Assembly (NCBI RefSeq): GCF_016616235.1
Contig: NZ_CP067100.1
Coordinates: forward strand, 4,709,001 to 4,773,000
Source: Bradyrhizobium diazoefficiens
GTDB lineage: Bacteria > Pseudomonadota > Alphaproteobacteria > Rhizobiales > Xanthobacteraceae
DNA length: 64,000 nt
Reading direction: 5' to 3'
In this document: piece by piece, positions 1-64,000 of the stretch
Numbering within the stretch: position 1 is the stretch's first letter
How the letters are laid out: each line of letters begins with the position of its first letter
The notes under the pieces: model-generated
The model's database searches: none
What the model saw: the letters and a program-made list of their open reading frames with translations, nothing else
What the model was told of the DNA's origin: nothing
Translations under genes and position numbers: made by a program

Positions 1-918
1 GCAGATCACGAGGCTGGCGAGACGATGCCCGGCCTGGGCTGCCTCGACCGGCTCGGAGCCGGCAAGCCGGGCCGCGATATAGGCCGCGGCAAAGCTGTCG
101 CCGGCCGCCGTGGTATCAACGACCGGCTTGGTCATTGGTTCGGCGCGGACCTCTTGGGTCCCGCCGGGGAAGCGCAGCACGCTGACGGGCTCGGCGAGAC
201 GGAACACCAGTTCGGGTGTGGGAATCCGCGCCATCAGCTGCTCGTGGCTCTCGCCGGGATAGAGCGCGAGCAGATCCTCGGTCGAGGTCAGCACGATGTC
301 GGCGGCCGCAAAGGCTGTGGCAAACACCTCGCGCGCGACCTCGCGGTCAGGCCAGCCCCGTGCGCGGAAGTTCGTGTCGAACACGAAGCGGGTGCCGAGC
401 AGTCGCGCGCGCTTGATCGCCGCGAACAGGCGCTCGCGCCCTGAGGAGTCGTAGATCGAGAGCGTGATCGCTGAGAGATAGACGATGTCGTAGCTCATCA
501 GCGAGTTGAGCAGCTCATCCGTCTCCGGCAGGCTCATCAGCTGGCGCGCCGCCGCGCTGTCGCGCCAGTGGAAGAACTGGCGCTCGCCCTTGGCGTCCAG
601 CTGGATCATGTAGAGGCCAGGGAGCTTGCCCGGCAGCCGCACGACCCGCCGTGTGCCGACGCTCTCCGCATTCCAGGCCGCGATCATCTCGTCGCTCAGG
701 GCGTCGTCGCCGAGCGCGGTGAGATAGTCGACCTTGACCTCGAGCCGCGCGAGGTACACCGCCGTGTTCAGGGTGTCGCCGCCGAAGCCGCGCGAGTACA
801 GGCCGCCGCCCTGTCCGGTGGACGATCCGGAGGAATGCCCTCCTTGCGCCTGCCGGAGCTCGACCATGCATTCACCGATGCAAGCAACGCTCGCCATCGC
901 CATATCCACGCTGTTCAT
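1..918 (-). CDS. kdgK: PfkB-family sugar kinase, 2-keto-3-deoxygluconate kinase-like (C-terminus outside window)
   Basis: ATP-dependent kinase of the ribokinase/PfkB fold, expected to phosphorylate a 2-keto-3-deoxy sugar acid in the cytosol. I translated the minus strand from the ATG at 918-916; 306 codons are open to the window edge with no stop. Near the N-terminus is a CIGECMVEL strand, then the Gly-rich GFGGDTLNTAVYLARL segment (PfkB signature 1). The catalytic/anion-hole motif DTTAAGDSFAAA is near the left edge, with the putative base Asp at about residue 274. The gene starts 9 bp after the stop of the DenD-like gene, so it is the last visible gene of the leftward ABC/sugar operon. The KDG kinase call comes from family resemblance plus the IlvD/Edd dehydratase nearby; a fructokinase or another keto-sugar kinase is possible. 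Confidence 0.85.
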   Translation of the reverse strand, partial: MNSVDMAMASVACIGECMVELRQAQGGHSSGSSTGQGGGLYSRGFGGDTLNTAVYLARLEVKVDYLTALGDDALSDEMIAAWNAESVGTRRVVRLPGKLPGLYMIQLDAKGERQFFHWRDSAAARQLMSLPETDELLNSLMSYDIVYLSAITLSIYDSSGRERLFAAIKRARLLGTRFVFDTNFRARGWPDREVAREVFATAFAAADIVLTSTEDLLALYPGESHEQLMARIPTPELVFRLAEPVSVLRFPGGTQEVRAEPMTKPVVDTTAAGDSFAAAYIAARLAGSEPVEAAQAGHRLASLVIC

Positions 919-927
919 CTGATACGA

Positions 928-1914
928 TCAGGCGACGAACTTGCCGCCGAGCTCGTCTTCGATGTGAATGCGAATGATGTCGTCGAAGGACTTTTCTTCG
1001 GTGGTGAAGCCGAGCTCGCGCGCCCGCTTCGCCTCGAAATTGCGCGGCCAGCCGCCGACGATGCCGACGATGAAGGGATCAGGCTCGCGCTTGATGCGGG
1101 CGGCGACCTTCTCGCCCGCAACCCGCTTCAAGGCGGCGATCTGCTCGCCGACCGTGGCCGACAGGCCCGGCATGGTGAGATTACGGCGCGGACCGACCGC
1201 TGCGAGGTCCATGGTGCCGGCGTGCAGCAGGAAGCCGACCGCCGAGCGCGGCGTGGCGTGCCAGTGGCGCACATCCTCGGAGACCGGGAGGACTGCTTCC
1301 TTGCCGGCCAGCGGCTCGCGCAAGATATTGGAGAAGAAGCCCGATGCCGCCTTGTTGGGCGCACCCGGCCGGATGCAGATGGTCGGCAGGCGGATACCAA
1401 TGCCGTCGAGGAAGCCGCGGCGCGAATAGTCGGCGAGCAGCAATTCACCGATCGCCTTCTGGGTGCCGTAGCTGAGCAGCGGGGTGTGGAAGAACTCGTC
1501 GCCGATCGCATCCGGGAACGGCGCGCCGAACACGGCGATCGAGGACGTGAACACCACGCGCGGCTTGTAGCCGCCGCCGGCGAGCCTGACAGCGTCGAGC
1601 AGCATCCGGGTGCCGTCGAGGTTGATGCGGTAGCCCTTGTCGAAATCGAGCTCGGCCTCGCCCGAGACGATGGCGGCGAGATGGAAGATCACGTCGGGGC
1701 GGCCGGCGATCAGCTTCTCGGCCGCGCCGGGGACGGCGAAATCGCCCGACACGGTCTCGACGGCGAAGCCGGCCTTCTCCGGCTGCTTCGGCTCGACCAC
1801 GTCGTGCATCGTCAATCTGGTGATGTCACTCTTGCCGAGCCGGCCGTCGCGCAGCAGCCGTTCACACAATTTGCGGCCGACCATGCCGGCGGCGCCCAGA
1901 ACCAGAATGTGCAA
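928..1914 (-). CDS. NAD-dependent epimerase/dehydratase family oxidoreductase, D-erythronate dehydrogenase (DenD)-like
   Basis: Extended short-chain dehydrogenase of 328 aa. The Rossmann motif GAAGMVG is at residues 7-13, and a Ser (TSSIAVFG) plus YGTQK form the SDR catalytic Ser/Tyr/Lys set. The C-terminal half, with RHWHATPRSAVGFLLHA, resembles DenD-type sugar-acid dehydrogenases rather than nucleotide-sugar epimerases. The start codon is TTG at 1914-1912 with GGAG a few bases upstream; no ATG lies near the conserved N-terminus. It sits between the permease genes and the kinase and is probably cotranscribed. The likely role is oxidation of an imported sugar acid or polyol. DenD is my best family label; the substrate cannot be read from the sequence. 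Confidence 0.8.
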   Translation of the reverse strand: MHILVLGAAGMVGRKLCERLLRDGRLGKSDITRLTMHDVVEPKQPEKAGFAVETVSGDFAVPGAAEKLIAGRPDVIFHLAAIVSGEAELDFDKGYRINLDGTRMLLDAVRLAGGGYKPRVVFTSSIAVFGAPFPDAIGDEFFHTPLLSYGTQKAIGELLLADYSRRGFLDGIGIRLPTICIRPGAPNKAASGFFSNILREPLAGKEAVLPVSEDVRHWHATPRSAVGFLLHAGTMDLAAVGPRRNLTMPGLSATVGEQIAALKRVAGEKVAARIKREPDPFIVGIVGGWPRNFEAKRARELGFTTEEKSFDDIIRIHIEDELGGKFVA

Positions 1915-1978
1915 GAGCCTACTCCTTCTTATTGCCGGAGCGCGTCAGGCTGGAGGCGCTCCGGTGGCAGTCCGCTGG

Positions 1979-2854
1979 CTATTCCTTCACGGCGCCGGTC
2001 ATCGCCGACACATAGTACTCTACGAAGAAGGAATAAAGGATAACGACGGGGACCGAGCCGGTCAGGGCCGCCGCCATCAGTGCGCCCCAATGATAGACGT
2101 CGCCGTTGACGAGCTCGGTGATGGCGCCGACCGGAATCGTCTTGTTCTCCGACGAGGAGATGAAGGTTAGGGCGTAGATGAACTCGTTCCAGGACAACGT
2201 GAAGGCGAAGATGCCGGCGGAGATCACCCCCGGCAGCGACAAAGGCAGCGTGATCTTGAGCAGGATCTGAAGCCGCGTCGCCCCGTCGATCAGCGCACAT
2301 TCCTCCAGCTCATAGGGGATGGTGCGGAAATAGCCCATCAGCAGCCAGGTGCAGAACGGGATCAGGAAGGTCGGATAGGTCAGGATCAGCGCCAGATTGC
2401 CGTCGAACAGGCCAAGCTGGAACACGATCGCCGCCAGCGGAATGAACAGGATCGAGGGCGGCACGAGATAGCCGAGGAAGATCGCAAGGCCGACATAGCG
2501 CGAACCCTTGTAGCGCAGACGCTCGATCGCATAGGCGGCGCAGACGCTGGCGAACAGCGAGATGAAGGTGGAGGACACCGAGACGATCACGGTGTTCCAC
2601 ATCCAGAGCGGATAGTCGGTGTCGAAGAACAGCTTGCTGATGTGCTCCAGGGTCGGATGCACGATCCAGAACGGATTGTACTTCTCGTAATCGTACATCT
2701 CCGCGTCTGGCTTGAACGTCGCGACCGCCATCCAGTAGAACGGGAACAACAGGAAGAAGATGATCAGGCCGAGCGGAAGATAAACGCGGAGAAACTTCCG
2801 CGGAAAACTTTCCAAATAGTCCATTCCGACGCTTTGGTCGTCCATCGTGGTCAT
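1979..2854 (-). CDS. Carbohydrate ABC transporter permease, MalG/UgpE type
   Basis: Inner-membrane permease of 291 aa with the hydrophobic pattern of a six-helix MalG-type subunit. The cytoplasmic EAA loop that docks on the ATPase is visible as ELEECALIDGATRLQIL with the downstream LPLSLPG. The ATG at 2854 follows GGGAGGGA, a strong ribosome binding site that overlaps the 3' end of the upstream permease gene (2 bp apart), so translation is probably coupled. It pairs with the MalF-type permease at 2857-3804 and the ATPase at 5242-6303 in one importer. There is a 64-bp gap to the DenD-like gene. Confidence 0.93.
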   Translation of the reverse strand: MTTMDDQSVGMDYLESFPRKFLRVYLPLGLIIFFLLFPFYWMAVATFKPDAEMYDYEKYNPFWIVHPTLEHISKLFFDTDYPLWMWNTVIVSVSSTFISLFASVCAAYAIERLRYKGSRYVGLAIFLGYLVPPSILFIPLAAIVFQLGLFDGNLALILTYPTFLIPFCTWLLMGYFRTIPYELEECALIDGATRLQILLKITLPLSLPGVISAGIFAFTLSWNEFIYALTFISSSENKTIPVGAITELVNGDVYHWGALMAAALTGSVPVVILYSFFVEYYVSAMTGAVKE

Positions 2855-2856
2855 AG

Positions 2857-3804
2857 TCAGTCCCTCCCGCCTTGCTGCCAGCGGGAGCGCTGAAGCCCGA
2901 AGAAGCTGAGCAGGATCGCCGCGACAAGGAACGGAATCATCGCATTCGAGATCGCCGCGCCCTCGCCGAGATTGCCGCCGGTGATGGCCCGCTGGAACGA
3001 CAGCGTCGCCATCAGATGCGTGGCGTTGATCGGCCCGCCCCGCGTGATGGTGTAGATCAGCTGGAAGTCGGTGAAGGTCATCAGCACCGAGAACGTCATC
3101 ACGACCGCGATGATCGGCGACAGCATCGGCAGCGTGATGTGGCGGAATCTCTGCATGTTGGTGGCGCCATCGAGATTGGCGGCTTCATAGAGCGAGGGCG
3201 AGATCGTCTGCAATCCCGCCAGCAGCGTGATCGCCACGAACGGCACGCCGCGCCAGATATTGGCCGCGACGACCGACCAGCGCGCATTCCAGGGATCGCC
3301 GAGAAAGTCGATATAGCGCGTGATCAGGCCGGCCTTGATCAGCACCCAGGAGATGATCGAGAATTGGCTGTCGTAGATCCACCAGAACGCAATCGCCGAG
3401 AGCACCGTCGGCACCACGAAGGGCAAGAGCACGATGGCGCGGATCATCGACTTGAACGGCAGCCGCTCGTTGAGCAGCAGCGCCAGGTAAAGGCCGATGG
3501 CGAATTTCACGATGCTCGCGAACACCGTGTAGAAGATGGTGTTGAACACCGAGAGCCAGAACACGGAGTCCTTGGACAGCGAGACGAAATTCTGGAAGCC
3601 GATATAGCGCCCGGCCCCACCGATCTTGGTGTCGGTCATGCCGAGCCAGAAGCCCAGCGCCAGCGGGTAAGCCAGAAACAGGATCAGGATCGCGATCGCC
3701 GGCACCATGAACATGGCGCCGAGAAAATTCCGGCTCTCGAATGCTCTGGTCCACAGGCTTGCGCGCTTGAGCTGCGCGGCAACGGGTTCGGCGATGACCG
3801 CCAT
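2857..3804 (-). CDS. Carbohydrate ABC transporter permease, MalF/UgpA type
   Basis: Inner-membrane permease of 315 aa. After a roughly 25-residue cytoplasmic N-terminus comes a first helix (AMFMVPAIAILILFLAYPLALG), then five more hydrophobic segments. The EAA loop is seen as LYEAANLDGATNMQRFRHI followed by TLPMLSP. The start ATG at 3804 has GAGGGGAG upstream. It is the third gene of the leftward operon, after the ATPase and the binding protein, and forms the heterodimeric channel with the MalG-type subunit. Length and organisation are normal for the CUT1 family of oligosaccharide and polyol importers. Confidence 0.93.
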   Translation of the reverse strand: MAVIAEPVAAQLKRASLWTRAFESRNFLGAMFMVPAIAILILFLAYPLALGFWLGMTDTKIGGAGRYIGFQNFVSLSKDSVFWLSVFNTIFYTVFASIVKFAIGLYLALLLNERLPFKSMIRAIVLLPFVVPTVLSAIAFWWIYDSQFSIISWVLIKAGLITRYIDFLGDPWNARWSVVAANIWRGVPFVAITLLAGLQTISPSLYEAANLDGATNMQRFRHITLPMLSPIIAVVMTFSVLMTFTDFQLIYTITRGGPINATHLMATLSFQRAITGGNLGEGAAISNAMIPFLVAAILLSFFGLQRSRWQQGGRD

Positions 3805-3870
3805 ATCGAACTCCCCTCAAAGAACGGTCACGGCGTCCAGCGAACCGGACGCCGTGCAGATTGGAGTTGA

Positions 3871-5184
3871 TCAGACCTGGTAGTAGCGCTTGGCGCGCTC
3901 GGCGGCGCGCGCGGCCGCCTGCTTCGGCGTCGCCGAGCCCGAGGCCGCTTCCGCGAACATGTCGACGACGACGAAGTCGCCCATCACGGCAGCGGAGGCG
4001 TAGCCGAGATCGCCGGCATAGCCGTTGTCGCGGCAGCGCTTCAGGCAGTCGCGATACGGGGTGATCTTCGGGTCCGACGTCCACACCGGGTTGTCGTTGT
4101 AGGCCGGCAGCGGCGGCGACACGTAGCCGTTCGAGGAGACCTCCCAGGCGTCGTAGTTCTCCTTGTCCATCATGAACTTGATGTATTCCTTGACCGCCTT
4201 CGGATATTTCGAGTGCTTGTAGCCGTAATAGACCAGCACGTTCTGCTGCTCGGTCGGCACGCCCACGGGGCCGATCGGCATCGGCGCGTGGTTCATGTCC
4301 TTGGCGATCTCCTGCTGCTTGGGATCAGAGGAGGTCTTGCCGACGGTCCAGATCGAGATGCCGTTCAGGGTGAGGCTGAGTTCGCCGTTGAGGAACGCCT
4401 TGTTGTTATTCGAATCGTTCCACGACAGCACGCCGGGGATGAACGTCTCGTAGAGCTGCTTGACGTATTCGAGCGCGGCGATCGTCTCGGGCGAATCGAT
4501 CACCACCTCGTTCTTCTCATTGACGACCTTGCCGCCGAACGCCCACAGCGCCCACTGGCACCAGCCATTGGCGTCGCCCGTGGCGTGGCCGAGCGCGAAG
4601 CCGGCCGGCGTGTTGTTCTTCTTCAGGGCCTGGCACAGCTTGAGGAAGCCGGCGGTGTCCTTGGGGAATTCGTCGAAGCCGGCGGCCTTCACATGGCTGA
4701 TGCGGTAGTTGAGGCAGCCGCCCGTCGCGCCCTGCGGAATCGCGATCCAGCCATTGCCCTTCTTGCCGTACTTCTCGGCGACCGGATACCAGCCGCCATA
4801 TTGCTTGCCGAGGTAATCGGCGACGTCGGTGACGTCGATCAGCTTCTCCGGGAACTTGTGGGGATCGTCGAGCGTGCCGATGATGAGGTCGGGACCGGCG
4901 CCGACATTGGCGGCCACGGCCGCCTTCGGGCGAATGTCCTCCCAGCTCTCGGCCTCGAGCTTCACCTTGACGCCGGTCTTCTCCGAGAACTTCTTGGTCT
5001 GCTCGGCGAACTTATCGAACTCGGCCTGGATGAACTGCTTCCAGCGCAACACGCGAATGGACGCGTTCGGCTCCGGCGTGTTGGTCCACTCCGCCGCGCG
5101 GACCGGGACGATGCCGGGGCCGGCCAGCAGCGCTGCGCCGCCGAGGCCAGCCTTGAGCAAACTACGCCTGTCGAAATCGCTCAT
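3871..5184 (-). CDS. ABC transporter extracellular sugar-binding protein (family 1), Tat-exported
   Basis: Periplasmic binding protein of 437 aa. The N-terminus DRRSLLKAGLGGAALLAG is a twin-arginine signal with cleavage likely after PVRAAE. The mature part has the MalE-like two-lobe pattern, including a conserved Gly/Asp-rich GAGPDLIIG segment and Trp-rich ligand-facing stretches. The start at 5184 has GGGAGAGA upstream. It delivers the substrate to the MalF/MalG pair encoded immediately downstream. The substrate is inferred to be a sugar, polyol or sugar acid from the catabolic genes in the same operon; nothing in the sequence names it. Confidence 0.92.
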   Translation of the reverse strand: MSDFDRRSLLKAGLGGAALLAGPGIVPVRAAEWTNTPEPNASIRVLRWKQFIQAEFDKFAEQTKKFSEKTGVKVKLEAESWEDIRPKAAVAANVGAGPDLIIGTLDDPHKFPEKLIDVTDVADYLGKQYGGWYPVAEKYGKKGNGWIAIPQGATGGCLNYRISHVKAAGFDEFPKDTAGFLKLCQALKKNNTPAGFALGHATGDANGWCQWALWAFGGKVVNEKNEVVIDSPETIAALEYVKQLYETFIPGVLSWNDSNNNKAFLNGELSLTLNGISIWTVGKTSSDPKQQEIAKDMNHAPMPIGPVGVPTEQQNVLVYYGYKHSKYPKAVKEYIKFMMDKENYDAWEVSSNGYVSPPLPAYNDNPVWTSDPKITPYRDCLKRCRDNGYAGDLGYASAAVMGDFVVVDMFAEAASGSATPKQAAARAAERAKRYYQV

Positions 5185-5241
5185 CGTTCTCTCCCTGAAT
5201 TTTATATTTGATTGGGCCGCTCTTACATCACCAACACGTCG

Positions 5242-6303
<1,062 letters not shown>

Positions 6304-6506
6304 CTAGCTCCCTCCTCGAAAGTCCACGACGCCTTTTGCGCCACGACCGTCTTGTTTTTTCAGACTTAGCCAACCCGAAGCCCGAACCTAGCAGGCGACA
6401 TTGTCGGCAGTTTGTGCGGTTTTGGCAATTTGTCTTTGGTTAGTCGGTGCTGGTAGCGCTGTCAACGATCCTTTGGTTTCGACATGGGCTATGCTAAGAG
6501 CAGCAA
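6304..6506. promoter_or_regulatory. Divergent promoter region between ABC operon and LacI-type regulator
   Basis: This noncoding stretch separates two outward-facing transcription units: the sugar ABC operon (leftward) and the LacI-family gene (rightward). It is AT-richer than its flanks and must hold both promoters. The only clear symmetrical site is the operator-like element at 6451-6464. I could not place -35/-10 boxes with confidence. Confidence 0.6.
6451..6464. promoter_or_regulatory. Putative LacI/GntR-family operator O1
   Basis: The 14-mer TGGTAGCGCTGTCA is an imperfect palindrome centred on CpG, as LacI-family operators are. Its left half TGGTAGCG is identical to the left half of a second, better palindrome at 7579-7592. 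It lies about 43 bp upstream of the regulator start and about 150 bp upstream of the ABC ATPase start, so one site could control both directions. Binding by the adjacent regulator is inference. Confidence 0.5.
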
Positions 6507-7607
6507 ATGGGTCGAAAACGCACCAAGTCAGGCAAAATCCGGCTGGCCGAAGTCGCCGAGCTTGCCGGCGTCAGTCCGATTACGGCGTCCCGCTTCTTCC
6601 GGAATCCGGAGGCGCTGTCGCTCGCCAAGCGGACGCGGGTCGAGAGCGCAGCCAGGGAGCTCGGCTACGTGCCGAACCTGGCGGCACGCGCGCTGGCCTC
6701 GCAACGCACCGAAGTGATCGGTGTGCTGATCCCCTCTCTCACTAATAACGTGTTCTCGGACGTGCTGCGCGGCATCTATGACGCCTCCGAAGGCAGCCGC
6801 TACTCGATCCAGTTGTCCAACACCCGCTACAGTATTCTCCAGGAAGAGAAGCTGCTGCGCCTGTTCCTGGCGCAGAAGCCGGCCGGGCTGATCGTCACCG
6901 GCATCGACCAGACCACGGAATCGCGTGCGATGCTGGAGGCCGCCGATTGCCCGATCGTGCAAATCATGGAGATCGGGCCCAACCCGGTCGACATGATGAT
7001 CGGCTTTTCGCACTATGATGCAGCCCGCGCGGCGATCGCCCATTTGTTCGCGCAAGGCCACCGCAGGATCGGCTTCGTCGGCGCGCGTATGGATCCCAGG
7101 GTGCAGCGGCGGCTCGACGGATACGGATCGGCCATGAAGGACGCCGGCCTGTTCGAGCAGCGCCTCGTCGTCACGACGGCGACACCGACCTCGGTGACGC
7201 TCGGTGGCGCTCTGTTCACCGATCTGCTCGGACGCGAGCCCGGCCTCGACGCAGTGTTCTGCGCCAATGACGACCTCGCGCTCGGCGTTCTGTTCGAATG
7301 CCGGCGCCGGGAGATCGCGGTGCCCGAGCAGATCGCGATCGTCGGCTTCAACGATCTCGAATTCATGGCCTCCGCCGTCCCGACGCTGACCAGCGTGCGC
7401 ACCAACCGCTATGAGATGGGCAAAACCGCCGCCACCATGCTGATCGATGCGATCGACGGACGGCGGCCGGAACAGCCGGTGCTCGATCTCGGCTTCAAGG
7501 TGATCGAGCGGCAAAGCTCGTCGGCGCGGCGTTCGGACAACAGGCCAGCCGTATCAGGCGTGGGCGTGGCGAACAAAATGGTAGCGTTACCAACTAGCCA
7601 TGACTAG
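6507..7607 (+). CDS. LacI-family transcriptional regulator, GntR-like
   Basis: DNA-binding repressor of 366 aa. The helix-turn-helix lies at about residues 12-34 (VAELAGVSPITASRFF), followed by the hinge region (GYVPNLAARALA) that inserts a Leu/Ala pair into the minor groove. Residues about 66-340 form a periplasmic-binding-like effector domain. The pattern VIGVLIPSLTNNVFSDVLRG and VFCANDDLALG closely recalls gluconate repressor GntR of enteric bacteria, so a sugar acid is a sensible effector. It is divergent from the ABC operon and 121 bp upstream of the dehydratase. The last about 20 residues are divergent and overlap the second operator-like palindrome. Confidence 0.92.
   Translation: MGRKRTKSGKIRLAEVAELAGVSPITASRFFRNPEALSLAKRTRVESAARELGYVPNLAARALASQRTEVIGVLIPSLTNNVFSDVLRGIYDASEGSRYSIQLSNTRYSILQEEKLLRLFLAQKPAGLIVTGIDQTTESRAMLEAADCPIVQIMEIGPNPVDMMIGFSHYDAARAAIAHLFAQGHRRIGFVGARMDPRVQRRLDGYGSAMKDAGLFEQRLVVTTATPTSVTLGGALFTDLLGREPGLDAVFCANDDLALGVLFECRRREIAVPEQIAIVGFNDLEFMASAVPTLTSVRTNRYEMGKTAATMLIDAIDGRRPEQPVLDLGFKVIERQSSSARRSDNRPAVSGVGVANKMVALPTSHD
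7579..7592. promoter_or_regulatory. Putative LacI/GntR-family operator O2
   Basis: TGGTAGCGTTACCA is palindromic at six of seven base pairs around a central CpG and shares its left half with the element at 6451-6464. It lies inside the final codons of the regulator gene and about 140 bp upstream of the dehydratase start, a position that fits control of the downstream dehydratase/SDR unit. The GTTACC half-site resembles that of enteric GntR. Function is inferred. Confidence 0.6.
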
Positions 7608-7728
7608 TATCGAACTTGTGAGGAAACGACCCGCCAACGGGCAGGCCCACCATCGCCCACACCGTTGGGCATCGCACAAGCCGATCCCATAATCGGACGC
7701 CAGTGCGTTTGCATTGCAGGAGACACCA

Positions 7729-9558
7729 ATGACAAAAAAGCCAACCAATGGGCACGCACCCGCCGGTAACGGCACGCGCCGCCACCTCCGCTCGCAGGAA
7801 TGGTTCAACAACCCGCATAATCCGGGCATGACCGCGCTCTATATGGAGCGCTATCTGAACTACGGCCTCACCCGCGCCGAGCTCCAGTCCGGCAAGCCGA
7901 TCATCGGCATTGCGCAAACCGGCAACGACCTCTCTCCCTGCAATCGCCATCACATCGAGCTCGCCCACCGTGTCCGCGAAGGCATCCGCGAGGCCGGCGG
8001 CATCGCGATGGAATTCCCGACCCACCCCATTCAAGAGACCGGCAAGCGTCCGACCGCGGCGCTCGACCGCAACCTCGCTTATCTCGGCCTGGTCGAGATC
8101 CTCTATGGTTACCCGCTCGACGGCGTGGTGCTGACCACCGGCTGCGATAAGACCACACCCGCCTGCATGATGGCGGCGGCGACCGTGAACCTGCCGGCGA
8201 TCGTGCTGTCGGGCGGCCCGATGCTCAACGGCTGGCACAATGGCGAGCGCACCGGCTCCGGCACCATCGTCTGGAAATCGCGCGAGCGGCTCGCCGCCGG
8301 CGAGATCGACTATGAAGAGTTCATGGAGATCGTGGCCTCCTCGGCGCCCTCGGTCGGCCATTGCAACACCATGGGTACCGCCTCGACCATGAACGGCCTT
8401 GCCGAAGCGCTCGGCTTCTCGCTGCCGGGCTGCGCCGCGATCCCCGCCCCCTACCGCGAGCGCGGCCAGATCGCCTACGAGACCGGCAAGCGCATCGTCG
8501 AGATGGTCTGGGAAGACCTCAAGCCCTCGGACATCCTGACCCGCAAGGCGTTCGAGAACTGCATCGTGATCAACTCGGCGATCGGCGGCTCGACCAACGC
8601 GCCGATCCACATCAACGCGTTGGCCCGCCATATCGGCGTCGAGCTCACGATCGACGACTGGCAGAAATTCGGCCACGACGTGCCGCTCCTGGTCAACATG
8701 CAGCCGGCCGGCTTCTATCTCGGCGAGGAATTCCACCGCGCCGGCGGCGTGCCGGCCGTGGTGCGCGAGCTGATGAAGCACAAGCGCATCCATGAAGACG
8801 CCATCACGGTCAACGGCCGCGGCATCGGCGAGAATTGCAAGAATGCGCCAGCTCCCGACAACGACGTGATCTGGGCCTATGACAAGCCGCTGGTCAAGGA
8901 CGCCGGCTTCCTGGTGCTGAAGGGCAATCTGTTCGATTCTGCGATCATGAAGACCTCAGTGATCTCCAAGGAATTCCGCGACCGCTATCTCAGCAACCCG
9001 AAGGACCTCAACGCGTTCGAGGGCCGCGCCATCGTGTTCGAGGGTCCCGAGGATTACCACGCGCGGATCGACGATGCCTCGCTCGACATCGACGAGCATT
9101 GCGTGCTGTTCATCCGCGGCACCGGGCCGATCGGCTACCCTGGAGGAGCCGAGGTCGTGAACATGCAGCCGCCGGCGGCCCTGATCAAACGCGGCATCCA
9201 CTCCCTGCCCTGCATCGGCGACGGCCGCCAGTCCGGCACGTCGGGCTCACCCTCAATCTTGAATGCCTCGCCGGAAGCGGCCGCCAATGGCGGTCTTGCG
9301 ATCCTTAGGACCGGCGACAAGGTCCGCATCGACCTCAACAAGGGCAGCGCCAACATCCTGATCTCGGACGAGGAGCTGAAGAAGCGCCACGCCGAACTCA
9401 AGGCCAATGGCGGCTTCAAGCATCCGCCGAACCAGACGCCCTGGCAGGAGCTTTATCGCAACACCGTCGGCCAGCACGCGACCGGCGCCTGCGTCGAGAT
9501 CGCCACGCGGTACCAGAACGTCGCCGGCACCTTTGGCGTGGCGCGCGATAATCACTAG
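7729..9558 (+). CDS. IlvD/Edd-family sugar-acid dehydratase
   Basis: Fe-S dehydratase of 609 aa that removes water from an aldonate to give a 2-keto-3-deoxy acid. The cluster-ligand motif [13 protein letters not shown] is at about residues 140-152, and further conserved segments include [13 protein letters not shown] and [14 protein letters not shown], typical of the pentonate/hexonate branch of the family. Length matches L-arabonate/D-xylonate dehydratases (about 580-600 aa). I chose the ATG at 7729 because GCAGGAG lies 6 bases upstream; a TTG at 7714 is in frame but poorly placed. True dihydroxy-acid dehydratase of isoleucine/valine synthesis is less likely given the neighbours. Confidence 0.9.
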
Positions 9559-9567
9559 CAGCCACAC

Positions 9568-9680
9568 CGTCATTGCGCGAAGCAATTCAGAAATTTCTCC
9601 GCGGAGAGACCCTGGATTGCTTCGTCGCACCAGCGCAAAATTGCCTTGCAATTTTGTCGCGGGCTCCTCGCAATGATGGC
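9568..9680. repeat. Dispersed intergenic palindromic repeat (rhizobial type)
   Basis: Between the dehydratase and SDR genes lie CATTGCGCGAAGCAATTC at the left and CTGGATTGCTTCGTCGC plus CTCGCAATGATGG at the right. These are mutually complementary blocks that would fold into a long imperfect hairpin. I recognise this CATTGCG...GAAGCAAT...TGGATTGCTTCGTCGC...CGCAATGA pattern as a common noncoding repeat of Bradyrhizobium-type genomes. It sits inside what is probably one transcript. Confidence 0.65.
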
Positions 9681-9716
9681 GGAGCAAACATTGCATCAAG
9701 AATTCAAGGAGAAAAA

Positions 9717-10448
9717 ATGGCAGACCGCCTCAAGGGAAAGCGTGCCGTCGTCACGGCAGCGGCAGCAGGCATCGGGCGCGCATGCGCGATCGCATTCGCG
9801 CGTGAAGGCGCAACCGTCATCGCCACCGACATCAACGAGGCCGGCATCGCAGGCCTTTCCAAGGAAGGCATCGCCGAGACCGCAAAGCTCGATGTCCGCA
9901 ACACCGCCGACGTCAATGCCTTCGCCAAGCGCATCGGCAAGATCGACATCCTGCTCAACGCGGCCGGCTTCGTGCACCACGGCACCATCCTGGAGTGCTC
10001 GGAGGAGGATTTCGACTTCTCGTTCGACCTCAACGTCAAGTCGATGCACCGGACCATCAAGGCCTTCCTGCCCGACATGATCGCGGGCGGCGGCGGCAGC
10101 ATCGTGAACATCTCGTCCTGCGCGGCCTTGAGGCCGCCGGCGAACCGCTACGTTTACAGCTCGTCCAAGGCGGCGGTGTCGCTGCTGTCGCGCGCGGTCG
10201 CGCTCGACTTCATCACCAAGGGCATCCGCTGCAACGCGATCTGCCCCGGCACCGTCGAGACGCCCTCGATGCTCGACCGCGCCGCCGCGCAGGGGCCCCA
10301 GGGCAAGGAGATGTTCATTTCCCGCCAGAAGATGGGCCGGCTCGGCACCGCCGACGAGATCGCCGCCATGGCAGTCTATCTCGGCAGCGACGAGAGCGCC
10401 TTCACCACCGGCGTCGACCTCGTCGTCGACGGCGGCTACATGCTCTGA
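9717..10448 (+). CDS. SDR-family dehydrogenase, 2-keto-3-deoxy-sugar-acid dehydrogenase-like
   Basis: Classical short-chain dehydrogenase of 243 aa. The cofactor motif is AAAAGIGRA near residue 15, with Asp at the end of the second strand (IATDIN), which favours NAD over NADP. The catalytic Ser is in NISSCA and Tyr/Lys in YVYSSSKAA; a C-terminal VDGGYML is typical. It resembles the BDH2/2-keto-3-deoxy-L-fuconate dehydrogenase branch. The ATG at 9717 follows AAGGAG; an upstream in-frame extension runs through the intergenic repeat and is rejected. In context it may oxidise the keto-deoxy acid made by the dehydratase. Confidence 0.85.
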   Translation: MADRLKGKRAVVTAAAAGIGRACAIAFAREGATVIATDINEAGIAGLSKEGIAETAKLDVRNTADVNAFAKRIGKIDILLNAAGFVHHGTILECSEEDFDFSFDLNVKSMHRTIKAFLPDMIAGGGGSIVNISSCAALRPPANRYVYSSSKAAVSLLSRAVALDFITKGIRCNAICPGTVETPSMLDRAAAQGPQGKEMFISRQKMGRLGTADEIAAMAVYLGSDESAFTTGVDLVVDGGYML

Positions 10449-10456
10449 TTACTTAA

Positions 10457-10614
10457 CCTCTCCCCGCCCTTCTGCGGGGAGAGGTCGGATTGCGCCTGGC
10501 GATGCGAAGCATCGTCCAGTGCAATCCGGGTCAGGGGCGTGGCACAATATCTCCGCACGCGCATGTGGAGACACCCCTCACCCCACCCTCTCCCCGCGAA
10601 CAGCGGGGCGAGGG
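10457..10614. repeat. Pair of CTCTCCCCGC hairpins (dispersed repeat), possible terminator
   Basis: Two related stem-loops lie between the two SDR genes. One, at 10457-10484, has perfect 11-bp arms (CCTCTCCCCGC / GCGGGGAGAGG). The other, at 10586-10614, has a 12-bp stem with one mismatch. The segment between them is also partly symmetrical. This CTCTCCCC family is a common intergenic repeat in Bradyrhizobium-like genomes. No T-run follows either stem, so termination is uncertain. Confidence 0.6.
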
Positions 10615-10656
10615 AGCAAACCGCCGCTGCCGCCGGATTCGAGAAGGAAAAGATCA

Positions 10657-11403
10657 ATGAACAAGATCGATCTCAACGGCCGCGTCGCCGTCGTCACCGG
10701 CGGCGCGCAGGGCTTTGGCCGCGCCATCGCCGAGCGCTTCGTCGCCTCCGGCGCCAAGGTCGCGATCTGGGATTTCGACGCGGCGCTGGCTGAGAAAACG
10801 GCAAAAGAGATCGGCGACAACGTCCGCGTCTTCGAGGTCGACGTCACCGATACCGCGGCCGTCGAGCAGGCGCGCGATGCGACGCTGGGCGCCTTCGGCA
10901 AGATCGACATCCTCGTCAACAATGCCGGCATTGCCGGCGTCAACAAGCCGGTCTGGGAGACTGACCTCGAGGAATGGCGCAAGGTGCTGCGCATCAACCT
11001 CGACGGCCCCTTCATCTGCTGCAAGGCGATCGTGCCTGTCATGCTCAAGCAGAAATACGGGCGGATCGTGAACATCGCCTCGATCGCCGGCAAGGAAGGC
11101 AATCCCAACGCCGCGCATTATTCGACCTCCAAGGCCGGCCTGATCGCGCTGACGAAGTCGCTCGGCAAGGAGCTCGCCGCGCATGACATTCTGGTGAATG
11201 CGGTGACGCCGGCGGCCGCCAAAACCGCGATCTTCGACCAGATGACGCAGCAGCATATCGACTTCATGCTGTCAAAAATCCCGAAGGGGCGCTTCGTGCA
11301 GGTGGAGGAGCTCGCGGCCATGGTGAGCTGGCTCGCATCCGAAGATTGTGCCTTCTCCACCGGCGCGGTGTTTGATATTTCCGGTGGACGGGCGACCTAT
11401 TGA
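10657..11403 (+). CDS. SDR-family oxidoreductase (FabG-like)
   Basis: Classical SDR of 248 aa. The cofactor motif is GGAQGFGRAIA near residue 15, with acidic IWDFDAA after strand two (NAD preference), NNAGIAG, catalytic Ser in NIASIAGKEG and Tyr/Lys in YSTSKAG. The C-terminus ends DISGGRATY. The ATG at 10657 is preceded by GAAGGAAAAG. It is the second dehydrogenase next to the sugar-acid dehydratase; one SDR may oxidise the sugar to the lactone and the other the keto-deoxy acid, but which does which cannot be decided here. Fatty-acid FabG itself is unlikely because of the context. Confidence 0.85.
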   Translation: MNKIDLNGRVAVVTGGAQGFGRAIAERFVASGAKVAIWDFDAALAEKTAKEIGDNVRVFEVDVTDTAAVEQARDATLGAFGKIDILVNNAGIAGVNKPVWETDLEEWRKVLRINLDGPFICCKAIVPVMLKQKYGRIVNIASIAGKEGNPNAAHYSTSKAGLIALTKSLGKELAAHDILVNAVTPAAAKTAIFDQMTQQHIDFMLSKIPKGRFVQVEELAAMVSWLASEDCAFSTGAVFDISGGRATY

Positions 11404-11428
11404 GACATGGCCGCCGCGGGGGCGGACA

Positions 11429-12586
11429 ATGCAATTCGGTCGTCGGGATTTCGTGAAGCTTGCAGCCGGCGCAGGCGCGCTGCCACTGCTGTCGCGCACA
11501 ACGCTCGCGCAACTCGCGCCCAACCCGCCGAGCATCCGCCCGCCCTCGCCGGCCGAGCGCGGCACCATGGCGCGGCTCGCGCGCACCTTCATGGACAAAT
11601 ACGACGTGCCGGCGCTGTCCTTTGCGATCGGCTATGCCGGCGCGATCATCCACGAGGATGCCTTCGGTCTTGCCGATCGCGAGCGGAACGAGAGCGTGAC
11701 GCCGCGGCATCTGTTCCGGATCGCCAGCGTCAGCAAAATGATCACCTCGGTCACGATCTTCCGCCTGATCGAGGAGAACCGCCTCAAGCTGACGGATCGC
11801 GTATTCGGCCCGGGTGCGCTGCTCGGCACCGATTACGGGCAGCCGCCCTACTCCGCCGGCATCGAGCAGATCACGCTCGAGCTTCTGTTGACCCACACCG
11901 GCGGCGGCTGGAGCAACGACAACCGCGATCCCATGTTCACCCATCCGCGGATGGACCATGCCGAGCTGATCGCCTGGACGCTCGCCAACCGGCCGCTGGA
12001 CCGGCCGCCGGGCCAGCGTTACGCCTACTCCAATTTCGGCTATTGCGTGCTGGGGCGCGTGATCGAGAAGCTCACCGGCCAGCTCTATGCCGAGCACGTG
12101 CGCACCGAGGTGCTGGCGCGCTGCGGTGTCACCGACATGGCCATCGCGGGCAACACGCGCGACCAGCGCCAGGCCGGCGAAGTTGCCTATTACGGCCAGG
12201 GCGAGAGCCCCTACGACATGAAAGTGCGACGGATGGATTCCCATGGCGGCTGGATCGCGACGCCATCGGATCTCGTCCAGTTCTTGATGCATGTCGACGG
12301 CTACACGCGGCCGGCGAACATCCTGCGGCCGCGCTCCATCCAGGTCATGACCACCGCGCCCGGCTACAGTCCGGACTATGCCAAGGGCTTCTGTGTCAAC
12401 AAATCAGACAATTGGTGGCACAATGGCAGCCTGCCGGGCACGAGCACGATTGCCGTGCGCACCCACGGCGGCTTCTGCTGGGCGGCCTTCACCAACACCA
12501 GACGCGGGGATTCCAACATGGACGGCGATCTCGACAATCTCAACTGGAGCATGGCTCGCCAGGTCGGCGAATGGCGGGTGGCCTGA
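11429..12586 (+). CDS. Serine hydrolase of the beta-lactamase/penicillin-binding family, Tat-exported
   Basis: Protein of 385 aa. The N-terminus GRRDFVKLAAGAGALPLL is a twin-arginine signal. The mature part carries the three landmarks of class C beta-lactamase-like hydrolases: SVSK (SxxK nucleophile motif), YSN (YxN) and HNGSLPG in place of the KTG box. These families include esterases, D-amino-acid peptidases and some beta-lactamases; the His in the third box argues against a true cephalosporinase. It starts 26 bp after the SDR gene and overlaps no other CDS; the GFA gene starts 4 bp after its stop, so the two are probably cotranscribed. Confidence 0.85.
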   Translation: MQFGRRDFVKLAAGAGALPLLSRTTLAQLAPNPPSIRPPSPAERGTMARLARTFMDKYDVPALSFAIGYAGAIIHEDAFGLADRERNESVTPRHLFRIASVSKMITSVTIFRLIEENRLKLTDRVFGPGALLGTDYGQPPYSAGIEQITLELLLTHTGGGWSNDNRDPMFTHPRMDHAELIAWTLANRPLDRPPGQRYAYSNFGYCVLGRVIEKLTGQLYAEHVRTEVLARCGVTDMAIAGNTRDQRQAGEVAYYGQGESPYDMKVRRMDSHGGWIATPSDLVQFLMHVDGYTRPANILRPRSIQVMTTAPGYSPDYAKGFCVNKSDNWWHNGSLPGTSTIAVRTHGGFCWAAFTNTRRGDSNMDGDLDNLNWSMARQVGEWRVA

Positions 12587-12589
12587 ACC

Positions 12590-12982
12590 ATGATCCGGGA
12601 AGGTGGATGCCTGTGCGGCGCGGTGCGGTTCAAGGCGGAGGGCGAGCCGCTTAACGTCCGCATCTGTCATTGCCGCTTGTGCCAGAAGGCGATGGGCTCG
12701 CCGTTCTTCGCCCGCGCGCAATTTGATCAACGCGCGCTCACCGTCGAGGGCGAGACGGAGCGCTATGCGTCGTCCGAGAACATCGACCGCGTGTTCTGCA
12801 AACGCTGCGGCACGCGCCTGTTCGCCTGGCGCCGCAACGGCACGCTGGCGGGCGTTTCGCTCGCGACTTTCGACGATCGCAACGCCTTTGCACCGACCGA
12901 GCACATCTGGGTGAGCGAGAAACCGTCGTGGCTGAAGCTCGATGACGGCCTGAGGCAATATGAGGGGACGATTCCGGCTTGA
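12590..12982 (+). CDS. GFA (glutathione-dependent formaldehyde-activating)-family protein
   Basis: Small cytosolic zinc protein of 130 aa. It has the Cys pattern of the GFA/CENP-V fold: CLCGAVRF near residue 8, CHCRLC near residue 27 and FCKRCGTRLF near residue 70. The family is named for glutathione-dependent formaldehyde-activating enzyme, but most members have no proven activity. Start ATG is 4 bp after the hydrolase stop. Length is normal for the family. Substrate unknown. Confidence 0.88.
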   Translation: MIREGGCLCGAVRFKAEGEPLNVRICHCRLCQKAMGSPFFARAQFDQRALTVEGETERYASSENIDRVFCKRCGTRLFAWRRNGTLAGVSLATFDDRNAFAPTEHIWVSEKPSWLKLDDGLRQYEGTIPA

Positions 12983-13125
12983 ATTTGCCAGACGGCGCGG
13001 CAGCTTCGGGGCGCCGATCAACGTGGCATTTCGGAACCGGCCACCCTATCTTGAGCCGAAGCGTTGCTGCACCGCCGGTTCGGCCGGGTCGTCTGCAAGC
13101 GCAGGCAAACCGGGACAAACGAGCC

Positions 13126-13806
13126 GTGAACATTTCCTTCTATGATATTTCGGTGTGGGTGCTGCCGCTGGTGCTCGCCATCACCTTCCACGAGGCGGCT
13201 CATGCCTTCGTCGCGCACCGGCTCGGCGACAACACCGCCTGGCAGCTCGGCCGTGTCAGCTTCAATCCAATCAGGCATATCGACCCGTTCGGCACGCTGA
13301 TCTTGCCGGCGATGCTGCTGTTCGCGCATTCGCCGTTCCTGTTCGGCTATGCCAAGCCGGTGCCGGTCAATTTCCGCAAGCTTGGCAATCCTCGGCTCGA
13401 CATGGTTTGGGTGGCGCTGGCCGGCCCCGCCACCAATATCCTGCTGGCGCTGGCGGCGGCTCTCGCCCTCCACGCCGTGCCCTTCGCCCCGGCCGGCGCG
13501 GCGCAGTGGATCTTCGACAACCTGAAGAATGCGCTGGTCATCAACGCCATCCTGGCCGTCTTCAACATGATGCCGATCCCGCCGCTCGACGGAGGGCGGG
13601 TCGCGGTCGGGCTGCTGCCGCGGCCGCTCGCTTTGCCGCTGGCCCGGCTGGAGCCGTTCGGCATGCTGATCCTGATCGGGCTCTTAATCCTGCTGCCGCT
13701 CGCGGGCTCGCAGTTCGGTCTAAATCTTGATGTTATTTCAGCAATACTGCGAACGTTGACCGGTTATGTGATTCAGACTGTTCTCTTCCTGACCGGCAAT
13801 GCGTAG
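13126..13806 (+). CDS. Site-2 protease (M50) family membrane protein
   Basis: Integral membrane metalloprotease-like protein of 226 aa. The zinc-binding HEAAH is in the first helix (ITFHEAAHAFVAH, about residue 22), and the third zinc-ligand region NMMPIPPLDGG is at about residue 145. Four to six hydrophobic segments fill the rest, with no PDZ domain, matching the short YwhC/Rip-like branch. I take the GTG at 13126 as start because the residues read upstream of it are not hydrophobic and look unconserved. It would cut transmembrane segments of unknown partner proteins in the inner membrane. Confidence 0.88.
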   Translation: MNISFYDISVWVLPLVLAITFHEAAHAFVAHRLGDNTAWQLGRVSFNPIRHIDPFGTLILPAMLLFAHSPFLFGYAKPVPVNFRKLGNPRLDMVWVALAGPATNILLALAAALALHAVPFAPAGAAQWIFDNLKNALVINAILAVFNMMPIPPLDGGRVAVGLLPRPLALPLARLEPFGMLILIGLLILLPLAGSQFGLNLDVISAILRTLTGYVIQTVLFLTGNA

Positions 13807-13850
13807 TTGAACAGCGCCATCCGAACACACGCCGAAGGGTCGAGGCCGAC

Positions 13851-14288
13851 TTGGTCAAAGCTGCCGATATGCTGATCGCGCGACGCGCCGACACCCGCGC
13901 CCGCGCCGATTTTGCCACCTGGAAGATGATGGCCAAGCTCAACGGCGCGTCCGCGCTGCCTACCGAGGCCCAGGAGTTCCTCGCCAGCTACAAGAACCTG
14001 GTGGCGCAGATGAGCGAGGGCGAGGCCACTGAGGCCACGATTGGCGCGATCTACAGGGCCTACTATGCCGAGATGGGCGGCGCGGGAATCCCGCCCGACG
14101 TCCGGCCCCGCGCGACAGAGCCGGCCGCGGATAATGTTACCGCCTTCCGGCGCCCGGCACCGAAGCCGAAGAAGGTCAGCTTTTTCGGGGCAGCAGCCGG
14201 CGGAACCCAGAAGCGGCCGCTCCCGGTGGCGCTGATCTTCGCCTGTTTGGTCGTGGTCTATGTCGGAATCAGGCTTTACTGGCGCTGA
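13851..14288 (+). CDS. Hypothetical protein with C-terminal membrane anchor
   Basis: Predicted 145-aa protein that I do not recognise. Residues about 1-85 look helical and charged, residues about 90-120 are Pro/Ala-rich, and the last about 20 residues (VALIFACLVVVYVGI) form one transmembrane helix. The start is uncertain: TTG at 13851 or ATG at 13869. Its 3' end overlaps the convergent tonB gene by 13 bp. It follows the site-2 protease gene by 44 bp in the same direction, which could make it a partner, but that is only position. Confidence 0.6.
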   Translation: MVKAADMLIARRADTRARADFATWKMMAKLNGASALPTEAQEFLASYKNLVAQMSEGEATEATIGAIYRAYYAEMGGAGIPPDVRPRATEPAADNVTAFRRPAPKPKKVSFFGAAAGGTQKRPLPVALIFACLVVVYVGIRLYWR

Positions 14289-15103
14289 GCCGTCTTCTTC
14301 TTTTTCTTCGCGTCCGGCGGCGTGAAGATGATGTCCACGGTGCGCTCGAACCGGTCCTGGGTGAGCGCAGCGGGCGGTGTCGGGAACGGATCGGATTTGT
14401 GGACCATGGAGACCGCGGCAGCATCGTAAGCCGCGTCCCCGGACGACTGCACGACGTCGACCGAAATCACGTTGCCTCTTCGGTTAAGCGAGAAGCTCAC
14501 CTTCGCAGTCTGGTTATTGGGCTCCCTGCCCTCCGGATTGACCTTGTGCGCGGCAAGATGCGCGCTGATCTTGCGGTTCCAGTCGGCCGTCACCTTCAAG
14601 AGGTCCTTGCCAATGCCGAGCACCGGCGCCGTCGCCTTCTCGGTCTCGCGGGTGGCGTCTTCGAAAGTCTGCCGCTCCATGTCGATCTGCTTTTGCGCCG
14701 CTTCCATCGCCGGAGTCTCGACGGCCGCCACCTTCGGATCGTCGTCCTGCTCCTTCTTCGCCTTCTGCTCGGTGACGATGCGATCAGCCTCCTCGACCTG
14801 CTGCGGCCGATCTTGCGGAAGCTCCGTCTCCTGCTTCTCCGCCTTCTGCTCCGGAAGCTCCGGACGCTCTTCCTGTGCCACGGAGTCGGTGGGCCCGGGT
14901 GGCATGTCGGACTCCTGAGCCGGCGGCGACGTCATCTCGACGGCAAACTCCGCCCCCGCCGCGCCCAACCCCTCCTCGCCATCGTCGGCCTGCAAGCTGG
15001 CGAGCGCAAGCGCGGCCCCGCCGGCATGGAGCGCGAGCGCCACCACCGCCGCCAAAATCCACAGCCGCCGCGATGATCTGGGTTCAAGTTCGACGTCCGA
15101 CAT
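14276..15103 (-). CDS. tonB: TonB-family energy transducer
   Basis: Periplasm-spanning protein of 275 aa. It has a short cytoplasmic N-terminus, one transmembrane helix ([21 protein letters not shown], residues about 14-34), a long Glu/Gln/Pro/Lys-rich periplasmic linker (about 55-150), and a C-terminal TonB domain with [17 protein letters not shown] and the helix [16 protein letters not shown] prefer the ATG at 15103 over the adjacent GTG at 15106; AAGGGA is 5 bases upstream. It is the last gene of the Fiu/ExbB/ExbD operon and passes proton-motive energy to the receptor at 17232-19631. The Lys-rich extreme C-terminus ([10 protein letters not shown]) is unusual. Confidence 0.88.
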
Positions 15104-15133
15104 CACAGTCCCTTGCCAGTCCCTTGGCGTCCC

Positions 15134-15601
15134 CTATGGCTGCGCAGGGGCAGCGGCACCCGACCCTGCCGGCGTGCCCGGGCCCTCAAGAGCAACCAGC
15201 TTGACCCGCGTGTAGCCGCCGGAGCGCAACAGCTCCATGACGCCCATCAACTCACCATAAGGCACGAAGCGATCGGCGCGCAGGAAGACGTATTTGTCCT
15301 TGCTCATGTCGGACATGCCATCGAGGGTCGCGATCAAATCGGCCCGGTTGACGGACTCCTCTCCGATCGCCAGCCCGAGGTCGCGCTTGATGCTGAGATA
15401 AGTCGGCTTGTCCGGCTTCTTCTGCGGCGTCGCGCTCGAGGTCGGCAGGTCGATCGGCAGATCGACAGTCGAGAGCGGAGCTGCGACCATGAAGATGATC
15501 AGCAGCACCAGGATGACGTCGATGAACGGCGTGACGTTGATGTCATGCGTTTCCGCGAAATCGTCGTCGTCGGTATCATTGTCTGCGAGCGAAACGCCCA
15601 T
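15134..15601 (-). CDS. exbD: TonB-system energizer subunit ExbD
   Basis: Inner-membrane protein of 155 aa with one transmembrane helix. The hallmark [20 protein letters not shown] includes the proton-carrying Asp in the helix (FIDV, about residue 28). A periplasmic domain follows. It works with ExbB, 3 bp upstream, to harvest the proton gradient for TonB. The Ala/Pro-rich C-terminal tail is an extension. Order exbB-exbD-tonB is typical of alphaproteobacterial iron-uptake operons. Confidence 0.95.
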
Positions 15602-15604
15602 GGC

Positions 15605-16539
<935 letters not shown>

Positions 16540-16543
<4 letters not shown>

Positions 16544-17229
16544 ACTTCGGCCCAGTAGCGAATGAGGTTGTGATAGATACTCGTCAATTTGACCGTTTCG
16601 GGATCGTCACGCCCGAGCCGTTCCACCAGCGCCTGTATCGCGGTGTCGAGGTCAAAGATCATGCTCCGGGCTTGATCGTCCCGTATCATGCTCTGAAGCC
16701 AGAAGAAAGACGCAACCCGCGTTCCCCTCGTCACCGGAGTGACCAGATGGAGGCTGGTCGACGGATAGAGCACACAGTCGCCGGCTCGCAACTTGACTTC
16801 GTGCGAACCGTAGCTGTCCTCGATCACAAGTTCGCCACCATCATACTCGTCCGGTTCGGCAAGGAACAGCGTCACCGACACGTCGGTGCGGATGCGAAGG
16901 CCGGTCAGCCGGTCGCCGCGGATCGCATTGTCGACATGCAGCCCGAAATGATGGCCGCTGTCCGCCGCATAGCGGTTGAACAGCGGCGGGAAGATCTGGA
17001 GCGGAATGGCCGCCGCGATGAAGCGCGGGTTCGACGTCAGCACCGAGATGATGCGGTGGCCGAGCGTGCGCGCGACCTCGCTGTCCGGCGGCAATTGCTC
17101 GTTGCGCTTGACCATCGCCGACTGTGCGCCTGCGGTCGAGCGGCCGTCCTCCCATGCGCTGGCGTCCATGATGCGGCGGAAATCCGCCACATCATCCTTG
17201 CTGAGAACGCCAGGCAGGCATGTCAACAT
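16540..17229 (-). CDS. Fe(II)/2-oxoglutarate-dependent dioxygenase, PiuC/PKHX type
   Basis: Cytosolic hydroxylase-like protein of 229 aa, the normal length for the PiuC/YbiX family. The iron ligands are seen as HVDNA (HxD) and the distal His in TSLHLVTPV, followed by the 2-oxoglutarate Arg in [11 protein letters not shown]. Genes of this family are regularly found beside catecholate siderophore receptors such as Fiu/PiuA, as here; their true substrate is poorly known. It sits between the receptor (2 bp after its stop) and exbB (4-bp overlap). Confidence 0.92.
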
Positions 17230-17231
17230 GA

Positions 17232-19631
17232 TCAGAACTTCGCCGATGTCACGATGTAGAACGCCCGTCCCGGCGCGACCGCCACGAACGGCGCTGCGCT
17301 GCGATAGAGTGTGTCGTAATAGAGCTTGTTGGTGAGGTTCTGCGCGTACAGCTTCATGGTCCAGTGCTGGTCGATCTTCTTCTCGACGAAGGCGTCAAAG
17401 CGCCAGTAGCTCGGGATCAGCGTGCCGGTGTTGGCGCCGAAGGTGCCGCCATAGACCTTGGAGCGGAACACCGCCTGCCCGCCGACTTCCCAGTCGCGGT
17501 CGAACTTGTATTTGGTGAGCAAGCTGAACGACTGGTGGGCGACGTTGGCGAGCGGCAGGCCGACATTGCCGACGATGTTGCTCTTGGTGACCTTCGAGTC
17601 CATCAGCACGATGCCGCCGAAGATGCTCCAGCGATCGGTGATCTTGCCGCTGGCCTCGATGTCGATGCCCTGGATCCGGTAGGCCGCGCCCGAGGTCAGC
17701 GTGGTGCCGACGGTTTCACGCGCGTTGTCCTTGGTGGTCTGGAACAGCGCGCCGGTCAGCAGCAGGTGGCGGTCGAACAGCTCCCATTTGGTGCCGACTT
17801 CGGCGGCCTTGTTGCGCTCGGGCCCGAGAATGACACCGCCTGGAACGGCCCCGCCGTAGTCCGCCGCGGTACCATCGAGCTCGGAGCCGAACGGATTGGT
17901 CGAGGTTGCGTAGGCCGCATAGAGGCTGCCGATCGGAACGGGCTTGTAGACGATGCCGGCATTGTAGTTGACGAAATCCGAAGTGACCCGGCTCGATTTC
18001 GCCGCAGTCGACGATGTCAGGTCATAGCCATCATATCGCACGCCGCCGTTCAGGATGACCGTATCTTCCCAATTGGCCGTGTCGAGAACATAGAACGCCC
18101 TGCTGTCGACGTTGTAACGGGTCGGATCGCCCGTCAGCACCGGGTTGAACGGGCCGGGGCTGTAGGTGTAGCCGGGCGCATAAATCGACTGGTTCGGCAG
18201 CGCGCCGTTGCTGTTGAACCCTGCGCCGAACGCTTCGGACGCAAGCCCGTTGTAGCGGCCAATCCCGACGCGCTCGTTGGAGACCTCGAGGCCTGTCACT
18301 GCCGTGTGCCTGACCGGTCCGGTATCGAACTTGAACGTGGCGTCTTCCTGGTTTGCGATGACGTCAACCCACTGGTTGCGGCTCTGCGCGCTCGCGGTGA
18401 ACTTCCAGGTCGTCGGATCGGGGTTGGTCGTGATGGGCGACTGCGGCAACGTGCCGATATATTCCAGCGTCGACTGCTCCATGCGGGTCCGGCTGGTCAG
18501 GGTGATATTGTCGGTGGGCTTGTATTCGCCCGTCAAAGTGCCGAAATCCTGCCGCGCGGTCTGGAAATCGCGATTGAGAAAGCCGTACCAGGTCCCGCGC
18601 GGAACGCCCGCCTCCGTGACCGGCACGTTACCCTGCTTGTAATAGGGCACGCCGAAATCGGGATAGCCGCTGAGATTGGTATGGACGTAGTTGGTGGTGA
18701 TCTTGATGTCGTTGGTCGGGGCGTACTTGGTCGAGATGAAGGTGCCCCAGCGATTGTCGGTGACGAAGTTGCGGCCGGCGACATTGGCGTCCTGGAACAG
18801 CCCGCCCGTGCGAACCGAGAAAGTCGGATCGATGACCTGGTTGACGTCGAGCGTGACGCGCTTGGTCATGTCGGTGCCGAACGTCGTCTCGGCGTTTTGG
18901 AAATTGCGGTCGGTCGCCTGCTTGGTGACGATGTTGATGGCGCCGCCGGCGGTGCCGCGGCCGGCATAGGACGAAGCCGGGCCACGCAAGATCTCGAGCT
19001 GCTCGGTGAAGAAGTTCTCGCGGATCGAGACCGCGGGATCGCGGATGCCGTCGATGAAGACGTCGTTGCGCGCGTCGAAGCCGCGGATGAAGAAGCGGTC
19101 GCCGAACGCGTTGCCGCCCTCGCCCGAGCCCAGCGTCACGCCGGCGGTCGAGCGTCCGATCTCCTTCAGCGTCGTCGCGTTCTTGTCCTCGAGGATTTCC
19201 TTGCTGAGCACCGTGATGGTCTTCGGCGTGTTCAACAGCGGTTCGGGAAACTTGCCCGAGGCCTGGACGCGATCGACTTTGTACGGCGCGGCCGGATCGG
19301 CATAGGGATTGGCGTCAGCGGGGCCGGTCGGCGTGGTCGGCGCCGCCTGCTGCTGCGCCTGCTGGCGCTGCGCGGCGCGGCGCAGCGCGTTGCGGGCGCG
19401 CACCTGCTCCGGCGAGGGCCTGGAAGCCGTCGGACGCGGACGCTGGACCGGCGCGTCGACGGTCACCGGCGGCAGGTTCGACTGCTGCGCTTCCGCGCCG
19501 CTCGACACCGACGCCGCGATCAGGCTCGCGACCGCCGAGACCTTCTTGCCGGAAATGCCCGCAGATTTCTCATCCAGCGGATTGAACGCTGCGACCGAAC
19601 GCAACGATTTCGGTGCGACCACCTGCCCCAT
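17232..19631 (-). CDS. TonB-dependent catecholate siderophore receptor, Fiu/PiuA-like
   Basis: Outer-membrane beta-barrel receptor of 799 aa. It has a long N-terminus with a hydrophobic export segment ([20 protein letters not shown]), a Pro/Arg/Gln-rich spacer, then the plug domain (about residues 120-250) with [27 protein letters not shown] and [25 protein letters not shown]. The barrel follows and ends in the aromatic terminal strand with Phe last (YIVTSAKF). No clear TonB box was located. It is the first gene of the iron-uptake operon, downstream of an array of ICE-like boxes at 19751-19811, so iron-dependent control by Irr is likely. The ligand is inferred to be a monocatechol or hydrolysed catecholate siderophore. 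Confidence 0.93.
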
Positions 19632-19750
19632 TCAACACGCCCCATCTTCCTGTTCGCTCGCTCATTTCGATGAACGATGGGCTGTTGGTATCGGCGGCAA
19701 AATAGCGGGTCAATGCGGGCAAGCCGCGAGAACGCTTGAATAGGTCCAGA

Positions 19751-19811
19751 TCAAAACGATTCCAAACTGTCCATTGAAACGTTTCTAAACAGAGATTAGA
19801 GTCGTTCTAAA
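19751..19811. promoter_or_regulatory. Array of three ICE (Irr-box)-like elements upstream of the siderophore receptor
   Basis: Three 16-bp elements can be aligned: TCAAAACGATTCCAAA at 19751, TTGAAACGTTTCTAAA at 19774 and TTAGAGTCGTTCTAAA at 19796, spaced 23 and 22 bp. The last fits the rhizobial iron control element (TTTAGAA-N3-TTCTAAA), with a perfect right half and one or two mismatches in the left half. The other two keep the right half best. It lies about 120-180 bp upstream of the receptor ATG. The match to ICE is from memory of the consensus. Confidence 0.65.
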
Positions 19812-19855
19812 GCGTGCGCAAAAACACGTCGAAGATCAGCATCGCGCTCACGGCA

Positions 19856-20095
19856 TCAATCACTGCTCGGCGGCTTCATCAGCGAGAACAATTCATCGAC
19901 GGTCTTCTGCGCGACGGCGCGCACGCGATCGGTGTTGTCCATGCCGGCGATGTTGACGCCGCCAACGACCGCTTTGATCTCGTCGCGGAAATCGGTGAGG
20001 AAGCGCAAGGGATCGCGCTGCTCGTTGGCGACGCGCGCGATCAGCCCCGTGATCAGAATCTGACACGCGATCAGCTTGCCGTTCAGCTCGTCCAT
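19856..20095 (-). CDS. Small hypothetical protein, probably iron-regulated
   Basis: Predicted 79-aa soluble protein that I do not recognise. It appears alpha-helical throughout, with a single start at 20095 preceded by AAGGGGAG, a strong ribosome binding site. It is transcribed in the same direction as the siderophore-receptor operon and ends 45 bp before the ICE array. Its own upstream region has a further ICE-like palindrome at 20170-20186, so it probably answers to iron. It has no Cys or His cluster, so it is not an obvious metal binder. Coding confidence rests on the ribosome site, codon bias and context. Confidence 0.65.
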   Translation of the reverse strand: MDELNGKLIACQILITGLIARVANEQRDPLRFLTDFRDEIKAVVGGVNIAGMDNTDRVRAVAQKTVDELFSLMKPPSSD

Positions 20096-20469
20096 GCTGC
20101 GCTCCCCTTATGGCCGCGCCGATATGGACGATGCCGATTTTCCTGACAACCGAAACGGCGCGCACGCGACTTAGAACCGTTCTTGAGCGTGCCTGGTGCT
20201 GCCGCTCGGCGCGTCGCACCTGCGCGCGCACACCACTTCCGAGCATTGCACAAAGCTTGCACGCTGATCGGTCGCACCATGAAAATGCAGCGCTGCACAC
20301 CGACGTGCCGCGGTGCTGCGTAAGCCGTGCAAAGCTTTCCAATTGTTTAGGATTCTCAACGGATAGTGCTGTTTACACTGGAACTTGGCGTGTAATATAC
20401 AAGCGCGCTGGAACCCTACGATTGCCCCATCATTCGTTTACTTGGGCATAGAAGCCGACACGAGACGAT
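20096..20469. other. Intergenic region with ICE-like box and a TTACAC-N11-GTGTAA inverted repeat
   Basis: This gap between divergent genes has no supportable CDS. It holds the ICE-like box near its left end. Near its right end, TTACAC (20373-20378) and GTGTAA (20390-20395) form an inverted repeat about 75 bp upstream of the RND operon. A TAATAT hexamer at 20393-20398 with TTTACA 15 bp upstream could be a promoter with sub-optimal spacing. The middle part shows nothing I can name. Confidence 0.45.
20170..20186. promoter_or_regulatory. ICE (Irr-box)-like palindrome upstream of the 79-aa gene
   Basis: CTTAGAACCGTTCTTGA contains a perfect 11-bp palindrome (AGAACCGTTCT). It fits the iron control element pattern TTTAGAA-N3-TTCTAAA in 6 of 7 positions on the left and 5 of 7 on the right. 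It is 75 bp upstream of the small gene at 19856-20095. The next rightward gene (20470) is 280 bp away, so the small gene is the more likely target. Confidence 0.6.
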
Positions 20470-21642
20470 ATGAAAAAGTCCCGGCCGATCCTGTGGATTC
20501 TGATCATCGCGGCCGTGGCCTCCGCGGGGTATTACGGTTGGCAGAAATACGGCTCGCCCGGGGCCGGAAAGACCCAGACAGCCCAGAAGGGGCCGCCGCG
20601 TCAGGCTGCCGTTCCGGTGAGCGTTTCGCCGGTCGAGAAAGCCGACTTCCCGGTTTATCTGACCGGCCTCGGCACGGTTCAGGGTTTCAACACCGTACAG
20701 GTCCGGACCCGGGTCGATGGCCAGATCGACAAGCTCGCCTTCACCGAAGGCCAGATGGTCAAACAGGGCGATCTGCTGGTTGAAATCGATCCCCGCCCGT
20801 TCCAGGCCGCGCTCGACCAGGCCAAAGCCAAGAAGCAGCAGGACGAGGCCAATCTCGCCAACGCCAATCTCGATCTGCAGCGCTACACCAAGCTCGGCGA
20901 ATTCGCGACGCGGCAGCAGACCGACACCCAGCGCTCCACCGTCGCTCAGCTCACCGCCCAGATCGCCGCCGACGAGGCCGCGATCGCCAACGCCCAGACC
21001 CAGCTCGACTACACCCAGGTCAAGTCGCCGATCACCGGCGTCGCCGGCCTGCGCCTGGTCGACATCGGCAACATCGTCAACGCCTCGTCGCAAACCGGCA
21101 TCGTCACGATCTCGCAGGTCGAGCCGATCTCGGTGATCTTCACCGCGCCGGAAGACCAGCTGCCCTATATCAGCGAAGGCCAAAAGGCCGGCGCGCTCAA
21201 GGTGATCGCCTTCACCACCGACGGCAAGAAGACGCTGGCCGAAGGCAAGCTTGCGGTCATCAACAACCAGGTCGACACCACCAGCGGGACGATCCGGCTC
21301 AAGGCGGTGTTCGACAACAAGGACCACACGCTGTGGCCGGGCCAGTCGGTTTCGACGCGCCTCTTGGTTCGGACGCTGAAGGATGCGACCGTCGTTCCGG
21401 ATGACGCGGTTCAGCATTCGACCAACGGCCTCTACGCTTATACCGTCAATCAGGACAACAAGGCCGAGGTGCACAAGATCAAGGTGAGCTACGCCATCGA
21501 CGGACGTTCGGTCGTCGATGAAGGGCTCACGCCCGGACAACAGGTGATCACCGGCGGTCAATTCAAGGTGCAGCCCGGGAGCCTCGTCTCGACGGCGGTG
21601 GCAAGCTCGGATCCGGCCCAGAACAAGGTACGACAGGAATGA
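20470..21642 (+). CDS. RND efflux periplasmic adaptor subunit, MdtA-like
   Basis: Membrane-fusion protein of 390 aa that bridges an inner-membrane RND pump to an outer-membrane channel. An N-terminal anchor helix (ILWILIIAAVASAGYYGW) is followed by a barrel/lipoyl half-motif (VRTRVDGQIDKLAFTEGQMV), a coiled-coil hairpin of about residues 115-175, the second lipoyl half (VKSPITGVAGL), and the C-terminal barrel and membrane-proximal domains. The ISEGQKAGALKVIAF segment is MdtA-like. Its stop overlaps the pump gene start by 4 bp (ATGA). No outer-membrane factor gene is nearby. Confidence 0.93.
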   Translation: MKKSRPILWILIIAAVASAGYYGWQKYGSPGAGKTQTAQKGPPRQAAVPVSVSPVEKADFPVYLTGLGTVQGFNTVQVRTRVDGQIDKLAFTEGQMVKQGDLLVEIDPRPFQAALDQAKAKKQQDEANLANANLDLQRYTKLGEFATRQQTDTQRSTVAQLTAQIAADEAAIANAQTQLDYTQVKSPITGVAGLRLVDIGNIVNASSQTGIVTISQVEPISVIFTAPEDQLPYISEGQKAGALKVIAFTTDGKKTLAEGKLAVINNQVDTTSGTIRLKAVFDNKDHTLWPGQSVSTRLLVRTLKDATVVPDDAVQHSTNGLYAYTVNQDNKAEVHKIKVSYAIDGRSVVDEGLTPGQQVITGGQFKVQPGSLVSTAVASSDPAQNKVRQE

Positions 21643-24600
21643 ACGCGGGCGGGATTTCGGCACCTTTCATCCGTTATCCCATCGGCACCTCGCTGCTGAT
21701 GGCCGGCATTCTCTTTGTCGGTCTCGTCGCCTATCCCCTGCTGCCGGTCGCGCCGCTGCCGCAGGTGGACTTCCCGACCATCCAGATCACCGCCAATTTG
21801 CCGGGCGGCAGCCCGGAGACGATGGCCTCGTCTGTGGCGCAGCCGCTGGAGCGCCAGTTCGCGCAGATTCCCGGCATCGCCCAGATGACTTCGACGAGTT
21901 ATCTCGGCACCGCCTCGATCACCATCCAGTTCGACCTCAACCGCAGCATCGACGGCGCCGCCAACGACGTGCAGGGCGCGATCAATGCCGCAAGCGGCCA
22001 GCTGCCGAAGAACCTGCCTTCGCCGCCGACGTATCGCAAGGTCAACCCGGCCGACGCGCCGATCCTGCTGCTGTCGGCCACCTCCGACACGCTGCCCTTG
22101 ACCAGCGTCAGCGACGCGGTGGACGCCCAGCTCGCCCAGCAGATCAGCCAGCTCTCGGGCGTCGCACAGGTCTTCATCGGCGGCCAGCAGAAACCCTCGA
22201 TCCGCATTCAGGTCGATCCGGCGAAGCTGGTTGCCAAGGGCCTGTCGATGGAGGACGTGCGCAGCCAGATTGCGATCACCACGGTCGACAGCCCCAAGGG
22301 CAATATCGACGGCGAGAAGCGCGCCTACACGATCTACGCCAACGACCAGCTGACCCAGTCCAAGGACTGGAACGACGTCATCATCGCCTATCGCAACGGC
22401 GGCCCGTTGCGCATCCGCGACATCGGCCAGGCGGTCAGCGGCGCCGAAGACGCCAAGCAGGCCGCCTGGGCCAACGGCAGACGCGGCGTGTTCCTGGTGG
22501 TGTTCAAGCAGCCGGGCGCCAACGTCATCGAGACCGTCGACCGGATCAAGGCGACCCTGCCCCGCCTGGTTGCGGCGATCCCGCCCGCGATCAAGATCGA
22601 GCTCATCAGCGATCGCACCACCACGATCCGCGCCGCGGTCGAGGACGTCCAGTTCACCCTGCTGCTGACCATCGCCCTCGTAGTCATGGTCATCTTCGTC
22701 TTCCTGCGCAGCTTCTGGGCGACGGTCATTCCCACCGTCACGGTTCCGCTGGCGCTGCTGGGCGCCTGCGCCCTGATGTGGGTGTTCGGCTATTCGCTCG
22801 ACAATCTGTCGCTGATGGCGCTCACCATCGCTGTCGGATTCGTCGTCGATGATGCCATCGTGATGCTGGAAAATATCACGCGCTACATCGAGGAAGGCGA
22901 ATCGCCGATGGCGGCGGCCTTCCGCGGCTCCAAGGAAATCGGCTTTACCATCGTGTCGATCAGCATCTCGCTGGTCGCGGTGCTGATTCCGCTGCTGCTG
23001 ATGGGCGGCATCATCGGCCGCCTGTTCCGCGAATTCGCCGTCGTGCTGGCGATGACGATCTTCGTCTCGATGTTCGTGTCGCTGACGCTGACGCCGATGA
23101 TGGCCTCGCGCTTCCTGCGCGCCCATGGCGAGGTCACCCACGGCAAGTTCTACCAGTGGAGCGAGCGCGCCTTCGATGCGATGCTGCGCGGCTACGAATA
23201 CGGGCTCGACCACGCCCTGGCCTGGCGGCGCACCACGCTGACGATCTTCTTCGCCACGCTCGCTTTGTCGGTCTACCTGTTCGTGCTGATCCCGAAGGGC
23301 TTCTTCCCGCAGCAGGACGTCGGCCTGATCACCGCGACCTCCGAAGCCTCGCAGGACATCTCCTTCAAGGACATGGTCCGGCGCCAGGAGCAGCTCGGCA
23401 AGATCATCATGGCCGACCCCGACGTTGCCAGCATTGCCATGGCCATCGGCGGCAGCGGCCGTGCCGGCAACAACGGCAACCTGTTCATCACGTTGAAGCC
23501 TCGCGACCAGCGTGAGGCTTCTGCCCAGGAGATCATCGCGCGGCTGCGTCCGAAGTTCGACAAGATCGAGGGCGCGCGGCTCTACATGCAGGCGGCGCAG
23601 GACGTCCGGCTCGGCGGCCGACCGACCCGCACGCAGTTCGAGTTCACCCTGCAGGACGCCGATCTCGCCGAGCTCAACGACTGGGCGCCGAAAATCCTCG
23701 CCAAGATGCAGACGCTGCCGCAGCTGCGCGACGTCGCGACCGACCAGCAGACGCAGGGCACCACGGTCCAGCTCAAGATCAACCGCGACACCGCCTCGCG
23801 CTACGGCATCCAGCCGCAGCTGATCGACGACACGCTGTATGACGCGTTCGGGCAGCGGCAGGTGACACAGTATTTCACCCAGCTCAACACCTACAAGGTG
23901 ATCCTCGAGATCCTGCCGGAGCTGCAAGGCAGCCTCGACAGCCTGAACAAGCTCTATCTCAAATCGCCATTGACCGGCGACCAGGTGCCGCTGTCGACCT
24001 TTGCGACCTGGACCACCGATCCGGTCCGCCCGCTCTCGATCAGCCACCAGGGCCAGTTCCCGGCGATCACGATCAGCTTCAACCTCGCCCAAGGGGTCGC
24101 GCTCGGCCAGGCCACCGAGGCCGTGCAGAAGGCGATGGCCGATCTCGGCGCGCCGCCGACGCTGAATTCGAGCTTCCAGGGTACCGCGCAGGCGTTCCAG
24201 CAGTCGCTCGGCACCGTGCCGCTTCTGATCCTCGCCGCGCTCGTCGTGGTCTATCTGATCCTCGGCATTCTCTACGAGAGCTACATCCATCCAATTACGA
24301 TTCTGTCGACCCTGCCCTCGGCCGGCGTCGGTGCGCTCGCGATCCTGATGGCGGCCGGCTTCGATTTCAGCCTCATTGCCTTGATCGGAATCATTCTGCT
24401 GATCGGCATCGTGAAGAAGAACGGCATCATGATGGTCGACTTCGCCATCGCCGCCGAACGCGACGAACACAAGACGCCCGCCGAATCGATCCGCCAGGCC
24501 GCGCTCTTGCGCTTCCGCCCGATCATGATGACGACGATGGCGGCCCTGCTCGGCGGCGTGCCCCTGATGCTCGGCCATGGCACCGGCGCCGAGATCCGCC

Positions 24601-24785
24601 AGCCGCTCGGCTACGCCATGGTCGGCGGCCTGATCGTCAGCCAGGCGCTGACGCTGTTCACGACGCCTGTGGTCTATCTCTATCTCGACGAGCTCAACAA
24701 CTGGTTCTCCGGCTGGGGCCGTTCGGCTGACGGCGAGGGCGACGAGACGCAAGCGCACGGCACCGTCAAGGAAGCCGCCGAGTAG
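21639..24785 (+). CDS. RND multidrug efflux permease, MdtB/MuxB-like
   Basis: Inner-membrane pump of 1048 aa, the normal size for HAE1-RND proteins, with 12 expected helices and two large periplasmic loops. Visible landmarks are the N-terminal FIRYPIGTSLLMAGI, the proton-relay Asp pair in TIAVGFVVDDAIVMLEN, and the Lys region of helix 10 (GIVKKNGIMMVDFAI). It resembles the MdtB/MdtC type, but only one pump gene is present where enteric mdtABC has two, so it probably acts as a homotrimer. Translation is coupled to the adaptor by the 4-bp overlap. Confidence 0.94.
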   Translation: MNAGGISAPFIRYPIGTSLLMAGILFVGLVAYPLLPVAPLPQVDFPTIQITANLPGGSPETMASSVAQPLERQFAQIPGIAQMTSTSYLGTASITIQFDLNRSIDGAANDVQGAINAASGQLPKNLPSPPTYRKVNPADAPILLLSATSDTLPLTSVSDAVDAQLAQQISQLSGVAQVFIGGQQKPSIRIQVDPAKLVAKGLSMEDVRSQIAITTVDSPKGNIDGEKRAYTIYANDQLTQSKDWNDVIIAYRNGGPLRIRDIGQAVSGAEDAKQAAWANGRRGVFLVVFKQPGANVIETVDRIKATLPRLVAAIPPAIKIELISDRTTTIRAAVEDVQFTLLLTIALVVMVIFVFLRSFWATVIPTVTVPLALLGACALMWVFGYSLDNLSLMALTIAVGFVVDDAIVMLENITRYIEEGESPMAAAFRGSKEIGFTIVSISISLVAVLIPLLLMGGIIGRLFREFAVVLAMTIFVSMFVSLTLTPMMASRFLRAHGEVTHGKFYQWSERAFDAMLRGYEYGLDHALAWRRTTLTIFFATLALSVYLFVLIPKGFFPQQDVGLITATSEASQDISFKDMVRRQEQLGKIIMADPDVASIAMAIGGSGRAGNNGNLFITLKPRDQREASAQEIIARLRPKFDKIEGARLYMQAAQDVRLGGRPTRTQFEFTLQDADLAELNDWAPKILAKMQTLPQLRDVATDQQTQGTTVQLKINRDTASRYGIQPQLIDDTLYDAFGQRQVTQYFTQLNTYKVILEILPELQGSLDSLNKLYLKSPLTGDQVPLSTFATWTTDPVRPLSISHQGQFPAITISFNLAQGVALGQATEAVQKAMADLGAPPTLNSSFQGTAQAFQQSLGTVPLLILAALVVVYLILGILYESYIHPITILSTLPSAGVGALAILMAAGFDFSLIALIGIILLIGIVKKNGIMMVDFAIAAERDEHKTPAESIRQAALLRFRPIMMTTMAALLGGVPLMLGHGTGAEIRQPLGYAMVGGLIVSQALTLFTTPVVYLYLDELNNWFSGWGRSADGEGDETQAHGTVKEAAE

Positions 24786-24875
24786 GCTTGTGAGGTGCCT
24801 TTTGTGAGCAGCCTTGCGCCGCGGCCTCTGCGACGCTACAGCGAGGCCCTCGGTTCACGCCAACGCCGTTTCGCC

Positions 24876-25442
24876 ATGCTCATGCAATCCAGACTTGCCG
24901 CCCTCGCCGCCGCCGTCCTGCTGTCGACCGCCGCCGCGTACGCCCAGCAGGGCGCCAAGAAGAACGCAGCCCCGGCCGCCGCCGCACAGCCCGCCTCCGC
25001 CCCGACGCAGCAACCGGCCGAAGGCGCCCCGGGACAGCCGGGCTGGATCGTGCGTTGCACCAGCGCCAGCCGCGATGCGCCGCTCGAATGCGCGATGGAG
25101 CAGAATGCGGTGCTGACCAAGACCGGCCAGACCGTCGTCCTGATCAACATCCGCATCGCGCCCGACACCCGCACGCCGATCGCGCTGCTGCAATTGCCGC
25201 TCGGCATCAACCTGCCGGTCGGCGCCAAGCTCCAGGTCGACGAGGGCAAGACGTTCGACCTGCAGCTCCAGACCTGCGAGAACCGCGGCTGCTACGCCTC
25301 GACGCCGATCGCAGCCGACCTGCTCGCCGCCTTGCGGTCGGGCAAGCAGCTCAAGGTCTCCTTCCAGAACATGGCCAAGGAGACCATCGCGATCCCGATG
25401 CCGCTGAACGATTTCGCGGCGGCGTACGACAAGATCAAGTAA
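24876..25442 (+). CDS. Invasion-associated locus B (IalB)-family periplasmic protein
   Basis: Predicted 188-aa exported protein. The ATG at 24876 gives a proper signal peptide (LAALAAAVLLSTAAAYAQ). An Ala/Pro/Gln-rich spacer of about 45 residues follows, then the IalB domain with W-I-V-R-C at its start and four Cys that could pair (CTSAS, LECAM, TCENRGC). The family is common in rhizobia and Bartonella; its biochemical role is unknown despite the name. It follows the RND pump by 90 bp in the same direction. An in-frame upstream extension to 24795 lacks a signal peptide and is rejected. Confidence 0.87.
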   Translation: MLMQSRLAALAAAVLLSTAAAYAQQGAKKNAAPAAAAQPASAPTQQPAEGAPGQPGWIVRCTSASRDAPLECAMEQNAVLTKTGQTVVLINIRIAPDTRTPIALLQLPLGINLPVGAKLQVDEGKTFDLQLQTCENRGCYASTPIAADLLAALRSGKQLKVSFQNMAKETIAIPMPLNDFAAAYDKIK

Positions 25443-25466
25443 CGGCCTCGCTGGGGCTGAGATCGC

Positions 25467-26186
25467 TCAGTCCACGCCGAGATAGGCCTTCTGCACCTGC
25501 GGATCCTCCGCCAGCGCCGCCGCCGTGCCTGACAGCACGCTTCTGCCGACCTGGAGCACGGTGGCGAAGTCCGACACCTCCAGCGCGAGCTCGATCGATT
25601 GTTCGGCGAGCAGGATGGTCAGCCCCTCGCGATGCAGGCGGTCGAAAGTTTCGTACATGGACTCGACCACAGCCGGCGCGAGGCCGAGCGACGGCTCGTC
25701 CAGCATCAACAGTTTCGGGTCGCTCATCAGCGCGCGGCCGACCGCGAGCATCTGCCGTTCGCCCCCGGACATGGTGCCGGCGCGCTGATTGCGGCGCTCC
25801 TTCAGCCGGGGAAAGATCTCATAGACCCGCTCCAGCAGCACGGCTTGGCGCGACTTGTCGTGCAGCGGGGTCGCGCCCAGCATCAGATTGTTCTCGACGC
25901 TCTGTTGCACGAATAGCCGCCAGCCCTCCGGCGACAGCGCCAGCCCCTTGCGCACGATCGCAAAGGCCTTCTGGCCGGCGATGTCCTCGCCGCGAAAACT
26001 GATTTTGCCGGAATGCACGGGGATGAGGCCGACGATCGCATTCAGCGTCGTGGTCTTGCCGCCGCCATTCGAGCCGAGCAGCGCGACGACGCTGCCTTCG
26101 GGCACCTCCAGCGACACGTCGGAGACGCCGATGAGGTCGCCATAGCGCACCTCGAGATGCTCGATCCGCAGAAGTGCCCCGCTCAT
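25467..26186 (-). CDS. livF: Branched-chain amino acid ABC transporter ATPase LivF-like
   Basis: ATP-binding subunit of 239 aa. Walker A is GSNGGGKTT, the signature is MSGGERQMLAVGRALM, Walker B is LLMLDEPSLGLAP, and the switch His is replaced in the usual LivF manner (ILLAEQSIELAL). Its start overlaps the livG stop by 4 bp. It is the last gene of the leftward operon of binding protein, livH, livM, livG and livF. The HAAT family also carries amides, urea and aromatic acids, so the substrate is not fixed. Confidence 0.94.
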   Translation of the reverse strand: MSGALLRIEHLEVRYGDLIGVSDVSLEVPEGSVVALLGSNGGGKTTTLNAIVGLIPVHSGKISFRGEDIAGQKAFAIVRKGLALSPEGWRLFVQQSVENNLMLGATPLHDKSRQAVLLERVYEIFPRLKERRNQRAGTMSGGERQMLAVGRALMSDPKLLMLDEPSLGLAPAVVESMYETFDRLHREGLTILLAEQSIELALEVSDFATVLQVGRSVLSGTAAALAEDPQVQKAYLGVD

Positions 26187-26950
26187 AGGTCCGGCCCGCC
26201 CATCAGCTCGACCGGCGTATGGCCCGCCGCTGCCTTGGCTGCTCGCGTGCCGAGATAGGCGGCGATCACGGCCGGGTTGGATGTGACCTCGCGCGGCGAG
26301 CCGCGCGCGATCTCCTTGCCCTGGTGAAACACCATCACGCGGCTGGCGAGCGACATGATCACTTCCATGATGTGCTCGACAATGACGAGCGTGATGCCCG
26401 AGCGATGAATGTCGCGGACGAGATCGATGGCGAGCCTCACTTCATGGGCGTTGAGGCCGGCCATGGCCTCGTCGAGCAGCAGCACTTTTGGCTCGGTCGC
26501 AAGGGCTCGCGCGATCTCCAGCCGCTTGCGGCCCGGCGTGCCGAGCGAGCGCGCTGGCGCATCCGCAAGACGGCTCATGCCGACGCGCTCCAGCACGGCG
26601 CGCGCTTTCGTTTCGGCTTCCTTGCGATGTGAGGTGCGGAGGAACGCACCGATCATGACGTTCTCGAGCACCGTCATGTCCTCGAAGGTCTGCGGCACCT
26701 GGAAGGTGCGGGCGAGCCCGAGCCCGGCGCGCAGTTCCGGCGTGAGATCGGTGATGTCGCGCCCCTCGAACAGCACGCGACCCGAGGTGGTCTTGAGGTC
26801 GCCGGTGAGGCAGTTGAAGAAGGTCGATTTTCCTGCGCCGTTCGGGCCGATCAGGCCGAGAATGTCGCCCTGCTCCAAGGTCACGGAGGCATCGTCGACC
26901 GCCTTGAAGCTGCCGAACGCCTTGATGATCCTGCGCGCCTCAAGGAGCAT
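26183..26950 (-). CDS. livG: Branched-chain amino acid ABC transporter ATPase LivG-like
   Basis: ATP-binding subunit of 255 aa. Walker A is GPNGAGKST, the LivG-type signature LGTPGRKRLEIARAL departs from LSGGQ as is common in this subfamily, Walker B is VLLLDEAMAGLN, and the switch is VIVEHIMEVI. It overlaps livM by 11 bp and livF by 4 bp. It forms the ATPase pair with LivF under the LivH/LivM channel. Confidence 0.94.
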   Translation of the reverse strand: MLLEARRIIKAFGSFKAVDDASVTLEQGDILGLIGPNGAGKSTFFNCLTGDLKTTSGRVLFEGRDITDLTPELRAGLGLARTFQVPQTFEDMTVLENVMIGAFLRTSHRKEAETKARAVLERVGMSRLADAPARSLGTPGRKRLEIARALATEPKVLLLDEAMAGLNAHEVRLAIDLVRDIHRSGITLVIVEHIMEVIMSLASRVMVFHQGKEIARGSPREVTSNPAVIAAYLGTRAAKAAAGHTPVELMGGPDL

Positions 26951-27911
26951 GGCTTGCTCCCTTATCGATCTTGCGCTTGCTTCGTCCCGTGAGCAGGCTG
27001 AGCAGGCCGCCGGGCTGGAAGCGCGCGATCAGCACGATGATCGCGCCATAGACCACGAAGGTGAGGCCGGCGCCCTTGCCGCCGAGCCAACTGTTGGAGA
27101 TTTCCTCCAGCGGCACCAGGATCGCCGCGCCCACCAGCGGGCCGAACAGCAGCCCTGCCCCGCCCAGGGCCGCCATGATCAATATCTTCACCGAGATCAG
27201 GATGCCGAGCCCGGACTCGGGATCGACGAAGCCGAACATCATGGCGTAGAGCGCACCGGCGACGCTCGTCAGTGCCGCGCTCAGCATGTAGGCGTAGAGT
27301 TTCGTACGGCTGGCAGGCGCGCCGAGCGAGCGCGCGGCGCGCTCGGAATCCTTGATCGCGCGTAGGTAAAATCCCATGCGGCTGTTGGTCATCCACCAGG
27401 TGATCAGCAGCGTGATCACGAGCACGGCGAGGAAGAGATAGTAGTACGGCAGCGACGACAGGAAGGAGAGATCGAACATGTTGCGCGGCACGGCCGGCCC
27501 CGACAGGCCGACGGCCGCACCCAACCATTCGGTGTTGGTGACGATCAGCCGCATCGTCTCGGCCACCGCAATCGTCGCCATGCTGAAGTAATGGCCCGAC
27601 AGCCGCAGCGTCGGCACGCCGACGATCGCGGCGAGCCCGACCGCCAGCACGATGCCGCCGGGGATACCGAACAGCGGCGACAGGCCGAATTTGGCGTAAG
27701 ATCCCATCGCGGCGTAGGCGCCGCACCCGAAGAACACGACATGTCCTACCGACACCTGCCCGGCATAGCCGCCGACGATGTTCCAGGCGGATGCCGCGAT
27801 GGCATAGAGCAGCACCAGGGCGCCGAGCCGCTGCTGGAACGGCGAGGACAGCAGCAGCGGATAGGCGATCGCGAAGGCTGCGACGGCCGAGAGCCAGACC
27901 CAGCGCCGCAT
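26940..27911 (-). CDS. livM: Branched-chain amino acid ABC transporter permease LivM-like
   Basis: Inner-membrane permease of 323 aa with about nine hydrophobic segments and the LivM landmark WNIVGGYAGQVSVGHVVFFG near the N-terminus, plus MFGFVDPESGLGILISVKILIMAALGG near the C-terminus. A much longer reading frame exists upstream in the same frame, but it is antisense-like shadow over livH. I set the start at the ATG 27911-27909, which shares one base with the livH stop (TGATG). The short overlap indicates coupled translation. Confidence 0.92.
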   Translation of the reverse strand: MRRWVWLSAVAAFAIAYPLLLSSPFQQRLGALVLLYAIAASAWNIVGGYAGQVSVGHVVFFGCGAYAAMGSYAKFGLSPLFGIPGGIVLAVGLAAIVGVPTLRLSGHYFSMATIAVAETMRLIVTNTEWLGAAVGLSGPAVPRNMFDLSFLSSLPYYYLFLAVLVITLLITWWMTNSRMGFYLRAIKDSERAARSLGAPASRTKLYAYMLSAALTSVAGALYAMMFGFVDPESGLGILISVKILIMAALGGAGLLFGPLVGAAILVPLEEISNSWLGGKGAGLTFVVYGAIIVLIARFQPGGLLSLLTGRSKRKIDKGASHAP

Positions 27912-28774
27912 CACATCTTCCCCATCAGGCCCTGTGGCCGGAACCAGAGGAAGGACAGGAACAGGACGTAGACGACGATATCCTTGTAGACGGCACCGAT
28001 CAGATAGCCCGACAGCGACTCGATGACGCCGATCAGAAGGCCCGCGACGAGCGCGCCCGGCACGCTGCCGAAACCGCCGAGCGATACCGTGACGAAGGCG
28101 ACGATACCGAGCGTCTCGCCGACTGTCGGCACGATGTAGAAGAAGTTCGCGATCAGCGCGCCGGCAAGCCCCGTAGCGCCAGCCGCGATCGCCCAGGCGA
28201 TCGCCTGCATGGTGTCGGGCCTGATGCCCATGAGCTGGGCCGCGGTCTGATCCTCCGCCACCGCCAGCATCTTCGAGCCGAGCGAGGTGCGAGTCAGGAG
28301 CAGATGCAGGCCGAGCGTCACCAGCAGCGCGACGACGCCGGCCAGCAGCCGCGAGGCCTCGATGCGCAGGCCCGCGACCGCATAGGTGCCGCCGACGATG
28401 TTGGGCGGCATCGACAGGAAGTTGGCGCCGAACCACCAGAACACGGAATAGCGCAGCAGCAGCGCGAGACCGAATGTGCCGAGGATCTGGGCCAACATCG
28501 GCCCCTTCATGATGTCGCGGATCAGGGCGAAATAGACCAAGACGCCGACGGTCGCGAGCACCAGGGTTGCCAGCGGCGCGCCGAGGATCGGCCCTCCTCC
28601 CATCAAGGTATAGACGACATAGGCAACGTACATGCCGAGCATGACGAAATCGCCATGCGCGAAGTTGACGATGTTCATCATGCCCCACACCAGCGTGAGG
28701 CCCGAGGAAAACAGGGCGTAGACGGCGCCAAGCAGAAGCCCGCCGACGATCACCTGCACGAGGACGAAGGACAT
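27911..28774 (-). CDS. livH: Branched-chain amino acid ABC transporter permease LivH-like
   Basis: Inner-membrane permease of 287 aa. The N-terminal helix QVIVGGLLLGAVYALFSSGL, then MNIVNFAHGDFVMLGMYVA, and the C-terminal SLGGFGSVPGALVAGLLIGV are standard LivH signatures. The ATG at 28774 gives the conserved N-terminus; a TTG at 28795 would add seven residues and cannot be excluded. It partners LivM. A strong hairpin at 28812-28830 separates it from the binding-protein gene upstream. Confidence 0.92.
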   Translation of the reverse strand: MSFVLVQVIVGGLLLGAVYALFSSGLTLVWGMMNIVNFAHGDFVMLGMYVAYVVYTLMGGGPILGAPLATLVLATVGVLVYFALIRDIMKGPMLAQILGTFGLALLLRYSVFWWFGANFLSMPPNIVGGTYAVAGLRIEASRLLAGVVALLVTLGLHLLLTRTSLGSKMLAVAEDQTAAQLMGIRPDTMQAIAWAIAAGATGLAGALIANFFYIVPTVGETLGIVAFVTVSLGGFGSVPGALVAGLLIGVIESLSGYLIGAVYKDIVVYVLFLSFLWFRPQGLMGKM

Positions 28775-28811
28775 GAGCCGTGTTGCTCTGATCAAATCAT
28801 TTCGGAAAAGA

Positions 28812-28830
28812 GCGGGGCGCGCGGCCCCGC
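28812..28830 (-). terminator. GC hairpin between binding-protein gene and livH, partial terminator or processing site
   Basis: GCGGGGC and GCCCCGC pair as a perfect 7-bp stem around a 5-base loop, followed on the minus strand by TCTTTT. It lies just after the stop of the binding-protein gene and before livH. Such elements commonly lower expression of permease genes relative to the binding protein. Confidence 0.5.
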
Positions 28831-28841
28831 CTTAAAAAACC

Positions 28842-30095
28842 TCACCAGCCCTTGTAGGGCAGCACAGGGGTCTTCTCGGCATTCGCCTTCGGCCACACCG
28901 AGACATAATTCTCGCCATCCTGAAGCTGGATGATGGCGCCGGAGGCGGAGATGTTCTGGCCCTTGTCATCGAACTTTACGCCCTTGTAGCCGATCATGAG
29001 CTGCTCGGGCTTCAGGTCCGTCGCCTTCAGCGCGGCCTGGATCTTGGCAGGCTCGGTCGAGCCGGCGCGGTCGATGGCGTCAGCAAGCACGAAGAAGCCC
29101 TGCATCTGGCGCGCGACCGTGTCGTCCATCTCCTCGCCGCACTTCTTCTTGTACATGTCGGCGATGATGGCGGACGGCGAGCCCGACGGACCCACCACCC
29201 AGGATGAGCGGTTGAAGACGCCTTGCGAGATCTTGCCGACCGCTTTCGTGAAGGACGGATCGGAATAGCCGGCGTCATCGGCGAGCAGCACGGCCGGCTT
29301 GTAGTCGAGCGACTGCATGGTCTTGGCGAACAGGATCGCGTCGGACGTGTAGCTGATCATGATGACGACGTCGGGCTTCTTGTCCTTGAGCTGGAGCACC
29401 TGGCCCTGCACGTCGGTGGCGTTGACGGGATAGGCGACGTCGAGCGCGATCGGCTGGCCCTTCTCCTTGAAGGCGCCAGCGATCGTGTTCGCGACCGAGG
29501 TGCCGTATTCGGTGTTGTCATGCACCAGCGCGACGCTGTCGGTCCTGGCGCCCTGAGCCTTGATGTCGGCGAGGAAGTCGACATAGATTTTTGCGAAGTC
29601 GGTCGCGATCGGCGTGGTCCGGAAGAACCATTTGAAGCCGCGCTCGGTGAGATTGGCGGCAACCGACTCCGAGTTCAGGAACGGTACGCCGTATTTCTCG
29701 GCGATCGCGCTCGAGGTCAGTGTCACGCCGGACTGATAGGAACCGAACACCGCGGCCACCTTCTCTTCCGTGATCAGGCGCAGCGCCTGGTTCTGACCCG
29801 TTGCCGGGTTGCCCTGATTGTCGGCGATGACCACCTCGACTTGGGCGCCGCCGAGGCCGCCAAGACCGGCATTCTTAGCCAGCGGCAGGTTGCCGAGCTC
29901 GGGATGGGCGTTGTTGATGATGTCGGTGGCGACATCGAGCGCCGCTTTGGCGTGGGCGCCGATCGAGGCGGTGCCGCCGGACATCGGCATGATCACGCCG
30001 ATCTTGACGACCTTTTCCTGCGCCTGCGCGACGGACGCGAGCGCAAGCGACATCGCGGCCGCGCAAAGCAGCCCCGTGACGTGCTTCAAATTCAT
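28842..30095 (-). CDS. ABC transporter substrate-binding protein, branched-chain amino acid (LivJ/LivK) type
   Basis: Periplasmic binding protein of 417 aa. A Sec signal (LLCAAAMSLALASVAQAQ) is cleaved before EKVVKIGVIMPMSGGTASIG, the standard start of the type I fold. Further conserved regions are VIADNQGNPATGQNQALRLI and the Tyr/Ser-rich hinge. I chose ATG 30095 because GGGAGG lies 8 bases upstream and the signal peptide then starts correctly; the open frame continues further upstream without coding character. It is the first gene of the liv-type operon. Confidence 0.93.
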   Translation of the reverse strand: MNLKHVTGLLCAAAMSLALASVAQAQEKVVKIGVIMPMSGGTASIGAHAKAALDVATDIINNAHPELGNLPLAKNAGLGGLGGAQVEVVIADNQGNPATGQNQALRLITEEKVAAVFGSYQSGVTLTSSAIAEKYGVPFLNSESVAANLTERGFKWFFRTTPIATDFAKIYVDFLADIKAQGARTDSVALVHDNTEYGTSVANTIAGAFKEKGQPIALDVAYPVNATDVQGQVLQLKDKKPDVVIMISYTSDAILFAKTMQSLDYKPAVLLADDAGYSDPSFTKAVGKISQGVFNRSSWVVGPSGSPSAIIADMYKKKCGEEMDDTVARQMQGFFVLADAIDRAGSTEPAKIQAALKATDLKPEQLMIGYKGVKFDDKGQNISASGAIIQLQDGENYVSVWPKANAEKTPVLPYKGW

Positions 30096-30542
30096 GAAAT
30101 CAGACCTCCCAAAGGGTTTCCCCGACCAGGGTTCTTTGGAAGCCGTGACTGGCGCCCGCTTCCGTTTGTTTGTGCCTGGCAATGCGAGGATGGCACGCCA
30201 ACCGGACACCGGCAAGGTGAACGGAGTGCCACGATGCTGCATATGAGGGAGCAGCAAAACGCGCCGGCGGCGCGCGGATTCTATCTGGCGTCGTTCAACG
30301 TCAAACTAGCAACTGAGACGTGAAGGCAACCGGGGGGCAATTTGGGCGCCGTCGCTGCGGCACGAGATGCACCACCCCACGGTGACGCCGGGTTCGCCGC
30401 TTCCCGCCCACGGCATGTAGGATACGGGCCTTCGCCGGCCGAGACGACATTTTCCGGGACAAGCTGTCGCGCCTGTCCTCACGGCCGCAGCTTGAGTCCG
30501 CCCCGCCAGCAATGTAAGGTTGCATTTTTTGAGGAGGTTCAT
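30096..30542. other. Intergenic region without recognisable gene
   Basis: This 447-bp gap separates the leftward liv operon from the rightward decayed hydrolase/caspase gene, so it should hold the promoters of both. A weak CCAAAG...CTTTGG inverted repeat lies near 30111-30142. I see no reading frame with coding character and no clear promoter boxes. A GGAGG ribosome site at its right end (30532-30536) belongs to the next gene. Confidence 0.4.
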
Positions 30543-31245
30543 TTGAGCACAAGACTTTCATTGCTGTGCGTTCACGGCGTCGGCCATTCCGAGATCGACG
30601 CCGAGTTTCGAAAATCATGGCCCGAGGCGATCATACGCGCGGTGCAATCCGTCGATCAGAGCCGAAAGCATGTGGGTGCCGCGGAAGTTCGATCCCCTGA
30701 ACAAGAGTCTGAAGAAGAGCAAGGATGGCGCCGACTATCTCGGCACCAACGGCGCCACGCGGCGGCTCGGACGCAGCATGGCGCTCCGCACCCAGCCCGA
30801 CAGGGAATACGACAAAAAGCGGATCGAGCTCGGGCATGAGGGCCCATATCTGCCGATCCTGCTCGAGGTTTGCCAGGAGCAGGAGCTGTCTTATGAGTAT
30901 CGTGACGGCGTCACATCGTACGGCGTCTACACGTTCTGCGTGGCGAAGGTCCTGCGCGAGCAGCGAATTCTCGGCATCAATCCGTCGTTCAAGGGCCTCA
31001 GCCAGCTCGTCACGGCCAAGCTTCGTCGTCTCAAGTACAACCAGACACCCAACCTCGTCGGCTTCAGCAAACGCATCGCGGCGAAAATTCCATGGAGTGC
31101 GGCAGATGCCGATGGCAACCAGCAACCCGCGCCGACGAAGCGCGTCGCCAAAACCGGCAGATCCAAGACCGCAAAATCCAAGACCGCAAAATCAAAGACG
31201 GCCAAGTCTAGGGCTGCCAAGTCGCCCCGAAAGAGGCGTCGCTAA
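30543..31245 (+). pseudogene. Decayed alpha/beta-hydrolase-caspase-like gene (internal deletion and frameshift)
   Basis: Two fragments in different frames suggest one broken gene. After GGAGG, a TTG start at 30543 opens LSLLCVHGVGHSEIDAEF, which looks like the N-terminus of a lipase-like hydrolase. It loses sense near 30660. From about 30670 the +1 frame reads a C-terminal caspase-like (peptidase C14) segment: LLEVCQEQELSYEY, SYGVYTFCVAKVL and YNQTPNLVG. The His-Cys catalytic part expected upstream is missing, so most of the middle is deleted. The end is a Lys-rich repeat tail (three near-copies of KTAKS). It could alternatively be a short new ORF starting at ATG 30670. Confidence 0.6.
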
Positions 31246-31251
31246 TCATGC

Positions 31252-31297
31252 CGCCTCGGCATGACGTGGCGCGATACGGCGCCAACATGCCGAGGCG
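31252..31297. terminator. Nested inverted repeat between convergent genes, candidate bidirectional terminator
   Basis: CGCCTCGGCATG and CATGCCGAGGCG form a perfect 12-bp stem. Its 22-base loop itself contains TGGCGC/GCGCCA, a second 6-bp stem, so the structure is a nested double hairpin. It lies 6 bp after the decayed gene and 32 bp before the end of the convergent DUF1428 gene. There is no T-run on either side. Confidence 0.5.
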
Positions 31298-31328
31298 CTG
31301 CCGAAAGGCGCGGACGCCCGGCGGCTCA

Positions 31329-31703
31329 TCAACCGGCGGACTCTCGTTGCGGCGCATGCGCCTGAAGCAGCGTCGTGAATCCGCCATAGATCATGCGCTT
31401 GCCGTCGAACGGCATCTCGCCGCCCTTGAGCCGCTCATCGGCCATCACCTTCTTGTTGATGTCATCGCGGCTCTCGCGGTCGCGGTAGACGATCCAGGAG
31501 AACACGACCACCTCATCCTCGCTCGCCATCACCGCGCGCGGAAACGAGGTCAGCTCGCCATAGGGCACGTCGTCGCCGATGCACTCGACATAATCGAGCG
31601 CGCCGTGCTCCATCCACACCGCGCAAGCCTTTCGCGCCAGCGCCTTGTAGGCCTCAATCTTGTCCTTCGGCACGGCCAGCACGAAGCCATCGACATAGGG
31701 CAT
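31329..31703 (-). CDS. DUF1428 domain-containing protein
   Basis: Small cytosolic protein of 124 aa in the dimeric alpha/beta-barrel style. It matches the DUF1428 family in length and in the segments MPYVDGFVLAVPKDKIEAY, ECIGDDVPYGELTSFPRAV and KRMIYGGFTTL. No activity is established for the family. The start ATG at 31703 has AGGAG 6 bases upstream; a longer upstream frame lacks support. It stands alone beside the tRNA. Confidence 0.9.
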   Translation of the reverse strand: MPYVDGFVLAVPKDKIEAYKALARKACAVWMEHGALDYVECIGDDVPYGELTSFPRAVMASEDEVVVFSWIVYRDRESRDDINKKVMADERLKGGEMPFDGKRMIYGGFTTLLQAHAPQRESAG

Positions 31704-31851
31704 TCGGATCTCCTTTGGGTTGGGTGTCCCAAGGACGATGGAGCTGGCGGCGATCCGACGGGGCTCAGATGAGGCAAACCGTCGCGAGCGGCGGCTTCGA
31801 GCCGCTAAGCCGGAGTTCAGGAGAAACGCCAATCTGGGAATGCGCCGGAAC

Positions 31852-31925
31852 TGGCTGGGGAACCTGGATTCGAACCAAGACAAACAGAGTCAGAGTCTGT
31901 TGTGCTACCGTTACACCATTCCCCA
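31852..31925 (-). tRNA. tRNA-Gln (anticodon CUG)
   Basis: The minus strand folds as a 74-nt tRNA with CCA encoded. The 7-bp acceptor stem starts TGGGGAA. The anticodon stem ACAGA/TCTGT closes the seven-base loop CTCTGAC, giving anticodon CTG. The T arm has the universal GGTTCGAATCC core. It is transcribed leftward, 149 bp upstream of the DUF1428 gene. No duplicated 3' end that would mark an integrated island was seen in the window. Confidence 0.93.
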
Positions 31926-32094
31926 ACGGAATAGCCGAACAAATTCAATTGCTTACCGATTTGCCCGACTGTGGCCGGACGCGCGTTCGGCGCACATCAC
32001 GGCTCAGGCGTGGCAGCGTTCTACCCGCTCGCTTCTGGACTGGCAAGCGCTGCGGTGCACGGGTCTGTTGACCGCCAGAAGGACCGGAGACGGC

Positions 32095-32298
32095 CTATTC
32101 CGGCGCGAGTGTCGCCAGGCCCGCCTCGATGATGGTGATCTCCTCGCTGACCTGGGCGATGGCCTGCCTCGGGTCGATGCCTGTGACCGACACCAGTTGC
32201 CGCAGCAGGTCCTGCCGATGCGACAGGATTTCGTGGAGCGCATCGCGGTCGTTCAGCCGCACATAGCCTTCGACGATCAATTCAACGGAACGGGACAT
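32095..32298 (-). CDS. Small hypothetical protein (67 aa)
   Basis: Predicted acidic 67-aa protein, probably all-helical (MSRSVELIVEGYVRLNDRDA at the N-terminus). I do not recognise it. The ATG at 32298 is preceded by GAGAG. The frame remains open upstream, but the residues there (Arg-rich, no hydrophobic core) look noncoding. It is followed 148 bp later, in the same direction, by the 106-aa orphan's region upstream. Confidence comes from codon bias only. Confidence 0.55.
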   Translation of the reverse strand: MSRSVELIVEGYVRLNDRDALHEILSHRQDLLRQLVSVTGIDPRQAIAQVSEEITIIEAGLATLAPE

Positions 32299-32445
32299 CG
32301 TACTCTCAAAATACAGGTGATTGTCGAACCCTGAAAATAGAGCGATCGGGCCTCCGATGTGAGCGCGACGTCGCGTCAACCTTGACCGGTAAGGCTAACG
32401 ACCCGGACGCGAGACCGCGGCGCGCGGGGGCGGATCGAGCCCCCA

Positions 32446-32766
32446 CTAGTTCGGGCGTCCGATGTTGACGACGATCTCGCCCCTTCCATGCGCGATCATC
32501 ACCTGGCCGTACTCGTCCTGCGGCGGACTTTCCTCGTAGCGCAGCGGGATCGTGGTGATCTCCTCCGGCGCTTCGCCGCTCAGCTGCTGCGCGCTCATAT
32601 CGAGGATCAGGATCTTGGGATTGATGCCCTGCGGCGAGCGCTTGGTCAGCCGAGCCTGCCAGCCGTTGGTCGGCACCCTGATGTCGCCGACCATGATCAG
32701 CTTGGGCGGCGCGCCCGGTGCCCGGTCGATCCAGGCCTTGAAGGTGTTTCTCAGCAGGACAGTCAT
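32446..32766 (-). CDS. Hypothetical protein (106 aa)
   Basis: Predicted 106-aa soluble protein of unknown function. The start ATG at 32766 has AAAGGAGAG upstream, a strong ribosome site. The sequence is rich in beta-type segments (PPKLIMVGDIRVPTNGW, GQVMIAHGRGEIVVNIG) and has no signal peptide, Cys or membrane segment. It does not match a family I know. It lies between the other small orphan and the SARP-type regulator, which points away from it. Confidence 0.65.
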   Translation of the reverse strand: MTVLLRNTFKAWIDRAPGAPPKLIMVGDIRVPTNGWQARLTKRSPQGINPKILILDMSAQQLSGEAPEEITTIPLRYEESPPQDEYGQVMIAHGRGEIVVNIGRPN

Positions 32767-33336
32767 GACGCGTCTCTCCTTTGCCAAGTTGCGCGATCCT
32801 TCGTTCCAGACGCAACATAAGCGGGCGAGGCGAAGCTGAACGTGAACGGGCCGTGAATTGGACGCATGCGCGATGTGCCCGCGGCGAGGATCGGCGTCTT
32901 GCCGCCACACGATACCAGCCAGGGAGGTTGTCCGGCACCGCCCCGATGCGCCACGGACCCCGGCAGACCGGCCGACGCGACAAGCAAGCCCCGCCCTCGC
33001 CTGCGAATTGCTGACGAGGCAACGAGCCGCTCGCACGGCGCAAGCGGCTGCGCCCCCGGCATTCACGCTCATTTCACGCTGATGGGCTCGAAGTGAGGAG
33101 CTCTTTCATTTCGCCTGCAAGGTCGCATTTCGATCAATCGGCAACCCTTGACCGTGTAACGGCCCCAGATGTACCATTCACGCATTGCACAAGAACCGGC
33201 GGGCTGTATTCCTGAGCTCACGTCTCATTGGCTTCGTGGACAAGGCGAGCCAATCAACTGCATTACACCAAGCCTAAGCGCCCGGGACCTGCCCTCCTGC
33301 ACAGCAGTCGACGATGTCGGCGGGGGATGGGTCGAG
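32767..33336. other. Divergent intergenic region upstream of the SARP-type regulator
   Basis: This gap of about 570 bp has no convincing gene; short frames on both strands are Arg/Ala/Pro-rich shadows. The regulator frame is open from a start at 33169, but the 56 extra residues have no recognisable fold. Promoters for both divergent genes must be here; a relatively AT-rich stretch near 33105-33150 is the best place for the rightward one. Confidence 0.4.
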
Positions 33337-35391
33337 ATGTCGGGAGTCGACGGCGATAAGGCGGTTAGCGAGCGCGCGACCGGCCGCCTGAGGCTGAATA
33401 TCATCGGAGCATTTTCAGCGTCGGTGGACGGACACGAGATCGGACTTGGCCGAAAGGCCCAAGCGCTTCTCGGCTATATGATGCTCTGCTCCGCACGTCA
33501 GTTGCCCCGGACCAAATTGGTCGGCCTGCTCTGGAGCGAGAAGGAAGACCCGCTCGCGAAAGGTTCGCTGCGCCAAACGCTCAGTCAAATTCAGCGCGAG
33601 CTGAAGGCGCTCGGCTGCACGCACTTCCATGCAGACCAGATGCACGTGGCCCTCGATGTCGAACAGGTCGCGTGTGACGTGATGGAGATCGTCGCGGATG
33701 CCGAGCGCGGCGTCGTGCATCCGACCCTGCTCGCGCAAGAACGCCTGACCGACGGCATTCTCGAAGACCTGGAAGGCGTCGACCCCGCATTTTCGGATTG
33801 GCTTGCAGAGACGCGACCGCTGATCCACGAACGGCTGATCGATGCGCTGACGAGACTGCTGCCCGATGAGAGCCAGACGGGCGTCACGGCCACCGCGGAG
33901 GCTGCGGCAAAGGCCATCTACCGACTGGATTCCGAGAACGAGCGGGCCGTTCGCGTTCTCATCAAGAGCCACACCACCGCCGGAAGCATCGGTGCAGCGC
34001 TCGCGATCTATGCACGGCTTTGGCGCCAACTCGAGGACGCCTACGATATCGAGCCGCACAAGCTGACACAGGACCTGATAGCCGGCCTGCGCCAGCAACA
34101 GCCTGAGACGATCGTACGGCCAGTTCCATCCCCCGCAGCAGCACCCGCGCTCGCTCTGGCCGGATTTGCCGTCAGCCGGCCATCGGTTGCCGTTCTCCCC
34201 TTTCGCGCGTTGTCGCCGGCGCTGGAGCCTCAATTCACGATCGGCATCGTCGACAGCGTCGTCCAGGCCCTGTCGAGCCTGAAAGAGCTGCTCGTCATTT
34301 CCCGCGGATCGACCATGATTCCAGTGTCGCAGACGCTGGATCTGCGTGCGATCGGCCGCGATCTCAACGCGCAGTATCTGCTTCATGGAAGCATTCAGCG
34401 CGCCGGCGATCAGATCCGGATCTCGACCGAACTCGTGGCCGCCGAAACGGTCGAGGTCGTCCGTGTCGATCGTCTCAGCGGAACGGCCGCCGACGTCTTC
34501 GACCTGCAGGATCGCATCGCCGTCGAGGTCATACGCTCGCTGGCGCCCCAAGTCCGCGACCGGGAGCTTCATCGCGCAATGCAGAAGAGACCTGACGATC
34601 TCGACGCCTATCAGCTGGCGCTGGTCGGCTACGACCAGATGTTCAGCCCTGACTACACGACATTCGTGACGGCCCGGACCAATTTCGAGCGGGCGCATGT
34701 CCTCAGCTCCGGTTGGGCGCCGCCCCTGTCTTACAGCGCCATCTGGCACATGCAGCGTGTGGCGCGCGGATGGTCCGCTCACGCTCCGAGCGAACTCGAC
34801 ACCGCGCGGATGCTCGCCGAACGTGCCCTGGAGCGAAACTCGGCCGATCCGCTCGCCAACGCCGTCGGCGGCTATACGCTCTCGCAGTGCAAGCACGATC
34901 ATGCCGGCGCCCTCAAACAGCTCGATCGTGCGATCGAGCTGACGCCGAACCTGGCGCTCGCATTCGCATACCGCGCCGCCGTGAATGTCCGCTGTGAGCG
35001 GTATGAGGATGCGCTCGCCGATGCGGCGATCAATCTGCGGCTGTCGCCGCGCGACAGGCACGCCTGGTTCGCCGAGATGATCTCGGCTCAAGCCCATTTT
35101 GCCATGAATGATCTCGACGCGGCCGTCGATCACGCGATGCGGGTCGCGCGGCGGCTGCCAAGCGACCAGGCGAACCTGCGCGTTCTCATCGCAGCCCTCG
35201 TCGAAAGCGAGCGCCTCGACGATGCGCAGGCCTTTGCGCGGCCGATGATGACGGCCGGCGAACTCGACCTGACGTGGATTGCGACGTCGCCATGGCCGAA
35301 GCCCACCCTGGCGCGCATCGAGGCCGCGCTCGCGCGGCTGGCATCGACGCTGCGGCGCGGCAAGCCCCACGGCGGCACCGGGAAATCTTGA
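33337..35391 (+). CDS. SARP/BTAD-type transcriptional activator with TolB-like and TPR domains
   Basis: Large regulator of 684 aa from the ATG at 33337 (an upstream ATG at 33169 would add 56 residues). Domains in order: an OmpR-like winged helix at about 18-110 (LRLNIIGAFSASVDGHEIGL, LSQIQRELKAL); a bacterial transcriptional activation domain at about 120-250 with helical repeats; a TolB-like/FlgO-like domain at about 285-420 (PSVAVLPFRALSP, LLHGSIQRAGDQIRI), as found in class III adenylate cyclase partners; then TPR-like helical repeats to the end. No cyclase or ATPase domain is present. The adjacent rightward genes at 35406 and 36337 are its probable targets; the 14-bp gap to the first suggests one operon. 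Confidence 0.88.
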   Translation: MSGVDGDKAVSERATGRLRLNIIGAFSASVDGHEIGLGRKAQALLGYMMLCSARQLPRTKLVGLLWSEKEDPLAKGSLRQTLSQIQRELKALGCTHFHADQMHVALDVEQVACDVMEIVADAERGVVHPTLLAQERLTDGILEDLEGVDPAFSDWLAETRPLIHERLIDALTRLLPDESQTGVTATAEAAAKAIYRLDSENERAVRVLIKSHTTAGSIGAALAIYARLWRQLEDAYDIEPHKLTQDLIAGLRQQQPETIVRPVPSPAAAPALALAGFAVSRPSVAVLPFRALSPALEPQFTIGIVDSVVQALSSLKELLVISRGSTMIPVSQTLDLRAIGRDLNAQYLLHGSIQRAGDQIRISTELVAAETVEVVRVDRLSGTAADVFDLQDRIAVEVIRSLAPQVRDRELHRAMQKRPDDLDAYQLALVGYDQMFSPDYTTFVTARTNFERAHVLSSGWAPPLSYSAIWHMQRVARGWSAHAPSELDTARMLAERALERNSADPLANAVGGYTLSQCKHDHAGALKQLDRAIELTPNLALAFAYRAAVNVRCERYEDALADAAINLRLSPRDRHAWFAEMISAQAHFAMNDLDAAVDHAMRVARRLPSDQANLRVLIAALVESERLDDAQAFARPMMTAGELDLTWIATSPWPKPTLARIEAALARLASTLRRGKPHGGTGKS

Positions 35392-35405
35392 CAGAGGAGG
35401 CGTAA

Positions 35406-36350
35406 ATGGCAGGCGGATATGGCGGTTACGGCGGTTATGGTGGCTACGGTGGCTATGGCGGTTACGGTGGTTATGGCGGCTATGGGGGATACGGCGGTGC
35501 CGGCGGGGGTGGCGGCGCCATGTTCGCCGATCGCAGCGATCAGCGGTTCGCAATGATGCCTGAAATCGACGGCGCCCTGCTCAATGCGACCAGCTTTGGC
35601 TCGCTCTGGTCGACCCGATGGTACTCCTGGGTCGTGATGTCCGACCTTGCCCGCCGAGCAGACTGGCTCGACCGGCTGGGCGGATTTTCATTGCTCGGCG
35701 CCGGAATGACGCCATGGGCCGAAGGTCTTCAGGCGGACCTCGCCACGTTGAGGAACATGGCCTTCCTCGAGCGCCCTGTAGCAATCGACGAGATCGTGAC
35801 CGAGGCTGACGAGTTCATCAGCAAGTTCCTGCACCTCGTGTCCGCGACGGCGACAACGCACCCGGCGACATCGCGCATGCTGATCGTTGCGGATGCGCTG
35901 ACGGCGCTGATCACGATGCACTACAAGGCTCATTTCAATCGTCCCCGCCCCACGCAAGTGGCGCCCGCCCTGATGTCACCGATCGAGCATGCCGGACACG
36001 CATCGTTTCCGAGCGGCCACGCCACCCAGGCGCATGTCTTCGCGGCACTCCTTACGGAAATCATGCCGAAGCGGCTCGGCGTTGCGGCACCGACCCCGGC
36101 AGATCCAGAGAGAACCACGATCGGCAAATCGCTCGTCTTCCTTGCAGATCGGATCGCACGCAATCGCGAAATCGCCGGTCTTCACTATCCGTCGGACACC
36201 AGGGCAGGCGTAACACTGGCGGAAGCAATCACCAGCAAGATTCTCCTGGATTGCGACTACCTGCCGAAATTTGCAAAGCTCGTCGACAACGGCAAGCGCG
36301 AGTGGGAGAACTCTGGCGTCATCGCGGGAGAGAAAAATGCCCAAGAGTGA
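35406..36350 (+). CDS. PAP2/vanadium-haloperoxidase-fold protein with (Gly-Gly-Tyr)9 N-terminus
   Basis: Protein of 314 aa. Residues about 3-29 are nine tandem Gly-Gly-Tyr units, then a Gly-rich hinge. The C-terminal half has the complete phosphate/vanadate pocket of the PAP2/vanadium-dependent haloperoxidase superfamily: K-x6-RP (KAHFNRPRP), PSGH (SFPSGHATQAH) and R-x5-H-x3-D (REIAGLHYPSD). The domain could be an acid phosphatase or a haloperoxidase. Hydrophobicity is too low for a lipid phosphatase with six helices, which favours the soluble branch. There is no signal peptide. GAGGAGG lies ahead of the ATG. It overlaps the next gene by 14 bp. Confidence 0.85.
   Translation: MAGGYGGYGGYGGYGGYGGYGGYGGYGGYGGAGGGGGAMFADRSDQRFAMMPEIDGALLNATSFGSLWSTRWYSWVVMSDLARRADWLDRLGGFSLLGAGMTPWAEGLQADLATLRNMAFLERPVAIDEIVTEADEFISKFLHLVSATATTHPATSRMLIVADALTALITMHYKAHFNRPRPTQVAPALMSPIEHAGHASFPSGHATQAHVFAALLTEIMPKRLGVAAPTPADPERTTIGKSLVFLADRIARNREIAGLHYPSDTRAGVTLAEAITSKILLDCDYLPKFAKLVDNGKREWENSGVIAGEKNAQE
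35412..35492 (+). repeat. Nine in-frame GGN-GGN-TAY units coding (Gly-Gly-Tyr)9
   Basis: Nine consecutive 9-bp units encode Gly-Gly-Tyr at the start of the PAP2-type gene. The units differ at wobble positions (GGA-TAT, GGT-TAC, GGC-TAC, GGA-TAC and others), so the run has not just expanded by slippage; the peptide itself appears to be kept. Confidence 0.95.
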
Positions 36351-37320
36351 CAGCTACGGCTTCTACGAGGAGGTTCCGGACGGGTTCAATCTCCTCGACG
36401 CGACGCCGGACCAGTTGGATCTCTACGGCATTCCGCAGAAGCCCGATGCCAAGACCGAGCCGCGCCTCTACGAATTCTGGCGACGGCTGGTTTCCTCGCC
36501 GTTCAGGGCAAGGCAACCGACCTTCAGCAGCATCGATCCTTCTGCCCAGGGAGGCCCATTCGAATCGCTGTTGAACTGGTCGGGCGCGCTCATCCATTCG
36601 CTTCCACCCGAGCGGATCGTCTTCGCAGCGGGCGGATGGAATGTGCCAAAAGTGGCTCAGCCGTCCATCCCCGCCCTTTTCACCCCCTCGAACGATCCAA
36701 GGGCGTTGCTATGGGTGGGCCTTGACGGCCACGACGGCGGATTGCCGAACATTTCCCTCCCTCAGATCGGCACCGCCCACTGGCTCAATCACAAACCCGA
36801 GCACTTCGCGTGGTGGGAATGGTGGCGCAACACTTCAGCGAATGCGGTGCCTGAGCCGCCACAGGCAATCACGGTGATCGACAATCTGCCGATCAATGTC
36901 AGCGACGAGATCTTCGCTGGTCTCGCGGTTCAGGTCAGCGGAGACGTCCTCTTCTTCATCAAGAACCAGAGCATCGGCGAATTCCGCTCATTTCTCGCCC
37001 GGCCGCCGGGCGTGATCCGGCCGCTCGGATCGTCGGTGGAATGGATCGTGGAGCGGCCGACAGATCCGCCCAGCCGGCAATTATCCGCGCTTCCGGCTTA
37101 TGGCTCCGTGGATTTCAGATACTGCATGGCCCGGGCGGCATCCGAAGGGCCGCTCGCGCCCGGACGTTTGCTGACGCTGGATGACAGCGCGCTGATGATC
37201 CATATGCGCGAGATTTTTGCGGACCCCAATCGTACCATCGCCGTCTCGAGCCCGGAGCTCAGGCATGACAAGGACGGCTCCGTTGGCGTCACATGCAGCT
37301 ACAAGGAGCCGACAGGGTAA
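36337..37320 (+). CDS. Glutamic peptidase G1 (eqolisin)-like protein
   Basis: Protein of 327 aa. The C-terminal two thirds reads like the eqolisin (peptidase G1) beta-sandwich: LLWVGLDG at 124-131, a conserved Gln in LPQIGTAHWL (Q143), the aromatic WWEWW at 159-163, SGDVLFFIKN at 201-210 and the hallmark EWIVERP at 235-241, whose first Glu (E235) aligns by pattern with the catalytic Glu of fungal glutamic peptidases. The order and spacing fit. Residues 1-90 are an extra N-terminal part. Fungal members are secreted as proenzymes; no signal peptide is visible here. The gene overlaps the PAP2-type gene by 14 bp, so both are probably co-translated. Confidence 0.75.
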   Translation: MPKSDSYGFYEEVPDGFNLLDATPDQLDLYGIPQKPDAKTEPRLYEFWRRLVSSPFRARQPTFSSIDPSAQGGPFESLLNWSGALIHSLPPERIVFAAGGWNVPKVAQPSIPALFTPSNDPRALLWVGLDGHDGGLPNISLPQIGTAHWLNHKPEHFAWWEWWRNTSANAVPEPPQAITVIDNLPINVSDEIFAGLAVQVSGDVLFFIKNQSIGEFRSFLARPPGVIRPLGSSVEWIVERPTDPPSRQLSALPAYGSVDFRYCMARAASEGPLAPGRLLTLDDSALMIHMREIFADPNRTIAVSSPELRHDKDGSVGVTCSYKEPTG

Positions 37321-37341
37321 TCGGCTCTTTGAGACTCCCAC

Positions 37342-37410
37342 CTACTCCGGCTTGATGTTCGCAGCCTCGACCACCTTCTTTCACCGCTTGATCTCGGAGG
37401 CGATGTAGGC
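37342..37410 (-). pseudogene. C-terminal remnant of a TctC/Bug-family binding protein
   Basis: The minus strand reads AYIASEIKR, a TGA stop at 37381-37383, then KKVVEAANIKPE and a TAG stop. This is the usual C-terminus of tripartite tricarboxylate transporter binding proteins (pattern EI-x-W-x-K-V-V-x-A-A-x-I-K), with the conserved Trp codon turned into a stop. Upstream sequence has lost similarity. It is a leftover of a deleted gene at the border of the SARP/PAP2/G1 cluster. Confidence 0.55.
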
Positions 37411-37513
37411 CGGCCGGGCACGCGCATTCCCGCCTACAGGGCCGCGCTCGGTCACGTCGTGCTGGTGCGGCGAGCGGATCGCGCCAAGTCGGGGCTGACG
37501 AGCTGAGCAGGCG

Positions 37514-38416
37514 TTAAATCACGATGTGATCGAAATCGGCCGCGATCCGCGTATTCGGAAATATCCTTGATGCTTCAGCCAATATCTCTTCGTCTTCGTA
37601 GCGCCCGGACATATGGACCAGCGCGAGCTGCTTGACGTTGTTTGCAGCGGCAAGCAAAGCGGCTTCGGTCGCCGTGAGATGGCCGTAGTCCCGCGCGGTC
37701 GACGCATCGCGATCAAGGAACGTCGCCTCGATCACCAGCAGATCGGCATCAGCGACATGTCTGGACAGCCCCTCGGTGGTTTCGGTGTCGCCGATCACGA
37801 CGAGCTTCCGGCCGCCGCTCGGCGGCCCCAGTACGTCCTCCGGATCGATCGTGCGGCCGTCGATCACCACCGGTCGTCCCGCGGCGAGCTCTCCGCGCAT
37901 CGGCCCATCCGGGACACATAGCGCCGTGAGGCGGTCGGACAACAGATGGCGCCGTGCGGGGCTCTGGAAGGAAAAACCAAAACTGTCGGTGTCGCGGTGG
38001 CGGACCGGAAAGCAGTCGATGGTGAAATCGCCGGCATCAAGAACTTGGCCTTCGGACAGCGGCGCGAATTCGACCGGGATCGGCGCCCTGCCCGCGCCCC
38101 ACAGGCCCGCGAGCATGCGGATGACGATGTCGAGTGTGCCCGGCCCCGCATGAATGGTCATCACATCGGCGCTCTGGCGCAAGCCCAATGTCGAGAACAG
38201 GCCGGGAATGCCGAGCACATGGTCGAGATGGCCATGCGTCAGCAGGATGCGGTCGAGCCGCCGGAAGCCCGCGCCACTGCGCAGCAGCTGGCGCTGCGTG
38301 CCTTCGCCGCAATCGACCAGAATGCGCTTGCCCGCGGCTTCCACAAGCAGCGCTGGATGGTTGCGCTCCGCCGAGGGAACGCTGGCCGAGGTGCCGAGAA
38401 ACGTCAGGGCGAACAT
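37514..38416 (-). CDS. rnz: MBL-fold hydrolase, ribonuclease Z-like
   Basis: Metallo-beta-lactamase fold protein of 300 aa. The zinc motif is THGHLDHVLGIPGL near residue 60, with an N-terminal LTFLGTSASVPSAERN and DCGEGTQRQLL typical of RNase Z/ElaC, then FPVRHRDTDSFGF, VIGDTE and the C-terminal LVHMSGRY. RNase Z trims the 3' ends of tRNA precursors. The start at 38416 gives the conserved N-terminus; an upstream in-frame extension is rejected. The flexible arm typical of RNase Z is not obvious, so a related hydrolase is possible. Confidence 0.85.
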   Translation of the reverse strand: MFALTFLGTSASVPSAERNHPALLVEAAGKRILVDCGEGTQRQLLRSGAGFRRLDRILLTHGHLDHVLGIPGLFSTLGLRQSADVMTIHAGPGTLDIVIRMLAGLWGAGRAPIPVEFAPLSEGQVLDAGDFTIDCFPVRHRDTDSFGFSFQSPARRHLLSDRLTALCVPDGPMRGELAAGRPVVIDGRTIDPEDVLGPPSGGRKLVVIGDTETTEGLSRHVADADLLVIEATFLDRDASTARDYGHLTATEAALLAAANNVKQLALVHMSGRYEDEEILAEASRIFPNTRIAADFDHIVI

Positions 38417-38468
38417 GGTCGTCAAATGTCCAGCGGGTCTGGAAGCTGCCTTCGATCGACTGGCGGCC

Positions 38469-39452
38469 TCACCGCCCCCAATGCCACGCGAGCAGCAGCG
38501 CGTACAGACCCATCGCCCCCGCATAGAGCGTGGCCAGCAGCGCGTATCCCGCAATCTGGCGGCCGAGCGCGGCTTTCGGTGTGACCCACCAGTCCAGTGC
38601 CTTGAAGGCGGCGGGCACGAGCCACCAGCCGAGCAACTGGGTGCTGACGAGATTGCCGATGAACAGCGACAGCCAGAGCGGCACGCCGTGGCTATCGATC
38701 AGCGGCGCGCTGATGAAAGTGCCCCAGAGATAGACCACTGGATAGAGCACCAGGAGCACGATCAGGTTGCTCTTCCAGATCAGGCCCGGCCCCTGCTCCG
38801 GAACCTGCGTCTTGCCGGCCGGGAACCAGAAATTGAAGCCGTAACTTGCTCGCTTCACACTCATGCCGGCGTTGAAACGCGCGCCTTCCTCGAGCAGCGT
38901 CTGCCGCAGCGATGAGTCGAGCCACGCATTGAGGTTGGCATCACTGTCGAACGACAGGATGATGATCCATTCGTCATGCAGGCCCGGAATCGGCCGCTCG
39001 ACCTTGTGGCGCAAAAATCCCTTGAACTCGGCCTCGGCGGCCTGGATGCGCTGCTGCCATTTGAGGAATGCGTCCTCGAGCCCGTCCGGGACCTTGAAGG
39101 AGATCACGGCGGAGACCGCATTGTCGCGCTGAACGCCGGTGTCGGGCAGGATGTGGACGTCCTCCGAACCGACGAAGTAGCGCTGCACCTGTCCAATCAG
39201 CTTCGCCCGCACCTCGCTCTGGAGCCAGGCGCGTGCGGCGGCCGGGCTTGCGAAGCGCAGGATCGTGACCCAGTCGACATGTGCCGGCGGCTGCGGCGGC
39301 ACCACCTCCTGGCCGAGGAAGCCCGGCCAAGCCTTGAGCGCCTCGCCGACCTCGCCGTTCCACCGCGCGAACGCGGCAAAACCGTCATCGGCGATGCGGC
39401 GCTGGATGACGAGGGCGACCGGCTGGCCAGCTGGATCAGGGGAGGCACTCAT
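38469..39452 (-). CDS. Two antibiotic biosynthesis monooxygenase (ABM)-like domains fused to a membrane region
   Basis: Protein of 327 aa. Two ferredoxin-like ABM units lie at about residues 10-100 (VALVIQRRIADDGFAAFARWN, WVTILRFAS) and 110-200 (VSAVISFKVPDGLEDAFLKW, WIIILSFDS). A C-terminal part of about 115 residues has three or four hydrophobic helices. The tandem-ABM-plus-membrane layout is known among proteobacterial hypothetical proteins; no activity is established. It stands between the guanine deaminase and the RNase Z-like gene, 14 bp after the former, in the same direction. Confidence 0.85.
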   Translation of the reverse strand: MSASPDPAGQPVALVIQRRIADDGFAAFARWNGEVGEALKAWPGFLGQEVVPPQPPAHVDWVTILRFASPAAARAWLQSEVRAKLIGQVQRYFVGSEDVHILPDTGVQRDNAVSAVISFKVPDGLEDAFLKWQQRIQAAEAEFKGFLRHKVERPIPGLHDEWIIILSFDSDANLNAWLDSSLRQTLLEEGARFNAGMSVKRASYGFNFWFPAGKTQVPEQGPGLIWKSNLIVLLVLYPVVYLWGTFISAPLIDSHGVPLWLSLFIGNLVSTQLLGWWLVPAAFKALDWWVTPKAALGRQIAGYALLATLYAGAMGLYALLLAWHWGR

Positions 39453-39466
39453 CGCTGTCGCACGCT

Positions 39467-40864
39467 TCAGCTTTTCTTGTAGAGGCGCTTGCCCATCACC
39501 CAGGTCTCGTCGACGCAGCGATCGTCGCCGACCATCATGACGGCGAACAGCATGCTCGCGGCCTCGTCCATCGTGCGCGGGCCGGCGCCGTCAGCGATCA
39601 GCGACTGGTGCCATGCTTGCGCGGCTTGCCCGCCGTTCGGATCGAGCGCGACGAAATCAGCCTCCTTGCCGGGCTCGAAATTGCCGAGCTTGTCGTCGAT
39701 GTAGAGGCCCTCGGCACCCCCGAGCGTGATCGACCAGAACCCGCGATAGGGCGAAAGCTTGTTGCGCTCCGCTTCGGCAAGGTCCTTGCGCGCCGGATCG
39801 ATGCTGCCGTCGAGCAGCGTGTTGTTGCACATGCCGACCTTGTAGGCGTCGTCGAGCACGGAGATCATCGAGAAGCGGTTGCCGCCGCCGACGTCGGTGC
39901 CGAACGACATCTTCACCCGATGCTCCGGATCGGTGGCGCGGCCGAGCCGGAACAGGCCGCTGCCGAGGAACAGGTTCGAGCACGGGCAGAACACCACCGC
40001 GGCGCCCTTCTTCGACATGCGGCGGAATTCGTTGTTCGAGAGATAGACGCCGTGGCCGCCGGAGAATTTTGGACCGACCAGATCGAACTTCTCGTAAACG
40101 CCGAGATAGTCCTGGCAGTCCGGATGCTCGACCAGCACACCGCTGCATTCGGCCGGGTTCTCGGAGATGTGGGTGTTGACCCAGCAGTCCGGATGCTCAT
40201 GCTTGAGGCGCTGGCACGCTTTCAGCAGCTCCGGCGAAGCGCCGAAGGCGAAGCGCGGCGTGATGGCGTAGAGGTTGCGGCCCTTGTTATGGTACTGCGC
40301 GATCAGCCGCTTGCTATCGCGATAGAAATTCTCCGGGGTATCGATGAAATCGGCAGGCGCGTTGCGATCGATGCCGGTGAGACCCGCGATGACGCGCATG
40401 TTGCGGCGGGCTGCTTCCTCAAACAATTCCTCGGTCGAAACCGGCGAGGAGCTAGTGAAGGCCTGGCAGGTGGTGGTGCCGGACGCCAGCAGCGCGTCGA
40501 GGAAACGCTTCACGCCCTCGCGCGCGTAGTTGCGATCCCGATATTTCAGCTCTTCCGGATAAACCCACTTCTGGAGCCACGGCAGCAGCTGCTCGCCATA
40601 GGCCCCCAGCACGCGGGTCTGCGGCAGATGGATGTGGCCGTCGATAAAGCCCGGGACGATGATCCGGTCCTTGATCTCAGTCATCGCGACGCCGGGGTGC
40701 GCGGCCGCGACCTTCTCGTAAGGTCCGAATGCCTTGATGACGCCGTCCGTGACGACCATGAGGCCGTCCTGATGGAAACGCGCCGCGGCCTGCTCGTTGC
40801 CGACGTGCTTCCAGGGATCGTCGACGAAATCGAAGAACGTGCCGCGAATACCGACGGTGGTCAT
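39467..40864 (-). CDS. guaD: Guanine deaminase-like amidohydrolase
   Basis: Metal-dependent hydrolase of 465 aa that converts guanine to xanthine in purine breakdown. The metal-binding motif is PGFIDGHIHLPQTRVLG near residue 75, followed by THISEN, FSGGHGVYLS and FGTDVGGG with the catalytic Asp, all as in guanine deaminase. Length fits (about 430-465). It starts 15 bp after the Bcr/CflA-type transporter gene and is probably cotranscribed with it. Confidence 0.92.
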   Translation of the reverse strand: MTTVGIRGTFFDFVDDPWKHVGNEQAAARFHQDGLMVVTDGVIKAFGPYEKVAAAHPGVAMTEIKDRIIVPGFIDGHIHLPQTRVLGAYGEQLLPWLQKWVYPEELKYRDRNYAREGVKRFLDALLASGTTTCQAFTSSSPVSTEELFEEAARRNMRVIAGLTGIDRNAPADFIDTPENFYRDSKRLIAQYHNKGRNLYAITPRFAFGASPELLKACQRLKHEHPDCWVNTHISENPAECSGVLVEHPDCQDYLGVYEKFDLVGPKFSGGHGVYLSNNEFRRMSKKGAAVVFCPCSNLFLGSGLFRLGRATDPEHRVKMSFGTDVGGGNRFSMISVLDDAYKVGMCNNTLLDGSIDPARKDLAEAERNKLSPYRGFWSITLGGAEGLYIDDKLGNFEPGKEADFVALDPNGGQAAQAWHQSLIADGAGPRTMDEAASMLFAVMMVGDDRCVDETWVMGKRLYKKS

Positions 40865-40879
40865 GATCGGGTTCCTTCC

Positions 40880-42097
40880 TTAACTCTGTGTGGCCTGGCG
40901 CGACGCGGGCAGCGAGCTCACAAGCAGCGTGCCCGCAACAGTGCAGAGACCGAGATAGAGCCATCCGATCGGCGCCTGCGTCGCTTCGGGCAGCACCGCC
41001 GCGATCGCCATGGCGCCGCTCACCGCGAGATAGCAGAGCGCGCTGATGAGGCCGCCGATCAGGCCGTGGTCGCGTTCGAACAGGCCGAGCGCCATGCCGT
41101 ACATCATCGGGCACAGCACACCGCAGCCGCCGAGCACCAGCGCACCGCCGATCGTGATCGACGCGAAATCGAGACCCGACACCATGCCAGTCGCGGTCAA
41201 GACCGCGGCACCGGCGAGAAACAGCGCGAAGGCGCCAAAGCCCATCACGCGAGCCGGCATGAAGCGCGCGAAATGCGCGCAGCCGAGCTCGCCGGCGAGA
41301 TTGACCCCGCCGAGGCCGAGCGCGACCAGGCCGTAGACCGCCGCCGAATAGCCGAGGCCGGTCTGGTAGAAGAACGGCGCAACGACACCGAAGGCGAGCT
41401 GCGCGCTTGCAGCGGCCGCAAACACGAGCACGAAAGCGAGGAAGCCGGCACGGACCAGCGCATCGCGAAGAATGCCGGCGGTGCGGCGCGGATCGAACGG
41501 CGCGCGCCGCTCTGCCGGCAGCGTTTCGGGCAGCAGCAGCGTGACGATGGTGGCGACGATGGCCGCGGCGATGGCGATGATGACGAAGACGCCGCGCCAG
41601 GACGTCAGCTCGACGATGAAGCCGCCGGCGGCCGGCGCAAGCACGGGCGCGAGGCCCCAGGCAGCGCCGAGCAGGCCGGAGATCGCCGTGAGCTCGCGGT
41701 CGCGATAGCAGTCGGCCGCGACCGCATAGGCAACCACGAGACAGGTGCAACCGCCGATGCCTTGCAGGAAGCGCAAGCCCAGCAGCAGCGAGGTGCTGGT
41801 GGCGAGCGCGCAGGCAATGCTCATGGCGATCAGCACCGACAGGCCCGCGAGCAGGACGTTGCGGCGGCCGAGCGTATCGGAGGCGATGCCGACCGGCACC
41901 AGCGCGAGACTCATGCCGAGCATGTAGGCGGTGACGGTGTTCTGCATCGAGGCGGGATCGGCGGCAAGGTCCACCACCATCTGCGGCAGGCCGGGCGTAT
42001 AGGCATCGAGCGGAATCTGGCTGAACGGCACGACGCACAACAGGATCGGCACGATCCCACTCCTGGCGCGACCGGCGTCCGAAGCAAGTGCAGTCAT
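40880..42097 (-). CDS. MFS transporter, Bcr/CflA drug-resistance type
   Basis: Inner-membrane transporter of 405 aa with 12 expected helices. The N-terminal LCVVPFSQIPLDAYTPGLPQM and MSLALVPVGIASDTLGRRNVLLAG match the Bcr/CflA branch of 12-helix drug/H+ antiporters (motif A with D-x-x-GRR). I chose the ATG at 42097 (GAGGGGG upstream); the frame continues upstream without coding character. The neighbouring guanine deaminase makes a purine-related substrate possible but unproven. Confidence 0.9.
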   Translation of the reverse strand: MTALASDAGRARSGIVPILLCVVPFSQIPLDAYTPGLPQMVVDLAADPASMQNTVTAYMLGMSLALVPVGIASDTLGRRNVLLAGLSVLIAMSIACALATSTSLLLGLRFLQGIGGCTCLVVAYAVAADCYRDRELTAISGLLGAAWGLAPVLAPAAGGFIVELTSWRGVFVIIAIAAAIVATIVTLLLPETLPAERRAPFDPRRTAGILRDALVRAGFLAFVLVFAAAASAQLAFGVVAPFFYQTGLGYSAAVYGLVALGLGGVNLAGELGCAHFARFMPARVMGFGAFALFLAGAAVLTATGMVSGLDFASITIGGALVLGGCGVLCPMMYGMALGLFERDHGLIGGLISALCYLAVSGAMAIAAVLPEATQAPIGWLYLGLCTVAGTLLVSSLPASRQATQS

Positions 42098-42710
42098 GGA
42101 TAACGCCCCCTCGATGCCCGCAGACCTCATCTTTTGTGCGCACAATGAGACGCGACGATGCAGGTTGCGGATCTTGACGCGCGGAGCGTGCCAGAACTGT
42201 GTGTAAAAACTCTTAGGAGGTCCCGTGTCGATACGGCCTACGGCGGCGATGGCTCTGTTGCGAGGGCATGCAAAAAAACGCGAAAACAACCCCATGCACA
42301 GTACAAATCGTTGATGAATTTCGTCCGGCGCAGCGCGGGCTCCGTTTACAAGGGACGTTTGACACGTCGGGCAAAACAGGAGCAGAATTGCATGCTTCCC
42401 CGATTATGAATTTGCCGTCGCGCCGATGCGGTTAACCGTTCGGAAGGCACGGCTGTTTCGAATCCCGCCCTCCGCTTCGACATCGGCGCCCCAGCGGGCA
42501 GCTCTAGCGCCCGTTTCGCGATGCTGCGCTTGGCCGCGGCGAGCGGCCGCTGCTCGGCATCCCCGCGGAGGGCCACCGACCTGCGAGCTCCGGGGGCGTG
42601 GCCCGGAAGATGAAAAACCCAAGGTAGCCGATCGAATTGATGTAGTCTTTAAGTAGCCGTCGTGCAAAACTTCTATCCATTATTCTGCTGAGAGATATTG
42701 GAGGATTTTC
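42098..42710. other. Intergenic region of unusual composition, no supportable gene
   Basis: This 613-bp gap is more AT-rich than the rest of the window, with A-runs near 42270 and mixed composition to 42700. It lies between the leftward MFS gene and the rightward phospholipase D-like gene and should hold both promoters. Short frames inside it have no ribosome sites or coding bias. A good ribosome site (TTGGAGGATTTTC) at its right end belongs to the phospholipase D-like gene. Confidence 0.45.
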
Positions 42711-44762
42711 ATGCCCGCCCTTGCATTTGCCAATAACGACATCGCGGTCGTCGCCTGGACCTTCGACAAGCGCTTGCCGAACTGTCTCGGTTTTGCCGTC
42801 TATCAGCGCGACCTGGCCACGAATGTGGAAATCGCGCTACCAGCGCTCGCGCGCTTTGCATCCCAGGACGTTGATGCCCACCTGACCACAGAGCAAGCGC
42901 CGATCCAGAAATTTTGGTGGAAGGACCTCTATGCACATCGGGGCCACACCTACCGCTATCGCATCGTTGCCATGGGCGGCACGCCAGGGCAGCTCAAGCC
43001 GCTCGACGGCGTCGAAGAGCTCACCAGCAACGACGTGACGCTCGTTCCGGATAGGCCGCCGTTCAAGGCCTACTTCAATCGTGGGATCGTTGCTTCCCAG
43101 TCGGTCATTCATGCGCTGGGCGACAAGGCCGACATCAACGTCCTCAAGGAGCACATTACCAACCCTGCGGATACCTTGCGTGCACGCCTGATGGGTCAAA
43201 TCTTCGAGGGCGTCACGTTGCTGCTCGACCGCGCCGACAAGTCGAACGGCAAGATCAATGCCGCGCTGTATGAGCTCGATGATCCCAAAGGTCTTGAGGT
43301 CCGTCTGCAGGCCGCCGACAAGGGCAACCCGACAAGCCGCACCGTGATCCTGGGCAACGAATGGATTCACGACGACACGACCGGCCAAGATATCGAAGAT
43401 GCCGATGCCGACAACCGTGCGGCCCTGAAGAAGGCCGGCGTTCCGGTCATCGACCGCATCGTCCAGAAAGGCCGCATTCCTCACAACAAGTTCTTGGTGC
43501 TCACCGAGGCAACCAAGCCCACCGCTGTCCTGACCGGATCGACCAACTGGACCAGCAGCGGCCTCTGTACGCAGACGAACAACGCCCTGGTCATCGAATC
43601 GCAGCTCGTCGCGGAACGCTATATCGAGTACTGGAACGAGCTGAAGAAAGACATCGATCAGGCCTCAGGCAACCAGAAGGCGCTCCAGGGCGAGGTCCTG
43701 CGAACATGGGCTCGCAACAACAACGCCAAGCAGCCAATCAGGCTGGAGGACGGCAAGACCACGATCGAGTTGATGTTCTCGCCCAACACCAAGAAACCAC
43801 TGGCGAGCCCTCCCAAGGAGGTGCCGAACGACGTCAGGCGGATGTTCGACCTGGTCAACGGCGCCAAACAAGCGGTGCTGTTTCTTGCCTTTGATCCCGG
43901 CAACAACTCTATCCTCGACGCGGCGGGCCAGGCGCTCGCGAAAAATCCAGATCTCTTTGTGCGCGGCGCATTGACCAGCACGCAACGCGCAGGAAATTTC
44001 CGTGACGCGCTGAATCGCGGCAAGGAGTCGGAACACGGCGACGGTGAGGACATGCATGTCGCGGTCATCGGCGAGGCCGGCAAGCCGAAGAAGAAAGGCG
44101 CCAAGGGAGCTGCAAAAGCGGCGAAAACCAAACCAAGCAGTGCCCCCGACTATCGCGCGATTCCGGCGGGTTCGCTGACAAAGAACGACGCCTTCGGGGC
44201 CTGGGAAGGAGAACTCTACAAATATGGCCACGCGATCATCCACAACAAGATCGTGGTCATCGATCCCTTCAGCGACAATTGCACGGTGATCACCGGCTCA
44301 CATAATCTCGGCTACCGAGCGTCGAGCAACAACGACGAGAACATGGTCATTATCCGCGGGCATCGCGGTTTGGCGCAGGCATATGCCTGCCATGTCCTCG
44401 ACGTCTACGATCATTACGCGTGGCGCTACTGGTTGCACAAATATCCAGATCGGTTCGGCAAGCCGCTTCGCGACGACGACCAATGGCAGGACAATTACAT
44501 CGACGGCGCGGCTGAGAAGTCGCCGGAGCTCCGGTTCTGGCTTTCGTCGGCCAACAACGGAGTGGCGCAGCCTGCGCCGGCGGGCAACAGACCAGCGGCA
44601 AAGAAGAACGCAGCCAAAAAGGCCGTAAAAAAGAAGACAACGAAGAAAAAGAAGGCTGCCAAGAAGACCGCAAAGAAGAAGACCGCAAAGAAGAAAGCAG
44701 CCGCGAAGAAGACGACCAAAAAGAAAGCTGCCAGGAAAACGAAATCAGCCAAGAAAAAATGA
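42711..44762 (+). CDS. Phospholipase D-like protein with Lys/Ala-rich C-terminal tail
   Basis: Protein of 683 aa. The N-terminal about 110 residues look like a beta-sandwich (fibronectin-like). Two phospholipase D half-motifs follow: IPHNKFLVLT at 256-265, with the Asp of HxK-x4-D replaced by Thr, then GSTNWTSSG; and IIHNKIVVIDP at 509-519, complete (H511, K513, D518), then GSHNLG. One intact and one altered HKD suggest a modified active site. A run of about 60 residues at the C-terminus is nearly pure Lys/Ala/Thr, as in histone H1-like tails, and may bind DNA or another polyanion. A shorter Lys-rich insert lies at about 463-480. No signal peptide. The GGAGG site precedes the ATG. Confidence 0.83.
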   Translation: MPALAFANNDIAVVAWTFDKRLPNCLGFAVYQRDLATNVEIALPALARFASQDVDAHLTTEQAPIQKFWWKDLYAHRGHTYRYRIVAMGGTPGQLKPLDGVEELTSNDVTLVPDRPPFKAYFNRGIVASQSVIHALGDKADINVLKEHITNPADTLRARLMGQIFEGVTLLLDRADKSNGKINAALYELDDPKGLEVRLQAADKGNPTSRTVILGNEWIHDDTTGQDIEDADADNRAALKKAGVPVIDRIVQKGRIPHNKFLVLTEATKPTAVLTGSTNWTSSGLCTQTNNALVIESQLVAERYIEYWNELKKDIDQASGNQKALQGEVLRTWARNNNAKQPIRLEDGKTTIELMFSPNTKKPLASPPKEVPNDVRRMFDLVNGAKQAVLFLAFDPGNNSILDAAGQALAKNPDLFVRGALTSTQRAGNFRDALNRGKESEHGDGEDMHVAVIGEAGKPKKKGAKGAAKAAKTKPSSAPDYRAIPAGSLTKNDAFGAWEGELYKYGHAIIHNKIVVIDPFSDNCTVITGSHNLGYRASSNNDENMVIIRGHRGLAQAYACHVLDVYDHYAWRYWLHKYPDRFGKPLRDDDQWQDNYIDGAAEKSPELRFWLSSANNGVAQPAPAGNRPAAKKNAAKKAVKKKTTKKKKAAKKTAKKKTAKKKAAAKKTTKKKAARKTKSAKKK

Positions 44763-44832
44763 TGACAATCGACCCGGCGAGAAGTCACGGACGATGAAGC
44801 TTCCCGCCGTGATATCGCCCCTACGAGCGGAC

Positions 44833-44856
44833 GGGCCAGAGGTCATCCTCTGGCCC
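44833..44856. terminator. Bidirectional hairpin terminator between phospholipase D-like and TetR genes
   Basis: GGGCCAGAGG, a TCAT loop and CCTCTGGCCC make a perfect 10-bp stem with a four-base loop midway in the convergent gap 44763-44861. There is no T-run, but position and perfection make a terminator the best reading. Confidence 0.6.
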
Positions 44857-44861
44857 AAGTC

Positions 44862-45467
44862 CTAAGCCCCCCGCGCCGACTGCGCCTCGACCGCCTGCAC
44901 CGCCACGCTCGCGACCTGCCGCAGCGCCTCGCGATCCGCGCCCGAGGACGCCATCACGCCCATGCCGACTGCGACGGCCGAGACGTAGCGCGCGAGTGCG
45001 GCGGGATCGGCGCTCGCCCTGAGGTCGCCTTCTGCTTTGGCGCGGATGAAACGGTCGCGAAGCTGGTCCTCGTTCTGGGCGCGGCGGGCAGCGAGCTCGA
45101 ACGGGACGTTTTCGGAGCCGGTGCCGCAGGCGATGCCGCCCTGCACGAGCAGGCAGCCGGGTGGATTGGCGGGATCGGTCTGCTTGTCGGCGATACCGAT
45201 CAGCATCCGCTCGGCGACGGCACGGGCGGTGGGTGCAGCGACCACCTCGTCCATCCAGACATTGCGAAGCTTGGTGTAGCGGTCGAGCGCGGCCTTCAGC
45301 AGGCCTTCCTTGTTGCCGAAGCAGGCATAGAGGCTGGGGGGATTGATGCCCATGGCCTCGGTGAGCTGGGCAATCGTGGCGCCCTCATAGCCATGGCGCC
45401 AAAACACTTCCATCGCCTGGTCCAACGCCGTCTCGGCATCGAATTCCCGGGGGCGTCCCATGCCCAT
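44862..45467 (-). CDS. TetR/AcrR-family transcriptional regulator
   Basis: Repressor of 201 aa. The helix-turn-helix lies at about residues 25-48 (ATIAQLTEAMGINPPSLYACFGNK), which has the YxxFxxK end typical of TetR proteins. The C-terminal ligand domain is divergent. It points away from the AcrAB-type RND operon, and the 199-bp gap carries two copies of a likely operator. In Bradyrhizobium a TetR protein of this kind (FrrA) controls a flavonoid-inducible RND pump; equivalence here is only a suggestion. An ATG at 45461 is an alternative start. Confidence 0.9.
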   Translation of the reverse strand: MGMGRPREFDAETALDQAMEVFWRHGYEGATIAQLTEAMGINPPSLYACFGNKEGLLKAALDRYTKLRNVWMDEVVAAPTARAVAERMLIGIADKQTDPANPPGCLLVQGGIACGTGSENVPFELAARRAQNEDQLRDRFIRAKAEGDLRASADPAALARYVSAVAVGMGVMASSGADREALRQVASVAVQAVEAQSARGA

Positions 45468-45583
45468 TGCCTGTCTCCTCGGACTTCACGTTCCGCCTGA
45501 GGCTTAACGCCAAATCCTATCTATTTGTTCTAGCTTTCTTTTCTCGCCGTCTTCCAATTGTCGCGGTATGTGGCTACAATTTT

Positions 45584-45601
45584 CTTAGTGAACGGTACAT
45601 A
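45584..45601. promoter_or_regulatory. Putative TetR operator copy 1 (imperfect)
   Basis: CTTAGTGAACGGTACATA matches the perfect palindrome at 45635-45650 in its left half (TAGTGAAC) and in the TACA of its right half. The two copies are 51 bp apart, about five helical turns. A TACAAT hexamer at 45575-45580 with TTCCAA 17 bp upstream could be the rightward promoter that it overlaps on the downstream side. Confidence 0.45.
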
Positions 45602-45634
45602 AGTATCTTGCACTGCGACATCCAGCTCCACATC

Positions 45635-45650
45635 TGTAGTGAACACTACA
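45635..45650. promoter_or_regulatory. Putative TetR operator copy 2 (perfect palindrome)
   Basis: TGTAGTGAACACTACA is a perfect 7-2-7 inverted repeat located 16 bp upstream of the adaptor-gene ATG at 45667, between likely promoter and ribosome site. TetR-type repressors bind such 15-20 bp palindromes. The divergent TetR gene is the obvious candidate. Confidence 0.65.
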
Positions 45651-45666
45651 TATCTGGAGCGCGCAA

Positions 45667-46908
45667 ATGCATCCCTCCCAAAATACCCGCCGTACCGGCC
45701 GTTTCCGACGCCTTCTAGCCGGCGTCGCCGTCGTGGGCGCCCTCGCCGCGGCAGGCTCGATCGCGACCGGCCACTACTTCCACGCAGCGCAAGCAACCGC
45801 AACAGCGGCTGCGGCCGAACAGGCCGTATCCGTCACCGTGGCGATGATCGAACCAAAGTCGACCGTGCTCTGGGACGATTTCTCCGGCCGGCTCGAGGCC
45901 ATCCAACGCGTCGAGCTGCGCCCGCGCGTGGCCGGCGCGATCATGTCCACCAACTTTACTGAAGGTGCGCTGGTGAAGGCCGGCGACGTGCTGTTCAAGA
46001 TCGATCCGGCGCCGTACGCGGCCGAGGTCGACAAGGCCGCCGCCCAGCTCGAAGCCGCCAAGGCGCGCGTGGTCTTCACCCAGAGCGAGCTCGAGCGCGG
46101 TGCGCAGCTGGTCGGCAACGCCGTGGTCACCCGGCGCGACTATGACCAGCGCGACAACGCCAATCGCGAGGCCATCGCCAACGTCAAGGCAGCCGAGGCG
46201 ACGCTGCAGACCGCAAAGCTCAATCTCGACTACACCGAGGTACGCGCGCCGGTTGACGGCCGCGTCGGCAAGATCGAGGTCACGGTCGGCAATCTCGTCG
46301 CCGCCGGCACCGCCTCCCCGGTGCTGACTTCGCTGGTCTCGGTCAATCCGATCTACGCGTCATTCGATGCGGACGAAGAGGTGGTGCTGCGCGCGCTGAA
46401 CTCGATCGCGGATGCCTCCGGCCAGCGCGGCAAGCTCGACCAGATCCCGGTGGAGATGACGACGTCGGGTGGCCTGTCGGCGAAGGGCCACATCCAGCTG
46501 ATCGACAACCAGGTCAACGGCCAGAGCGGCACCATCCGCGTCCGCGCGGTATTCCAGAACGAGGACGGGCGTCTGATCCCCGGCCAGTTCGCCCGCGTCC
46601 GCATGGGCCAGCCGAAGCAGCAGACGCTGGTGATGATCGACGAGCGCGCGATCGGCACCGACCAGGACAAGAAGTTCGTGATGGCGGTCGGCGACGACAG
46701 CCGCGCGGTCTATCGGCCGGTCACGCTCGGCGGCGCCGTCGACGGGCTCCGCATCGTCACCTCGGGCCTGAAGTCCGGCGACCGCATCGTCGTCAACGGT
46801 TTGCAGCGCGTGCGTCCCGGCGCCCTCCTCAAGACCGAGGTCGCGGCGATGGGCGCGCGCGGGCAGCAGGCTTCCAACCACAGCAACCAGGACGTGGTGC
46901 AACGCTAG
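45667..46908 (+). CDS. RND efflux periplasmic adaptor subunit, AcrA/MexA-like
   Basis: Membrane-fusion protein of 413 aa. An N-terminal anchor helix (RLLAGVAVVGALAAAGSIATG) precedes the lipoyl halves (VELRPRVAGAIMSTNFTEGALV and VRAPVDGRVGK), a coiled-coil hairpin (about 115-170), then the barrel domain with the conserved LIPGQFARVRM and a C-terminal membrane-proximal domain. No lipid-attachment Cys is visible, so it is held by the helix. It forms the pump with the AcrB-type protein 173 bp downstream and is divergent from the TetR gene. Confidence 0.93.
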   Translation: MHPSQNTRRTGRFRRLLAGVAVVGALAAAGSIATGHYFHAAQATATAAAAEQAVSVTVAMIEPKSTVLWDDFSGRLEAIQRVELRPRVAGAIMSTNFTEGALVKAGDVLFKIDPAPYAAEVDKAAAQLEAAKARVVFTQSELERGAQLVGNAVVTRRDYDQRDNANREAIANVKAAEATLQTAKLNLDYTEVRAPVDGRVGKIEVTVGNLVAAGTASPVLTSLVSVNPIYASFDADEEVVLRALNSIADASGQRGKLDQIPVEMTTSGGLSAKGHIQLIDNQVNGQSGTIRVRAVFQNEDGRLIPGQFARVRMGQPKQQTLVMIDERAIGTDQDKKFVMAVGDDSRAVYRPVTLGGAVDGLRIVTSGLKSGDRIVVNGLQRVRPGALLKTEVAAMGARGQQASNHSNQDVVQR

Positions 46909-46997
46909 TGTTCTCGGCGCGCGTAGCGCGAAGGACGGTGCGCAATTGCGCACCTGAGAATCTCACAGTTACGAAACTCCGATGACTTCACCTCTGG

Positions 46998-47036
46998 ATT
47001 CCGGGTTCGTGGGCTTCGCCCACGCCCCGGAATGAC
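46998..47036. repeat. Dispersed intergenic palindrome between adaptor and pump genes
   Basis: ATTCCGGG and CCCCGGAAT flank GTGGGCTTCGCCCAC, itself a 6-bp stem with a TTC loop, giving a compound hairpin. The ATTCCGGG...GGGCTTCGCCC...CCCCGGAATGACG pattern is one I know as a frequent noncoding repeat of Bradyrhizobium-type genomes. Here it lies inside an efflux operon. Confidence 0.65.
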
Positions 47037-47081
47037 GGCGGAGCTTTCGGGGAACCGCAAGATATTGCCCAGGGGCAAGCC

Positions 47082-50000
47082 ATGAATCTCTCGAAGTTCT
47101 TCATCGACCGTCCGATTTTCGCCGGCGTTCTTTCAGTCCTGATCTTCCTCGCAGGGCTGATCTCGCTGTTCGCGATGCCGATCTCGGAATACCCCGACGT
47201 CGTGCCGCCCTCGGTCGTGGTGCGCGCGACCTATCCCGGCGCCAATCCCAAGGTGATCGCCGAGACCGTCGCGACGCCGATCGAGGAGCAGATCAACGGC
47301 GTCGAGAACATGCTCTACATGTCGAGCCAGGCCACGACCGACGGCGCGATGACGCTGACGGTGACGTTCCGCCTCGGCACCGACCCCGACAAGGCGACGC
47401 AATTGGTGCAGAACCGCGTGCAGCAGGCCGAGCCGCGCCTGCCGGCGGTGGTGCGCCAGCTCGGCATCATCACCAAGAAATCCTCGCCCGACCTCACCAT
47501 GGTGGTGCATTTGCTGTCGCCCAACGGCCGCTACGATATGACGTATTTGCGCAACTACGCCGTGCTCAACGTCAAGGACCGCCTGGCACGGATCGACGGC
47601 GTCGGCGACGTCCAACTCTACGGCGCCGGCGATTATTCGATGCGGGTCTGGGTCGATCCGCAGAAGGCGGCCGAGCATGGCCTGACCGCCAGCGACATCG
47701 TCAAGGCGATCCAGGCGCAGAATGTCGAGGCCGCCGCCGGCGTGGTCGGCTCCTCCCCCAACGTCAAAGGCATCGACCTCCAGCTCTCGGTCAATGCAGA
47801 AGGACGGCTCGCCAACGAGGAGCAGTTCGGCGACATCGTGGTCAAGACCGGCTCGCGCGGCGAAGTGGTGCGGCTGCGCGACGTCGCGCGCATCGAGCTC
47901 GGCGCCTCCGAATACGGCCTGCGCTCGCTGCTCGACAACAAGCAGGCGGTGGCGATCCCGATCTTCCAGGCGCCCGGCTCCAACGCGCTCGAGATCTCCG
48001 ATCGCGTCCGCGCCACCATGGCCGAGATCAAGAAGAACATGCCGGAAGGCGTCTCCTACCAGATCGTCTACGACCCCACCCAGTTCGTGCGCTCCTCGAT
48101 CGAGGCCGTGATCCACACCTTGCTGGAGGCAATCGCGCTGGTGGTGCTGGTGGTGATCCTGTTCCTGCAGACCTGGCGCGCCTCGATCATCCCGCTGCTG
48201 GCGGTGCCGGTGTCGATCGTCGGCACGTTTGCGGTGATGCACGTGTTCGGCTTCTCCATCAACGCGCTCAGCCTGTTCGGCCTCGTGCTGGCGATCGGCA
48301 TTGTCGTCGACGACGCCATCGTCGTGGTCGAGAACGTCGAGCGCAACATCGAGAGCGGGCTGTCGCCGCGCGATGCCACCTATCAGGCCATGCGGGAGGT
48401 ATCGGGACCGATCATCGCGATCGCGATGGTGCTGATCGCGGTGTTCGTGCCGCTCGCCTTCATCTCCGGCCTCACCGGACAGTTCTACAAGCAATTCGCG
48501 CTGACGATCGCGATCTCGACCGTGATCTCCGCCGTCAATTCGTTGACGTTGTCGCCGGCGCTGTCCGCCCTGCTGCTCAAGGGCCACAACGAGCCGAAGG
48601 ACCGGCTGACGATCATCATGGAAAGGAGCCTCGGCTGGTTCTTCCGCGGCTTCAATCGGGTGTTCACCTACTCTTCCGAGAGCTACAGCGGCACCGTCAC
48701 CAAGGTGATCTCGGGCAAGGCCGCGGTGATGGGCCTCTATGTCGTGCTGGTCGGCGTGACAGCCCTGCTGTTCCAGCAGGTGCCGAGCGGCTTCGTGCCC
48801 GGCCAGGACAAGCAATATCTGGTCGGCTTCGCACGCCTGCCCGATGGCGCCACCCTCGACCGCACCGAAGAGGTGATCCGCAAGATGAGCGACATCGCGC
48901 TGACCCAGCCCGGAGTCGAGAGCTCGGTGGCCTTCCCGGGCCTGTCGATCTCAGGCTTCACCAACTCCTCCAACGCCGGCATCGTGTTCTCGACGCTGAA
49001 ACCGTTCGACGAGCGCAAGGATCCCTCGCTCAGCGGGCCCGCGCTCGCAGCCGAGCTCAACAAGAAATATGCCGGCATCCAGGAAGCCTTCATCGCCATG
49101 TTCCCGCCGCCGCCGGTCAACGGCCTCGGCACCATCGGCGGCTTCAAGCTGCAGATCGAGGACCGCGCCGGTCTCGGCTATGACGCCCTGAACGAGGCGA
49201 CCAAGGCGTTCATGGCGGCGATGCAGAAGGCGCCGGAGATCGCCGGCGTGTTCTCGAGCTTCCAGGTCAACGTGCCCCAGCTGTTCGCCGATATCGACCG
49301 CACCAAGGCGCTGCAGCTCGGCGTGCCCGTGACGGAGGTGTTCAACACGCTCCAGATCTATCTCGGCTCCTACTACGTCAACGACTTCAACAAATTTGGC
49401 CGTACCTACTCCGTCCGCGTGCAGGCCGACGCGCCGTTCCGCGCGCGGGCCGACGACATCAGGCAGTTGAAGGTCCGTTCGTCCTCCGGCGACATGGTGC
49501 CGTTGTCGGCGCTGCTCACAATCCGCCAGAGTGCGGGTCCCGAGCGCGCGATCCGCTACAACGGCTTCCTGTCCTCCGACATCAACGCGGCGGCCGCGCC
49601 CGGCTTCTCATCGGGCCAGGCGCAGGAGGCGGCGACGCGGATCGCGGCGGAGACGCTGCCGCCCGGCTTTGCCTTCGAATGGACCGACCTGACCTATCAG
49701 GAGTTCATCGCCGGCAATTCCGGCATCTGGGTGTTCCCGCTGGCGATCCTCTTGGTGTTCCTGGTGCTGGCCGCACTCTATGAGAGCCTGACCCTGCCGC
49801 TCTCGATCATCATGATCGTGCCGATGGGCCTGCTCGCGGCGATGTTCGGCGTCTGGATCTCCAAGGGCGACAACAACGTCTTTACCCAGATCGGCTTGAT
49901 CGTGCTGGTGGGACTCTCGGCCAAGAACGCGATCCTGATCGTGGAATTCGCGCGCGAGCTCGAATTCGCCGGCCGCACGCCGATCCGGGCCGCGATCGAG

Positions 50001-50270
50001 GCCAGCCGCTTGCGGCTGCGCCCGATCCTGATGACCTCGATGGCGTTCATCATGGGCGTCTTGCCGCTGGTCCTCTCGACCGGCGCCGGCTCGGAGATGC
50101 GGCGCGCCATGGGCGTTGCGGTGTTCTCCGGCATGATCGGCGTCACCGTGTTCGGCCTGTTCCTGACGCCGGTATTCTACGTACTGCTGCGCACCGTCAC
50201 CGGCATGAAGCCACTAGTGCATCACGGCAGCGGCAGCAGCGTGGTGCCGGTGCAGACCGCCAGTCACTAA
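47082..50270 (+). CDS. RND multidrug efflux permease, AcrB/MexB-like
   Basis: Inner-membrane pump of 1062 aa. Conserved regions include FFIDRPIFAGVLSVLIFLAG at the N-terminus, GLVLAIGIVVDDAIVVVENV with the proton-relay Asp pair, and LIVLVGLSAKNAILIVEFA with the helix-10 Lys. Large periplasmic loops and 12 helices match HAE1-family pumps. Substrates are probably hydrophobic toxins, plant phenolics or drugs. No outer-membrane channel gene follows, so it must borrow a TolC-like partner. Confidence 0.95.
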   Translation: MNLSKFFIDRPIFAGVLSVLIFLAGLISLFAMPISEYPDVVPPSVVVRATYPGANPKVIAETVATPIEEQINGVENMLYMSSQATTDGAMTLTVTFRLGTDPDKATQLVQNRVQQAEPRLPAVVRQLGIITKKSSPDLTMVVHLLSPNGRYDMTYLRNYAVLNVKDRLARIDGVGDVQLYGAGDYSMRVWVDPQKAAEHGLTASDIVKAIQAQNVEAAAGVVGSSPNVKGIDLQLSVNAEGRLANEEQFGDIVVKTGSRGEVVRLRDVARIELGASEYGLRSLLDNKQAVAIPIFQAPGSNALEISDRVRATMAEIKKNMPEGVSYQIVYDPTQFVRSSIEAVIHTLLEAIALVVLVVILFLQTWRASIIPLLAVPVSIVGTFAVMHVFGFSINALSLFGLVLAIGIVVDDAIVVVENVERNIESGLSPRDATYQAMREVSGPIIAIAMVLIAVFVPLAFISGLTGQFYKQFALTIAISTVISAVNSLTLSPALSALLLKGHNEPKDRLTIIMERSLGWFFRGFNRVFTYSSESYSGTVTKVISGKAAVMGLYVVLVGVTALLFQQVPSGFVPGQDKQYLVGFARLPDGATLDRTEEVIRKMSDIALTQPGVESSVAFPGLSISGFTNSSNAGIVFSTLKPFDERKDPSLSGPALAAELNKKYAGIQEAFIAMFPPPPVNGLGTIGGFKLQIEDRAGLGYDALNEATKAFMAAMQKAPEIAGVFSSFQVNVPQLFADIDRTKALQLGVPVTEVFNTLQIYLGSYYVNDFNKFGRTYSVRVQADAPFRARADDIRQLKVRSSSGDMVPLSALLTIRQSAGPERAIRYNGFLSSDINAAAAPGFSSGQAQEAATRIAAETLPPGFAFEWTDLTYQEFIAGNSGIWVFPLAILLVFLVLAALYESLTLPLSIIMIVPMGLLAAMFGVWISKGDNNVFTQIGLIVLVGLSAKNAILIVEFARELEFAGRTPIRAAIEASRLRLRPILMTSMAFIMGVLPLVLSTGAGSEMRRAMGVAVFSGMIGVTVFGLFLTPVFYVLLRTVTGMKPLVHHGSGSSVVPVQTASH

Positions 50271-50370
50271 GACGCAATGAGCTTTGGCTCACCGCGTGCG
50301 AGCCGGGAATTCGGATCACCTCTCCCGAAGGGAGATAAGGCTATCGCATATGGAAGGCTTGCCTGCGGCC

Positions 50371-50500
50371 ATCCTTCGAGACGCCCGCCTTTGGCGGGCT
50401 CTCAGGATGAGGGCGGAGTACGCGGCAGCAGTTTCAGCAGGCACAGCTGCCGCTTAGACTCATCCTGAGGAGACCGCGGAGCGGTCGTCTCGAAGGACAA
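50371..50500. repeat. Dispersed intergenic repeat with ATCCTTCGAGAC / GTCTCGAAGGA ends
   Basis: ATCCTTCGAGACGCCCGCC at the left is mirrored by GGTCGTCTCGAAGGA at the right. Inside lie GCCCGCCTTTGGCGGGC (6-bp stem) and CTCAGGATGAGG...CTCATCCTGAGGAG. The block forms a long interrupted palindrome after the AcrB-type gene. I recognise it as another common Bradyrhizobium-type intergenic repeat. The remaining part of the gap 50271-50548 shows nothing else. Confidence 0.65.
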
Positions 50501-50548
50501 GGCGCGCGCTCTCTTGCCGCCAAATTCCTCCTGCATCGCCGGTGGCAG

Positions 50549-51061
50549 CTACTTCCGGTTCTCCTCGCAGAATTTCAGCGCGGCGAGCGCCTCGCCGGCG
50601 CGCGGGATCTGCATCTCGATGCTGTCGTCGTCATCGTCCTCGAAATCAAGCGTGAGGCGCTTCGCCTTCGAGAGCCGGTCCATGATCGACTGGTCGTATT
50701 CGAAGATGCCGCGGACGGTGGTCTTGTCCATGACCTCCCACTTCGCCTTCTTCATGATGTCGGCATCGTCGGTGCCGACATCGGCCCGCAGGATCTCGCC
50801 GACCTTGTCCCATTCCCAGCCGTCGTAGATCATCACGATCACGATCGCCTTGTCTGAATAGGTGATGACGATGACGTAGTCGCGGTTCTCGTCATCCTTG
50901 TCCTTGTAGCCGCGGCTCGCATTGCAATGCGCGTCCTGCGAGCGCTTCTCGATGGTCCAGTCTCCGACCTTGGATTGTTGCGCAAGCGCGGGTCTTGTGC
51001 TCAAGGCGGCTGCGCTCAAGATGCCCGCAAGCATTCCGGCCGCGAAAAGCAATCGTTTCAT
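50549..51061 (-). CDS. Exported hypothetical protein (170 aa)
   Basis: Predicted periplasmic protein of 170 aa. The ATG at 51061 has GGAGG 7 bases upstream and opens a clear signal peptide (LLFAAGMLAGILSAAALS, cleavage after ALAQ). The mature part starts with VGDWTIEKRSQDAHCNAS, has two Cys that could pair with each other (CNAS and KFCEEN) and a run of five Asp in the second half. This GDWT...C start resembles the IalB-like and other small rhizobial periplasmic families. Function unknown. Confidence 0.8.
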   Translation of the reverse strand: MKRLLFAAGMLAGILSAAALSTRPALAQQSKVGDWTIEKRSQDAHCNASRGYKDKDDENRDYVIVITYSDKAIVIVMIYDGWEWDKVGEILRADVGTDDADIMKKAKWEVMDKTTVRGIFEYDQSIMDRLSKAKRLTLDFEDDDDDSIEMQIPRAGEALAALKFCEENRK

Positions 51062-51163
51062 GTCAGCCTCCAGCGTGTTCCCCACGCCGAGATGACCACC
51101 TCTCCCGGCGGCCCGCAAGGGTCTGACGAGTCCGGCCAAGGCCGATGCTGAACGGGAGCGGCC

Positions 51164-51625
51164 CTACGCCCGCCGCGGCACGATCGCGATCGGGGTGAAG
51201 GTGTAAACCTCCGCGCCGTTCTGGTTGAACATGGTCCATTTCACCAGCGCGATTCCCTGCGGCTTCGACTTCGACGGGGTCAGGCTCATGACCTCGCCAA
51301 CCAGATGCAGGCGATCGTTGGGCCGGACCGGCATGGTCCAGCGCAGACCGTCGACGCCAGCCCCGATCAGCGGATGCGGGCCGAAGGGACGGGTCTGAAT
51401 CGCAAGGTTCATGGCGATCGCCGCGGTATGCCACCCAGAAGCGGCGAGGCCCTTGAACAGGGTCGTCTTGGCGGCCTCGTGATCGAGATGCATCGGCTGC
51501 GGATCGAACTCGGCGGCAAAGCGCTTGATGTCGGCCTCGGTGACCTCGACCTCCGGGGATTTGAACCGCATTCCGACGCTGAGATCGTCGAACCACTCGA
51601 CCTGCGCAGGGATTTCTCGCGCCAT
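51164..51625 (-). CDS. MaoC-family (R)-specific enoyl-CoA hydratase-like dehydratase
   Basis: Hot-dog-fold protein of 153 aa. The hydratase-2 signature is present: FAAEFDPQPMHLDHEAA (Asp/His catalytic pair) and the nearby LAASGWHTAAI. Length fits single-domain MaoC dehydratases acting on CoA thioesters. I chose the ATG at 51625; the upstream open frame lacks a family match. It could serve beta-oxidation side routes or polyester metabolism. It is 102 bp upstream of the exported hypothetical gene in the same direction. Confidence 0.88.
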   Translation of the reverse strand: MAREIPAQVEWFDDLSVGMRFKSPEVEVTEADIKRFAAEFDPQPMHLDHEAAKTTLFKGLAASGWHTAAIAMNLAIQTRPFGPHPLIGAGVDGLRWTMPVRPNDRLHLVGEVMSLTPSKSKPQGIALVKWTMFNQNGAEVYTFTPIAIVPRRA

Positions 51626-51822
51626 GATTTTGCCTCGCAATGTGATGCACCGCCCGCGGCCGGCGCGCGGCTGAAAGGATTGACCAGAACGGGACATAGC
51701 GGCTCCGCGCCGCACAAACCAGCCCGGGGTTCCCCGCGAAACCCCTTTCCCGATGCGACGAAACACGCCTGAAACAGATCGCGGCTTAACTCGTTGTCAA
51801 AACAAATACAGGGACGGCCACC

Positions 51823-51906
51823 ATGCAATTCTTCATCGAGCTGATCTACGACTACGCCTGCTGTCAGCACCTCGTCGCCCAGCCGCTGCGGGAGGACGAG
51901 CTATGA
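51823..51906 (+). CDS. Micro-ORF, 27-aa peptide
   Basis: ATG at 51823 opens 27 codons (MQFFIELIYDYACC at the start) and ends at TGA 51906. It overlaps the next micro-ORF by 4 bp (ATGA), an arrangement typical of coupled genes. The peptide is amphipathic with two adjacent Cys. A ribosome site is weak (GGGACGG). Too short for statistics; the tandem overlap is the main support. Confidence 0.4.
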   Translation: MQFFIELIYDYACCQHLVAQPLREDEL

Positions 51907-51992
51907 TCGAGCTGATCTCCGGCGTTCTCGTCCTTTGCAGCATCGGCGTCTTTGCAGCGCATGCGCTGGATGCCTACCGCACCACGCACTAG
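51903..51992 (+). CDS. Micro-ORF, 29-aa single-helix membrane peptide
   Basis: ATG at 51903, inside the stop of the preceding micro-ORF, opens 29 codons. Residues 4-22 (LISGVLVLCSIGVFAAHAL) would form one transmembrane helix, with a charged C-terminus. The upstream GGGAGGACGAG is a good ribosome site. I know no function for it. Confidence 0.5.
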   Translation: MIELISGVLVLCSIGVFAAHALDAYRTTH

Positions 51993-52040
51993 GATCGCCG
52001 CGCGTTTCCGGCGCACGCGCGCGCTTTGCTGAAAACGCGC

Positions 52041-52141
52041 TAAAGCGCGATGAGATTAAGATTAATCGCATCGCGCTTTAGGTTATCGACTGAGCATGAT
52101 CTTATCGGAAAACCGCTACACACTTCTCCGGATCATGCGCT
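52041..52141. repeat. Dispersed rhizobial palindromic repeat (AAAGCGCGATG type)
   Basis: Two stem-loops in tandem. One is TAAAGCGCGATG (52041-52052) with CATCGCGCTTTA (52069-52080), a perfect 12-bp stem. The other is GCATGATC (52094-52101) with GATCATGC (52131-52138). I recognise this composite as a widespread intergenic repeat of Rhizobiales. It abuts the stop of the gene at 52140 and could act as its terminator. Confidence 0.7.
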
Positions 52142-52562
52142 AGAACGGCCGCCGGTAAAAATGCTCCGAATGCGTCGCCGGCGGAAACCGGTTGGCGAGT
52201 GCCAGCGCGCCCCTCTCGTCTGTCTCGATCGCGATTTTCTGCGCCAGCATGACGTCGCCGGGCACCAGGAAGCCTGAGGGGACGAAGCACCATCCCATCA
52301 TCGCGTGCCCGTCGCCGTCGATCTCGTGGACATTGGCGGCGGTGCCGTAATGGATGCGATAGGTCTTGCCGGTATCGCAGCCGATCACATCGAAATACCG
52401 GTGCTGCTCGAACTGCGTACGCTGCTCCGGCGACAACCATTCGGCCAAAAGCCGGCGTCCGCGCGCATCCGGCGTGTTCTCACCGAAGAAGCGCCGATAA
52501 AGTTCGCGCAGCGCATGCAGGCGCGCACGCGCCGGCGCGCGAAGCCAAACTGCCGCGATCAT
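52140..52562 (-). CDS. Hypothetical protein (140 aa)
   Basis: Predicted soluble protein of 140 aa that I do not recognise. The N-terminal third is Arg-rich and helical; the rest contains YFDVIGCDTGKTYRIHYG and GWCFVPSGFLVPGDVMLAQK, which look like a compact beta fold. No signal peptide or known motif. The frame ends at a TAG that touches the intergenic repeat. It begins 12 bp after the 73-aa gene in the same direction, so the two probably form a unit. Confidence 0.65.
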   Translation of the reverse strand: MIAAVWLRAPARARLHALRELYRRFFGENTPDARGRRLLAEWLSPEQRTQFEQHRYFDVIGCDTGKTYRIHYGTAANVHEIDGDGHAMMGWCFVPSGFLVPGDVMLAQKIAIETDERGALALANRFPPATHSEHFYRRPF

Positions 52563-52574
52563 GAGCAGCTCAGA

Positions 52575-52796
52575 TCAGCCGCCGACCAAGCGGGGGTAGA
52601 ACAACGTTTCCTGCGCGGTCGGGTCGAACGATCGGATCCGGGTGACTTCGCCCGGCCCGGTCCGGAGAGCGGCGGTAAAACCGGCTCCGGTCAGCTCCCG
52701 AAAGCGCCGTTCGGCTCGCGCCAGCGCTTCGGCATTGCCAGGATCAAACTCGTGGCGCGTGTCGCCAGTCTGGTCCATCACGATCTGGGTTGCCAT
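52575..52796 (-). CDS. Small hypothetical protein (73 aa)
   Basis: Predicted 73-aa protein, not recognised. It has a helical middle (AEALARAERRFRELTGAGF) and a C-terminal segment (TRIRSFDPTAQETLFYPRL) that could bind a partner. The start ATG at 52796 has GGAGAC upstream. Placement directly ahead of the 140-aa gene suggests a two-gene unit of unknown role. Confidence 0.6.
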   Translation of the reverse strand: MATQIVMDQTGDTRHEFDPGNAEALARAERRFRELTGAGFTAALRTGPGEVTRIRSFDPTAQETLFYPRLVGG

Positions 52797-52965
52797 CGTT
52801 GAGTCTCCTCATGCCCAGCCCCGAACCTGATCATCAAAGCGAACGTCGTGCCGTCGGTTCCTGATGGCAACAACTTTCTCGCGCTGGCGCATCACGCCTT
52901 GCTGAACAAGGGCGCTTTCGCGCCAAATGGACGCGTCAAGAAAACGCGTCAGAACACGAATCTGA

Positions 52966-53784
52966 TTAGCGCGAGGCGGCCGCTCCGCCGCCCTCGTCGA
53001 TCTGCCGTCCCATCAGGGCGATCGCCTTCTGATAGACGCCGGCCGCATTCCAGGCCTCGATCGCGGCAAAATTCGGCTCGCCCGGCTGGTAACCGGCTCC
53101 CGCACGCCAGCCATGGGCCCGAAGGAAATTCGCCGTCGAGGCCAGCGCGTTGGCGGCAACGTCGAGATTGCCGGTGCCATAGGCCAGGATGTTCTTGGGC
53201 ATGAACTGGGTCTGCCCGACCTCGCCATGCATGGAGCCGCGGGTGGCGCCCGACAGCGTGCCGCGGTCGATCAGCTTCAGCGCGGCATAGAGCTGGTCAG
53301 TGAAGAATTCGGGGCGGCGGCAGTCATAGGCCAGGGTCGCGATCGACGACAGCATGTTCTGGTTGCCGCGCTGGCTGCCGAAGCCGGTCTCCATGCCCCA
53401 GATCGCGATCAAGGGCCCCGGCGGGACGCCATAGCGCTGCTGGATCGAGGCGAACAAGGCCGCCTGCGACTGCTTCAGCTGCCGGCCCCTGACGACGATG
53501 GTGGTGGCGCCGCGCTTGGCGAGGAACTGGTCGAGCGACAGCGAAAAGCTGCGCTGGCCACGGTCGGCCGCGATGGTGGCGCTGGCATAATTGGCCTGCA
53601 TCAGCGCCGCGATCGCGGTCTGGCCGATGCCCTTGCCTTGCGCCTCCGCGCTGAACTCGCGCTTCCAGGCCTCAAATCCCGCGGGCGAGCTGCCGCATTG
53701 TGCGGCTTTGGCGGCCGGCGCCAGAGAGAGAAGCAGCGCAGCCGCGCCGATCATGGCCGTCGCAACGGTCCTGCCCTTGGTCAT
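52966..53784 (-). CDS. Lytic murein transglycosylase, MltB type
   Basis: Periplasmic enzyme of 272 aa that cleaves the glycan strand of peptidoglycan. It has a signal peptide (TVATAMIGAAALLLSLAPAAKA). The catalytic Glu lies in IAIWGMETGFGSQRGNQNM, followed by GEVGQTQFMPKNIL and the C-terminal YNRSNxY-like region (GWRAGAGYQPGEPNFAAIEAWNAAGVYQ). No lipobox Cys, so it is a soluble variant. The upstream in-frame extension to 53859 lacks coding character. Confidence 0.9.
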   Translation of the reverse strand: MTKGRTVATAMIGAAALLLSLAPAAKAAQCGSSPAGFEAWKREFSAEAQGKGIGQTAIAALMQANYASATIAADRGQRSFSLSLDQFLAKRGATTIVVRGRQLKQSQAALFASIQQRYGVPPGPLIAIWGMETGFGSQRGNQNMLSSIATLAYDCRRPEFFTDQLYAALKLIDRGTLSGATRGSMHGEVGQTQFMPKNILAYGTGNLDVAANALASTANFLRAHGWRAGAGYQPGEPNFAAIEAWNAAGVYQKAIALMGRQIDEGGGAAASR

Positions 53785-53909
53785 TCTCGTTCCTCTCTCC
53801 CAAACGCGCGCGACCGGCTCGCGCGGGGGCATGATCCTACGTCGGCCCGGATCGCTCAAGCCCCACGCGGCGCAATGGATGCCTTGACACCGGGGTGAAC
53901 GGGCCGGTC

Positions 53910-54710
53910 CTAGACGCCGCGATGGAGCAGGAAGTCCACCATGATGCCCTGATGCTGCTCGTACATGTCGGTGCCGGTCCCGGTCACGCAGCCCGCCTCG
54001 CGGGCCGCCGCGATGAACGGCGGGATTTCAGGCTTGGTGATGACGCAGCCGCAATAGGAATGCGGCGCGAGCCGCGCGACATCGACCGGCAGCGGATCGC
54101 CCTCTTTCATCCCCGCCGGTGTCGCATTGGCGACAAAATCGAAACCCGCGGGATCGCTCGTGCCGACCCGCACCGGCGCCTTGCCGAGCGCATTGAGCCG
54201 GCCGATCAGGGCGTCACGGCGCTCCGCCGCGCGATCGTGAATGGCAAGCTCGCGCACGCCGGCCTCGACCAGCGCCAGCGCGATCGCCGATCCCGCGCCG
54301 CCGGCGCCGACGAGCAGCGCGCGCATCCCCTTCGGCTCGATCCCCCTTGCCCGCGCCGCACCGACGAAGCCGAGGCCGTCCACCATGTCGCCATGCCATG
54401 AACCATCGGCGCGCCGGCGCATCAGGTTGACCGTGCGCAGGAACTGCGCGCGCTCGGTCGCGCTCGCACAGGCCTGGTAGCAGGCGAATTTGTGCGGGAT
54501 GGTCACCACGATGCCGTCGAGATTCTTCAGCCGCGTTGCGATCGAGAGGAAATCGGGCAGATCGCGCGGGGTGACCTGAACGGGCATCAGGATGCCGTCG
54601 TGGCCGCGGGCGGCGAAGGCGGCGCTCACGCCGGCGGGCGAGCGCACCTGCGCGATGGGATCGCCGACGATGACGTAGAGCCGCGTGGCGCCCGTCGGGG
54701 CCGGGATCAT
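53910..54710 (-). CDS. Shikimate/quinate dehydrogenase-like protein (AroE family)
   Basis: Predicted oxidoreductase of 266 aa. The substrate-domain start YVIVGDPIAQVRSPAGVSAAF keeps the S-P but lacks the usual HS of AroE (I-x-H-S-x-SP). The catalytic Lys is in VVTIPHK, Asp in DMVDGLGF, and the cofactor motif is GAGGAGSAIAL. The altered substrate loop suggests a paralogue that acts on something other than shikimate. It starts 5 bp after the flavin monooxygenase gene in the same direction, an unusual pairing for a biosynthetic aroE. Confidence 0.85.
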   Translation of the reverse strand: MIPAPTGATRLYVIVGDPIAQVRSPAGVSAAFAARGHDGILMPVQVTPRDLPDFLSIATRLKNLDGIVVTIPHKFACYQACASATERAQFLRTVNLMRRRADGSWHGDMVDGLGFVGAARARGIEPKGMRALLVGAGGAGSAIALALVEAGVRELAIHDRAAERRDALIGRLNALGKAPVRVGTSDPAGFDFVANATPAGMKEGDPLPVDVARLAPHSYCGCVITKPEIPPFIAAAREAGCVTGTGTDMYEQHQGIMVDFLLHRGV

Positions 54711-54715
54711 GCCGC

Positions 54716-56554
<1,839 letters not shown>

Positions 56555-56790
56555 CGATCTCCTCCAGGGCGGCGGCTGCTTCACCGGCAGCGCGCATCAC
56601 TTAGCCCTGAAAAAGCGACGCACGCAATCGCATCCCGTGTTTTTCAATCGCGCGCGCCGTTCCGCGCGCGGTCCTTTTCTTTTGGTCGATTCGGGAGCGA
56701 TCTACCGGGACGTCACCAACCAAGTGAGCTTCTGTCAACGAGCGGAGCTGCCCTCTCCCACACGGAGAGAGAACGCAATCATGCGCAGCC

Positions 56791-57657
56791 TTAGTTCAAA
56801 ACCTCGACTGTCGCCGAGCGGCCGGCAACCAGCGACAGCGCATCCGGCACCGGATCCAGCGCGATGCGCACCGGCACGCGCTGGGCCAGGCGAACCCAGC
56901 TGAAGGTGGGGTTGACGTTGGCGAGCAGGCTCGCGCCTTCGGCGCGGTCGCGGTCCTCGATGCCGGCGGCGATGCTTTCGACGTGGCCGGTCAGGGTGGT
57001 CTTCTCGCCCATCAGGCGGACCTGCACCTTGTCACCGATGCGGATACGCGCGAGTTTGGTCTCCTCGAAATAGCCTTCGACGTGCAGCGTGTCGGTGTCG
57101 ACCAACGCCATCACGCCCTTCCCCGCCGTGACATAAGCGCCGGGGCGCAAGTCCATGTTGGTAATGACGCCATTGACTGAGGCGTGGACCTCGCTGCGAT
57201 CGAGATTGAGCTGAGCCACCGCGCGGTCGGCGACGGCCTGGTCGAACGCCGCCTTGGCCTGGAGCTGGGTCGCCAGCACCTGCTCCTGCTTCTGCTGCGA
57301 GACCGCATCGGTGGTCAGCGCGTTGTAGCGCTTCAGATCGGCATTGGCCTGGTCGAGCGTCGCCTGATGGCCAGCGACCGACGCATCGGCCTGCCGCAGC
57401 GCCAGCGCGAAGCGCTCACGATCGATCCGGAACAGCACGTCACCGCGGCGGACCTTCTGGTTGTCCTTGACCAGCACCTCGGTCACGAAGCCGGAGACGT
57501 CGGGCGCGACCTGCACCACGTCGGCACGGACGCGGCCGTCGCGGGTCCAGGGCGACTCCATGTAGTAGACCCAGAGCTCGCGGCCGACGGCGAGCGCGGC
57601 GGCGACGACGACGAGGGTCAGCGCGAGGCGGCCAAGCCAGGCAAGATTTCCTTTCAT
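56791..57657 (-). CDS. HlyD-family efflux adaptor, AaeA-like
   Basis: Membrane-fusion protein of 288 aa. One N-terminal helix (LALTLVVVAAALAVGRELWVYY), lipoyl halves (VRADVVQVAPDVSGFVTEVL and VHASVNGVITNMDLRPGAYV), a hairpin between them, and a C-terminal barrel. This short HlyD type pairs with FUSC permeases of the AaeB family, which export aromatic acids such as p-hydroxybenzoate. Its start overlaps the DUF1656 gene by 4 bp. It is the last gene of the four-gene marR operon. Confidence 0.92.
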   Translation of the reverse strand: MKGNLAWLGRLALTLVVVAAALAVGRELWVYYMESPWTRDGRVRADVVQVAPDVSGFVTEVLVKDNQKVRRGDVLFRIDRERFALALRQADASVAGHQATLDQANADLKRYNALTTDAVSQQKQEQVLATQLQAKAAFDQAVADRAVAQLNLDRSEVHASVNGVITNMDLRPGAYVTAGKGVMALVDTDTLHVEGYFEETKLARIRIGDKVQVRLMGEKTTLTGHVESIAAGIEDRDRAEGASLLANVNPTFSWVRLAQRVPVRIALDPVPDALSLVAGRSATVEVLN

Positions 57658-57860
57658 GAGAGATACTCCGAGAGATAGACGACGCCGCCGAGAAGGCAGA
57701 TGAAAATCGCAAAATCGAACAGCGCGCGGTGCCAGACCAGCCGGTACAGGTCGAAACGCTGCATGAGGCGGCGCTGCACGGCACTCAGCGCGTAGGCGAG
57801 GATGATCCACAGCAGCAGCGCCGGCACCAGCACGCCGTAGATATCGATCACATATCTCAT
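57654..57860 (-). CDS. DUF1656 small membrane protein, AaeX-like
   Basis: Membrane protein of 68 aa with two hydrophobic segments (VLVPALLLWIILAYAL and ALFDFAIFICLLGGVVYL), the normal size and shape of DUF1656/AaeX. It is always found between a FUSC permease and an AaeA-like adaptor, as here, and overlaps both neighbours by 4 bp, so the set is translated as a unit. Its own role is unknown. Confidence 0.9.
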   Translation of the reverse strand: MRYVIDIYGVLVPALLLWIILAYALSAVQRRLMQRFDLYRLVWHRALFDFAIFICLLGGVVYLSEYLS

Positions 57861-59908
57861 GCTGCAACACTCTCACCTGCGCGCGGCCGGTAGGCCGCCG
57901 CGTCCGGGAACAGGCCACGGCGAATGCCGACAAGGCCCACCAGGGCATCCTCGCGCGCTTTCTCGTTGGGATCTTTCACCGCCTGGGCGAGTGCCCGGTC
58001 GACGCTCGCCAGCAGCTCGGTCGGCATCCCGCCGCCCGCATGGGTCCGGCAAGCCGTGGCAAGCTGATCGAGCATGTCGTCGATCACGCAAATGGTCGAT
58101 ATCGCGAGGCCGTAGCGGGCCCGGCGCAGATCGATGATGTTGATCCCGATGCGGAGCTGGACCAGGCTGTCGGCGTCGCGGCGATCGCTTTCGGAGAGGA
58201 AGGCGATACGCTGCACCAGCAATCCAAGCCGGTGCAGCATCAGGCCGGCGAACTGCGCGCGGTCACCCTTCCCCCGCCGTTCGGCAGCGAGCGCGATCGT
58301 CTTCCAGCTCGATAGCACCAGGCGATTGGCAATCCACTCCGCGCCGACGCCGCGCGCGATCCGCGTCACGAGTTCGGCAATGACGACGCCGACGAAGAAG
58401 GCGACGGCGGAGTTGGCGTAGGATGCAAAGTCGGCGCTGTAGGTCGATTGGATGGCGAGCAAGGTTGCCGTGTTCGCCGCGAGCGCCATGCCGGTACCCG
58501 CCGTGGCGGGACGACCGATCAGGAAACCATAGAGCAGGAATGTCGGCGCCAGCGCGACGATCAGGACTTCGAGATGGGAAATCGCCGGGACCAGCGCGAA
58601 CAGATAGATTGCGACGACGACGATGGCGACCAGCGACCACAATCCAAAGCTGCGGATGAAGCGCGCCGGTTCGTCCTGCGCGGCAAAGAACGAGCAAGCG
58701 ACCGCCGCCATCATCGGCGCCGATGCGCCGTCCGGCCAGCCGGTGCCGATCCAGAAGGCGCAGCAGATCAGGATCGCCGCGGCCGCGCCGGCCGCCGACC
58801 ATAGCGCAAGGCCGCGGTCCCTGTGGCGCACGGGCGCGGCGCCCGCCTCGGAATGGAAGGCCATATCGAGCGTCGAAACGTTGCGGCCGTCGGCGATGGC
58901 CGCGGTCAACGTGCGGCAGTCGCCCGAGAGGTCGACCAGCTCGCGCAGCCGCAACAACAGACTGGTGGTGATGATCCGCTCCCAGGAGGCGCTGTCATCG
59001 AGCACCGCCTGCCGCTCCGCGATCATGGCCCGCATGCGCTCGGCCGGCTGCCGTGCGCCGACGTCGCTCGTGATCCATTGCGCGAGGTCCTCCAGCAGGC
59101 GCTTCAGTTCCGGCTGACGCCGCAACGTCTCCTCGCCCAGCGCAGCCAGTCGATCCTCCAGGGAGGCGATCACCGGCAGCAGCATCAGCATGCGCAGCCG
59201 GATTTCACCCAGACCGGTCACGGCATTGCGATCGGTCAGCCGGTCATAGGCAAGATGGGTGGAGAGCGTGTCGATCTCGACGATGTCGGTCGCGAGCTTG
59301 AGACGCTTGCCGCGGCGTGTTTCGCTCGTTCCCTGACGCAGCAGCACCACCTGGCTCAGGCGCTGCGCATCCGACAGCCAGGTGTCGACCCGATGGGCAA
59401 CGGCCGGCGCGACGCTGCGCGGGAAGACGATGGTCGAGACGAGGCTGGCGCAGACGATGCCGAGAGAAATCTCTTCGACACGCGCCACGGCGGTGTCGAA
59501 GATCGCGCCCGGCTCGGACACTGACGGAAAGCCGATCAGCGCGACCGTGTATCCGGCCAGCATGAAGACGTAGCTGCGCGGTGTACCGTCAAGCAGCGAC
59601 AGATAGAGGCAGAGCCCGACCCAGAGTGCGATCGCGAGGCACAGCAGCTCGGGCGCGTCGATCAGGTTCGGGACCAGCGCCACCGTCATGGTCGCACCCA
59701 CCAGCGTGCCCATCACGCGAAAGAACGCCTTCGAGCTGGTCGCGCCCGCCAGCGGCTGCGAGGTGATGTAGACCGTCGCCATCGCCCAATAGGGCCGCGG
59801 CAAGTCGATCGCCAGCGCGATGACGAGCGCCAGCATCGACGCGGCGAACGTCTTCAGAGCAAAAATGAAGTCCGCATGACGGACCAGGAACGGCTCATCC
59901 GCGCGCAT
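57857..59908 (-). CDS. FUSC-family efflux permease, AaeB-like
   Basis: Inner-membrane protein of 683 aa with two blocks of hydrophobic helices (about residues 15-170 and 375-520), separated by a cytoplasmic segment, the layout of fusaric acid resistance/AaeB transporters. ARPYWAMATVYITSQPL-like and SKAFFRVMGTLVGA segments near the N-terminus are typical (here PRPYWAMATVYIT and SSKAFFRVMGTLVG). It works with the AaeX and AaeA-like products downstream. It begins 2 bp after the MarR stop. Confidence 0.92.
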   Translation of the reverse strand: MRADEPFLVRHADFIFALKTFAASMLALVIALAIDLPRPYWAMATVYITSQPLAGATSSKAFFRVMGTLVGATMTVALVPNLIDAPELLCLAIALWVGLCLYLSLLDGTPRSYVFMLAGYTVALIGFPSVSEPGAIFDTAVARVEEISLGIVCASLVSTIVFPRSVAPAVAHRVDTWLSDAQRLSQVVLLRQGTSETRRGKRLKLATDIVEIDTLSTHLAYDRLTDRNAVTGLGEIRLRMLMLLPVIASLEDRLAALGEETLRRQPELKRLLEDLAQWITSDVGARQPAERMRAMIAERQAVLDDSASWERIITTSLLLRLRELVDLSGDCRTLTAAIADGRNVSTLDMAFHSEAGAAPVRHRDRGLALWSAAGAAAAILICCAFWIGTGWPDGASAPMMAAVACSFFAAQDEPARFIRSFGLWSLVAIVVVAIYLFALVPAISHLEVLIVALAPTFLLYGFLIGRPATAGTGMALAANTATLLAIQSTYSADFASYANSAVAFFVGVVIAELVTRIARGVGAEWIANRLVLSSWKTIALAAERRGKGDRAQFAGLMLHRLGLLVQRIAFLSESDRRDADSLVQLRIGINIIDLRRARYGLAISTICVIDDMLDQLATACRTHAGGGMPTELLASVDRALAQAVKDPNEKAREDALVGLVGIRRGLFPDAAAYRPRAGESVAA

Positions 59909-59910
59909 GG

Positions 59911-60396
59911 CTATTTCGCCTCTGGGCCAGGCTTGATGTTAGTCTTGAGATCCTGCAGACGACTGGCGCGCTGCTCGATGCGCTGAAGAGTCTCGAAAGT
60001 GGTCGCAAGTTCCTCGGGCTCGATATCCCGCAGCAGCCTCGCCCGCACCCGGCGCAGCACCCGGTTGGTCTCCTCGACCTTGGCCGCGCCCGCTTTCGTC
60101 AGATGGAGCGTTTTGGCACGGCGGTCGGACGGATCTTCCCGGCGTTCGACCAGACCCTCGGCCTGAAGCAGATCGATCAGGCGCACCAGCGACGGTCCCT
60201 CGATGCCGAGCTCGTCCGCCAGCACGCCCTGGCGGACATGCTCGCCCTGGCGCGACAGCACCAGCAGCGGGATCGCGGTCGCATAGGACAGGCCGTGCTC
60301 GGACAGCGCAGAATCCGACTCGCGCCGCCAGATCCGGCCGAGACGCGCGATCAGACGGCCGATCTCTGCATGGATATGTGCCTGCGCGGGAGTCAC
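59911..60396 (-). CDS. MarR-family transcriptional regulator
   Basis: Winged-helix repressor of 161 aa. The DNA-binding region is VLADELGIEGPSLVRLIDLLQ at about residues 60-80, followed by the wing VERREDPSDRRAKTLHLT with the conserved Asp-Arg-Arg. The start is GTG at 60396. It is the first gene of the AaeXAB-like operon and has a perfect palindrome 7 bp upstream. MarR proteins of this kind sense aromatic acids, so the operon is likely induced by its own efflux substrate. Confidence 0.92.
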   Translation of the reverse strand: MTPAQAHIHAEIGRLIARLGRIWRRESDSALSEHGLSYATAIPLLVLSRQGEHVRQGVLADELGIEGPSLVRLIDLLQAEGLVERREDPSDRRAKTLHLTKAGAAKVEETNRVLRRVRARLLRDIEPEELATTFETLQRIEQRASRLQDLKTNIKPGPEAK

Positions 60397-60403
60397 GCCG
60401 GTT

Positions 60404-60421
60404 TAGATAGGAGACTATCTA
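60404..60421. promoter_or_regulatory. Putative MarR operator (perfect palindrome)
   Basis: TAGATAG and CTATCTA form a perfect 7-bp inverted repeat around a four-base centre (GAGA on this strand). It lies 7 bp upstream of the marR GTG, where binding would block its translation start region and promoter, giving autorepression of the four-gene operon. Confidence 0.7.
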
Positions 60422-60535
60422 TTAGCTCGCAATCATGGTGCGGATCACGAAACGGCGACCCGTCGTGGCGGCTCCCGTGGAGTTGTCGAACGCCGCAGGC
60501 CGGCCGGCGACACGCGGCGCACCAGAGCCCTCGCC

Positions 60536-61444
60536 TCAATTCACCACGTAGACGTCAGGATCGGCGCTCGAACTCGGCTTCTTGAAGGCGTTGCGCAAGG
60601 CTGCCGACATCGGAACGTTATAGTTGAGGCCATTCGGCGGCGTCGGCGATTGCAGCCACTTTTTGTAGAGAACCTCGATCTCCGGGCTCGCGTAAAGCTC
60701 AGCGGTTGCGCGATCGGCCAGCCCCTTGAACGGCGCGTCCTCCCGCCGCAGCATGATGCCGTAGGGCTCGGGCTTGGAGAACGTCTCCTCACTGATCATG
60801 AACAGGCCCGGCTCCTTGGAGCGCGCAATGGCGACCGCGAGCTGGATGTCATCGAGCGCGTAGGCCTGCGCGCGGTCGGTCTCGAGCAGCAGGAAGGCTT
60901 CCGCCTGATCCACGGCCGGCATGATCTTGATGCCGAGATTGCGCTCGGTATTGACCTTGGCGAGCTGGTTCAGGTTGACCGATCCCGCCACCGCCGTGAC
61001 CGCCTTGCCCTTGAGATCGTCGATGGTGTTGATCCCCGCGGCCTTCTTGGCCGCGAACCGCGTCGCGCTGAGGAAATGCGTGTTGGTGAAGGCGACCTGC
61101 TTCTGGCGGTCAGCATTGTTGGTGGTCGCCGAACAATGCAGATCGAGCGTGCCGTTCACCATCAGCGGAATGCGGTTCGACGAGGTCACGGCGAGATACT
61201 CGACAGCGATGTCGGGCATGGCGAGCTGCTTCTTCACGGCGTCGACGATCTTGAGGCAGATGTCCATGGCAAAGCCGACCGGCTTCTGGTTGCCATCGAG
61301 ATAGCTGAACGGGACCGAGGCCTCCTGGTAGCCCAGGGTGATCTTCCTGGTCTCCTTGATCTTCTGGAGCGTGCCCGTGAGCTCTTCGGCTGAAGCTGCG
61401 CCGGCAAGGCATGTCAGGGCCAGGACAACGGTGGGAAGACGCAT
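60536..61444 (-). CDS. Amino-acid-type ABC transporter substrate-binding protein (family 3), orphan
   Basis: Periplasmic binding protein of 302 aa, similar to the glutamate/aspartate (GltI) type. It has a signal peptide (VVLALTCLAGAASA), then ITLGYQEASVPFSYLDGNQKPVGFAMDI and the ligand-binding signature LDLHCSATTNNADRQKQVAFT. The ATG at 61444 follows GAGGAG. No permease or ATPase genes are adjacent, so it either uses a transporter elsewhere or acts as a sensor. An N-terminal extension to 61510 is not supported. Confidence 0.9.
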   Translation of the reverse strand: MRLPTVVLALTCLAGAASAEELTGTLQKIKETRKITLGYQEASVPFSYLDGNQKPVGFAMDICLKIVDAVKKQLAMPDIAVEYLAVTSSNRIPLMVNGTLDLHCSATTNNADRQKQVAFTNTHFLSATRFAAKKAAGINTIDDLKGKAVTAVAGSVNLNQLAKVNTERNLGIKIMPAVDQAEAFLLLETDRAQAYALDDIQLAVAIARSKEPGLFMISEETFSKPEPYGIMLRREDAPFKGLADRATAELYASPEIEVLYKKWLQSPTPPNGLNYNVPMSAALRNAFKKPSSSADPDVYVVN

Positions 61445-61576
61445 CGGGGGCTCCTCAAGGGGTCGTCGACTCGTGGCGAGACGCGATCGCGGGAGTGATA
61501 GCCCAGGCACGCGTCAGTCGCCAGACGAGGCTGCGTCTATCAGCCATTGCGTTTTGTACATATCCTGGCCGAGGGA

Positions 61577-61993
61577 TTACGCCTCGATCCCGCGCTGAAC
61601 CAGGATGCGCTCGGCGCTGTCGTTCCAGACGTCCATCTTCACGATCTGCCCGCCCCTGACGACGAAGCGGTCGACATAGCGGTTGCCCTCGAACGGCGTG
61701 CCGTCCGTCCACTCGCCATAGAGCGTGCCGACGCTGTAGACGATGGTCTCCTCCGCGCCGGGGCAGACATCGAAGCGGTCCATCTTCTTCTTGACCCAGC
61801 GATAGCGCCCGGCATTGAAGGCGGCCGGCCCGCGCGGGTGATCGAACTCGCGCCCGCCGGTAAAGGTGATCACCGCGCCCGGCTTCATGTAGGCCGCAGC
61901 CGCATCGGGATCCGGGATCATCGACGCCGTGAGATAGGCTTCGACGATCTCGGCATCGGTCATTGGGAGGTTGGCTTTGACGGGGGCGGACAT
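61577..61993 (-). CDS. Nuclear transport factor 2/SnoaL-like domain protein
   Basis: Cytosolic protein of 138 aa with the cone-shaped NTF2/SnoaL pattern: an N-terminal helix (DAEIVEAYLTASMIPDPDAAAAYM), a beta-sheet with GAVITFTGG, and a C-terminal WTDGTPFEGNRYVDRFVV plus MDVWNDSAERIL. Family members include ketosteroid isomerases and many enzymes of unknown substrate. It is 162 bp from the divergent amidohydrolase gene and 132 bp upstream of the binding-protein gene. Confidence 0.85.
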   Translation of the reverse strand: MSAPVKANLPMTDAEIVEAYLTASMIPDPDAAAAYMKPGAVITFTGGREFDHPRGPAAFNAGRYRWVKKKMDRFDVCPGAEETIVYSVGTLYGEWTDGTPFEGNRYVDRFVVRGGQIVKMDVWNDSAERILVQRGIEA

Positions 61994-62154
61994 CGTGGTT
62001 CTCTTGGCGGGTTCTTGGTTCTCTGGGCGTCATATTCTACAATTCGCGCGCTGGACTGCATGCACATTTTTGAACAATTTGATGGCAGAGTTGCACAGAA
62101 TCTGGAGCTGTCGGCTTGCGCAGCTTCCGCTACTCTGCACCCGAATCCGACGCC

Positions 62155-63396
62155 ATGATCACTCAGCCCGCTTTCGACCTGGTCTTCCGTAACGCGTTGT
62201 TGCGGACATCCTCAACGCCCGTCGACATCGGCGTGAAGGGCGGCCGCATCGCCGCGATCGAACCGCAACTCGCTTGCGAGGCGCTCGAGGTCGATGTCGC
62301 CGGACGTCTCGCCTTGCCCGGCTTCGTCGATAGCCACATCCATCTCGACAAGGCCTGCCTGCTCGGCCGCTGCGGGCACGGCCACGGCAGCGTCTCCGAG
62401 GCCATTCGTGCCGTGGCCGGGATGAAGACGGATTTTACCGTCGAGGACGTCTACGCGCGCGGCGCCAAGGTACTCGAACGCGCCATCGTGCACGGCACGA
62501 CGCGCATGCGCACGCATGTCGAGATCGACCCGCGCATCGGCTTGCGCGGCTTTGAAGCGGTGAAGGCGCTGAAGCGTGATTATGCCTGGGCGATCGATCT
62601 TTCGGTCTGCGTGTTTCCGCAGGAAGGCCTGACCAACGATCCCGGAGCCGAGGAGTTACTGATCCAGGCGCTGCGCGCAGGCGGTGAGGTCGTCGGCGGC
62701 TGTCCCTATACGGACACCGACCCGAACGCCCATCTCGAACGCGTCTTCAACCTCGCGCAGGAATTCGACGTCGACGTCGACCTCCATCTCGACTTCGACC
62801 TCGATCCGTCCTGGTGGCATCTCGACGAGGTCTGCCGGCAGACCGAACGGCGCAACTATCAGGGCCGCGTCGCGATCGGGCATGCAACCAAACTCTCGGC
62901 ATTGCCGCCGGAACAGCTGAAGGCGGCCACTGCGCAATTGGCAAGTGCCGGCGTCGCCGTCACCGTACTGCCCGCGACCGATCTTTATCTCATGGGCCGC
63001 GAAGCCACCCACAATGCGCCGCGCGGGCTGACGCTGGCCCACAAGCTCGTCGGCGATGGCGTGCTGTGTTCGGTCGCGACCAACAACGTGCTCAATCCCT
63101 TTACGCCGTTTGGCGATGCCTCGCTGCTGCGGATGGCAAACTTCTATGCGAACGTCGCGCACACCTCGGTCGGCGATTTCGATACCTGCCTCGATCTCGT
63201 CACCGAGCTGCCGGCGCGGCTGATGAACCTTGGCGATTACGGCCTCAAGGTCGGCAATCCCGCCGATCTCATCGTGCTCGACGTCAAGGACAGCCGCTTC
63301 GCCGTCGCGGAGCTGCCGGACATCGTGATGGGGTTCAAGAGCGGCCGGCAGACGTTCGAGCGGCAGCCGCCCACCTTGTTCCGCCCCGGGCCCTGA
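62155..63396 (+). CDS. Cytosine deaminase-like amidohydrolase
   Basis: Metal-dependent hydrolase of 413 aa. The first metal motif is GFVDSHIHLDKACLLG near residue 55, then RTHVEIDP, DLHLDFDLDPSWWHLDEV, IGHATKLSALPPE and the C-terminal SVATNNVLNPFTPFGDASLL, where the usual catalytic Asp appears as Asn-rich sequence. The HxHLDK start is typical of the CodA/N-isopropylammelide branch. The substrate is probably a nitrogen heterocycle. The ATG at 62155 is preferred over an upstream start at 62116. It is divergent from the SnoaL-like gene. Confidence 0.85.
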   Translation: MITQPAFDLVFRNALLRTSSTPVDIGVKGGRIAAIEPQLACEALEVDVAGRLALPGFVDSHIHLDKACLLGRCGHGHGSVSEAIRAVAGMKTDFTVEDVYARGAKVLERAIVHGTTRMRTHVEIDPRIGLRGFEAVKALKRDYAWAIDLSVCVFPQEGLTNDPGAEELLIQALRAGGEVVGGCPYTDTDPNAHLERVFNLAQEFDVDVDLHLDFDLDPSWWHLDEVCRQTERRNYQGRVAIGHATKLSALPPEQLKAATAQLASAGVAVTVLPATDLYLMGREATHNAPRGLTLAHKLVGDGVLCSVATNNVLNPFTPFGDASLLRMANFYANVAHTSVGDFDTCLDLVTELPARLMNLGDYGLKVGNPADLIVLDVKDSRFAVAELPDIVMGFKSGRQTFERQPPTLFRPGP

Positions 63397-63582
63397 ACGG
63401 CCGTCGCGGGCGCCAGCGGTAGGATTGTCGGGGGACGCGTCCCCTGATCGCAACGCTGCCACCCGATCCTGGCTGCAATCCCTCACCCGGTAGAATCCCG
63501 GACCGTAGCTGCGCGCATTGCGCAACGGGCCGCCGGGACCATACTAGGAAGCCTACTGACGGTCCGAGTCCAGTACGGAAGC

Positions 63583-63906
63583 ATGACCATGTTCAGCGTA
63601 TTCAGCAGCACAGATTACCATTCCATGCGGGCCAGCACGCCCGCCGAAACCGCCGTCAAGCGATTGAGCGGCATCGGTGAGGTGCTGTCCGGCCTCGATC
63701 TCGCGGCGGTCCGCACCCAGGACGACAGGGCGCGCGCCCTGTGGACGCTCGATACCGCCGACAAGTGCATCCGCATGATCCTCGCCGAGTTCCGCACCGC
63801 GCGCACCACGGCTGTCGTCCGGAAAGCCAAGAGCCTGATCGACATGATCGAGCAAGCGCGCGACGAAATTTCCGGCTGTGGCGACGGCGGCAATATCCTG
63901 AGCTGA
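63583..63906 (+). CDS. Hypothetical protein (107 aa)
   Basis: Predicted soluble, mostly helical protein of 107 aa that I do not recognise. The middle (KRLSGIGEVLSGLDLAAV, TLDTADKCIRMILAEF) looks amphipathic. Start ATG at 63583 or 63589; only a weak ribosome site is seen. The 186-bp gap before it (63397-63582) shows nothing definite. It converges on the partial gene at 63921. Confidence 0.6.
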   Translation: MTMFSVFSSTDYHSMRASTPAETAVKRLSGIGEVLSGLDLAAVRTQDDRARALWTLDTADKCIRMILAEFRTARTTAVVRKAKSLIDMIEQARDEISGCGDGGNILS

Positions 63907-63920
63907 CCGCGCGCTGAGCG

Positions 63921-64000
63921 TCAGCGCTTGATCTTTGCGAGGATGCGGTCCGCCTCGGTGCGCCAATCGGCGCTGCGGGCGAATTCCTTCGTTCCCTTTG
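63921..64000 (-). CDS. C-terminal end of an unidentified CDS (cut by window edge)
   Basis: The minus strand from the right edge reads about 25 codons (KGNEFARSADWRTEADRILA, then KIKR) and a TGA at 63923-63921. Codon use is normal and the sequence looks like the helical C-terminus of a real protein. A GCGCTGA-GCG-TCAGCGC hairpin (63911-63927) overlaps the stop and may serve as terminator for both convergent genes. Too short to identify. Confidence 0.5.
   Translation of the reverse strand, partial: KGTKEFARSADWRTEADRILAKIKR

Follow-up and report, generated by a model that had tools for sequence, protein, structure and literature searches.

A recurrent sensor, repeat-tailed PAP2 enzyme and peptidase gene cluster in Bradyrhizobium diazoefficiens and related bacteria

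The stretch of Bradyrhizobium diazoefficiens DNA analyzed here (the window, 64,000 nucleotides, to which all positions refer) contains three adjacent rightward open reading frames whose main features are listed in Table 1. Recomputed coordinates reproduced the arrangement in the preliminary description, with a gap of 14 bp between genes 1 and 2 and an overlap of 14 bp between genes 2 and 3. A ribosome-binding-like stretch, GAGGAGG, lies 5' of gene 2. Hydropathy analysis of the three products revealed no segment of signal-peptide or membrane strength (largest 19-residue values 1.52, 1.22, and 1.35). The gene 2 product is probably soluble and cytosolic.

Table 1. Features of the three-gene locus in the window.
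Feature	Positions	Strand	Basis
Gene 1: sensor/regulator, SARP-type N-terminal part (weak wHTH, BTAD) + TolB-like + TPR, 684 aa	33337..35391	+	Pfam, relatives
Gene 2: soluble PAP2 acid-phosphatase-fold enzyme, 314 aa	35406..36350	+	Pfam PAP2, fold
Gene 2, disordered N-terminal tail with (GGY)9	35406..35513	+	Repeat count, pLDDT, codon variation
Gene 3: G1 glutamic peptidase without signal peptide, 327 aa, dyad Q143/E239	36337..37320	+	Pfam, PDB profiles
Promoter-like site: −35 TTGACC, 18 nt, −10 TACCAT	33148..33177	+	Consensus scan
Candidate regulator site: direct repeat TTCACGC-N4-TTCACG, 11-bp period	33062..33078	+	Conserved in alignment

Gene 1 could begin at 33169, which gives the longest frame, or at 33337, the start chosen earlier. 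When seven orthologous sequences were aligned, the variable columns within the 168 bases from 33169 to 33336 were spread about equally over the three codon positions (15, 13, and 21 of 56); whereas from 33337 to 33900 variation fell mostly at the third position (43, 26, and 100 of 188). A sigma-70-like consensus scan found one promoter-like site, where 0.7 would be expected by chance, overlapping the 33169 ATG, and both of its hexamers were present in all seven aligned sequences. As the codon pattern appeared only after 33337 and the promoter-like site lies over the 33169 ATG, the start at 33337 is better supported; gene 1 would then have a leader of about 150 bases. A single repeat pair, conserved across the seven orthologous upstream regions, lies some 70 bp 5' of the promoter-like site, and its exact sequence occurs at two places in the 7.67-Mb single-contig genome. 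SARP proteins are described, in the available text of PMC5930380, as binding heptamers with 4-nt spacers, and because the repeat pair follows this pattern, we regard it as a candidate operator and possible SARP target.

The remnant reported beside gene 3 (37342-37410) was confirmed, since the minus strand from 37344 to 37415 reads as the end of a gene with an in-frame stop, RPAYIASEIKR*KKVVEAANIKPE*, which may resemble a tripartite-transporter binding protein. Within the other reported remnant (30543-31245) we observed a 191-aa frame on the plus strand (30670-31245) that ends in AKSKTAKSKTAKS repeats; it gave no Pfam match and is present as a single copy in the window genome. Farther to the right, the plus strand from 42711 to 44762 encodes a protein with a PLD domain (PLDc_2, 68 bits), the long C-terminal tail of which is rich in Lys and Ala (AKKKTAKKK).

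The gene 1 product matched the BTAD family expected of a SARP regulator at 37 bits (Pfam cut-off 22.1). For Trans_reg_C, the OmpR-like winged helix, the N-terminus scored 13 bits and fell short of the 26.2-bit cut-off. The middle part is TolB-like by a weak FlgO match, with FlgO and TolB_N matches in related sensors, and the TPR matches were weak and sub-threshold. Residues 316-694 of the longer frame were 37-39% identical to the C-terminal part of the cyclase-type sensors found at most related loci. Gene 2, already suspected to encode a phosphatase-fold enzyme, matched PAP2 at 45.6 bits and had the fold of acid-phosphatase-type PAP2 proteins; residues K174, R181, S203-H205, R254, and H260, which we take to be the Lys/Arg, Ser-Gly-His, and Arg/His active-site motifs of PAP2, were invariant in 65 PAP2 sequences. 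Recoding was considered, as several PAP2 matches contained one TGA, and was rejected: the translations had no internal stop, and in the frames that were read, the match extended beyond the terminal stop. In the PAP2 proteins of three loci (L128, L130, and L141), tail and PAP2 core are separated by about 300 additional residues that appear to be repeated modules.

Gene 3 proved to be glutamic-peptidase-like, as first described. It contains a Peptidase_A4 (G1) domain (73.8 bits, cut-off 22.3), PDB profiles matched it to aspergillopepsin II (E 3e-10) and scytalidopepsin B, and the columns of Q143 and E239 mapped to Q133/E219 of AGP and Q107/E190 of SGP. Among rows with letters at these columns, the Gln was present in 186 of 187 and the Glu in all 185. 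The protein would be a dead peptidase if the Glu of AWWEWW (E161 in the window) were taken as catalytic, this position being variable (Q 54, D 12, E 6, and F 1 in 73 loci); we rejected this possibility because the AGP/SGP mapping puts the catalytic Glu at the conserved E239.

The association of the three genes was assessed among the best 80 of 238 loci from a scan that used PAP2 only. These came from Bradyrhizobium, Roseomonas and other Acetobacteraceae, Rhodopila, Methylobacterium, Bosea, Reyranella, Desertibaculum, Microvirga, one member of the Comamonadaceae, and others. As scored with sensor and peptidase profiles made from members of the system, 75 of the 76 loci that extend 1 kb or more upstream had a sensor immediately 5' of PAP2 and in the same orientation (the exception being L141), and a peptidase lay beside PAP2 in 74 of the 78 with at least 0.9 kb downstream (73 G1 peptidases downstream and one divergent S8). 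A stricter 700-bp rule gave 71 sensors and missed L051, L052, L112, L115, L121, and L138, in which the PAP2 frame runs far upstream. The four loci lacking a peptidase, from Bosea and Microvirga, also lacked the repeat tail. Class III cyclase domains number 26 in the window genome, and the sensor has five matches there, one of them gene 1 itself, so a sensor beside PAP2 would not be expected by chance. The adjacency on which the earlier claim depended was found in relatives, amid differing gene surroundings, and at the level of sequence this linkage shows the three genes to be genuine and associated.

A further 40 and 14 loci were hand-picked from match lists, some of their genomes occurring among the 80 loci as well, so that the 153 loci in all correspond to 141 distinct PAP2 cores. 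The gap from sensor to PAP2 start had a median of 38 bp and lay between −30 and +100 bp in 120 of 131 cases. Tail and peptidase were both present in 134 of the 143 sensor-bearing loci; four had neither, one was cut by a contig end, and four (L076, L145, L215, and L234) had a peptidase but a tail that was imperfect or went undetected, which counts against the explanation we favor below. After dereplication, sensor, tail, and peptidase occurred together in 82 of 95 loci. Relationships were taken from a PAP2 tree of 95 rows, which excluded near-copies (at least 80% identity), cores shorter than 150 residues, and two loci that lacked both sensor and tail. L137 and L143, which have neither tail nor peptidase, formed one supported group on it (L136 and L139 had been dropped as near-copies), and since the four loci appear to be one clade, they may reflect a single loss event. 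The peptidase gene was on the other strand in 11 of 144 loci, so a single transcript is not general.

When up to six candidates per genome were scored across a phylum sample, 22 of 398 genomes had a match of at least 84 bits. Counting the window, the best loci of these 22 had a sensor within 1.5 kb in 19 cases and a tail of at least four copies in 21, whereas the eight lower-scoring PAP2 loci scanned in the sample had neither sensor nor tail. Within the genus, G1 matches occurred in 20 of 117 sampled genomes, and PAP2 and sensor adjoined G1 in 18 of the 20, the window included; L059 and L069 keep only a C-terminal piece of G1. At L059 (genome G111), the flanking gene families are common to intact loci, which points to G1 loss by deletion; L069, with its reduced G1, is from genome G071.

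The TolB-like/TPR part of the sensor was constant, and its output part was swapped among a class III cyclase and SARP or OmpR-type DNA-binding parts. Classification with small home-made profiles, by which SARP-like and OmpR-like parts are hard to separate (the L198 sensor, for example, gave no BTAD match), yielded 93 cyclase, 37 SARP-like, 8 OmpR-like, and 2 unclassified outputs among 140 sensors. In a branch at 33-42% PAP2 identity, the upstream gene carries the same TolB-TPR part fused to a class III cyclase instead of a SARP. The output changed at least seven times on the PAP2 tree. As cyclase and DNA-binding outputs were both found with G1 and with S8 peptidases, the modules combine. Second sensor-like genes lie near the system at L135 and L106, the former also having a further S8 gene; these are possibly tandem systems.

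The peptidase was likewise exchanged. Four unrelated families were represented among the 153 loci: G1 glutamic, S8 subtilase, papain-like C70/C39, and a metallopeptidase of thermolysin/M36 fold. The S8 triad was retained, with Asp and His in 30 of 30 and Ser in 28 of 30 by alignment and in the other two, L197 and L204, by motif, these being misaligned yet carrying GTSGASA; one of the 30 (L135) is a further peptidase in a G1 locus. The HExxH of the metallopeptidase was invariant in 61 sequences. A profile search of the metallopeptidase alignment against PDB gave no matches, and the fold searches gave the thermolysin/M36 matches. At one papain-like locus, the peptidase gene is followed by an extra gene of 204 aa (L183:3957-4571).

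The preliminary description had noted a Tyr-rich (GGY)9 tail in gene 2, and we counted nine perfect units at the N-terminus, which begins MAGGYGGY; residues 1-36 had pLDDT below 50 in the structure model, as expected of a disordered segment. Of 139 PAP2 loci, 128 had three or more units in perfect tandem. The 11 others were the four from Bosea and Microvirga, three unrelated low-scoring PAP2 loci (L210-L212), L125, which is truncated by a contig start, and L076, L145, and L215, whose tails are imperfect. The units are of two to five residues, among them GNT, GNA, GGY, GNQ, GGA, GGF, GVT, GGNWF, GGGD, MG, GA, NK, and FD. In 79 dereplicated tails, adjacent units used different codons in 994 of 1478 comparisons of the same residue (67%), relative to 57% for random same-frame pairs; since the codons differ, the repeat is maintained as protein and cannot be a young DNA microsatellite. 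The PAP2 tree requires 45 or more changes of unit and six or more of peptidase family. No unit was common to two peptidase families among the 37 units of loci with a peptidase, and a lock between unit and family was considered; with 45 unit changes and six family changes, descent alone could suffice, and the lock was rejected.

Linkage, tail, module swaps, and conserved catalytic residues in the PAP2, G1, S8, and metallopeptidase proteins were all observed directly in the sequences. The best explanation, which we hold tentatively and give close to an even chance, is a recurrent modular system in which the peptidase trims or releases the PAP2 tail, an action suggested by the co-occurrence of the two. 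The soluble TolB-like/TPR sensor would read a signal through its TolB/TPR part and switch on its own operon, either by binding DNA directly (as a SARP here and an OmpR-type protein elsewhere) or through a cyclic nucleotide. The PAP2 enzyme would be made together with a dedicated peptidase from any of the four families, which would act on the exposed tail, and trimming or release would change the activity, solubility, or assembly of the enzyme. Counting against this explanation, too, are the possible single origin of the four loci with neither tail nor peptidase, the lack of a lock between unit and peptidase family, and the peptidase genes on the other strand. We propose, with somewhat less assurance, that this is a new type of regulated-proteolysis module, in which a cytosolic PAP2 enzyme, marked throughout by a perfect short-unit tail of freely varying sequence, would be governed by a sensor whose outputs are interchangeable; as any endopeptidase that can cut such a flexible tail would serve, glutamic, serine, cysteine, and metallo types could have taken each other's place with the arrangement unchanged.

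A different arrangement, which we consider a real though weaker possibility, has the sensor governing two parallel effectors in stress or conflict, one a phosphatase-like enzyme with a phosphorylated metabolite as its substrate, the other a peptidase whose targets are other proteins, with the tail uncut and serving self-association or solubility. That the unit sequence is so free while repetitiveness is kept suits a physical role such as assembly. The patchy presence within the genus and the two decayed copies also fit, as does the exchange of cyclase and peptidase modules that is described, in the available text of PMC7159879, among bacterial conflict systems. Against it, the three window proteins had no match at E 0.01 among the PADLOC models of 2023 for known anti-phage systems, and the absence of the peptidase from the loci without a tail is left unexplained. 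The cyclase-type sensor of L061 gave a weak PADLOC match to PycC (26.5 bits).

According to the available text of PMC3009609, characterized G1 peptidases are secreted and active at acid pH; a cytosolic G1 peptidase is therefore odd, which counts against tail cleavage by the peptidase inside the cell. Secretion would instead suit a tail that acts as an export or surface-attachment signal processed by the peptidase outside the cytosol. We consider this improbable, given that the window proteins lack signal-peptide-strength segments and that no secretion gene was recognized as a conserved neighbor when neighbors were clustered and partly annotated. That the genes are chance neighbors at a site of gene turnover, as the remnants nearby, among them the broken gene end at 37344-37415, could suggest, is scarcely credible given that the sensor adjoins PAP2 at 75 of 76 loci and the peptidase at 74 of 78, in differing surroundings.

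If the proposed tail-processing system is correct, many Alphaproteobacteria, legume symbionts among them, carry an unrecognized regulatory-proteolytic system with four interchangeable peptidase families. It would offer a role for bacterial G1 peptidases, since the in vivo function of bacterial and archaeal members is called unknown in the available text of PMC3009609, would explain repeat-tailed PAP2 proteins annotated merely as phosphatases, and would provide 38 natural short-repeat tails that are perfect in protein but not in codons.

The combination of sensor, tailed PAP2, and peptidase is apparently undescribed: no description of it was among the literature matches listed in a limited search, and the earlier suggestion of an undescribed system is supported. 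The preliminary interpretation, which also included a speculative stress- or polymer-related role, was borne out in part. Its parts nevertheless have known counterparts. The modular conflict systems of PMC7159879 (eLife 2020) similarly have peptidase, cyclase, and other modules that displace each other in operons; the available text, however, concerns vWA-MoxR, caspase, trypsin, and NucA parts, and in it the word haloperoxidase does not occur and TolB appears only in a reference. Gene 2 shares its core fold and active-site motifs with class A bacterial acid phosphatases (PhoN, PhoC, 7f17) and may share them with the vanadium haloperoxidases of the same PAP2 superfamily. Gene 3 has the same A4/G1 domain and conserved Gln/Glu dyad as MEROPS family G1 (scytalidoglutamic peptidase, aspergilloglutamic peptidase, and bacterial pepG1); in contrast to the characterized members, which are secreted, it has no signal peptide and is linked to genes for a PAP2 enzyme and a sensor. 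Gene 1 resembles AfsR and PimR, SARP proteins with C-terminal sensor parts, as far as the available accounts of them go, in joining BTAD to TPR and in having a candidate operator with 11-bp repeat spacing; unlike AfsR, it has a TolB-like part in place of the nucleotide-binding part, and that C-terminal part elsewhere carries a cyclase.
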